Origin: SAR86 cluster bacterium
Lineage (GTDB): Bacteria > Pseudomonadota > Gammaproteobacteria > Magnimaribacterales > D2472
Direction: 5' to 3'
Length of the DNA stretch: 35,760 bases
Assembly (NCBI GenBank): GCA_003331565.1
Contig: QOPE01000004.1
Location: forward strand, 1-35,760
The notes beneath the pieces are model-generated. The model saw nothing but the letters and a program-made list of their open reading frames with translations. It had not been told where the DNA came from and did not search any database. A program made the position numbers and the translations under genes. This document shows positions 1-35,760 of this stretch, piece after piece (the first letter of the stretch is position 1; the number at the start of each line of letters is the position of its first letter).

Positions 1-307
1 ATTTTATTTTTGTAATATCAATCGAATAATATTGAACTAAGAAATTTAAGATTTTTTTCTCTAGGTCAGGCACAAAAAAAATATTTTCGGTATTAATATT
101 TTTAGGCATCTTATCTGTTACTACAAAGGCTGCCCCTTTAGTAAAAGCTTCATTTATAAATTGGCAACCATGTGATTTGGTGCCTTGCACAGCAAAGAAA
201 ACTGAATTTTTTTTGATTTCCTTTGAAGAGTTTGAAATATGAGTCACTGTACTTGATGATGGGAAATCAAAACTGAAACAATCTTTCCAAATATCTTTTG
301 AATTCAT
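1..307 (-). CDS. murE: UDP-MurNAc-tripeptide synthetase MurE, N-terminal part (cut by window edge)
   Basis: The first 102 codons read on the minus strand from an ATG at 305-307. The visible residues fit the N-terminal domain of Mur ligases: a segment starting SNSSKEIKKNSVFFAVQGTK (the family's DSR...G.LF.A..G pattern), then the HG..FI.EA...GA..VV stretch that helps bind the UDP part of the substrate. MurE adds the third residue (diaminopimelate in Gram-negatives) to UDP-MurNAc-L-Ala-D-Glu in the cytoplasm. The ATP-binding and C-terminal domains lie outside the window. It starts 3 bases after the ftsI stop, as in the classical ftsI-murE order of the dcw cluster. MurF shares this N-terminal fold, so position and synteny support MurE more than sequence alone. 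Confidence 0.85.
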   Translation of the reverse strand, partial: MNSKDIWKDCFSFDFPSSSTVTHISNSSKEIKKNSVFFAVQGTKSHGCQFINEAFTKGAAFVVTDKMPKNINTENIFFVPDLEKKILNFLVQYYSIDITKIK

Positions 308-310
308 AAA

Positions 311-1894
311 TTACAAGCTTACTAGATCATCGAATATTTCTTTAAACACTGGCGCTGCAACTTCTCCTCCAGAGTAACGATTTAGACCAGGCTCATCAAT
401 TGTCACTAAAATTGTATACTTTTTCGTTTCAAGTGGTCCGATGCCAATGAATGATGAAATGTATTTGCTTTTATCATATTTTCCATTGCTAACTTTATGA
501 GATGTGCCAGTCTTGCCTGCAACTCTATGTAAATGATGCTTTGCTTGCGTACCTGTACCATCAATGATAACTTGCTCAAGTGATTCCATAATTAGTTCAG
601 CCGTATGCTTAGAAATTACCTGACTTGGATTACTGTAATTTTTTTCTTCAACTAATTGAAAATCTTTTAAAACTCCATCATTTGCAAACACTGAAAATGC
701 TATCGCTAATTGGATTGCAGATGCCTCTAATCCATATCCAAATCCTAAGCTTGCTATTTCATGATCACTAATATTAGATCTTTGATTAATTTTTCCATAC
801 GCTATTGATGGAAAGTTTATATTTGGGGGAACAGCCAACCCAAATCTTTTATATCCATTAGTCAAATCATATGAGTCAATTTCCAATGCAATCTTTGCAG
901 CCCCTACCTGACTTGATTTTGCAATAATATCGATGGGAAGTAATGAGCCATAATTTCTTGGATCAGCAATAACCTGAGAGTTAAGCTCTATATATCCAGG
1001 ACCAGTTTCCACAGATTTATTAAAATCTATATCATTATTTTCAATCCCAATTGCGAGAGCAATTGGCTTAATAACTGACCCTGGCTCGAAACTATCCAAT
1101 AAAGCTCTATTCCTCTGAATTAACCTATTAGGATCATTAGGGTTATATGATGGATAGCTAGCTATTGCTAATATTCTTCCAGTTTTATTATCCAAAACAA
1201 CTGCGCTACCGCCTTTTGCCTGTGCTTGAATTACTCCTTGGGATAGGCTCTTATGAGCTGAATATTGAATCTCATGCTTAATGGTCAACTTAAGATTTTT
1301 GCCGTCAGATCCTCTATTTAAGATCTTTGGGGGCTTAATTATTTCTTGCCTTCGATTTTTAAAGATCTGTTTTTTTCCAACCTCTTCTTTTAGGTGATTT
1401 TCAAATCCTTTTTCTAGCCCCTCTAAGCCTCTGTTATCTGCTCCAGCAAAACCTATAAGCGTAGCTATTTGCTCTCCAAGGGGGTAAATTCTTTTACTAA
1501 AAGATTCAATCTCAAGATAATCATTCCTTTTTGATTTAATTTCCTGAATTTCTGCTAGCGAGATATCTTCTTTTAAAATTTTTTTCTTTTTTAAGAACCC
1601 AGTACCTTGATTTAAAAAATCAAATGAAAGATCTAAATCAGAAGTATCAAGTCCTTTAAGACCATATAAATTATATTTAATAAGGCTGCTAGCTAAGGGG
1701 TAATTATTTGCATCATATATTGCACCCCTTGCATGTGGAATATCTCTGAATGAAATAGTTCTGTAATCACCTTTAGCCTTTAAAAAATCACCCTCTTCTT
1801 GATACAAATAAAATATTCTCAAGATAATTATGGTTGTCATAAGAGCCATAACTCCGAATATGATATAAAAACGAACTGTCAATCTGCTACTCAT
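311..1894 (-). CDS. ftsI: Peptidoglycan D,D-transpeptidase FtsI (PBP3)
   Basis: The septal class B penicillin-binding protein, which crosslinks peptidoglycan at the division site. It has 527 residues, near the usual 560-590. One N-terminal membrane segment (about residues 8-28) anchors it, followed by the PBP dimerisation region (HARGAIYDANNYPLA) and the transpeptidase domain. The catalytic SxxK motif is S273-V-I-K276 in EPGSVIKP, and the KTG motif is K461-T-G463 in AGKTGTSHK. The SxN motif, SSN in E. coli FtsI, here reads S327-S-Q329; the CAG codon at 908-910 gives glutamine. The gene starts 4 bases after ftsL and is followed by murE, so it is part of one minus-strand transcript. Its family is clear; the unusual third motif is treated as a finding. 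Confidence 0.95.
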   Translation of the reverse strand: MSSRLTVRFYIIFGVMALMTTIIILRIFYLYQEEGDFLKAKGDYRTISFRDIPHARGAIYDANNYPLASSLIKYNLYGLKGLDTSDLDLSFDFLNQGTGFLKKKKILKEDISLAEIQEIKSKRNDYLEIESFSKRIYPLGEQIATLIGFAGADNRGLEGLEKGFENHLKEEVGKKQIFKNRRQEIIKPPKILNRGSDGKNLKLTIKHEIQYSAHKSLSQGVIQAQAKGGSAVVLDNKTGRILAIASYPSYNPNDPNRLIQRNRALLDSFEPGSVIKPIALAIGIENNDIDFNKSVETGPGYIELNSQVIADPRNYGSLLPIDIIAKSSQVGAAKIALEIDSYDLTNGYKRFGLAVPPNINFPSIAYGKINQRSNISDHEIASLGFGYGLEASAIQLAIAFSVFANDGVLKDFQLVEEKNYSNPSQVISKHTAELIMESLEQVIIDGTGTQAKHHLHRVAGKTGTSHKVSNGKYDKSKYISSFIGIGPLETKKYTILVTIDEPGLNRYSGGEVAAPVFKEIFDDLVSL

Positions 1895-1898
1895 AAAT

Positions 1899-2162
1899 CT
1901 ATTTTATTTTTAACCTTGTTTCGGCGTTCTGCATATTTAAATCTTGAATAGAGGACATCTCTGTTTTTGCTAATGAAGTTAAGAAATTTTTTTCTGTGGT
2001 CAGCTTGAGATTAATTTCTTTTAATTTCAAAATCTCGTACCTTGTATTCTCAATATCATTTGCCAAAATTGAATTTTCCCATCTAATTTTTATTAACCAG
2101 ATATTTGATACCAATATTAAAAAGAGTATGAAATATAAAAGATGGACTTTAGTATTACTCAT
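1899..2162 (-). CDS. ftsL: Cell division protein FtsL
   Basis: A bitopic division protein of 87 residues. It has a short cytoplasmic N-terminus, one membrane helix at about residues 8-24 (LLYFILFLILVSNIWLI), and a periplasmic segment rich in K/E/L with heptad-like spacing that fits a coiled coil (NTRYEILKLKEINLKLTTEK). FtsL forms the FtsQLB complex, which activates FtsWI. Sequence identity in this family is low, so the call rests on size, topology and the position between rsmH and ftsI, which is the standard place. Its ATG overlaps the rsmH stop by 4 bases (2159-2162), suggesting translational coupling. An antisense reading frame over this stretch is a shadow. Confidence 0.85.
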   Translation of the reverse strand: MSNTKVHLLYFILFLILVSNIWLIKIRWENSILANDIENTRYEILKLKEINLKLTTEKNFLTSLAKTEMSSIQDLNMQNAETRLKIK

Positions 2163-3049
2163 TTTTTTGCATATACCCTTAATACTGCACTTCTACTTCT
2201 AGGATTGGCTTTTACTTCCTCTGGTTTAGCTCTCAACTTTTTTTTAACTGCCCTATAACTCTCATCAATAGTATTGTTAATTGGTATTTCTTTTGGATAC
2301 GAGAAAGTTTTTGGAGAATAGTAATTTTTTACTATTCTATCCTCTAGGGAGTGAAATGAAATTATTGCTACTCTTGCCCCAGGTAATAAAATTTTATCAA
2401 GAGCATCTAGCATCATTTCAATTGCAGATATCTCCTGATTAACTTCAATTCTGATTGCCTGAAAAATCCTGGTTGCTGGATGAATTCTTGATTTTGATTT
2501 AATTGAACTTGAAATTAAATTTGCTAATTGTAGTGTCGATTTAATTCTTTGCTCAGATCTATAAATTGAAATAAGTTTTGCAATTTTTCTTGATTGCTTT
2601 TCTTCTCCGTACTTAAAAAAAATATTTGTCATATCTTCTTCAGGAGTTTCATTTATCCATTTTTCTGCACTTATGCCTTCAAGATTATTCATCCTCATAT
2701 CTAGGGGACCATCCTTATTAAGGCTAAAGCCTCTTTTAGGATCATCAAAGTGAGTTGAACAAACTCCAAAATCAAATAGAGCACCATTAATCTTAGGAAG
2801 TTTAAGTTTGCCTAGATCTGCAAAGTCATGATGAAAGATTTTAAGTCTTTTGTCTTGTATGATTTTTTTTGCATAACTTATAGCTTGAGGATCTTTATCA
2901 ATTGCAAATAATCTTCCTTTGTCGTTTAGTTGTGAGAGGATTTTTTTCGAGTGTCCACCCCTACCAAATGTTCCATCAAGGTATACACCATCTGGTTGAA
3001 TATTTAAAAGGCTGACCGATTCCTCCAGTAGAACCGGAATATGTTGCAT
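2159..3049 (-). CDS. rsmH: 16S rRNA (cytosine-1402-N4) methyltransferase RsmH
   Basis: An S-adenosylmethionine-dependent methyltransferase (296 residues, usual about 310) that modifies C1402 of 16S rRNA in the P site. The N-terminus HIPVLLEESV is the family signature. It is followed by the SAM-binding loop DGTFGRGGHS (about 25-34), AIDKDP, the DFGVCSTHFDDPKRGFS motif and the C-terminal ISFHSLEDRIVKNYY. The C-terminal NPRSRSAVLRV is also typical. It sits 4 bases after ftsZ and overlaps ftsL by 4 bases. In most bacteria rsmH directly follows mraZ; here ftsZ separates the two. RsmH and RsmI (5082-5915) methylate the same nucleotide, and both are encoded within 6 kb on the same strand. Confidence 0.97.
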   Translation of the reverse strand: MQHIPVLLEESVSLLNIQPDGVYLDGTFGRGGHSKKILSQLNDKGRLFAIDKDPQAISYAKKIIQDKRLKIFHHDFADLGKLKLPKINGALFDFGVCSTHFDDPKRGFSLNKDGPLDMRMNNLEGISAEKWINETPEEDMTNIFFKYGEEKQSRKIAKLISIYRSEQRIKSTLQLANLISSSIKSKSRIHPATRIFQAIRIEVNQEISAIEMMLDALDKILLPGARVAIISFHSLEDRIVKNYYSPKTFSYPKEIPINNTIDESYRAVKKKLRAKPEEVKANPRSRSAVLRVYAKK

Positions 3050-3053
3050 TTGA

Positions 3054-4175
3054 TTAATCTACCTGCTTTCTCATGAAAGTTGGCACATCGAGGAAATCAA
3101 TATCCTCTGCAGACGATGTGCCAACACTGACTGAATCCTTTGTATGATCTTTATCGAGTCCAACTGGAGATAGCTTTACCGTTGAAGGAGAATTATCAAC
3201 TGCAAGCCTTGGTGCTTTTTGATTAACGCCAGTTGCTACGACTGTAACAGTAAGCTCGTCCTCATTAAGATTCTCATCAATTACTGCTCCATAAATTACT
3301 TGGGCATCTTCGGCAACTATGTCCTCAACCACTGTGTTGACTTCATGCATGTCGCCCATGGTAGGACTTTTAGCACTTAAATTTACCAATATACCTCTAG
3401 CATCCTTAAGGTTTATATCTTCAAGAAGTTCTGAACCGATTGCTTGTGATGCTGCTTCAACTCCTCTCTCTTTACCAACTGCGACTCCAGTTCCCATCAT
3501 TGCAATACCTTTCTCCGACATAACAGTTTTGACATCAGCAAAGTCAACGTTAACGTAACCAGGCTTCATGATTATGTCTGAAATTCCTTGCACCGCTCCT
3601 CTGAGCACGTCATCTGCTTTGGCGAAAGCTTCTTGCATAGAAACATTTAATCCGAGTACTTCCATTAATTTCTGATTTGGGATTGTTATCAAGCTATCAA
3701 CTTCCTCTACTAAATGAGCAATTCCTTGCTCTGCTGCAGTAATTCTTTTTTTACCTTCTAGCTGAAAAGGCTTTGTTACTACTGCAACTGTAAGAGCACC
3801 CATTTCTTTTGCTATTGAGGCAATAATTGGTGCAGCACCTGTTCCAGTTCCGCCTCCCATTCCGGCAGTAATAAAGACCATATCGGCACCATCTAAGAGT
3901 TCTTCAAGTGACTCTCTATCTCTTTCAGCTGCCTGACGTCCAACCTCTGGATTAGCTCCTGCGCCTAATCCTTTGGTGATTCCACCACCTAACTTTAAAA
4001 TAGTGGCGCCATTAGCCTTTGCTAAGGCCTGAGCATCCGTATTAGCACAGATAAACTCAACACCATCGATATTATGATTCATCATATGAATCACGGCATT
4101 GCCTCCGGCGCCACCCACCCCGATAACTTTTATTTTTGCTTGCTCTGAATGATCTTCGATAATTTCCCAATTCAT
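3054..4175 (-). CDS. ftsZ: Cell division GTPase FtsZ
   Basis: A tubulin-like GTPase of 373 residues that polymerises into the cytokinetic ring. Seen in the sequence: [14 protein letters not shown] near residues 15-28, the tubulin signature GGGTGTG at 107-113, a T7 loop with [11 protein letters not shown], and the C-terminal peptide [16 protein letters not shown] (358-373) that binds FtsA and ZipA. All catalytic regions look intact. The gene lies 10 bases after mraZ and 4 bases before rsmH. This is not the usual place: in E. coli and most Gammaproteobacteria ftsZ follows ftsA at the far end of the dcw cluster. A strong ribosome-binding sequence (AAGGGGAGA) overlaps the mraZ stop codon, so translation may be coupled to mraZ. 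Base composition looks like the neighbours', with no sign of recent transfer. Confidence 0.99.
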
Positions 4176-4178
4176 ATC

Positions 4179-4187
4179 TCTCCCCTT
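4179..4187 (-). promoter_or_regulatory. Strong Shine-Dalgarno of ftsZ overlapping the mraZ stop codon
   Basis: Read on the minus strand the sequence is AAGGGGAGA, ending 3 bases before the ftsZ ATG (4173-4175). It overlaps the mraZ TAA (4186-4188). Several genes in this window have little or no such signal, so its strength suggests high and possibly coupled translation of ftsZ. Confidence 0.7.
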
Positions 4188-4653
4188 AAAAAGACATATT
4201 TTTTACTGTTTCTGGTAATACTACTTCAAGTATTTCAGTTGATAGTGGTCCACCCTGCTGTCTGGCTTCCCAATTTGCTTGACTCCAAAGCTCAAACTTA
4301 TCCCCCATCCCAACTAGCGCAATCTTTTCTTTTATTTCTATTTCTGCATGAGTTCTTAGTTCACTTGGAATCATAAGAAGCATTCGAGATTGAGCATTAA
4401 AGTCTTGAACTGAGGCATTTCCTAGAATTGTCCATTGCAGCTTTCTTACAATTGGGTCAAGACTTTGTAAAGACTGGAGTCTGGAAGAAATATCATTCCA
4501 TACACCTTGAGGATAAATTTTTAGTGCAGGATATTGAGGATCTTGAGTAACAACTATTTTATTTGTGTCTAGTTCAAACAGGCTGTCCCTGTATTTCGCA
4601 GGAATTGCTATTCTGCCCTTAGGGTCGATTGTTATTGAATTAAAGCCAAACAT
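4186..4653 (-). CDS. mraZ: Transcriptional regulator MraZ
   Basis: A SpoVT/AbrB-like DNA-binding protein of 155 residues with two MraZ repeats. The first contains the conserved ITIDPKGRIAIPAKYRD (about residues 7-23). The second contains SRMLLMIPSELRTHAEIEIK and ALVGMGDKFELWSQANWE. Known MraZ proteins form ring oligomers that bind direct repeats with a 10-bp period in front of their own gene and control the dcw operon. An array of exactly that period lies at 4677-4714 just upstream. The ATG at 4651-4653 has no Shine-Dalgarno, and a TATAGA box 11 bases upstream suggests an almost leaderless transcript. The first downstream target here is ftsZ. Confidence 0.97.
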   Translation of the reverse strand: MFGFNSITIDPKGRIAIPAKYRDSLFELDTNKIVVTQDPQYPALKIYPQGVWNDISSRLQSLQSLDPIVRKLQWTILGNASVQDFNAQSRMLLMIPSELRTHAEIEIKEKIALVGMGDKFELWSQANWEARQQGGPLSTEILEVVLPETVKNMSF

Positions 4654-4664
4654 GTGTAGTTAAA

Positions 4665-4670
4665 TCTATA
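4665..4670 (-). promoter_or_regulatory. Possible -10 box of mraZ (near-leaderless transcript)
   Basis: TATAGA on the minus strand, 11 bases before the mraZ ATG, which would put the transcription start only about 3-6 bases ahead of the start codon. No good -35 hexamer lies 16-18 bases upstream. That position is occupied by the degenerate member of the MraZ-box array, so activator-assisted transcription is possible. Inferred from sequence only. Confidence 0.4.
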
Positions 4671-4676
4671 GTTCTA

Positions 4677-4714
4677 CACACTTTAAAACATTTTTTCACA
4701 CTTTGACACACTTT
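4677..4714 (-). promoter_or_regulatory. MraZ-box array (three perfect AAAGTGTG repeats, one degenerate, 10-bp period)
   Basis: On the minus strand AAAGTGTG occurs at 4714-4707, 4704-4697 and 4684-4677. The slot between them (4694-4687) holds AAAATGTT, which matches 6 of 8 positions. All four slots share a strict 10-bp period ending 23 bases before the mraZ start. MraZ sites are known as 10-bp-spaced direct repeats in front of mraZ: TGGGN with 5-bp spacers in E. coli, and AAAGTG[T/G]N3 in Mollicutes. The form here matches the Mollicutes description. That MraZ binds it is inference, but position and periodicity are strong support. Confidence 0.8.
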
Positions 4715-4740
4715 TTTTAATTTTTTTAAAAAAAATATAT
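4711..4740. other. A/T-only tract between rnpB and the MraZ boxes
   Basis: After the single C at 4711, bases 4712-4740 are all A or T, with runs of seven T (4712-4718 and 4721-4727) and eight A (4728-4735) on the plus strand. Read on the minus strand, the eight-T run lies about 10 bases past the rnpB 3' end and could end that transcript, although there is no GC-rich hairpin apart from rnpB itself. A rigid A-tract could also position the adjacent MraZ array. Confidence 0.4.
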
Positions 4741-4744
4741 CAAA

Positions 4745-5067
4745 TGAGTTGGTCTGTAAGCCGGATTCTGTCTAGATGGCCATCTATCTCGACATTATGT
4801 CGCCATAATGCTCTAGCAACCTACCCGAATCTCTGATGAGCAATCAATAAGATTCCTATTTGGTCTTGCTTCGGATGGGGTTTACACTGCCATCAGTGTT
4901 ACCACTGATGCGGTGAGCTCTTACCTCACCTTTTCAACCTTACCCTAAGGCGGTATATTTTCTGTTGCACTTTCCGTAGGCTCACGCCTCCCAGGAGTTA
5001 CCTGGCATCCTGCTCTATGAAGTCCGGACTTTCCTCTGCAAAAGCAGCGACCATCCGACCAACTCGA
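4745..5067 (-). ncRNA. rnpB: RNase P RNA (catalytic subunit, type A)
   Basis: The ribozyme that removes 5' leaders from pre-tRNA. On the minus strand the ends pair as helix P1: GAGTTGGTC near 5065-5057 with GACCAACTC near 4754-4746. Conserved blocks are visible: GAGGAAAGTCCGGAC (about 5036-5022), the GTGCAACAGAAA block, AAGGTTGAAA, TGGTAACACTGATGG, GACCAAATAGGAA, and the 3' ACAGAATCCGGCTTA block (4771-4757) that forms P4 with the 5' part. The length of about 323 bases is slightly below the E. coli 377. It begins about 15 bases after the rsmI stop, and rsmI-rnpB-mraZ is the order I know from pseudomonads. Exact ends are uncertain by a few bases. A TAAAAT sequence just upstream, in the rsmI-rnpB gap, is a possible -10 box. 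Confidence 0.95.
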
Positions 5068-5081
5068 CGTAGATTTTAATA

Positions 5082-5915
5082 CTAAATGTTCTCTTTAGAT
5101 ATATCTGACAAAAATTTATATACAGACTGCTTATTATGTCCATAAAGGTCATAAATTAGTTTTGAAGCATCCTTTGTAGAGAGGTATTTCAAAAATTTTT
5201 TTCCCTCCTCCTCAGAAAGAGAGAAATTTTTTACAGAGTCTCTTTTTGAACTAAGTACAATTACAATTTCACCTTTACATGTAATTTCATCATTTTCTAA
5301 TTCTTGAGCAATTTTTTTTAAAGAGCCCCTTTTAATTGATTGGAACTTCTTAGTCATCTCACGACAAATAGCTATTTCACAATTATTACCTAATTTCTGA
5401 TGTAAAAAATTTATGGTTGTTTTTAGTCTTTTTGGGCTCTCAAAAAAAATTGTTGAGCCCTCAAAATTCTCAATTATTGAAATTGCTTTATCTTTTCTAT
5501 TACTTTTTTTTGGAAAAAATCCTTGGAAATTAAATGAGCTAGGGGGGAGCCCAGAATATACCAAGGCAGTGATCACTGAAGAAGCACCTGGCAGCACTTC
5601 AAAAGATATTTTATTCTCTATACATAGCCTGATTAGTGGGAATCCAGGATCAGAAATGATTGGTGTTCCTGCATCCGACATAATTCCTACATCAATACCA
5701 TCAACTAGATATGAGAGTATTTTTTTGGATACCTCATTTTCATTGTGCTCATGAAAAGTTCGAATGGATGGTTTGTCTATTGAAAGATCAGATAAAAGTC
5801 TTGAGGTTTTTCTTGTGTCCTCTGCAAATATATACTTAACTGATTTAATTACTTCAATTGATCGTAAAGAAATATCTTTTGTATTTCCTATTGGCGCAGC
5901 GATAATGTAGAGCAT
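5082..5915 (-). CDS. rsmI: 16S rRNA (cytidine-1402-2'-O) methyltransferase RsmI
   Basis: A tetrapyrrole-methylase-fold enzyme (277 residues, usual about 285) that 2'-O-methylates C1402 of 16S rRNA. The N-terminus LYIIAAPIGNTKDISLR is the family start. Next come AEDTRKTSRLL, the FHEHNE motif, the SAM loop SDAGTPIISDPGFPLI, PGASSVITALVYSGLPPSSF, GFFPKK, and TIFFESPKRL with ICREMTKKF. All are in their usual order. It pairs functionally with RsmH, which makes the N4 methylation on the same base. It is the first minus-strand gene here and shares a 23-base intergenic region with the divergent lipoprotein gene. The C-terminus shows an ordinary helical tail. Confidence 0.96.
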   Translation of the reverse strand: MLYIIAAPIGNTKDISLRSIEVIKSVKYIFAEDTRKTSRLLSDLSIDKPSIRTFHEHNENEVSKKILSYLVDGIDVGIMSDAGTPIISDPGFPLIRLCIENKISFEVLPGASSVITALVYSGLPPSSFNFQGFFPKKSNRKDKAISIIENFEGSTIFFESPKRLKTTINFLHQKLGNNCEIAICREMTKKFQSIKRGSLKKIAQELENDEITCKGEIVIVLSSKRDSVKNFSLSEEEGKKFLKYLSTKDASKLIYDLYGHNKQSVYKFLSDISKENI

Positions 5916-5938
5916 ATATTGAGTAATTGATTATAAGT

Positions 5939-7027
5939 ATGAAAGATTTTCTTTTAATTATAGTAATTATAATGAGTGCTTGCTCATCACAACAATATTC
6001 TCAAAATTTAATTATTAATTCTGAAGATACATTGGTTAAAAATGAAGCTGGACTTTTCTTTTTTGATCAAAACTTAAGTTATGAAGAAAACAAAAAGATT
6101 TCTGCCTTATTCAGCTACCGAAACATTGGACAAGATGCCAAAGATTTTATTGTAAATATTCAAAATAATAGGAATTTAGAGACTGAAAATAGACAACTTA
6201 TTAGAACCTTATATAACAACATAAATAGGATACAAGCCTCAAAAAAAAGAGTGCAAATAAAGACACCATTTGATCTAGATTCAACAGATGTGTATTTAAG
6301 TGCTTATGAACAACCTATAAAAAATAAACTATTAAGATCTAATCAGCCAGTTACCAATATTCTTTCAAATAAACTTTTGTTTTGCTCAAGCTACTATGAT
6401 GAAATGGACATATCTGTTATTGATAAATTAATTCAAGAAGATAGAGATTTTGTATTAATAACTGATCAAAAAGTTTCAAATTTTCAAATTAATTTAATAA
6501 AAGGAAATATCTTACCTAAAAAAAATTATTTTTATGATCAACAGAATCCACAAGCTTTTGCAGCCGAAGTTTTAGGTATCAAAGAATCTCAAGAAAGATT
6601 TAATGAGATTAAAAGAATTTCTTCTGGTCTGTCCATTGAATTTTTACCAAGAAGAAATTCAAATTTAGAGATTATAATTTTGGATGTAAGCGCTTCTAAT
6701 CTAAAAAGGCTTTTGCCGGCCTTTAATTATAATTACGCCGCGGATTTAAATTACTATAGTACGTCCTCAGCAAACCTCCTATTTAATGATGAGATTGATC
6801 TTAATGATCTTGAAAAGCTATTTGCTCCAATACCAAGACCTGTAGATAGCTATTCAAAAACAAAAGAAATATTTTCAAACAATCATGCAATCATAAGTGA
6901 CACCATCTTAGTAGAGGTTTTAAGACAAATTGGTGTTTCTAAAGCTTTGGTTAACGGTTACTCAGGGATTTTAAAATATACAGGAAGCGGCTGTATTGAA
7001 AGAGATATTCCTCTAACTCAGATTTAA
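5939..7027 (+). CDS. lpoA: LpoA-like lipoprotein (PBP activator), short form
   Basis: A lipoprotein of about 362 residues. From the ATG at 5939 the N-terminus is MKDFLLIIVIIMSACSSQ, a short signal with lipobox MSAC; a TTG at 5927 would add four residues. The C-terminal half resembles the periplasmic-binding-protein-like domain of LpoA/YraM: FLPRRNSNLEIIILDVSA followed by LLPAFNYNYAADLNYYSTSS, which parallels the family's 'LP.L...YAGDLPVYATS' segment, and an ending with FSNNHAIISDTILVEVL. E. coli LpoA has 678 residues, so most of the N-terminal TPR region appears to be missing. In pseudomonads the gene (lppC) also lies divergent to rsmI, which supports the call. LpoA activates PBP1A from the outer membrane. 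It converges on sspA with overlapping stop codons (TTAA, 7024-7027). Confidence 0.75.
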   Translation: MKDFLLIIVIIMSACSSQQYSQNLIINSEDTLVKNEAGLFFFDQNLSYEENKKISALFSYRNIGQDAKDFIVNIQNNRNLETENRQLIRTLYNNINRIQASKKRVQIKTPFDLDSTDVYLSAYEQPIKNKLLRSNQPVTNILSNKLLFCSSYYDEMDISVIDKLIQEDRDFVLITDQKVSNFQINLIKGNILPKKNYFYDQQNPQAFAAEVLGIKESQERFNEIKRISSGLSIEFLPRRNSNLEIIILDVSASNLKRLLPAFNYNYAADLNYYSTSSANLLFNDEIDLNDLEKLFAPIPRPVDSYSKTKEIFSNNHAIISDTILVEVLRQIGVSKALVNGYSGILKYTGSGCIERDIPLTQI

Positions 7028-7632
7028 TCTCTGAGATCTTTTTCTATCAATGAAAGGCTGTCTTGAAAGCCAGGCCTCTCAAATATCTTTGCTTGATAAT
7101 CTAAAAGCGGCTTCAGATGTCTATTCAGGGGAAGATTAATTCCTAAGGATGGAAGGCGCCAAAGTATTGGAGCAAGATAACAGTCAGCAAGTGAAAATTC
7201 CTCACTCATAAAAAATGGAAACTCTTTAAATGTTGGGGCGATAGCGCTAATCTCATGAAGAAGCTCCTCTTTGGCAACTAATAACTCTTTATCTGTACCG
7301 TCTTTAGCACTCAATTTATCAACTAAAGGACAGATTTCTTTGTCTATTCTTAGCATAAGTGTTCTGCTGTTGGCTCTTGTGACTGGGTAAACAGGAAGTA
7401 ATGGAGGGTGAGGAAATCTTTCATCTAAGTATTCCATCATTACGGTGGTGTTATATAGCCCCAAATCCCTGTCTACAAGAATAGGTAATTCATGATATGG
7501 ATTAATAGATAAAACCTCCTCTGGAGCTTCATCATTACTGGTTTCTCTGATTTCACACGCAATATCTTTTTCTGCAAGCACAATCCTGACTCTGTGGCTG
7601 TAATGGTCGTCTTTATCTGAATATAAAATCAT
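7024..7632 (-). CDS. sspA: Stringent starvation protein A (GST-fold RNA polymerase-associated protein)
   Basis: A 202-residue protein with glutathione-S-transferase fold that binds sigma-70 RNA polymerase and adjusts transcription under starvation or acid stress. The N-terminal thioredoxin-like domain starts MILYSDKDDHYSHRVRIVLAEK, without a catalytic Cys or Ser, and continues with NPYHELPILVDRD and YNTTVMMEYLDERFPHPPLLP. The PHP motif, a known functional surface of SspA, is intact. The helical C-terminal domain includes SLADCYLAPILWRLPSLGI. A good ribosome-binding site (TAGGGGAAA) precedes the ATG. It lies 17 bases after petC, the common order petABC-sspA. The usual next gene, sspB, is absent: the downstream neighbour is the convergent lpoA-like gene. 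Confidence 0.95.
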   Translation of the reverse strand: MILYSDKDDHYSHRVRIVLAEKDIACEIRETSNDEAPEEVLSINPYHELPILVDRDLGLYNTTVMMEYLDERFPHPPLLPVYPVTRANSRTLMLRIDKEICPLVDKLSAKDGTDKELLVAKEELLHEISAIAPTFKEFPFFMSEEFSLADCYLAPILWRLPSLGINLPLNRHLKPLLDYQAKIFERPGFQDSLSLIEKDLRD

Positions 7633-7649
7633 AGCTGTTTCCCCTAAAC

Positions 7650-8444
7650 TTAGTGATAGTCCTTTTGATATTCTCTATATAACAAAAATGATAGTGCGGT
7701 AAAGGTTATAAAGAAGAATATTACATACCAACCTATTCTTTCTCTATCTCTTTTTGCAGGCTCACCAACATATACCAAGAAATTAGTAAGATCATAGATC
7801 AAACTATCAAAGCCTGCCTGTGTTAATTCACCAGATTCTTTAATTTTAAGATAGCCACATTTTTCTTCAGTAATGTCATTTCTATTTTCATCTCTTTTAA
7901 CGCCACCGTTTGATGCAATTATAGGCACTTCCTTGCAACCCAATACTTGTTTACCTTGCAAATGACTTAAAACATTTGGCATGGCAGCACCAGGATAAAC
8001 AAGATTATTGACTCCATATTGTTTGGAGTCATCTTCATAAAAAGTTCTCAAGTATGTGTATACCCACTCAGGGCTATGCGATCGCGTTACAAGAGTCAGA
8101 TCAGGCGGTGCAACTCCGAACCACTCTTCCGCGTTTCTTTTAATCATTGAGCCTGTCATTAAATCTCCAGGCTTGGTCTCTTGATTAAAAATTAAATTTT
8201 CGAATAGTATTTCTTCAGGAATTTCGAGATCAGCTGCAATCCTTCCCCAACGAGAATATTTCAGCGAGTGACAGCCATAACAATAATTTATATAAGTTGC
8301 TAATCCTTTTTGGAGAGATTCATTGTTATAAAGATCATAACTGTAATCATCACATTCTCCATAATCACCGCAAGGGGCCGACTCAGCAGAAAAAACACTG
8401 GGTGCAAAGTATATAGAGAAAATGATAATAAAAATTTTAATCAT
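7650..8444 (-). CDS. petC: Ubiquinol-cytochrome c reductase, cytochrome c1 subunit
   Basis: The c-type haem subunit of the bc1 complex (264 residues), which passes electrons from the Rieske protein to soluble cytochrome c. The cleavable signal is MIKIFIIIFSIYFAPSVFSA. The haem motif is C55-Y-G-C58-H59, and M155 in PGAAMPNVL is the probable sixth ligand. WFGVAPPDLTLVTRSH is also typical. A single C-terminal membrane anchor follows (RIGWYVIFFFITFTALSFLLY). Extra cysteines at C25 and C31, and others near 'LGCKEVP' and 'EKCGY', may form disulfides. It overlaps petB by 4 bases (ATGA), so the subunits are translationally linked. Confidence 0.97.
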   Translation of the reverse strand: MIKIFIIIFSIYFAPSVFSAESAPCGDYGECDDYSYDLYNNESLQKGLATYINYCYGCHSLKYSRWGRIAADLEIPEEILFENLIFNQETKPGDLMTGSMIKRNAEEWFGVAPPDLTLVTRSHSPEWVYTYLRTFYEDDSKQYGVNNLVYPGAAMPNVLSHLQGKQVLGCKEVPIIASNGGVKRDENRNDITEEKCGYLKIKESGELTQAGFDSLIYDLTNFLVYVGEPAKRDRERIGWYVIFFFITFTALSFLLYREYQKDYH

Positions 8445-9646
8445 AATCTCTCGGGTGGCTGCTTTGTCGATTCAAGTGATGTATAAATTGGCATTAAAAA
8501 GAAGAATAGGAAATAAATTGCAGTACAGATAACGCTCATTAAGGTTCTTAATTCAGTAACTGGAACTGTTCCAAGATAACCTAAGGTTAAAAAGCTGATA
8601 GCGAATAGAGAGATTGCGATTTTACTAAAGATGCCTTTATATCTAATTGAATTAACTTTGCTTCTATCAAGCCAAGGCACTACAAATAAAATTGCAATGG
8701 CGCCTGCCATAACAATCAATCCTCCAAGCTTATCTGGGACAGCTCTAAGCATTGCATAGTAAGGAGAGTAATACCAAACTGGAGCAATGTGTTCTGGAGT
8801 GCTAAGCGGATTAGCTTCTTCAAAATTAGCCTTTTCAATAAAATATCCTCCAGCCTCCGGAAAAAAGAACATTATTATCGAAAAAACTGTCATGAAGACA
8901 CCAATACCTACCAAGGCATTTAAAACTTTGTATGGAAAGAAAGGAACGCTATCAAGAGGCACTCCATCCTCATCAAGGTGCTCTTCAATATCTATGCCTT
9001 CTGGGTTACCAGCACCAACTTCATGCAAAGCAACCAAATGCATAAAAACAAGAGCAATTAACATAAGAGGTAATGCAACAACGTGTAGGGCAAAAAACCT
9101 TGAAACCGTAGATCCAGAAATATAATAGTCTCCTCTAACCCATACCTCTAAAGATTCACCAATATATGGAATGGCACCAAAAAGAGAAATAATTACTTGT
9201 GCTCCCCAATAAGACATTTGGCCATAAGGTAATACATACCCCAGAAACCCTTCTGCCATCATCACAAGATAAATTGTCATTCCAAAAATCCAAACCAGTT
9301 CTCTTGGTTTTTTATAGGAGCCGTACAAAAGTCCTCTAAACATATGCAGATAAACCACTGCAAAAAACATGGATGCGCCAGTAGTATGCATGTACCTGAT
9401 TACCCATCCATAATCTACATCCCGCATAATAAATTCTATTGATGAAAAAGCACCCTCTTCTGTATTTTGATAAGGCATCATGAGCCATATCCCAGAAATA
9501 ATCTGTATTATCAAGACAACTGATGCTAAGGCACCAAATAGATACCAGAAATTAACTTTCTTAGGAACGGGATGTTTTGAAAGATGTCTTTCAAATGTAT
9601 TGACTATTGGCAATCGGTCGTTAAACCACTTAAAAACTGTATTCAT
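8441..9646 (-). CDS. petB: Ubiquinol-cytochrome c reductase, cytochrome b subunit
   Basis: The integral membrane subunit of the bc1 complex (401 residues) carrying two b haems and both quinone sites. Recognisable parts are NFWYLFGALASVVLIIQIISG at the first helix, YGWVIRYMHTTGASMFF with a haem-ligand His, GLLYGSYKKPRELVWI, GFLGYVLPYGQMSYWGAQVI, and the second pair of His around FFALHVVALPLMLIALVFMHLVALHE. The Qo-site motif is the PEHIAPVWYYSPYYAMLRAVPDKLGG segment, where the family has PEWYF; here the residues are P-V-W-Y-Y. At least eight membrane helices are evident. It overlaps both petA (one base) and petC (four bases). The length fits proteobacterial cytochrome b. Confidence 0.98.
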   Translation of the reverse strand: MNTVFKWFNDRLPIVNTFERHLSKHPVPKKVNFWYLFGALASVVLIIQIISGIWLMMPYQNTEEGAFSSIEFIMRDVDYGWVIRYMHTTGASMFFAVVYLHMFRGLLYGSYKKPRELVWIFGMTIYLVMMAEGFLGYVLPYGQMSYWGAQVIISLFGAIPYIGESLEVWVRGDYYISGSTVSRFFALHVVALPLMLIALVFMHLVALHEVGAGNPEGIDIEEHLDEDGVPLDSVPFFPYKVLNALVGIGVFMTVFSIIMFFFPEAGGYFIEKANFEEANPLSTPEHIAPVWYYSPYYAMLRAVPDKLGGLIVMAGAIAILFVVPWLDRSKVNSIRYKGIFSKIAISLFAISFLTLGYLGTVPVTELRTLMSVICTAIYFLFFFLMPIYTSLESTKQPPERL

Positions 9647-10236
9647 TAAGTAATCTCCTTATCCTCTCCGATTGTTAAGATTGATCCCTGAAAATTATGA
9701 GGTGGCACCTTTAGATTGGTTGGTGCTGGAACACCCTTGAATACCCTACCAACTATGTCGAACATTGAGCCGTGGCAAGGGCAAAAGAAGCCTCCTGTCC
9801 AGGTTGCATCCCATGGCTTTGGTTCAACTTCAGGATGATATTTTGGTGAACATCCTAAATGCGTACAAACTCCAGCAAGTATTGAAAATTCATCGCTTTT
9901 TGATCTTGTTGGATATAGATCTCTATAAGGCTCATCAATAGATAGCGAATTTGGATCTGCGAGCTTAGTTTCAACTGATGGTAAGTTAGAGATGGAACTT
10001 TTTGTATGACGCAAAACAAAGACTGGTTGTTTTCTCCAAGCCACTTGAACAATTTGCCCTTCTTCAATTTTAGAAATATCGACTTTTACAGCAGCGCCTA
10101 ATGCCTTAGCTTTAGCACTTGGATTCCATGCAGCTATAAAAGGTGTCGCGGCAAATGGAATGCCTGCTGCACCAAAAGCAGCTGTCATGCCTATAAGTAC
10201 TTTTCTTCTCTTATTATTTTTGGTGGATTCGGTCAT
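9646..10236 (-). CDS. petA: Ubiquinol-cytochrome c reductase, Rieske iron-sulfur subunit
   Basis: The 2Fe-2S subunit of the bc1 complex (196 residues). The N-terminus has a twin-arginine-type signal (KNNKRRKVLIGMTAAFGAAG) that stays as a membrane anchor. Cluster boxes are CTHLGC (C124, H126, C129) and CPCHGS (C152, C154, H155). By family analogy C124, H126, C152 and H155 hold the cluster, and C129-C154 form the stabilising disulfide. The 42-base gap to rpsI upstream is AT-rich (TTATATTAGAATATAAAT) and could hold a promoter, but I cannot fix one. It is the first gene of petA-petB-petC-sspA. Confidence 0.98.
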   Translation of the reverse strand: MTESTKNNKRRKVLIGMTAAFGAAGIPFAATPFIAAWNPSAKAKALGAAVKVDISKIEEGQIVQVAWRKQPVFVLRHTKSSISNLPSVETKLADPNSLSIDEPYRDLYPTRSKSDEFSILAGVCTHLGCSPKYHPEVEPKPWDATWTGGFFCPCHGSMFDIVGRVFKGVPAPTNLKVPPHNFQGSILTIGEDKEIT

Positions 10237-10278
10237 AATTGGGATTTATATTCTAATATAATTAGTCTATATAAACCA

Positions 10279-10668
10279 CTACCGTTTTGAGAATTGAGAG
10301 CTCTTTCTAGCCTTCTTCAAACCAGGTTTTTTCCTTTCAACTTTCCTCGGATCCCTGGTCAATAAACCAGCTTTTTTGAGTTGAGGTCTAAGCTCTTCAT
10401 CAAATTCAATCAGGGCTCTAGATATACCATGCCTGATTGCACCTGCTTGACCAAAACTACCGCCGCCCTTGACCATAACTTTAATGTTAACTTTTTCATC
10501 TAACTCAGTTAGTTTCAAAGGTTGCATGACAAGCATCTGAGCAACCTGTCTACCAAAGTATTCACTTAGAGGTTTACTATTAACAGTAATATCTCCTTTT
10601 CCTTTACTCAGATAGACTCTTGCAGAGGAAGTCTTTCTTCTGCCCGTTGCATAATGGATTTCGCTCAT
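10279..10668 (-). CDS. rpsI: 30S ribosomal protein S9
   Basis: A 129-residue ribosomal protein of the usual length. The family start [15 protein letters not shown], the central [24 protein letters not shown] and the basic tail ending [12 protein letters not shown] are all present; the C-terminal SKR reaches the P-site tRNA. It overlaps rplM by 4 bases (10665-10668), the normal L13-S9 pair made from one message. Confidence 0.99.
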
Positions 10669-11099
10669 TTAATTGGTTTCCAAATTTCAGGTTGTTGTGA
10701 ATCATGCGGATGATCTGAACCAGCATAAATTTTTAATTTCTTGATAATTTGATTGCTTAATTTATTTTTTGGGAGCATGCCTTTCACAGCAAGCCTAATA
10801 ACTTCCTCAGGCTTTTTATCAATCATTTCTTTAAAAGTTGTTTCTTTAAGTCCTCCAGGGTACTGTGAGTGTCTGTAATAAGTTTTCTTGTCATACTTGC
10901 TTCCGGTGACAGCTACTTTTTCTGCATTGATGACCACCACGAAGTCTCCTCCATCGGTATGAGGAGTAAAAGTTGGTTTATCTTTCCCACGAAGCCTATC
11001 AGCTAATTTAGAGGCAAATCGTCCAAGAATTTGCCCATCAGCATCAACAACATACCACTTTGGATGTACTGATTGCTTGTTTAATGATTCTGTTTTCAT
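10665..11099 (-). CDS. rplM: 50S ribosomal protein L13
   Basis: A 144-residue ribosomal protein (E. coli 142) needed early in 50S assembly. Characteristic segments are [42 protein letters not shown], the [12 protein letters not shown] motif and [12 protein letters not shown]. It starts the L13-S9 operon. The 69-base upstream gap contains a plausible sigma-70 promoter (11122-11150) giving a leader of only about 15 bases, with just a weak GA-rich sequence before the ATG. In E. coli L13 represses its own operon through its leader; nothing that would fit a long structured leader is seen here. Confidence 0.99.
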
Positions 11100-11121
11100 T
11101 TGTTTCTAAAAATAGACGTGA

Positions 11122-11150
11122 ATATTAATGTTTCATGAGCATTTAATCAA
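11122..11150 (-). promoter_or_regulatory. Probable sigma-70 promoter of rplM-rpsI
   Basis: On the minus strand TTGATT (11150-11145) and TAATAT (11127-11122) are separated by 17 bases, each matching 4 of 6 consensus positions. The start point would be near 11115, about 15 bases before the rplM ATG. An inverted repeat GAGCAT/ATGCTC (11137-11142, 11157-11162) overlaps the -35 side and would not be in the mRNA. Confidence 0.4.
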
Positions 11151-11168
11151 CAAATTATGCTCGAAGAA

Positions 11169-12197
11169 TTAATTTTTTGTGATGTATTCTTGGGATGACA
11201 TTTCAATCAATCTGCTTGCAGTTCTTTCCCACAAGTTTAAAAGCCCCTTACCATCATAAATATGAGGTAAATCCGCTGCAGGATAAAAAAACTTTATTTT
11301 TGTCTTAGCAATATATGCTATGTCAACAAAAGCTATTAGTCTTCTGACCAAATCCATTGATTCATCGTTAAGTATTGAAATATTACTTAAAAAAATCCAA
11401 TTGAAATCTCTGCATAAAAGATTGAAATCTTGAGTTGCAACAGGTGATGAAAAAAAACTTTTAAGATCTACCCAAAGGCATTCCGCTGTGACACCTTTTA
11501 CAGTGAATGCTCTATCATTTAAGATTAATTCATTGTCTAATTTAACCCTCTCACCAAAATAGCTTTCAATTAATTTAATAATTTCATTTTCATTGGATGA
11601 ATCCGTGTTTAGTAGGGATGAATTTGTTTTTCTGTAATCTTTTGTTGAATCCAAATGATGATATAAAAAATCATTTTTTATAAATTGAAGAGATTTAATT
11701 AATTTTTCTCTCTGAAGACCATTTTGATAAAGCTCATCTACACTTGAATTAGAAGAAATGAATAAAGGAATTTCCTTTAAAGAAAGTTTTGGCATAATTT
11801 CTGCAATTATCATTGCATCAGCCACATCCTCTACCTGAAACTCATCAATAAATATTAATCTTTTTTGATCTTTAAGCTCATCTATGACTTTATCTAATGG
11901 ATTTTTTTGGCCATCTAATTTATCGAGCTTCTTTTTAATGTGGTTCATAAAGTTAGTAAAGTGAATAAATTCAAATTCATGATTTAGCTTACTAGCAATG
12001 CTTTTCAAAAGGATAGTTTTGCCAATTCCCACACCGCCATAGAGATAGATGCTTGGGATTTTTTTAGATCTCAGAAAACTAAAAATTTTTTTGTCTTGTT
12101 TAATTGAGACTTCAACAAGGTTCAAAAATTCTACTTGTTTAGAATCTAGCTTAATGTCCTTTTTTTTGAATTCATCTAGAATAGATACTGATATCAT
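11169..12197 (-). CDS. zapE: Cell division protein ZapE (AFG1-family ATPase)
   Basis: A P-loop ATPase of the AFG1/ZapE family (342 residues, E. coli 375). The Walker A is YGGVGIGKT near residues 54-62. FIHFTNFMNHI follows, then Walker B RLIFIDEFQVEDVADAMII and the sensor region LFISSNSSVDELYQNGLQR. The C-terminal part has VTAECLWVDLKSFFSSP and a near-terminal LIAFVDIAYIAKTKIKFFY. ZapE associates with the Z ring in E. coli and is linked to growth under low oxygen. It is divergent from the degS-like gene with only 11 bases between the start codons, so the promoters of both genes must lie partly inside the coding sequence of the other. In related bacteria zapE also lies near rplM-rpsI. Confidence 0.93.
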   Translation of the reverse strand: MISVSILDEFKKKDIKLDSKQVEFLNLVEVSIKQDKKIFSFLRSKKIPSIYLYGGVGIGKTILLKSIASKLNHEFEFIHFTNFMNHIKKKLDKLDGQKNPLDKVIDELKDQKRLIFIDEFQVEDVADAMIIAEIMPKLSLKEIPLFISSNSSVDELYQNGLQREKLIKSLQFIKNDFLYHHLDSTKDYRKTNSSLLNTDSSNENEIIKLIESYFGERVKLDNELILNDRAFTVKGVTAECLWVDLKSFFSSPVATQDFNLLCRDFNWIFLSNISILNDESMDLVRRLIAFVDIAYIAKTKIKFFYPAADLPHIYDGKGLLNLWERTASRLIEMSSQEYITKN

Positions 12198-12208
12198 CTT
12201 TTTAAATT

Positions 12209-13189
12209 ATGGCGATTAATCTTAATTTCAAATCAATTATTACAGTTACAATGGCGGCTCTAGCCGTGTTTAGTATATTTCACTTCTCAATTGATAGAAA
12301 TGATCTAAATTTTGAAAAAATAGTTAAATCTGTTGTGATCATTAAAACAAAACCAACTCGGTCATCAGCTTTCAATGATAAGCATATTGGTTCAGGGGTA
12401 ATTATTTCCGATGATGGTTATATAGCAACAAATCTTCATGTGATCAGTGGGATACAAAACTTTGTAGTGGAAACCAATGAAGGCATTAATCTAGATGCCA
12501 ATTTAATTGGCTTTGACAAACGCTCTGATTTAGCCATTCTTAAAGTTACTAATGAAAATGAGTTGAATTTAAATTCAATTGTCTTTGCAAAAAAAAAATC
12601 GATAAGTATTGGTGATAAAGTTTATGCAATAGGTGATCCATTTGGACTTGGTTTAACCGTTACATCAGGGATTGTAAGTGCTAATAATAGAAATACTGGA
12701 AACCCATATCTAGAGCTCATACAGACTGATGCTGCAGTAAACCCAGGAAATTCAGGTGGAGCATTGATTAATGAACATGGAGAATTGGTTGGAATTACAT
12801 CAAAAATTTTTTCAACAACTGGCTCTTTTTCGGGCATAAGCTTTGCTTTACCGGTTGATAAGCTTTCCGATATAGCCTCTGAAATTATTAAGTTTGGTCT
12901 TGCAAAGAAAGCATCCCTTGGAAATTTTTATATCCGTTCAATAAGAATTTTGCATAACAATCAGCTTAAATATTGTGGAGAGATCGTTAATTATTCAAGT
13001 GGTCCAATCTTAGATTTATTTGAAACACATGAAAGATTGTGCATCCTTAAAATAAATGAAGAGCCCATGAGTTTAGATAGGCTAAGGCTGGTACTTGGAA
13101 ATGCGTTTCCAGGTGATGCGATAAGCTTAACTCTTTTGGATGATAAGGGCGAATTGCACTCTTACCAAATTAAGACTGAGTCTATCTAG
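12209..13189 (+). CDS. degS: DegS-like membrane-anchored periplasmic serine protease
   Basis: An HtrA-family protease of 326 residues. One N-terminal membrane anchor (about 9-27, ITVTMAALAVFSIFHF) has no cleavage site, which favours DegS over DegP/DegQ. The catalytic triad is visible: His in NLHVIS, Asp in RSDLAILKV, Ser in NPGNSGGAL. DPFGLGLTVTSGIVSA and GISFALPVDKL are typical. The last 95 residues align only loosely with a single PDZ domain; GPILDLFETHERLCILKINEEPM matches the usual 'GPA..AGI...D.I..V....' stretch without its glycines. DegS cuts the anti-sigma factor RseA when PDZ binds misfolded porin tails. The altered PDZ makes that sensing uncertain here. It converges on murA with an 8-base overlap. 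Confidence 0.85.
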   Translation: MAINLNFKSIITVTMAALAVFSIFHFSIDRNDLNFEKIVKSVVIIKTKPTRSSAFNDKHIGSGVIISDDGYIATNLHVISGIQNFVVETNEGINLDANLIGFDKRSDLAILKVTNENELNLNSIVFAKKKSISIGDKVYAIGDPFGLGLTVTSGIVSANNRNTGNPYLELIQTDAAVNPGNSGGALINEHGELVGITSKIFSTTGSFSGISFALPVDKLSDIASEIIKFGLAKKASLGNFYIRSIRILHNNQLKYCGEIVNYSSGPILDLFETHERLCILKINEEPMSLDRLRLVLGNAFPGDAISLTLLDDKGELHSYQIKTESI

Positions 13190-14438
13190 GCAATCTGACT
13201 ATATTTGCTCCAAGGTAGGATAGTTTTTCTTCTATCCTCTCATAACCCCTGTCTATGTGATAGATTCGATCAACTATTGTTTCACCTTCAGCGCATAATC
13301 CTGCCAGAATAAGACAGGCAGATGCCCTCAAATCCGTAGCCATCACCTGGGCACCTGCAATCGCTTTAACTCCTTGAATAAATGCATTTTTCCCTTGAAT
13401 TGAAATATTGCAGCCCATACGAACTAGCTCTTGAACATGCATAAAACGATTTTCAAAAACATTTTCAGTGATTACTGAGGACCCTTTCGATAAAGCATTT
13501 ATAACTGTGAATTGAGCTTGCATATCTGTGGGGAATCCAGGAAAAGGTTGAGTTTGAATATCAACAGGATTAATGTCACTGTTCATTTCAATGGAAACAG
13601 ATTCCTTTGTTGTTTTAATATCTGCGCCGCAAAGTTTCAGTTTTGAGAGAATATTTTCTAATCTATTAGGATCAACTTTATTGATTGTAATGCAGCCATT
13701 AGTAAGCGTAGCCGCAGCAAGATAGGTCCCTGCCTCGATTCTATCTGAGGGAATGAAGCAGTCTCCACCTTTTAACTCTGCAACTCCAGTGATGTGTATT
13801 TCATCGGTGCCAGCGCCCTCAATTTTTGCACCAATAGAATTTAGAAAATTTGCTAAATCTACTACCTCAGGTTCTCTAGCAGCATTTCTTAAGATAGTTT
13901 TTCCGTCAGCCAAAACAGCAGCCATTATTAGATTTTCAGTGCCCGTCACAGTCACACCTCCAAAAGTTATGTCTGCTCCAGAAAGCTTTTTAGCTTTTGC
14001 AACAATATAACCACCATCTAATTCTATTTCAGCACCCATTTGTTCAAGAGCTGTTAAATGAAAGTTTACGGGTCTTGTCCCAATAGCACATCCACCTGGT
14101 AGAGCAATTTTTGCTTGACCATACCTCCCCAATAAAGCTCCTAAAACTAATATTGATGCCCTCATGGTTTTAACAAGTTCATAGCGTGCTTCAAAATTAT
14201 TTAGATTTGAGGAGTCAACCGAAAACTTCATTGATTCATCAAGAACTATATCTACACCCATTGAACCAAGGAGTTCAAACATTGTTGTGATATCTTGCAA
14301 ATAAGGCAAATTATCAAATGTGATAGTTCTATCAGAAAGTATTGATGCAGCTAGTATTGGTAAAGCAGCATTTTTTGAGCCCGAGCATTCTATTGATCCC
14401 TCTAATCTTGAACCACCAATGATCTTAAGTTTTTCCAA
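13182..14438 (-). CDS. murA: UDP-N-acetylglucosamine 1-carboxyvinyltransferase MurA
   Basis: The first committed enzyme of peptidoglycan synthesis (418 residues, usual 419), which transfers enolpyruvate from PEP to UDP-GlcNAc in the cytoplasm. The N-terminus KIIGGSRLEGSIECSGSKNA contains the catalytic-loop lysine. The loop LPGGCAIGTRPVNFH carries C117, the residue alkylated by fosfomycin in the E. coli enzyme (C115). GGVTVTGTENLIMAA, PDRIEAGTYLAAA-like (here SDRIEAGTYLAAA), PGFPTDMQAQ and ATDLRASACLILAGL follow in order. It overlaps ibaG by 14 bases. ibaG-murA adjacency is conserved across Gammaproteobacteria. Confidence 0.99.
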   Translation of the reverse strand: MEKLKIIGGSRLEGSIECSGSKNAALPILAASILSDRTITFDNLPYLQDITTMFELLGSMGVDIVLDESMKFSVDSSNLNNFEARYELVKTMRASILVLGALLGRYGQAKIALPGGCAIGTRPVNFHLTALEQMGAEIELDGGYIVAKAKKLSGADITFGGVTVTGTENLIMAAVLADGKTILRNAAREPEVVDLANFLNSIGAKIEGAGTDEIHITGVAELKGGDCFIPSDRIEAGTYLAAATLTNGCITINKVDPNRLENILSKLKLCGADIKTTKESVSIEMNSDINPVDIQTQPFPGFPTDMQAQFTVINALSKGSSVITENVFENRFMHVQELVRMGCNISIQGKNAFIQGVKAIAGAQVMATDLRASACLILAGLCAEGETIVDRIYHIDRGYERIEEKLSYLGANIVRLPR

Positions 14439-14667
14439 GACTGAACTCCTCTTTGGTTAAAGTCTTTATACTTAATGCATGAAGCTCCCCCGAAGAGAAA
14501 CATTCTTTGAGGTGAGATAAAACCTCTTTATGTCTATTGAGCACCTTTTGCCCAATAAATTTATCGGAAACTATTGTGAGTGTTAAATTGCAGTCAGAAT
14601 TTGACAGAATTACCTCAGATCCCTGAAGGTTGGCTTCCAAAATACTTTTAATTTTTTCATGATCCAT
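14425..14667 (-). CDS. ibaG: BolA-family protein IbaG
   Basis: A small (80 residues) BolA-like protein. The conserved C-terminal half is LSHLKECFSSGELHALSIKTLTKEEF, matching the family's 'HA.S.K..T..E' signature with H64 as the probable metal-ligand histidine. BolA-type proteins bind monothiol glutaredoxin with a 2Fe-2S cluster. IbaG is linked to acid resistance and envelope homeostasis. The start codon shares one base with the mlaC stop (TAATG), and its 3' end overlaps murA, so the three are probably one translation-coupled unit. The position between mlaC and murA argues for IbaG and not BolA. Confidence 0.9.
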   Translation of the reverse strand: MDHEKIKSILEANLQGSEVILSNSDCNLTLTIVSDKFIGQKVLNRHKEVLSHLKECFSSGELHALSIKTLTKEEFSLGKT

Positions 14668-15281
14668 TATTCAGGAATGTTTGCATCTGAAGTCCAGTTC
14701 AGAATTACTTTATCTATATCACCATCAAATTCTTCCGCAAGAGCTCTGAATTGATTTCTAAAGGTTAGCCCGAGATTAACACCATTAACTATGATATTAA
14801 TAATTTTCCAACCTTCACCTGATTTTCTAACTTTGTAAGTTATGGGATAAGAATTTGACTCTGTAAGCAGATCTTGATTTACGTCCTCAATCTTTTTAAA
14901 TGTAGTTTTATTGCTAAAGTTAGTGACTATTTTTTGATCTCCCCACTGCGCTAAAGTAGATGAATAAGTATCAAGCAAAGAATTTTTGAATACTTCAATA
15001 AATTCTGATCTTTGCTCAGTTGAAGACTTTAAATAATTTTCTTTACCCATAACACTAGCTGAAACTCTCCTAAAATCTACCATGGGTTCAAAAATATCTT
15101 TTATCTTCTGTTTAAAGAGATCAGGATCAGATTCAAATAAATCTTGATTATTCACTATAACCTGCACCATAGACTGGGCATTACTATCGATAAAGGTTTG
15201 TGGGTTTATTTCGCTACTATTCGTTGGAACTAAAAATAATAACGAGAATGCGTATATAAAAACTTTTTTCATTCCCTTCAT
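14667..15281 (-). CDS. mlaC: Periplasmic phospholipid-binding protein MlaC
   Basis: A 204-residue protein with a cleavable signal (MKGMKKVFIYAFSLLFLVPTNS) and the Tol-tol-Ttg2 domain: DIFEPMVDFRRVSASVMGKE, FIEVFKNSLLDTYSSTLAQW, and a C-terminal YKVRKSGEGWKIINIIVNGVNLGLTFRNQF, which is the signature end of the family. MlaC carries phospholipids between MlaA at the outer membrane and the MlaFEDB transporter of the inner membrane. Here mlaC is the first gene of its operon. mlaF, mlaE and mlaD, which normally lie just upstream, are absent, as is mlaB between mlaC and ibaG. A second ATG three codons in is also possible. It is divergent from kdsD with 31 bases between. Confidence 0.93.
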   Translation of the reverse strand: MKGMKKVFIYAFSLLFLVPTNSSEINPQTFIDSNAQSMVQVIVNNQDLFESDPDLFKQKIKDIFEPMVDFRRVSASVMGKENYLKSSTEQRSEFIEVFKNSLLDTYSSTLAQWGDQKIVTNFSNKTTFKKIEDVNQDLLTESNSYPITYKVRKSGEGWKIINIIVNGVNLGLTFRNQFRALAEEFDGDIDKVILNWTSDANIPE

Positions 15282-15312
15282 TATAACATTAGTGTTAGGT
15301 TAAGATTTCAAT

Positions 15313-16278
15313 ATGAGTACTAATAAATTTATCAATTCAGCAAAAAAAACTATTGGAATACAAGCAGATTCGATTGCATCTCTAAGCAATCAAATTGACA
15401 AATCTTTTGCAGAAATTGCTAAAAAAGTATCTCTCATTAAAGGAAAGCTAATTGTTATGGGTGTCGGCAAGTCAGGACATGTAGGCCAGAAAGTTTCTGC
15501 AACATTAGCAAGCACTGGAACACCCTCTTTTTTTATTCATCCAACTGAAGCAGCTCATGGTGACCTTGGAATGATCGCAAAAGATGATGCGGTCTTAATC
15601 TTTTCAAATTCAGGTGAAACAAAAGAAGTTACTGCAATTTTGCCTGCCTTAAAGAGAATGACTGCAGATATCTTTTCTATTACTGGTAATGCTAATTCCT
15701 CAATTGCAAAAGCATCTTCAGTGCACTTAAAAGTTCAAGTTGAAAAAGAAGCTTGTCCACATGATCTTGCACCCACAAGTTCAACCACTGCATCAATGGT
15801 AATTGGGGATGCATTGGCAATTTCTTTAATTGAAGAAAAGAACTTTTCTAGCGAAGATTTTGCAAAATCACATCCCGCAGGCGAATTGGGCAAAAAATTA
15901 ACGACGTATGTAGGTGATCTTGCCATTAGCGGAAATAAAGTTCCATGCGTCGAAATTGACGCAAGTATTAAAGATACAATTATTGAAATTACCTCTAAAA
16001 AGCTTGGCATGGCTCTTGTTGTTAATAATGAAGAAGTTGTTGGTATATTTACTGACGGAGATCTAAGAAGAGCATTAAATCAAGAAATTGCAATTGAGAA
16101 TAATTCTGTATCAAGTGTTATGACAAAAAAATTTAAAAGCATTTCTGAAAATGATCTAGCCATAGACGCCGCAACCATTATGGAGAAGAACAAAATTTTT
16201 ACACTTAATGTCCTTAATCAAAAAAAACAACCCTCAGTCATAACAATGCATCAGCTTCTTGAATTTGGCATTATATGA
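15313..16278 (+). CDS. kdsD: D-arabinose-5-phosphate isomerase KdsD
   Basis: Interconverts ribulose-5-P and arabinose-5-P, the first step to KDO for lipopolysaccharide. It has 321 residues: a SIS sugar-isomerase domain (about 40-175) with VMGVGKSGHVGQKVSATLASTGT, HPTEAAHGDLGMI (H82 fits the catalytic-site histidine) and FSNSGETKEV, then two CBS domains (about 205-320) with GIFTDGDLRRAL and the ending SVITMHQLLEFGII. The SHPAGELGKKL linker is typical. It starts a plus-strand operon (kdsD-lptA-lptB-rpoN-mgtE) and overlaps lptA by 4 bases. The normally intervening kdsC and lptC are missing. Confidence 0.96.
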   Translation: MSTNKFINSAKKTIGIQADSIASLSNQIDKSFAEIAKKVSLIKGKLIVMGVGKSGHVGQKVSATLASTGTPSFFIHPTEAAHGDLGMIAKDDAVLIFSNSGETKEVTAILPALKRMTADIFSITGNANSSIAKASSVHLKVQVEKEACPHDLAPTSSTTASMVIGDALAISLIEEKNFSSEDFAKSHPAGELGKKLTTYVGDLAISGNKVPCVEIDASIKDTIIEITSKKLGMALVVNNEEVVGIFTDGDLRRALNQEIAIENNSVSSVMTKKFKSISENDLAIDAATIMEKNKIFTLNVLNQKKQPSVITMHQLLEFGII

Positions 16279-16673
16279 AATCTATTTTCAATCTTTTTTG
16301 TCTAACAATAGTAATTCTAGCAAGTCATTATGCTAGTGCTAATCAAAATGAATTTAAAATAAATGCTGAAATTATTGACTATGATCCAAGCAAGAAAATA
16401 ATATCACTTGATGGAGCGATATCCATGACCTCTGATGATTTTCAAATATCTGGAACAACTGCAACGATTTCCATGAATGATGAAGTAATTTCCATTGAGG
16501 GAAATCCCGCAAAAATAAATCTTCAGAATCCTGAAAAGATTTTTGGAGAAGCAAAACAAATTAAATATACCCCGGCAAAAGAAATATCATTAGTGGGTGA
16601 GGCAGTTCTTAGGACTAAAGATGGAGAGCTTAAATCAAAAAAAATACTCTACCAACTTGGAGTGTCTAATTGA
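16275..16673 (+). CDS. lptA: LPS transport periplasmic protein LptA
   Basis: A 132-residue OstA-like protein, shorter than E. coli LptA (185). It has a cleavable signal (MKSIFNLFCLTIVILASHYASA) and then about 110 residues of beta-jellyroll repeats: INAEIIDYDPSKKIISLDG, FQISGTTATISMNDEVISIEG, FGEAKQIKYTPAKEISLVGEA, LRTKDGELKSKKILYQL. LptA bridges LptC in the inner membrane and LptD in the outer membrane. The shortened length fits roughly the core fold without extra C-terminal extension. Its TGA shares a base with the ATG of lptB (TGATG). LptC also belongs to this fold, but the clean signal peptide without retained anchor and the position before lptB favour LptA. Confidence 0.88.
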   Translation: MKSIFNLFCLTIVILASHYASANQNEFKINAEIIDYDPSKKIISLDGAISMTSDDFQISGTTATISMNDEVISIEGNPAKINLQNPEKIFGEAKQIKYTPAKEISLVGEAVLRTKDGELKSKKILYQLGVSN

Positions 16674-17389
16674 TGGAAAGTATTCTCATGTCATGCGAAA
16701 AAATTTCTATCAAAGTAGTTGAAAAATTAATAATTCAAAACATATCTCTAGCAGTTAATAAGAATCAGATAGTTGGTTTATTGGGTCCAAATGGCGCAGG
16801 AAAAACATCTACTTTTTATGCCATAGCAGGCATTGTGAAAATAAACAGTGGAAAAATCATTTTTCAAGAAAATGAAATTCATAACCTTCCAATACATAAG
16901 CGTGCCAATCACGGGCTAGCATACCTTCCACAAGAACCTTCTTTGTTTAGCGACCTTTCAGTGATAGAAAACCTTAATGGTATTAGCGAGCTATCAAAGC
17001 AACCAAATCTAATGACAGTGGATGAGATTATTCATACGTTCAATCTAAAAAAGATTATTAATAAAAAAGGTAGAGAGCTATCTGGGGGACAAAGAAGAAA
17101 AACAGAAATTGCTAGAACTCTTATTGGAAATCCAAAACTTCTATTGCTAGATGAGCCCTTCTCCGGTATTGATCCAATAGCTGTTGACGAAATTAAAGAT
17201 TTACTTTCATATATCAAAACTATAGGTATTTCAATCCTGATTACAGATCATAATGTTAGAGAAACACTAAAAATATGCGATAAATCTTATCTTATGGCTG
17301 ATGGATCAATATTTTTAGCAGGCACTAAAGAAGAAATTGTTAGTAATTCTATAGCTAAGGAGAAGTACTTAGGTTCTTCTTTTGAATAA
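16673..17389 (+). CDS. lptB: LPS export ABC transporter ATP-binding protein LptB
   Basis: The ATPase of the LptB2FG extractor (about 238 residues, usual 241). The Walker A is GPNGAGKT (38-45), the Q-loop region YLPQEPSLFSDLSV, the signature LSGGQRRKTEIAR, Walker B LLLLDEPFSGIDPIAV and the H-loop LITDHNVRETL. The 'RR' after LSGGQ and the 'PFAGVDPI'-like segment are typical of LptB compared with other ABC proteins. I use the ATG at 16673, which overlaps the lptA stop as TGATG; a TTG one codon earlier or an ATG at 16688 are possible. The partners lptF and lptG are not in this window, which is normal since they lie elsewhere. Confidence 0.96.
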   Translation: MESILMSCEKISIKVVEKLIIQNISLAVNKNQIVGLLGPNGAGKTSTFYAIAGIVKINSGKIIFQENEIHNLPIHKRANHGLAYLPQEPSLFSDLSVIENLNGISELSKQPNLMTVDEIIHTFNLKKIINKKGRELSGGQRRKTEIARTLIGNPKLLLLDEPFSGIDPIAVDEIKDLLSYIKTIGISILITDHNVRETLKICDKSYLMADGSIFLAGTKEEIVSNSIAKEKYLGSSFE

Positions 17390-17392
17390 CTC

Positions 17393-18667
17393 ATGTCGAT
17401 CAAGTTAGTAAAAACTTTCAATCAGAGCCAAATTCTGGCGATGACACCATCCCTTCGAAAATCAATTGAATTGCTTCAACTGTCAAAATTTGAATTGCTT
17501 GAAGAAATAAAACATCATCAAGATGAAAATCCATTTATTAAAAATATCAATGAAAAGGAAGAATTTTTTGAATTAGATTATGAAAACTTTTCAGAAGAAA
17601 TTAATTTACAAGAACATCTGCTCAAGCAAATTTTTGATCTTTCATTAGAAAAAGAAGATGAAGAAATCTGTCAAACATTAATATATTCATTAGATGAAAA
17701 TGGTTTGTTGATCGATGAGCTTGAGGAACTAGAAGATATTTTAGAATTCAAGTATTCACAAACGAAAATTTTGGAGAATTTAATTAACGTTGTTCAAAAG
17801 CTTAATCCCCTGGGTGTTGGAGCTAGAGATTTTAAAGAAATGATTAAAATACAAGTTGATAAAAAAGTCTCTGATATTGAAGTGAAAGAAATTGCAGATG
17901 CAATTCTAGTTAGGTCAGAAAACTTTAATTACCAGGACTTGGAAAATGAATTAGCTAAGAATTTTGATAAAAAAAAGATAAGGGACGCAATTAATTTTAT
18001 AAAAAAATGTGATTTAAGTCCTGGAATGAATTTTTCAAAAAATGAATTTATACGCCCTGATATTGTGGTTAGTAATGCTAATAATAGATTAGAGATTAAA
18101 TTAATTGAAAATGATCTGCCAAGCCTGGGATTTGATCTTGAGCTATATGAGACATTTAAAAAAGAAAAATCATTATCACAAAAGATTAAAGATAAGGTTC
18201 ATGAAGCTAAATGGTTCATAAAGGCAGTTGAAACTAGGAATAAAAATGTATCTAAAATAGGTACCCTAATTTGCGAAAAACAAATTAAATTTTTAACAAA
18301 AACTTCAATAGATCTAGAGCCTCTTTCTGGAAAGGAAATTGCAAAGGAGCTTAAGCTTTCTACTTCGACAGTATCAAGAATTATTAGGGCAAAATATATC
18401 CAATATGATGATGGCCTCCTTCCCATGAAATCACTTTTAGCTCCATCCGTTTCTAAATCTAAAAAAATTACGTCACGAAACTTAATAAGAGAAATTGACT
18501 TATTAATCAAATCTTCTCAAAAAAGATTAAGTGATCAAATGATTACAAACTTACTCAACAAAAAAGGATATGGATTGGCACGAAGAACTATTAATAAATA
18601 TAGACAAAAATCTATTCGTCTCGAGGTGAGCTCATCTAAGATTAAGACTTTAAATGAAAGAAACTAA
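17393..18667 (+). CDS. rpoN: RNA polymerase sigma-54 factor RpoN
   Basis: The alternative sigma factor recognising -24/-12 promoters and needing an AAA+ activator. It has 424 residues, shorter than the 477 of E. coli. Region I is present (FNQSQILAMTPSLRKSIELLQLS), as is the core-binding domain with LNPLGVGARDFKEM. The HTH segment is LSTSTVSRIIRAKYIQYDDG, and the RpoN box reads ARRTINKYRQ against the consensus ARRTVAKYRE. The linker after region I is short and acidic (about 45-70). Synteny after lptB is classical. The usual downstream genes hpf, ptsN and rapZ are missing; mgtE follows with a 14-base overlap. No convincing -24/-12 site was seen in the window. Confidence 0.96.
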   Translation: MSIKLVKTFNQSQILAMTPSLRKSIELLQLSKFELLEEIKHHQDENPFIKNINEKEEFFELDYENFSEEINLQEHLLKQIFDLSLEKEDEEICQTLIYSLDENGLLIDELEELEDILEFKYSQTKILENLINVVQKLNPLGVGARDFKEMIKIQVDKKVSDIEVKEIADAILVRSENFNYQDLENELAKNFDKKKIRDAINFIKKCDLSPGMNFSKNEFIRPDIVVSNANNRLEIKLIENDLPSLGFDLELYETFKKEKSLSQKIKDKVHEAKWFIKAVETRNKNVSKIGTLICEKQIKFLTKTSIDLEPLSGKEIAKELKLSTSTVSRIIRAKYIQYDDGLLPMKSLLAPSVSKSKKITSRNLIREIDLLIKSSQKRLSDQMITNLLNKKGYGLARRTINKYRQKSIRLEVSSSKIKTLNERN

Positions 18668-20012
18668 TTCGTCATCAGAACTACCAACAGAGCTTATTAG
18701 TGCCTTAGATAAAACTGATAAGTCTTTTTCAATAAATCAGATTAAGCTTCAGCTTGATGCAATGAATCCATCTGAGATAGCGCATGCGATAGAGTCATCA
18801 CCTCCATATCAGAGAAAATTAATATGGTCACTTCTTGATCATGATGAGGAAGGAGAAATACTTACCGAGCTCCATGATGAGATTCAACAGGAGCTTCTTT
18901 TAAAAATTAATTCAGATGATCTGATTGAGATAATCTCAAATTTAGAGCTCGATGATATTGTAGATATTCTTCAGGTATTGCCTCAACCTCAGGTAGATGA
19001 GTTTTTATCAAAAGCATCATCACTTGATAGGGAAAAAATCAAAACGGTTATGGATTATCCTGAGGATTCTGCTGGGGGCTTAATGAATACTGACATTATC
19101 AGTGTAAGACCCAGACACAGCCTCGAGGTTGTAATGAGGTATCTAAGGTCAAAGAAAGCTCTTCCTAAAAATACTGATAAGATTTTTGTTGTTTCAAAAA
19201 ATGATCAGTATCTTGGCGATTTATCTATTTCAAAAATACTTGTTTCTGAGCCAACTTTAAGCGTTAGAGAATTAATGGAAACAAGTGCACTGCCTATAGA
19301 TGCAAACATGAATGATAAAGAGGTTTCAATTTTATTTGAACAAAATGATTTAATCTCTGCGCCAGTTATAGATGAGAATTCTAAGTTAGTTGGAAGAATT
19401 ACTGTAGATGACGTTGTCGATGTAATTCGAGAAGATGCTGATCAAAACTTAATGAGCATTACAGGTATTGCTGAAGATACATTTGCAGCTCCTGCAAGAG
19501 CAGCTAGGTCCAGAGTTGTTTGGCTTTCAATTAATTTAATCACAGCATTTGTTGCTGCCATGACAATTAATCTTTTTGAGAGCACTATTGATAAGTTGGT
19601 TTACCTTGCTGTTCTGATGCCAATTGTTGCTAGCATGGGCGGAGTTGCTGCGATGCAAACCCTTACCATTGTAATTAGGGGTCTTACTCTCCAGCAAATT
19701 AACAAAGCAAATATTAGATGGCTTTTTAAAAGAGAGCTTCTTGTATCAATTATCAATGGAGTAGTTCTTTCTGTTGCAATCGGTGGTATTACCTTCCTTT
19801 GGTTTCAGGAGGTGATGATCTCAATCTTGATATGTGTCGCTATGACTATCAACTTAATTAGCTCTGTAGTAGCTGGGATGGTTGTTCCGATAATACTAAG
19901 AAAATTAAATCAAGATCCTGCAATTGCAGGAAGTGTTGTTGTAACAACGGTAACGGATGTGGTTGGATTTTTTTCCTTTCTAGGCTTAGCAACTATATTT
20001 TTAATTAATTAA
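18654..20012 (+). CDS. mgtE: Magnesium transporter MgtE
   Basis: A Mg2+ channel/transporter of 452 residues (usual about 450). The N-terminal MgtE_N superhelix (about 30-130, with repeated DDIVDILQVLP-type motifs) is followed by MDYPEDSAGGLMNTD, two CBS domains (about 140-260, with LVGRITVDDVVDVIREDADQ) and five membrane helices. The last part carries the pore motifs: MPIVASMGGVAAMQTLTIVIRG, GMVVPIILRKLNQDPAIAGS and TDVVGFFSFLGLA. The cytoplasmic domains act as Mg2+-sensing plug. It is the last gene of the kdsD-lptA-lptB-rpoN run and ends in an 8-base tail-to-tail overlap with the yhdP-like gene. Confidence 0.97.
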   Translation: MKETNSSSELPTELISALDKTDKSFSINQIKLQLDAMNPSEIAHAIESSPPYQRKLIWSLLDHDEEGEILTELHDEIQQELLLKINSDDLIEIISNLELDDIVDILQVLPQPQVDEFLSKASSLDREKIKTVMDYPEDSAGGLMNTDIISVRPRHSLEVVMRYLRSKKALPKNTDKIFVVSKNDQYLGDLSISKILVSEPTLSVRELMETSALPIDANMNDKEVSILFEQNDLISAPVIDENSKLVGRITVDDVVDVIREDADQNLMSITGIAEDTFAAPARAARSRVVWLSINLITAFVAAMTINLFESTIDKLVYLAVLMPIVASMGGVAAMQTLTIVIRGLTLQQINKANIRWLFKRELLVSIINGVVLSVAIGGITFLWFQEVMISILICVAMTINLISSVVAGMVVPIILRKLNQDPAIAGSVVVTTVTDVVGFFSFLGLATIFLIN

Positions 20013-22392
20013 TTCTTTCAAGGACAGGATTGTTGATTGGACCTTTTACATCAAACTGGATTGTTGATGCATTTGTTAAGTCTTCTTGAAAAATTTCATT
20101 AAAAAAAAGAGCTCCGGCTGCTGCTGGAAGTCCTACAAAAATTCCTGCGTACCATGGAAGATTTTCTGTAATGCGTAAACGTACATCTAGACTAAGATCT
20201 AATTCATCAAAGTTGCCCGAATTATCTTTTTGAATCAAGCCTTTCCACATCATCTTTGATGAGTTCGTTTCAATTGTCATCGTTTCATTTAGTCGAACAT
20301 AATTTTTGGCAGCAATAGGATATATCTCTAACCGATCAATCCTTGTTTGAGCATACTCATCTAAACTTAGATCTAAGTTAGCAACCTTTCCAATTATATT
20401 TTTTAAATTAAATACTCCTAAAAGATTGAGAGCTGCTGAATTTGGTACAAAACTATCCCATGTTAAATCCTTTAATAGTAACTTTCCCTCGCCTTCTAAG
20501 CTATTGAGGTTTTTAATGTTTTTGAATTGAAAATTTAAATCAAGATCTGCATAACCTAAGTTAAAGTCATCATTAAAATTTAAAGGATTAAAATTTAAAT
20601 CCTCAATGATGTATTTACCTTTAAAACGATAGAAATCCTCCTTTGAGTCATAGAAAAAATAGTTTGCCTCTGATTTTTCACTGTATGTCTTGATTATGCT
20701 TGATGACAACTGAATGTTGTTTATACCAAGTTTTGTACCAGATTTTTGGATATATGCTGAGAGATCCTCAAAAAATATATTATTAATAGTTGAGTTAGAT
20801 AAGATGATTCTGAGGTTCAAATCATTCATTAAGCCTGATTCAGAATTCAAAGCATTGAAATCATAAATAAAATTTAAGCCATTTATCTCAGCCTTTATAA
20901 AGCTTGTTGAATCATTAAAAACCTTACCAGATATTTGTTCGCCTGTTAGCTGAAGATCAAATAAACCATTTTGAACATTAACCCTACCCTGTTGATTAAG
21001 GTATTTTTGATTAAAAAAATAGAGTTCCTGTATATCAAAATCAATATTTAATTTAGTTTGATTGGAGCTAGGATTTTGTGATGATAAGAAATCGAATAAT
21101 TCATCTGTATTAAATGAATCAAGCTCAGCAATCAGATAATATTGATTTGGTCCTAAATTATTTATTAATTTTGTTTTTGCCTTCCCCAAATGAATCAAGG
21201 CTGAATTCAGATTTAAATTAGGGAGATAAGCATCTAACTTATTGTTGGTAACTTTTAAAGATTGCGTTTTATTTTCGTAAATTATGTCTGTGTCTAAAGG
21301 CACATCTGAATTTTTACGTATGTAGGCAAAAGGTGAATTAAATGAGGTGCCAATAAAATTTGTCTTTGCAAATGCTGTAATTGATTCATTTGAAAAAATT
21401 ATATTAAGGTTAGTTTTTGTTTCTCCATCTAGCTGAAGGAAATCTTGATCAAAATAAAATCTATTTGGATCTAAGTCTATGCTTGTTTTGAGTTGAATAT
21501 TAGGAGTTTGTTTTAACTCATAACCCAATAAATTTGCTTTTACATTTTTTTGATTTTCAAGGTTAAAAAAGATAATTCCTTCAAGGTTTTGTAAATCCTT
21601 GATGGTTAAGCTGGCATTCATTAATCTCAAAGAATGATCAAGAAGGAAAAATGATCTTCCTTTAATATTTGAAACTTCAATTAAATGCTCAAGTTCTTTA
21701 GAGCGAAAGTTGTAAACTCCTGATTCTAGAATACTCATAGATGGAGCTATGGAAAGTTCTCTCAGATCAAAATTAATCAGCTGACTAATAATATTTAATT
21801 CTTTCTTATTTGGTACGTGGCTTGATGAAAAATGTATTTTCCCCGAAGCAATATCAACATTAACCCTAAAATCTCTGCCAGATATCTCATTAAAATTTCC
21901 GGTTATAGCATTTACTAATAATTGACCTTGCCTAAAGTAGATAGCTCCTTTATCTAAACTAACTAAATTAGATAGAAACTGATAATTCAAATGTGAAAAA
22001 TTTAATTTGTCTTTATCAAAATTAAGCTTTTCAGAAAAAAATTCCTGACCACCAATCTTCAAAGAAATTTTATTTAACTGGGCACTAGAAAAAATAATTG
22101 AGCTTAAAATTTCAATCGAGAATGTTATTTCTTCAGCCTTAAATATTCTTTCGTTTGAGTTATTCAAAACGCTTATTTCAGTGAAACTTAGTTTTGGAGT
22201 TAGTGCTGATCCCGTTCTTTTAATTTTTTCATAATTAATATCAAGACTGGTCAGCAAATAGTCATCGATATACTTAAGGCTCGCTTCAGGAAATCTATTT
22301 ATTGATATAAGTATCAATAAGACTAAAATTAATGTAAATCCTGTTGCTATGATTAATGTAGTTAGTCCAATCCTCTTAATTGTTCTAAGCAT
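20005..22392 (-). CDS. yhdP: YhdP-like AsmA-superfamily protein (lipid transport), shortened
   Basis: A large protein of 795 residues with one N-terminal membrane helix (about 10-31, LTTLIIATGFTLILVLLILISI) and a long periplasmic part of repeated beta strands (for example SLKIGGQEFFSEKLNFDKD, GKIHFSSSHVPNKKELN, NLEGEGKLLLKDLTWDS-like segments). The last 100 residues include an AsmA-like NLPWYAGIFVGLPAAAGALFFNEIF region and end VKGPINNPVLERIN, the family's 'V.G....P....' finish. E. coli YhdP has 1266 residues; this one lost roughly a third. The call leans on topology and on position: mreBCD is followed by yhdP in many Gammaproteobacteria, with maf and rng usually between. YhdP, TamB and YdbH are thought to move phospholipids to the outer membrane. 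It overlaps mreD by 8 bases. Confidence 0.75.
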   Translation of the reverse strand: MLRTIKRIGLTTLIIATGFTLILVLLILISINRFPEASLKYIDDYLLTSLDINYEKIKRTGSALTPKLSFTEISVLNNSNERIFKAEEITFSIEILSSIIFSSAQLNKISLKIGGQEFFSEKLNFDKDKLNFSHLNYQFLSNLVSLDKGAIYFRQGQLLVNAITGNFNEISGRDFRVNVDIASGKIHFSSSHVPNKKELNIISQLINFDLRELSIAPSMSILESGVYNFRSKELEHLIEVSNIKGRSFFLLDHSLRLMNASLTIKDLQNLEGIIFFNLENQKNVKANLLGYELKQTPNIQLKTSIDLDPNRFYFDQDFLQLDGETKTNLNIIFSNESITAFAKTNFIGTSFNSPFAYIRKNSDVPLDTDIIYENKTQSLKVTNNKLDAYLPNLNLNSALIHLGKAKTKLINNLGPNQYYLIAELDSFNTDELFDFLSSQNPSSNQTKLNIDFDIQELYFFNQKYLNQQGRVNVQNGLFDLQLTGEQISGKVFNDSTSFIKAEINGLNFIYDFNALNSESGLMNDLNLRIILSNSTINNIFFEDLSAYIQKSGTKLGINNIQLSSSIIKTYSEKSEANYFFYDSKEDFYRFKGKYIIEDLNFNPLNFNDDFNLGYADLDLNFQFKNIKNLNSLEGEGKLLLKDLTWDSFVPNSAALNLLGVFNLKNIIGKVANLDLSLDEYAQTRIDRLEIYPIAAKNYVRLNETMTIETNSSKMMWKGLIQKDNSGNFDELDLSLDVRLRITENLPWYAGIFVGLPAAAGALFFNEIFQEDLTNASTIQFDVKGPINNPVLERIN

Positions 22393-22861
22393 AAAAAAAC
22401 TTCTGTCTAAACCTTCTCATTCCAAAATAAACTGGGAACCACAGGATCATGCTTGTAATCCAATAAATAAAAATATCTAAATAGGAGTAATGCAATGGGT
22501 GATGAAAAAGGTAAAACAGCGCTGAGATAAACGCCGCAGATGTTCCGAAAAATATTGATAATTGTAAATATGAAAAAAGACGAAAGGTATAAGCATAAGC
22601 ATGAATAATTAGTGAGAATAGACAGTAAAGTGAAATATGAAATCCTATGGCTGAATTCGAAAGAAAATCTACAAAGAATCCAATCAAAATCGATTGATTG
22701 ACCCTTATTTTCTCTGGTGCAGCAAAGACCCAGTAACTAAATATCAAATATGAGAAGTTAGTATCAAAAAAAACACTGCCAAGCTTAAATGATAATAATG
22801 AATCCAGAATAATTGCAAAAATGATGCTTGAGTAAACTATTATTATTTCTCTTGTGCTCAT
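22385..22861 (-). CDS. mreD: Rod-shape protein MreD
   Basis: A 158-residue inner membrane protein with about five hydrophobic helices (residues 5-27, 35-50, 58-80, 90-115, 125-150). FFVDFLSNSAIGFHISLY matches the conserved 'G...D......G......' region of MreD, and the end (WFPVYFGMRRFRQKFF) is basic. MreD works with MreC and MreB in the elongasome, though its exact task is unclear in the family. It overlaps mreC by 4 bases and the next gene by 8, so the operon is fully coupled. The family is poorly conserved, so position after mreC carries much weight. Confidence 0.9.
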   Translation of the reverse strand: MSTREIIIVYSSIIFAIILDSLLSFKLGSVFFDTNFSYLIFSYWVFAAPEKIRVNQSILIGFFVDFLSNSAIGFHISLYCLFSLIIHAYAYTFRLFSYLQLSIFFGTSAAFISALFYLFHHPLHYSYLDIFIYWITSMILWFPVYFGMRRFRQKFFYA

Positions 22862-23637
22862 GTTGGTTTAAATAAAAATACTTTTTCATCTGTTAATGGA
22901 TTTGCAAAGATTTCAATGGAAATTAAATACTCATTGTCCTCAGCCTGAATAAGACTTATGGCTTTACCAACAGGCATATCTTTATTAAAAATTCCTCCAA
23001 ATCCAGAAGTATGAAATTCTTGTCCAATAATTAATTCCTTATCTAGATCCTTAGATGATTTACAAATAAGCAACCTCTCAAAACCACTACCTTCAGCGTT
23101 ACAGTAAACCTCAACATCTTTATTGTAAATTGGGATTTTGTGATCAATGTCACTCAGTAAAATTAGTTCAAATGAATTAGGATGATCTTCAATGATTTGG
23201 CCAATCAGACCAGTTGAATTAAGAGCAAAGCCTTTTTGATAGGATTTTTCATTTTTTTCTACAAACATTCTGTGATTTGAGCAGCAAAAGTACTGATCAG
23301 TATCAAAATCAATAATCCTATGTGGAGGACTCACATCACTGAGCTTTGAGTTAAATATATCCTGCTGTGCAACAACTGATAAAATACTCAACTGCTCTTT
23401 CAAACTTTTATTTTCATTTATCAATAATTTTTTTTCGCTGAAGTTTATTTGGGCTGATGCAAATGAATTTTTGAGGTTGTTCAAGCCTGATTGCAGAAAG
23501 TTTTTAGAGCTTATTTTTATTCGATCTAATGGATCAAATGTTTGATAAGTAATATCAAGAGAGAATAAAGTTAATCCAAATAAACACGCAACGACATATG
23601 GTAATCTTGAGTTGAATCTGGGCGTCTCGTTCGCCAT
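22858..23637 (-). CDS. mreC: Rod-shape protein MreC
   Basis: A bitopic periplasmic protein (259 residues; E. coli 367). It has an N-terminal membrane helix (about 11-31, LPYVVACLFGLTLFSLDITY), a coiled-coil stretch (about 45-90, with ENKSLKEQLSIL), and two beta domains with NSTGLIGQIIEDHPNSFELILLSDIDHKIPI and a C-terminal end near VGKAISLIQAEDNEYLISIEIFANPL. The conserved 'GLIG.V' and 'D....V' sites are present. MreC connects MreB to PBP2/RodA. The shortness reflects the missing C-terminal tail of larger homologues. It starts 6 bases after mreB. Confidence 0.94.
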   Translation of the reverse strand: MANETPRFNSRLPYVVACLFGLTLFSLDITYQTFDPLDRIKISSKNFLQSGLNNLKNSFASAQINFSEKKLLINENKSLKEQLSILSVVAQQDIFNSKLSDVSPPHRIIDFDTDQYFCCSNHRMFVEKNEKSYQKGFALNSTGLIGQIIEDHPNSFELILLSDIDHKIPIYNKDVEVYCNAEGSGFERLLICKSSKDLDKELIIGQEFHTSGFGGIFNKDMPVGKAISLIQAEDNEYLISIEIFANPLTDEKVFLFKPT

Positions 23638-23643
23638 TTATAA

Positions 23644-24693
23644 CTACTCTGTTGAAAGTAAATCAATATTATATTTATCGATAATTTCAAGCGCCTGACC
23701 ACCACCCCTAGCAACGCAAGTTAAAGGATCTTCAGCAATAATTACAGGTATTCCAGTTGAATTAGATATTAGCTTATCTAAATCTCTTAACATGGCGCCA
23801 CCGCCAGTTAAAACAATGCCTCTCTCTGCTATATCAGCAGCTAACTCGGGAGGAGAAAGCTCAAGTGCATTTCTAATAGCCCTAACCATACCGTAAAGAG
23901 GATCTTTCATGGCTTCGAAAACCTGTTGGCTATTTAAGGTAAAACTTTCAGGTATTCCCTCAGCAAGATTTCTACCGGTGACAGTCATTTCAGTTTTTTC
24001 AGAGTCATCTGTTGCACAACCAACAGTTTTTTTAATTTTTTCAGAAGTTGATTCACCAATAACACATCCATAATTTCTTCTAACCCAGGAGGTGATTGAT
24101 TCATCCATTTTATCTCCACCAATCTTTACAGATTCAGCATAAACGACTCCATTTAGTGAAAGTATTGCTATCTCAGTAGTGCCGCCACCAATATCAACAA
24201 CCATGTTTCCATTGGCTTCTTCAACAGGAAGGCCTGCACCAATTGCGGCAGCCATAGGCTCTTCAATTAATTTGACATCGCGGGCACCTGCTCCAAGGAC
24301 AGATTCTCTGATTGCCCTTCTTTCAACTTGAGTAGATCTACATGGCACACATACTAATACTCTAGGGCTAGGTTTGATAAATCTTTGCTCATGAACTTTA
24401 GCAATAAAGTGTTGAAGCATTTTTTCAGTGACCTGGAAATCAGCTATCACACCATCAGATAAAGGTCTTATTGCATTGATATTGCCTGGGGTTCTACCAA
24501 GCATTTTTTTTGCTTCATGGCCAACTGCAACTACTGTTTTTTGGCCTTTTGACTCTCTAATTGCAACAACACTGGGCTCATTTAAAACGATGCCAACCTC
24601 TTTGGTGTAAATGAGAGTATTTGCTGTACCAAGATCTATTGAAAGATCATTCGAAAACATACCTCTAACTGTTTTAAATAAGTTATATTTCAA
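23644..24693 (-). CDS. mreB: Actin-like rod-shape determinant MreB
   Basis: A cytoplasmic actin homologue (349 residues, usual 347) that guides cell-wall elongation. Phosphate loop [53 protein letters not shown], the second phosphate region [16 protein letters not shown] and the [15 protein letters not shown] adenosine site are all present. I support the TTG start at 24691-24693: it lies 7 bases after an AAGGGG ribosome-binding sequence, and it adds the N-terminal amphipathic [10 protein letters not shown] that parallels E. coli MLKKFRG and anchors the filament to the membrane. An ATG at codon 12 would lose this. It is the first gene of mreB-mreC-mreD and is divergent from gatC. Confidence 0.98.
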
Positions 24694-24727
24694 TTCCGGT
24701 CCCCTTCATGTAAATAATGATACAAAT

Positions 24728-24735
24728 AGTATAAT
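24728..24735. promoter_or_regulatory. Overlapping divergent -10 boxes for mreB and gatC
   Basis: The plus strand carries a perfect TATAAT at 24730-24735, 27 bases before the gatC ATG. On the minus strand the same site reads TATACT (24733-24728), 34 bases before the mreB start. Neither direction has a good -35 hexamer. The two boxes share four bases, so one symmetric element could serve both genes. Inferred from sequence only. Confidence 0.45.
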
Positions 24736-24762
24736 ATTGCGATTTTAAAACAATAATATCAT

Positions 24763-25044
24763 ATGGATGATCAAACAGTCAGAACTATTTGCTACCTCTC
24801 AAGACTTAGATTGGATGATGAAAAGTCTAAAAAAATATTGAGCGATCTAGATACAATTATTGGAATGATTGACTCCTTATCGGCTACAAATACTGAAAAT
24901 ATTTCGCCTCTTTATAACCCTTTAGAAGAAACTGCAAGAAAATTTAATGACAAAATAAAATCTGATAATAATAAGGAGCTATTCCTAGAAAATGCTCCAG
25001 AATCAGATGAAAATTTCTTTTTAGTCCCTAAGGTTGTTGATTAA
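24763..25044 (+). CDS. gatC: Aspartyl/glutamyl-tRNA amidotransferase subunit C
   Basis: A 93-residue subunit that stabilises the GatA-GatB contact. The N-terminus fits the family: TICYLSRLRLDDEKSKKILSDLDTIIGMIDSL, matching 'vakLArL.l.eee...l...l..il..ve.L'. The C-terminal ENAPESDENFFLVPKVVD is the conserved 'NAP....gff.VPkv.' end. The ATG has no Shine-Dalgarno; a TATAAT box lies about 28 bases upstream. It directly abuts gatA. The mreB/gatC divergent pair is also found in pseudomonads. Confidence 0.96.
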   Translation: MDDQTVRTICYLSRLRLDDEKSKKILSDLDTIIGMIDSLSATNTENISPLYNPLEETARKFNDKIKSDNNKELFLENAPESDENFFLVPKVVD

Positions 25045-26493
25045 ATGCAATTTCAAACAATCAAAGAAATCAATGATGGACTGGTTTCTAAAAAATTCTC
25101 TGTTGAAGAGCTAATCAAAGATACTTTTGCCCTAATTAACGAAAACAAAGTGTTAAATTGTTTTATCTCATTGAATGAAGAAAATGCTCTTGCAAGAGCA
25201 AAAAAAATAAAGGTTAGTAAAGATTCGCACCTGTTATCTGGTGTTCCTATTGCACAAAAAGATCTTTTTTGTACAAAAGGAATTAAAACAACTTGCGGAT
25301 CAAAAATGCTTGAAAACTTTTATCCGCCCTATAGCTCAAAAGTTGAAGAAGCATTGGATGCCGCTGGTTCAATATGCATTGGTAAAACAAATATGGATGA
25401 GTTCGCAATGGGATCATCTAATGAAACGAGTTTCTTTGGAAATGTACACAACCCATGGAAAAAGGGATTTGTTCCAGGAGGAAGCTCTGGTGGTGCAGCA
25501 TGCTCAGTGGCAGCTGGTTTAGTACCCGCGGCGACTGGAACGGATACAGGTGGCTCAATCAGACAACCAGCTGCATTATGTGGTCTCACTGGCATTAAGC
25601 CAACTTATGGGAGAATCTCAAGGTGGGGAATGATCGCTTTTGCCTCGAGCTTAGACCAAGCTGGACCAATTTGTAGAACTGCTGAAGACTGTTCAATTTT
25701 ACTTGATGCAATGACTGGTTATGACTCGAGAGATACTACATCTCTTAATCTTGACCCCACCAACACATATACTGACTTAAAGAAGCCATACGAAAATCTA
25801 AGAATAGGAATAGTGAATGAATTTAATGTAGATGCTTTAAGTAAAGAATCTCAAACGTTATTCAATGAGTCACTAAAAGTTTTTGAGTCACTGGGTGCTT
25901 CAATTCACAAGATTTCTCTACCAAACATTAATCAATCAGTACCTACATACTATGTCATTGCTCCTGCAGAATGTTCTTCAAATCTTTCCAGATATGATGG
26001 AGTGAAATTTGGTCATCGAAGTCTTGAAGCTGAAGATCTCGAATCTCTGTACATAAATTCTAGAAGTGAGGGATTTGGCGATGAAGTTAAAAGAAGGATA
26101 CTGATAGGTACTTATGTTTTATCAGCAGGATATTACGATGCATATTATAAAAAAGCACAACAGGTTAGAAGGCTTATAAAGAACGATTTTGAGGAAGCAT
26201 TCAAAGAGGTGGATCTAATTGTCTCACCTACTTCGCCAAGTGAAGCATTTGAATTTGGAACAAAGGGGACTCAAGACCCAACTGAATTATATCTTGAAGA
26301 TCTTTTTACTATTTCATCAAATCTTGCAGGTCTTCCAGCCCTATCAATGCCTCATGGCTTTGTAAATGGATTACCAGTAGGTATTCAGCTTATAGGAAAC
26401 TATCTTGAAGAAAGCATGATCTTAAATTTTGCTAATAGGTTTCAGCAAAGAACAGATTTTCACAATGCAAAACCAACTTTTGAGGGTTTTTAA
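25045..26493 (+). CDS. gatA: Aspartyl/glutamyl-tRNA amidotransferase subunit A
   Basis: The amidase subunit (482 residues) that frees ammonia from glutamine for transamidation of misacylated Asp-tRNA(Asn) or Glu-tRNA(Gln). The Ser-cisSer-Lys triad is visible: K72 in GVPIAQKDLF, and the two serines in PGGSSGGAA and GTDTGGSIRQPAALCG. PTYGRISRWGMIAFASSLDQ and the C-terminal NLAGLPALSMPHGFVNGLPVGIQ are typical. The start follows the gatC stop at once. Which of the two tRNAs is the substrate depends on whether the genome lacks AsnRS or GlnRS, which cannot be seen here. Confidence 0.98.
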   Translation: MQFQTIKEINDGLVSKKFSVEELIKDTFALINENKVLNCFISLNEENALARAKKIKVSKDSHLLSGVPIAQKDLFCTKGIKTTCGSKMLENFYPPYSSKVEEALDAAGSICIGKTNMDEFAMGSSNETSFFGNVHNPWKKGFVPGGSSGGAACSVAAGLVPAATGTDTGGSIRQPAALCGLTGIKPTYGRISRWGMIAFASSLDQAGPICRTAEDCSILLDAMTGYDSRDTTSLNLDPTNTYTDLKKPYENLRIGIVNEFNVDALSKESQTLFNESLKVFESLGASIHKISLPNINQSVPTYYVIAPAECSSNLSRYDGVKFGHRSLEAEDLESLYINSRSEGFGDEVKRRILIGTYVLSAGYYDAYYKKAQQVRRLIKNDFEEAFKEVDLIVSPTSPSEAFEFGTKGTQDPTELYLEDLFTISSNLAGLPALSMPHGFVNGLPVGIQLIGNYLEESMILNFANRFQQRTDFHNAKPTFEGF

Positions 26494-26495
26494 TA

Positions 26496-27923
26496 ATGAG
26501 TTGGGAATGGGTAATTGGTTTAGAGGCTCATGTTCAGCTCTCTACTGAAACTAAGCTCTTTTCAAGAGCTTCAACATCTTTTGGGCAAGAACCAAATACA
26601 AACGTCAATTTAGTAGACTGTGGGCTGCCTGGCGTTTTGCCTACTGTCAACAAAAATGCTTTTTATAAGGCGATAAGGTTTGGTCTCGCAGTAGATGCTG
26701 AAATCAATCAAACTTCTTTATTTGATAGGAAAAACTACTTCTATCCTGATTTACCAAAGGGATATCAAATTACCCAAATGGAGCTTCCAATAGTTTCAGG
26801 TGGAAAAGTTGAAATTGAGATTGAAGGGGCAAAAAAAATTATTAACTTAACTAGAGCGCATCTTGAAGAAGATGCTGGAAAGTCAATACATGAGGGCATG
26901 GCAGGAACGGGTGTAGATCTCAACAGGGCTGGAACACCTTTGCTCGAAATAGTTTCTGAGCCAGAAATATCGTCTGCCAAGGAAGCAGTTGCTTACATGA
27001 AAGCGCTTCATCAAATAGTTACTTTTTTAGATGTTTCTGATGGAAATATGTCTCAAGGATCTCTAAGGTGTGATGCAAATGTTTCTATAAGAAAGAAAGG
27101 TGATAAAAAGCTTGGAACAAGAACTGAAATAAAAAATATTAATTCGTTTAGATTTATTGAAAAAGCAATTAACTATGAAATTGAAAGACAAATAGATGTT
27201 ATCGAATCTGGAGAATCTGTAACTCAAGAAACAAGGCTATATGACAGTATCAAAAATGAAACAAGGCCAATGCGATCTAAAGAATTTGCTAATGACTATA
27301 GATATTTTCCAGATCCTGACCTTTTGCCAGTCATGATAAGTGATGAAGAAATTGAGGAAATTAAGGCAACTTTTCCTGAAATGCCAAAAGATAAATTTAT
27401 AAGGTATCAATCTAAATTTAAGATTCCTGAAAATGATGCACAGATTATCTCTTCATCTAAAAATCTTGCTACATTTTTTGAAGAATGTATGGAAAATGCT
27501 AAAGACGCAAAGCTTTTATCCAATCTCATGATAGGAGATATTAGCTCATTACTTAACAAAGAAAATATCGAAATCACAGATTCAAAACTATCAACAAAAA
27601 ATGTTTCAGAGTTAATAAATCTTGTTACTGAAGGTGTTATTTCAGGGAAAATAGCAAAAACTGTTCTCGAAGAAACATGGGATTCAGGATTGAGCCCTAT
27701 AGAAATTGTTGAATCAAGCGGGCTCAAACAACTTGATGATGATGATGAAATTGAAAGAATTATAGATCAAATTATTTCTGAACATCCCGATCAAGTGACT
27801 GCTTATAAAGGTGGTAAAGATAAGCTATTTGGGTTTTTTGTCGGTCAAATCATGAAGGCAACTCAGGGGAAGGCTAACCCTGCATCCGCAAACAAAATTT
27901 TAAAAGATAAACTAGATAACTAA
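26496..27923 (+). CDS. gatB: Aspartyl/glutamyl-tRNA amidotransferase subunit B
   Basis: The subunit (475 residues) that binds the misacylated tRNA and activates its carboxylate with ATP. It begins WEWVIGLEAHVQLSTETKLFSRAS, with CGLPGVLPTVN, RKNYFYPDLPKGYQITQ and HLEEDAGKSIHE (metal and ATP site). GSLRCDANVSIRKK, TRTEIKNINSFRFIEKAI and the DYRYFPDPDLLP motif follow. The C-terminal YqeY-like helical domain ends FFVGQIMKATQGKANPASANKIL. It ends in a tail-to-tail overlap of 4 bases with the MaoC-type gene. Together with gatC and gatA it forms one unit with 2-base spacing. Confidence 0.98.
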   Translation: MSWEWVIGLEAHVQLSTETKLFSRASTSFGQEPNTNVNLVDCGLPGVLPTVNKNAFYKAIRFGLAVDAEINQTSLFDRKNYFYPDLPKGYQITQMELPIVSGGKVEIEIEGAKKIINLTRAHLEEDAGKSIHEGMAGTGVDLNRAGTPLLEIVSEPEISSAKEAVAYMKALHQIVTFLDVSDGNMSQGSLRCDANVSIRKKGDKKLGTRTEIKNINSFRFIEKAINYEIERQIDVIESGESVTQETRLYDSIKNETRPMRSKEFANDYRYFPDPDLLPVMISDEEIEEIKATFPEMPKDKFIRYQSKFKIPENDAQIISSSKNLATFFEECMENAKDAKLLSNLMIGDISSLLNKENIEITDSKLSTKNVSELINLVTEGVISGKIAKTVLEETWDSGLSPIEIVESSGLKQLDDDDEIERIIDQIISEHPDQVTAYKGGKDKLFGFFVGQIMKATQGKANPASANKILKDKLDN

Positions 27924-28378
27924 GTTACCCACATAGACAAAGTCTCTGCAATACATGCTGGCTTGTCAGTTCCTTTAATTTCCATTGTCACTTCTGATTT
28001 AACAAGAAATTGTCCTGGATTTTTTTCTGTAATATCAACAACTTTTGAATGCATTCTAATTTCTGAATCAACTGGAACGGGACTTAAAAAACGGACCTTA
28101 TCTAAACCGTAATTTAAACCCATCTTGGCTCCTTCAACAACGAGCGCAATATCTTGCCCTATCCCTGCTGTTAGAGATAGAGTCAAAAATCCATGGGCTA
28201 TGGTAGATCCAAAAATTGGTGTTGCTTGCTCAGGATCGACATGAATAAATTGATTGTCTAGTGTTGCATCCGCAAATTTATTAATTCTTTCTTGATCTAT
28301 CTTAAACCAGTCAGTAGCCCCCAACTCTTTTCCAACATAACTTTCAAGATCCTCAACTTTTACTACTGTTATAGCCAT
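27920..28378 (-). CDS. MaoC-like (R)-specific enoyl-CoA hydratase family protein
   Basis: A 152-residue hot-dog-fold protein. The hydratase-2 motif is readable: FADATLDNQFIHVDPEQA with Asp and His as catalytic pair, and FGSTIAHGFLTLSLTAGI. RFLSPVPVDSEIRMHSKVV and the end PACIAETLSMWV follow family patterns. The closest group by eye is the NodN/MaoC type hydratases, often found with acyl-CoA ligases and dehydrogenases. It could hydrate trans-2-enoyl-CoA in fatty-acid degradation or supply hydroxyacyl-CoA. It lies 3 bases after an acyl-CoA ligase gene, so the two probably act on the same acyl-CoA pool. The precise substrate is unknown. Confidence 0.85.
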   Translation of the reverse strand: MAITVVKVEDLESYVGKELGATDWFKIDQERINKFADATLDNQFIHVDPEQATPIFGSTIAHGFLTLSLTAGIGQDIALVVEGAKMGLNYGLDKVRFLSPVPVDSEIRMHSKVVDITEKNPGQFLVKSEVTMEIKGTDKPACIAETLSMWVT

Positions 28379-28381
28379 AAT

Positions 28382-29986
28382 TTACTCCATTAGATGTTCT
28401 TTATACTGCTCTCTAAGCTCTACTTTTAATAATTTACCAGTTGCTCCATGAGGTAATTCCTCAACCTTGATAATATCATCTGGCAACCACCACTTTGCCA
28501 CTTTATCTGCAAGAAACTCATTAATTGAATCTTTATCTAGATCACCCTTACTAATCACCAGAAGAATCGGTCTTTCATCCCATTTTGGATGCGGTACTCC
28601 AACCACGCATGCTTCTTCGACATCTGGATGTCCAACAGCAGCATTTTCAAGATCAATGGAGCTGATCCATTCCCCGCCACTCTTAATTACATCTTTTGAT
28701 CTGTCCATTATCTGCATGCAGCCATCTGGGAAGATTTTTGCAACATCTCCAGTATCAAACCATCCCTCATCATCAACTGCTGGTGAATCAGATTTGAAGT
28801 AACTCTCTATGATCCATGGTCCTCTGACCAATAATGCGCCCTGTGCTAATCCGTCTCTAGCAAGCTCATTGTTAGCATCATCTACAATCTTTATTTCTAC
28901 TCCAAAAAGTGGATAGCCCTGTTTAGTTTGCAATTCATATCTCTCTTCATCTGGTAATTCTTTCATTTTCTTTGTTTGAAGATTCATTGTTCCAAGGGGA
29001 CTCATTTCTGTCATGCCCCATCCATGGACTAAAAACGTTTTATGCTTTTCATTAAACTCTTTAATCATTGCAAGAGGTGCAGCTGACCCACCAACCATGA
29101 CGCTATCAACACCTTCGAGAGTTAAGTTTTGTTCAGACAAATAATTTAATAATCCAAGCCAAACAGTGGGCACTCCCATAAGAATATTTGGATTTTCTGC
29201 ACTTATAAGTTCAAATAATGAAGCTCCGTCAAGCGCTTGGCCGGGCAGAATTAATTTACAGCCAGTCATCAAAGCTGCATAAGGTGTCCCCCACGCATTC
29301 ACATGAAACATTGGTACAACCGGTAATACCGAGCTAGTGGTGTCAAACCTTAATGCATTTCCTGATGCCCAAGTATGTAGCATAGTGGACCTGTGACTAT
29401 AGAGAACTCCCTTTGGATTACCCGTAGTTCCAGAGGTATAACATAGTGCTGCCGCATCCCCCTCATCCACTTCAACCCAATCTGAAATAGAGTCAGATTG
29501 TTCAACCATTTCATCATAAAAATGTAAATTTTTAATATCAAAATTTATCTCTTTTTTTGGGCCCATGAGAATTATTACTGGCGAGAACTCTAAGTGATCT
29601 TGAACTCCTTCAATAAGTGGTAGAAATGTATCATCAACAAAAACAACTTTATCCTCAGCATGATTAAGAATATAAATCAGTTGCTCTGGGAAAAGCCTTG
29701 GATTTATCGTGTGCAAAACCCCGCCCATTCCGGTTACCCCAAAATAAATCTCAAAGTGCCTAGAATTATTCCATGCAATCGTTGCCACACGATCACCTTT
29801 ACCAACCTTAAGGCTTTGAAGTAATTTAGCAATTTTCCTTGATTGATTTAAACACTCGCCAGTAGTCTTCTTCAAAATTGAATTATCAGTTTCGCGACTG
29901 ACAATTAAAGTATCGCTGGTATACCTTTCAGCATGCTCAATAAGTTTAGGGATCGTTAGATCCATATTCTGCATATTACCTTTCAT
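28382..29986 (-). CDS. AMP-forming acyl-CoA synthetase (AlkK-like, fatty-acid or related acid)
   Basis: An ANL-superfamily ligase of 534 residues. The P-loop is [16 protein letters not shown], followed by [12 protein letters not shown] (A5), [20 protein letters not shown] (A7), [15 protein letters not shown] (A8) and the C-terminal catalytic lysine in HGATGKLLK (A10). The N-terminal stretch ([40 protein letters not shown]) closely fits medium/long-chain AlkK-like ligases. DmdB, the methylmercaptopropionate ligase of DMSP breakdown, belongs to the same group, so that substrate cannot be excluded. A good ribosome-binding site (TAGGGGGAA) and a sigma-70 promoter precede it. It and the MaoC-type gene form a two-gene unit. 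Confidence 0.9.
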
Positions 29987-30010
29987 GAATTTCCCCCTAA
30001 GTAATAAACT

Positions 30011-30038
30011 ATTGTATTAAAAAATCTCTAATAGTAAA
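30011..30038 (-). promoter_or_regulatory. Probable sigma-70 promoter of the acyl-CoA ligase gene
   Basis: On the minus strand TTTACT (30038-30033) and TACAAT (30016-30011) are 16 bases apart, matching 4 and 5 of 6 consensus positions. The start would be near 30004, giving a leader of about 18 bases that contains the TAGGGGGAA ribosome-binding sequence. It lies in the 54-base gap after the GH84 gene. Confidence 0.5.
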
Positions 30039-30040
30039 TT

Positions 30041-31084
30041 TTAGCTTTTTAATCTTAAGCGCTTATCCAATAAATATTTTAGATCGGGCTTATTTTTTAA
30101 AACAAATCTCAGAAAGTGTAGATAAGGATAAAGCTCAAGTTTAATTTCCATGGATGAGTTCCATAACACCTTATCGATTATCTTTATATCTTCATCTATA
30201 TCACCAATTCGCCCTTCAAATTTAAAATAATGCAAGATATCAATCATTTCATTTGGTAAATGTTTTTTTAAGATTGATTTGAAGTCTTCATTGACCTTAC
30301 CCATTCCAGATGAAAATAATTCAAGTAATAGAATATCAAGATTTACCTTACCAGTAGGATTAATCATTACACCGTAAATATTCTTTGGGTTCTTAACAAA
30401 TGGGTTATAGGCATCAATGGTAACTCTAGGCTCACAGTAATCTGATGCATAAAAGTTATCCCAAATTATGAGATCTTGATTAAATCTTTCCTTAATTTCT
30501 GAAATATATTCAAGGTCATAGCTTTTTGAAACCACATTCTCTCCGGTCCAGAAAAAAGGAACCTGATATTTCATTCTTGAAAAAAGTTCATTTAAGTATT
30601 GGCAATCTATGGCATCTGTTTTAGATAATTGATCAGAGTATATTTGGGGGACAATGTATAGCTTTATTTCAGGAAAATCATGTACAACTTTATTTAAAAT
30701 TTCTGCATGCTCCTTCCCTTTTTGTTTTGTGGCTTCAAATGAAATGTCGTCGAATAGAATGCATAAGCTTTTGATACCCAGATCAAAAATAGCTTGGATT
30801 TTATTATTAAGTATTTTCTGGTCAACTGACTCGCTCACAAACCCAGGTGAAATTCCAAAAATTAATTCAATGTTTAAAGATTTTGCATATTCAAAAAATG
30901 AGCTCAAATTCAATAGATACTCATCAGAATAATCTTTTGCCCATTCCAGTCTATGAAATGGATCTTCCTTTGGACAGTAAAAGTATGAGTTGAGATTCAA
31001 GGCAGATAAAGATTTAAGAATTTTTAGCCTTTGATTCCAATCTAGTAAAGAACCGTAGTAACCTTCTATGTACCCTGTAAGCAT
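30041..31084 (-). CDS. GH84-family beta-N-acetylglucosaminidase (O-GlcNAcase-like), cytoplasmic
   Basis: A 347-residue TIM-barrel glycosidase. The start GYIEGYYGSLLDWNQRLKIL matches the GH84 pattern 'G.iEGfYG..w....R'. Next come LNSYFYCPKEDPFHRLEW (K39, D41, H44 region), FGISPGF, and the catalytic aspartate pair D112-D113 in ILFDDISF. PFFWTGENVVS and IIWDNFYASDYCEPR match the conserved W.G and WDN...D substrate-binding sites. All key residues of the family appear intact. There is no signal peptide, so it should be cytoplasmic, unlike many secreted bacterial members. GH84 enzymes remove beta-linked GlcNAc by substrate-assisted catalysis, from proteins in eukaryotes or from glycans. The residues after the barrel are few, without extra domains. 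It shares one base with the moeB-like gene upstream. Confidence 0.85.
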   Translation of the reverse strand: MLTGYIEGYYGSLLDWNQRLKILKSLSALNLNSYFYCPKEDPFHRLEWAKDYSDEYLLNLSSFFEYAKSLNIELIFGISPGFVSESVDQKILNNKIQAIFDLGIKSLCILFDDISFEATKQKGKEHAEILNKVVHDFPEIKLYIVPQIYSDQLSKTDAIDCQYLNELFSRMKYQVPFFWTGENVVSKSYDLEYISEIKERFNQDLIIWDNFYASDYCEPRVTIDAYNPFVKNPKNIYGVMINPTGKVNLDILLLELFSSGMGKVNEDFKSILKKHLPNEMIDILHYFKFEGRIGDIDEDIKIIDKVLWNSSMEIKLELYPYLHFLRFVLKNKPDLKYLLDKRLRLKS

Positions 31085-31809
31085 TATTTTTTACATATAA
31101 AACACTCTTTATCTTTATTAATGAGCGTTTGATTAGTTTTTAAAGTCATTCCATCTATCCTATATAAGAAATTTTCCTTTGTGAATTTATCCAAGATTAT
31201 TCTTATGGTCATCATTGCAACTATTGAGCTTACATATGACAACACTGGAGTAAGAATTCCTATCTCATCACATGAATCCTCATTAATATTTGTGTTCCTT
31301 GGAAAAATACATTCGTAACAGGGGCTGTTGGCATAATTTAGGAATGCTGCGGCGTGACCTGTTACTCCTGATGCTAGACCCATGACTAAAGGGATATTCT
31401 TTTCAACACAAACCTCATTAATGTTATATCTAGTTTTAAAGTTATCAGAACAGTCAATTATCAAATCATAATTTGGTATTTGTTCAAACAGATCTTTTTC
31501 TTCTAGAAATTTTTCAATAATCGAAATGTTAGTTTGAGGGTAGTGATCTTCTAACTTAGACTTCAAAACTCTGGCTTTACCTTGACCAATACATTTTTCA
31601 TTAAATAAGAACTGTCGGTGAAGGTTTTTGTATTCGATTAAATCTCCATCGGCAATATCAAAAGTTGTTAATCCTGAACCGCATAATGAGGTTACTAAGG
31701 GATGAGCCAATCCGCCAGCTCCAATTAAAAGTATTTGTTTTGAATTGAGTTCATCAACTAAAGTTTCATTAAAACCACTTAGCTGAGCTGCTGTTTCCCA
31801 GAAATTCAT
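31084..31809 (-). CDS. moeB: MoeB/ThiF-family sulfur-carrier adenylyltransferase
   Basis: An E1-like enzyme (241 residues; E. coli MoeB 249) that adenylates the C-terminal glycine of MoaD or ThiS. The nucleotide loop is LLIGAGGLAHPLVTSLCGSG; the essential arginine is in NLHRQFLF; the catalytic Asp lies in DLIIDCSDNFKTRYNIN. Zinc ligands are the CYEC pair and a CFIC pair near the end. DSCDEIGILTPVLSYVSSIVAM matches the family's crossover region. Position after prmC matches pseudomonad moeB. Whether it serves molybdopterin or thiamine cannot be decided from this window, as no moaD, moaE or thiS is present. No rhodanese domain is attached. Confidence 0.85.
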   Translation of the reverse strand: MNFWETAAQLSGFNETLVDELNSKQILLIGAGGLAHPLVTSLCGSGLTTFDIADGDLIEYKNLHRQFLFNEKCIGQGKARVLKSKLEDHYPQTNISIIEKFLEEKDLFEQIPNYDLIIDCSDNFKTRYNINEVCVEKNIPLVMGLASGVTGHAAAFLNYANSPCYECIFPRNTNINEDSCDEIGILTPVLSYVSSIVAMMTIRIILDKFTKENFLYRIDGMTLKTNQTLINKDKECFICKK

Positions 31810-31815
31810 TCTGAC

Positions 31816-32646
31816 TTAGGTCCCTAGCACCAAACATCTAGGTATTTTTTGATAATCAATAATGCTATCAATAACCCTTAAGTTAACATTAGTTGCAAGA
31901 TCAACTAAGTCTCTATGCTGATCATATCCATGCTCAACAATTAAAAAACCATCCTTTTTTAACATTGACTTAGACTGTGAAAATATTTCTTCAAAACACT
32001 CAATTCCAGTATCTCCGGATACAAGGGCATTTTTGGGCTCCCATTGCAAAGAATTTAGGTGAGCATCTGATGATCTAAGATAAGGAGGATTAGCCAAAAT
32101 AATATCAATAGAATTTCCTTGAAAACAGTTAAGCCAATCCGATTGAATTAAATATAAGTTCTTGCAATCCAATTCTAACTGATTTTGTTGTGCTATTTTT
32201 AATGCGCTAAACGATTTATCAATACCGAACACTTTTGAAGAAGAAAACTTTTTAGCTGCGGTTATTCCAATACAACCTGAGCCTGTCCCTGCATCAACGA
32301 TAACGCTTTTTGAGCCAACACTTTCTATAAGATAGTCAATAATTAGCTCAGTCTCAGGTCTTGGAATTAAAACATCATAATTAACATGGAATTCGATACC
32401 ATAAAAATTGGTCTTGCCTAAAATATAATCCACTGGCATTTCTTGAAGATAATTTCTGAAGAAAACTTCATCGATAAATGACTTAGATTGATTATCAATC
32501 TTTTGATCAATTGGAGACTCAATCGGATATTTAAGAATACCTTTGAAATTCAAAAAGATGTTTAAGTCTTTTTGTATTTCGGGGAAATCTTCTTTATAAG
32601 CCTGACACTTTTTAAAAATAAGCTCTTTATTCTTGTTGGCTTCCAT
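31816..32646 (-). CDS. prmC: Peptide chain release factor N5-glutamine methyltransferase PrmC
   Basis: Methylates the glutamine of the GGQ motif of RF1 and RF2. It has 276 residues, as in E. coli. The N-terminal helical domain is followed by YILGKTNFYGIEFHVNYDVLIPRPETELI, the SAM loop VIVDAGTGSGCIGITAA and the NPPYLRSSDAHL motif that binds the target glutamine. The N-terminus is somewhat diverged. Its start overlaps prfA by 20 bases, so modifier and substrate are made together. A 6-base gap separates it from the moeB-like gene. Confidence 0.96.
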   Translation of the reverse strand: MEANKNKELIFKKCQAYKEDFPEIQKDLNIFLNFKGILKYPIESPIDQKIDNQSKSFIDEVFFRNYLQEMPVDYILGKTNFYGIEFHVNYDVLIPRPETELIIDYLIESVGSKSVIVDAGTGSGCIGITAAKKFSSSKVFGIDKSFSALKIAQQNQLELDCKNLYLIQSDWLNCFQGNSIDIILANPPYLRSSDAHLNSLQWEPKNALVSGDTGIECFEEIFSQSKSMLKKDGFLIVEHGYDQHRDLVDLATNVNLRVIDSIIDYQKIPRCLVLGT

Positions 32647-33730
32647 CTGTTTCTAAATCTGCTAATTGGGCTAGTTGATGCTCTGTCAATAAAGCGCTCG
32701 AAATGTCTTTGATGTCTCCATCCATGACCTGATCAAGGTTGTGTTGAGTCAATTTAATTCTGTGATCAGTGATTCTGCCTTGTGGGAAATTGTAGGTTCT
32801 AATCTTTTCACTTCTATCACCTGTGCCAACAAGAATCTTACGTTCATCTGCTATGCTTTGAGCCTGCTGCTCCTCCTCCATAGCTTTTAATTTACTGGAC
32901 AAAAGTGTCATAGCTTTTGCTTTATTCTTATGCTGTGACCTGTCATCTTGGCACTCAACAACGAGACCAGTAGGAAGATGCGTCAACCTTATGGCGGAGT
33001 CAGTCTTATTAACATGTTGGCCTCCAGCACCTGAAGCTCTAAATGTATCCACTCTAAGGTCATTTTTATCAATTTCTACTTCTTCAACCTCATCTGCTAC
33101 TGGCAATACAGCAACAGTTACAGTTGAAGTATGAATCCTGCCCTGCGATTCCGTTTCTGGAACTCTTTGAACTCGATGAACTCCTGATTCGAACTTTAAG
33201 TATTTATAAACCCCATCTCCATCTATCTTCATAACTGCTTCTTTTGTACCTGCCGGTTCAGAAACTTTATTAGTCATAAGCTCAAATTTCCAGCCTTCTC
33301 TTTCACAAAATCTTGAGTAAAGACGCAATAAATCCGATGCAAAAATTGCAGCTTCGTCACCGCCTGCTCCAGCTCTAATCTCCAGGTATGCAGCACCATC
33401 ATCAGCGTTGTCTTTTGGAAGTAATAACAACTTGAGGTCTTTTTCAATTATCTCAATGCTTGATTCGAGGTCTTCGATTTCTTGTTTTGCTAGTTCAATA
33501 ATCTCTCTATCCTCAAGATCAAGCATTTCTTTTGATTCCTGAATGGATTGAAGGGAATGATTATAATTTCCATATAATTCAACAACTGGTGTGATTTCAG
33601 AGTACTCTTTATTGAGTGAAGTAAATTTTGAAATATCCTCAGTGGCGCCTTCACTGGATAACTGGCCCTCAAGATCCTTTTTTCTCAATACCAAAGAGTT
33701 AAGCTTATTTAATACAGACTCAGGCAACAT
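32627..33730 (-). CDS. prfA: Peptide chain release factor 1
   Basis: A class I release factor for UAA and UAG (367 residues, E. coli 360). The codon-reading tripeptide is P-E-T in VQRVPETESQGRIHTST, where E. coli RF1 has PAT; PxT identifies RF1. The peptidyl-hydrolysis motif GGQ is at 236-238 (RASGAGGQHVNKTDSAIRLTH). EIRAGAGGDEAAIFA and NFPQGRITDHRI are typical. It overlaps hemA by 11 bases and prmC by 20. TAG is used as a stop here (for example murA, rsmI and degS), consistent with an active RF1. Confidence 0.98.
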   Translation of the reverse strand: MLPESVLNKLNSLVLRKKDLEGQLSSEGATEDISKFTSLNKEYSEITPVVELYGNYNHSLQSIQESKEMLDLEDREIIELAKQEIEDLESSIEIIEKDLKLLLLPKDNADDGAAYLEIRAGAGGDEAAIFASDLLRLYSRFCEREGWKFELMTNKVSEPAGTKEAVMKIDGDGVYKYLKFESGVHRVQRVPETESQGRIHTSTVTVAVLPVADEVEEVEIDKNDLRVDTFRASGAGGQHVNKTDSAIRLTHLPTGLVVECQDDRSQHKNKAKAMTLLSSKLKAMEEEQQAQSIADERKILVGTGDRSEKIRTYNFPQGRITDHRIKLTQHNLDQVMDGDIKDISSALLTEHQLAQLADLETDGSQQE

Positions 33731-34940
33731 CGATGATCTCCCTAATCATAGATCTAAGTGCATAACTTTCAATATCATTTATGTTTTTTGGTAATTTTAT
33801 TTCTACATCATTGATTTCATTAAGTGCTTTGACGGGATCATTAGAATTTAAAAGTTTTGTTTTGAAATCCTCAGTTGCACCTTGAATTAATTTTGTAAGA
33901 GCTGAGTAAAGTTCTTTACGTGAAACTTTTTCCTTTAGCCCCTCATCATTTAAGGAACATAAGTCATTGATAAGTACTTTTGCTCTCTTAGCTTCAGATT
34001 CTCTAGCTCTTAAATTTTCATTACTAAAAGACTCTATGTCTTCAAGCGAGAAAAGATAAACTTGCTCAATATTTTTAATCAAAGACTCTGCATTCCTAGG
34101 TACTCCAAGATCAATAACAACGAGTGGTTTATTTTTTCTATAAGCGCAAATCTTTTCGATCAATCCCTTGCCGATAAAAGGTAAATCCGTAGATATTGAT
34201 GAAATGATGATGTCTTGTCCTAATAATAATTGGTCAAGCTTGTTCAGAGGCCTAGACGAGAGACTTATATTATTTCCAAGACTAATTTTTTTAGGAGTTC
34301 TATTTGCAAATGTTAGATTTTGGAATCCTGCATTTACTAAAGAGTTCAAAACTCCTGAAGCAACCTCACCAGCTCCAATTGTAATTATGTTTTGATCCGA
34401 AGGATTTTCAAAGATTTCATCGAAAACATTCAATACTAATGAAGAAATAGATACAGGATTATGATCAATTTTTGTATTTGACCTTACTTGTTTAGCAATC
34501 TTTATTGCTGCATCCGTGTACATTGATAACATACGTTTATTAAGGCCGATATTTAAGTACAACTCATTGGCTTTTTTGAATTGGCCAAATATTTCTTTCT
34601 CACCTATTATTCTTGACTCAATACCTGATGCAACTGAACACATATGCTTGAATGCTGCTATTCCAGAGAATTGATAAAAGTTTTTTGTTATATCTAACTC
34701 ACAGCCTAAATATTTATAAATTGATTGAAAAAATTGTTGATGGGAATCCTCATCTCTGCAATAAGAATAAACCTCAGTTCGATTGCACGTTGATAGAACA
34801 AAGATACTATCTATTTCGCCAGCAAACTTTGTTTCTAAAAGATTCATCATATAACTATAATGGTCATCATTTATGACAAAAGATTCCCGCATTTCTAAAT
34901 TTGCAGTTTTATGGCTAATTCCAAATAGCTTTAGTTCCAT
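33720..34940 (-). CDS. hemA: Glutamyl-tRNA reductase HemA
   Basis: Reduces Glu-tRNA(Glu) with NADPH to glutamate-1-semialdehyde, the first step of C5 haem synthesis. It has 406 residues (E. coli 418). The start LKLFGISHKTANLEMRE is canonical, fixing the ATG at 34938-34940. C52 in FVLSTCNRTEVYSY is the catalytic cysteine. GEKEIFGQFKKA, the NADPH-binding GAGEVASGVL, FANRTPKK and VVIDLGVPRN follow, and the C-terminal dimerisation helix ends ALRSMIREIIDVA. No Shine-Dalgarno precedes it. It heads the run hemA-prfA-prmC-moeB-GH84 on the minus strand. Its promoter must lie within the 5' part of the lolB coding region. Confidence 0.98.
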   Translation of the reverse strand: MELKLFGISHKTANLEMRESFVINDDHYSYMMNLLETKFAGEIDSIFVLSTCNRTEVYSYCRDEDSHQQFFQSIYKYLGCELDITKNFYQFSGIAAFKHMCSVASGIESRIIGEKEIFGQFKKANELYLNIGLNKRMLSMYTDAAIKIAKQVRSNTKIDHNPVSISSLVLNVFDEIFENPSDQNIITIGAGEVASGVLNSLVNAGFQNLTFANRTPKKISLGNNISLSSRPLNKLDQLLLGQDIIISSISTDLPFIGKGLIEKICAYRKNKPLVVIDLGVPRNAESLIKNIEQVYLFSLEDIESFSNENLRARESEAKRAKVLINDLCSLNDEGLKEKVSRKELYSALTKLIQGATEDFKTKLLNSNDPVKALNEINDVEIKLPKNINDIESYALRSMIREIIDVA

Positions 34941-35382
34941 TTTTCAATATTTAACAATTTTTATTATTTTTTTGCTTTCTTCATGTGCAACATTTAATGC
35001 TGACAAATATATAAATTATCAAGGTAAAGTTGAGATTAGCTATAACAAAGAGATATTAAGATCAAATATGCTCATAAAGTACACAAATAATGAATTAATT
35101 ATACAACTTTATAGGCCATTAATTGGTACCCTTTTTGAATATAATATTAAATTCAATGAAAATTTTATTTTTCAGGAAAACTTTTTTAATTATTTAGAAC
35201 AAGATGTGCTTATTGAGCTAGACAAAATGAATATTATTTCAAACACAAGGAGCTGCATGATTCATAAAAAATTAGTTATGACTGATGGCTATACATGTAA
35301 ATATAATGAAGGGAAAATAACGTTTAAAATTTCAACATTGAATCTTGAAGCAAACGGATTTCTAAGAAATGTCTCTCTCTAA
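34873..35382 (+). CDS. lolB: Outer-membrane lipoprotein receptor LolB
   Basis: Accepts lipoproteins from LolA and inserts them in the outer membrane. The lipobox LLSSC follows a hydrophobic stretch (YLTIFIIFLL), leaving about 132 mature residues; E. coli LolB is larger (207 in total). YINYQGKVEISYNKEILRSNMLIKYTNNE matches the family's early strand pattern, and FKISTLNLEANGFL near the end fits the barrel's closing strands. Position (divergent from hemA, before ispE) is the strongest evidence. The start is uncertain: the ATG at 34873 overlaps hemA by 68 bases and gives a 37-residue signal with K3, R6 and K9, whereas starting just beyond hemA would need a rare ATT (34939). The sequence is much diverged. 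Confidence 0.8.
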   Translation: MTKDSRISKFAVLWLIPNSFSSIFQYLTIFIIFLLSSCATFNADKYINYQGKVEISYNKEILRSNMLIKYTNNELIIQLYRPLIGTLFEYNIKFNENFIFQENFFNYLEQDVLIELDKMNIISNTRSCMIHKKLVMTDGYTCKYNEGKITFKISTLNLEANGFLRNVSL

Positions 35383-35760
35383 TTCAACTTTTGCACCTGC
35401 AAAAGTTAATCTTTTCCTTAAAGTCGATAAAAAGAGGTCTGATGGCTTTCATAATATAGAATCAAGATTTCAGCTAATAAACCTATTTGATGAAATCAGT
35501 ATAAAAAAAACAAACAATAAAAATATTTCTCTAAAATCAAATATTAGAAATAAAAGCTTTCTGAATAAAAATATTATTCTGGATGCATGTTTTAAACTTC
35601 AAGAAGCTGTTGGTGAAGGCTTGGGTTGTGAAATTACAGTTATAAAAAACATTCCCATGGGCGCAGGATTAGGTGGTGGTAGCTCAAACGCTGCTTCAAC
35701 CTTGGTAGGCCTAAATAATTTATTTAAATTAAACTTATCCCATATTAAATTAACTCAGCT
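35369..35760 (+). CDS. ispE: 4-diphosphocytidyl-2-C-methyl-D-erythritol kinase IspE, N-terminal part (cut by window edge)
   Basis: About the first 130 codons of a GHMP kinase of the MEP isoprenoid pathway. The start FAPAKVNLFLKVDKKRSDGF fits the IspE opening 'APAKiNL.L.v..rR.DGyH', followed by FQLINLFDEI. The ATP-binding GHMP motif is PMGAGLGGGSSNAAS. The ATG at 35369 overlaps lolB by 14 bases, as is common for this pair. The C-terminal half lies outside the window. This enzyme phosphorylates the 2-hydroxyl of CDP-methylerythritol in the cytoplasm. Confidence 0.93.
   Translation, partial: MSLSNSTFAPAKVNLFLKVDKKRSDGFHNIESRFQLINLFDEISIKKTNNKNISLKSNIRNKSFLNKNIILDACFKLQEAVGEGLGCEITVIKNIPMGAGLGGGSSNAASTLVGLNNLFKLNLSHIKLTQ

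Follow-up and report, generated by a model that had tools for sequence, protein, structure and literature searches.

MraZ is a regulator that is very widespread in bacteria, and its DNA box has been described as a different motif from group to group. Negative autoregulation by MraZ is reported from E. coli (cited in PMC7761207) and has been described for M. genitalium as well (PMC8475190). In Burkholderia, MraZ binds repeats of this type in gel shift, and the GTG core was already known to be common to the boxes of B. subtilis, E. coli and mycoplasmas (PMC7761207). For mycoplasmas, a role as activator has been described as well (PMC7761207, citing Fisunov 2016), which makes the sign of its regulation uncertain. 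A literature search for MraZ in SAR86 retrieved no paper.

The locus described here lies in the window, i.e., the whole analysed stretch of 35,760 nucleotides, which is one contig from the 801-kb, 59% complete assembly of a SAR86 gammaproteobacterium. Directly upstream of its mraZ gene lies an array of four boxes, which is very probably the autoregulatory operator of the local MraZ. Judged from the DNA, the operator is of the usual MraZ type, with a single base per repeat altered in this lineage, and both the promoter and the gene cluster are rearranged. SAR86 offers a natural experiment within one class, as it combines changes in the operator base, the regulator, the promoter and the place of ftsZ with loss of the circuit in one family. 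Moreover, the locus bears on the control of division in an abundant, mostly uncultured ocean lineage.

The box array and its conservation in SAR86

On the minus strand, the gene order in the window is rsmI, rnpB, boxes, mraZ, ftsZ, rsmH and ftsI. The RNase P RNA gene rnpB (4741..5066; Rfam RF00010, 325 bits) precedes the array, which is followed by mraZ as the putative cognate regulator (4186..4653, with its start at 4653), ftsZ as second in the cluster (3054..4175; PF00091 and PF12327), rsmH, also called mraW, as the third (2159..3049; PF01795) and ftsI, encoding a penicillin-binding transpeptidase (311..1894; PF00905 and PF03717). The neighbouring protein was identified as MraZ by Pfam PF02381, which matches two stretches with 65.5 bits at a cut-off of 23, and by its predicted fold. 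No terminator-like site was found at positions 4600-5100 of the window; read-through from rnpB could add to mraZ transcription.

Read on the minus strand from position 4714 to 4675, the array is AAAGTGTGtc AAAGTGTGaa AAAATGTTtt AAAGTGTGta. Boxes 1 (4707..4714) and 2 (4697..4704), both AAAGTGTG and 10 bp apart, are kept across the order. Box 3 (4687..4694), AAAATGTT, is a degenerate copy; it is conserved in this degenerate state within the genus, whereas its sequence varies across the family. Box 4 (4677..4684), again AAAGTGTG, is the best conserved of all boxes in the family. All four have the orientation of mraZ, which had been left unstated in the initial annotation, and three of the four contain the GTG core. 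The window therefore shows what is generally expected of an MraZ operator, namely direct repeats in roughly 10-bp phase directly upstream of mraZ. The three perfect AAAGTGTG boxes are the sole exact copies in the window, with 1.08 expected by chance, and first-order Markov resampling of the 87-nt rnpB-mraZ interval yielded three in-phase perfect copies in 0 of 100,000 resamples and two in 5.

Three perfect copies and a degenerate one in strict 10-bp phase before mraZ, as initially annotated, were confirmed, and the strict phase is kept in the genus of the window. It does not extend to the whole family, since the step across the degenerate box 3 measures 20 bp in this genus and 21 bp in many other genera. 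MraZ of M. gallisepticum reportedly binds a repeat whose spacing is off by 1 nt (PMC5282649), and the 21-bp step therefore need not break binding. Throughout the family the third box is degenerate, with an 11-bp step in many genera (window, L010, L014, L020, L021 and L023). This pattern looks as if selection acts on boxes 1, 2 and 4 only.

The gene mraZ is present in 51 of 61 genomes (the own genome and its relatives). At least two cores spaced 10, 20 or 21 bp precede it in 49 of the 50 MraZ-bearing loci of the order, which bears out the conservation in close relatives on which the initial annotation had made its reading depend; the remaining locus, L016, has AAAGTGTG boxes with degraded copies in between. 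Of 42 paired-box matches in the 61 genomes, 41 are at mraZ, and the odd one has one mismatch and comes from a genome without mraZ. Further arrays, and thus further MraZ targets, with the paired-box pattern were not found in these SAR86 genomes, so the array is essentially the only one of its kind per genome.

In family f4, no mraZ match was found in any of the eight sampled genomes of ~1 Mb each. The gene order there is rsmI-rnpB-ftsZ-rsmH-ftsI, with ftsZ directly after rnpB, and no box pair was found around ftsZ in the 11-12 kb taken from seven loci. Boxes go with mraZ in that both are present in the order and both are missing in f4, where rnpB remains. Across the sampled genomes, phased boxes were shown to stand before mraZ throughout the order, about once per genome, and to be missing where mraZ is missing.

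Some further observations concern the f4 loci. In L346-L352, ftsZ stands in place of mraZ behind a leader of ~25 nt without boxes. In three f4 genomes (G039, G048 and G051), the FtsA match is broken by one in-frame TAA. Neither the RsmH tree, which does not include f1, nor the unrooted FtsZ tree was used to order families f1-f4.

One repeat unit and its seventh base

The initial annotation assigned the boxes to the form described for Mollicutes, as opposed to the TGGGN boxes of E. coli. As to the letters, this was correct: the perfect copies fit (AAAGTGKN3)3 (PMC5282649) in a proteobacterium, and the window contains at least three AAAGTG[T/G]N3 units, i.e., three perfect ones with the degenerate one in between. 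Such units are not diagnostic, because boxes from other phyla and gammaproteobacterial boxes with G at position 7 (G7) fit as well. The opposition to E. coli did not hold, as both arrays are built from one 10-bp unit, with the difference at position 7. Outside the order, phased arrays were read in 88 of 91 class loci; their consensus is AAAGTGG(G/A)NN, and the 10-bp step is dominant. The leader of E. coli K-12 reads TCAGTGGGAA ATTGTGGGGC AAAGTGGGAA, so that TGGGN corresponds to positions 5-9 of this unit; in the window, these positions do not read TGGGN, as position 7 is T (T7). The 91 class loci rule out a separate class of box in E. coli, and on this alignment the label 'Mollicutes-style' is misleading.

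The unit of the SAR86 order is AAAGTGTGNN. In a tally that took only boxes with TG at positions 5-6, whose columns 5-6 are therefore fixed by construction, position 7 of the SAR86 boxes is T in 86%, C in 8%, A in 4% and G in 1%. Class boxes have G at this position in 82%, and much of their T7 stems from a first 'box' overlapping the -10 (TATAGTGT). T7 is fixed in three SAR86 families. By this comparison, the SAR86 boxes are the widespread bacterial AAAGTGKNNN unit, in which position 7 would have gone from G to T and then become fixed in the order. When the published motifs and ~200 loci are aligned on the 10-bp unit, they resemble a single motif whose seventh base varies.

In a scan of genome contigs for three AAARTGT units, the matches listed include, besides SAR86, arrays before MraZ in at least Clostridia (L159), Anaerolineaceae of the Chloroflexota (L183), Chlorobiota (L197), Bacteroidales (L162), Cloacimonadota (L220) and a MAG labelled Limnohabitans (L210). 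The single Mycoplasmataceae genome sampled has G7 boxes (L326); these and the T7 arrays in other phyla rule out that T7 marks Mollicutes. The exact pair AAAGTGTGNNAAAGTGTG was found in three of 369 class genomes, two from SAR86 and one other (G391), and no MraZ ORF was found at the G391 locus that has this pair.

The predicted fold of the window MraZ (monomer model, pLDDT 85) matches two structures of M. genitalium MraZ on DNA, 9r4j with its promoter and 9sz7 with a four-box promoter (Foldseek against 9sz7_H, E 8.5e-09). In the MraZ alignment, D10, K12, G13 and R14 are invariant, with a DxKGR loop in the first repeat. Three differences run through the SAR86 order. Firstly, all 39 SAR86 rows have W74 where E. 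coli has R75; 72 of 84 gamma rows and 53 of 57 other rows have R in this column. Secondly, there are two 2-residue insertions (M91-L92 and I107-K108). Lastly, the FRG arginine near the N-terminus is lost. Since these changes are order-wide, a shifted recognition surface, the other proposal of the initial annotation, is possible. Together with the fixation of T7 in three families, they give some weight to the explanation that MraZ and its boxes co-evolved in SAR86 and that the protein now prefers T7, which may be entertained tentatively. However, the T7 lineages in Clostridia (L159) and Anaerolineaceae (L183) have neither the W nor the insertions, and thus no residue can be assigned to T7. A single MraZ residue explaining T7 across phyla was not found in the alignment. 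Moreover, the SAR86 order is one lineage, and the association is therefore not causation. SAR86 does provide a direct way of testing which MraZ residues read position 7.

Another explanation for T7 is drift at low GC content, by which GTGGG would have become GTGTG through the AT-richness of SAR86 while the preference of the protein stayed unchanged. The SAR86 loci indeed have 30-40% GC, and with a base at position 7 that varies from phylum to phylum, MraZ may tolerate T there. However, loci of 26-38% GC in other phyla (Clostridia, Flavobacteria and others) keep G7, barring those found via the T7 pattern itself. Furthermore, position 7 in SAR86 turned to T, not to A or T, and G4 mostly stays, which is unlike the A/T mixture expected of drift. 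A caveat is that the sample has few AT-rich gammaproteobacteria from outside SAR86, with three loci under 40% GC. The proposal in the initial annotation that low GC drove convergence is contradicted in so far as low GC is ruled out as a sufficient cause by the AT-rich G7 loci, and drift with an unchanged protein is unlikely.

Promoter, position of ftsZ and sign of regulation

In 57 of 88 class loci, a TTGAC-like element is paired with a -10 that lies over the first box. In the family of the window, this class promoter, TTGACA-17-TATAGT overlapping the first box, is seen in 0 of 35 loci; by a slightly looser rule, SAR86 families f2 and f3 have the pair in 6 of their 15 loci. In class loci L053-L143, the -10 TATAGT runs into a first box-like unit (ATAGTGTNNN) that is in phase with the true boxes, and promoter and operator would therefore overlap by design across Gammaproteobacteria.

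The 3′ end of rnpB lies near box 1 in the window's family, at 26 bp in the window, which leaves scant space for a class-type promoter upstream of the boxes. As the class-type promoter is gone in this family, the boxes probably lie over the -35 of a rebuilt promoter with a very short leader. A tentative -10-like hexamer in the window, TATAGA (4665..4670, minus strand), is located between the last box and the start codon. Several genera have -10-like hexamers in this interval, at a frequency not above the AT-rich background.

If the boxes are upstream of the -10 in this family, MraZ might activate instead of repress. The class promoter over the first box being common in the class and absent from the family, the closeness of the rnpB 3′ end to box 1, the hexamers after the array and the activator role reported in mycoplasmas point in this direction. 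However, the -10 match is at chance level in an AT-rich leader, boxes over a -35 region suit repression equally, and M. genitalium MraZ is a repressor, so a switch in sign is rather improbable. That the array is no operator but a chance or structural repeat, as its AT-rich interval adjoining rnpB might suggest, is next to impossible, since chance is ruled out by the exact-copy count in the window and the 100,000 Markov resamples, the boxes are kept before mraZ across the order, and in f4 they are lost with mraZ although rnpB stays.

Besides the promoter, the gene cluster is different. In all 35 loci of the window's family (L003-L037), ftsZ is directly behind mraZ. In families f2 and f3, rsmH follows mraZ and ftsZ comes after ftsA, a few genes further on; rsmH also follows mraZ in the other class loci (91 of 91). 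As ftsA is found ~14 kb downstream both in f4 and in the family of the window, it appears that ftsZ was relocated to the front without ftsA, its former neighbour; in the window's family it now follows mraZ directly. This puts ftsZ, as second gene, behind the operator.

For the array as autoregulatory operator, the most likely mechanism can be proposed by analogy. MraZ would bind as a ring whose subunits each take one box, the boxes following each other at one helical turn, and the ring would cover the promoter, so that rising MraZ would repress its own cluster, mraZ-ftsZ-rsmH-ftsI. We infer the ring, the repression and the regulated start from work on E. coli, Burkholderia and M. genitalium (PMC7761207, PMC8475190) and from the titles of 9r4j and 9sz7. 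A more far-reaching and doubtful idea is that SAR86 has an orthogonal MraZ-operator pair, in which the box base and the protein surface changed together, the promoter was rebuilt and ftsZ moved behind mraZ for tight feedback, after which one family dropped mraZ and the boxes.

Comparison with known MraZ systems

The fold predicted for the window MraZ is that of M. genitalium MraZ in 9r4j and 9sz7, and a four-box promoter is found in both systems. The proteins differ in that their identity is 24-29% and that SAR86 MraZ adds the two 2-residue insertions and W74. The Mollicutes site, (AAAGTGKN3)3, resembles the array in its 10-bp period and in the AAAGTG[T/G]N3 letters of the perfect copies (PMC5282649, PMC8475190). 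Position 8 in SAR86 is usually G, however, and T7 is not Mollicutes-specific. SAR86 and Mollicutes boxes are presumably related by common ancestry, with no sign in the aligned loci of a special link to Mollicutes.

The PmraBc promoter of Burkholderia cenocepacia has four 7-nt GTG-core repeats with 3-nt spacers, which are bound by MraZ in gel shift (PMC7761207). Its repeats come after the -10 and cover the start site, whereas the arrays of the window's family have no class-type promoter ahead of them. Finally, the boxes of E. coli and other gammaproteobacteria likewise repeat one 10-bp unit in direct orientation, share the AAAGTG core and lie immediately upstream of mraZ. Compared to these, the SAR86 boxes have T7 and not G7, and those of the window's family are without TTGACA-TATAGT over the first box.
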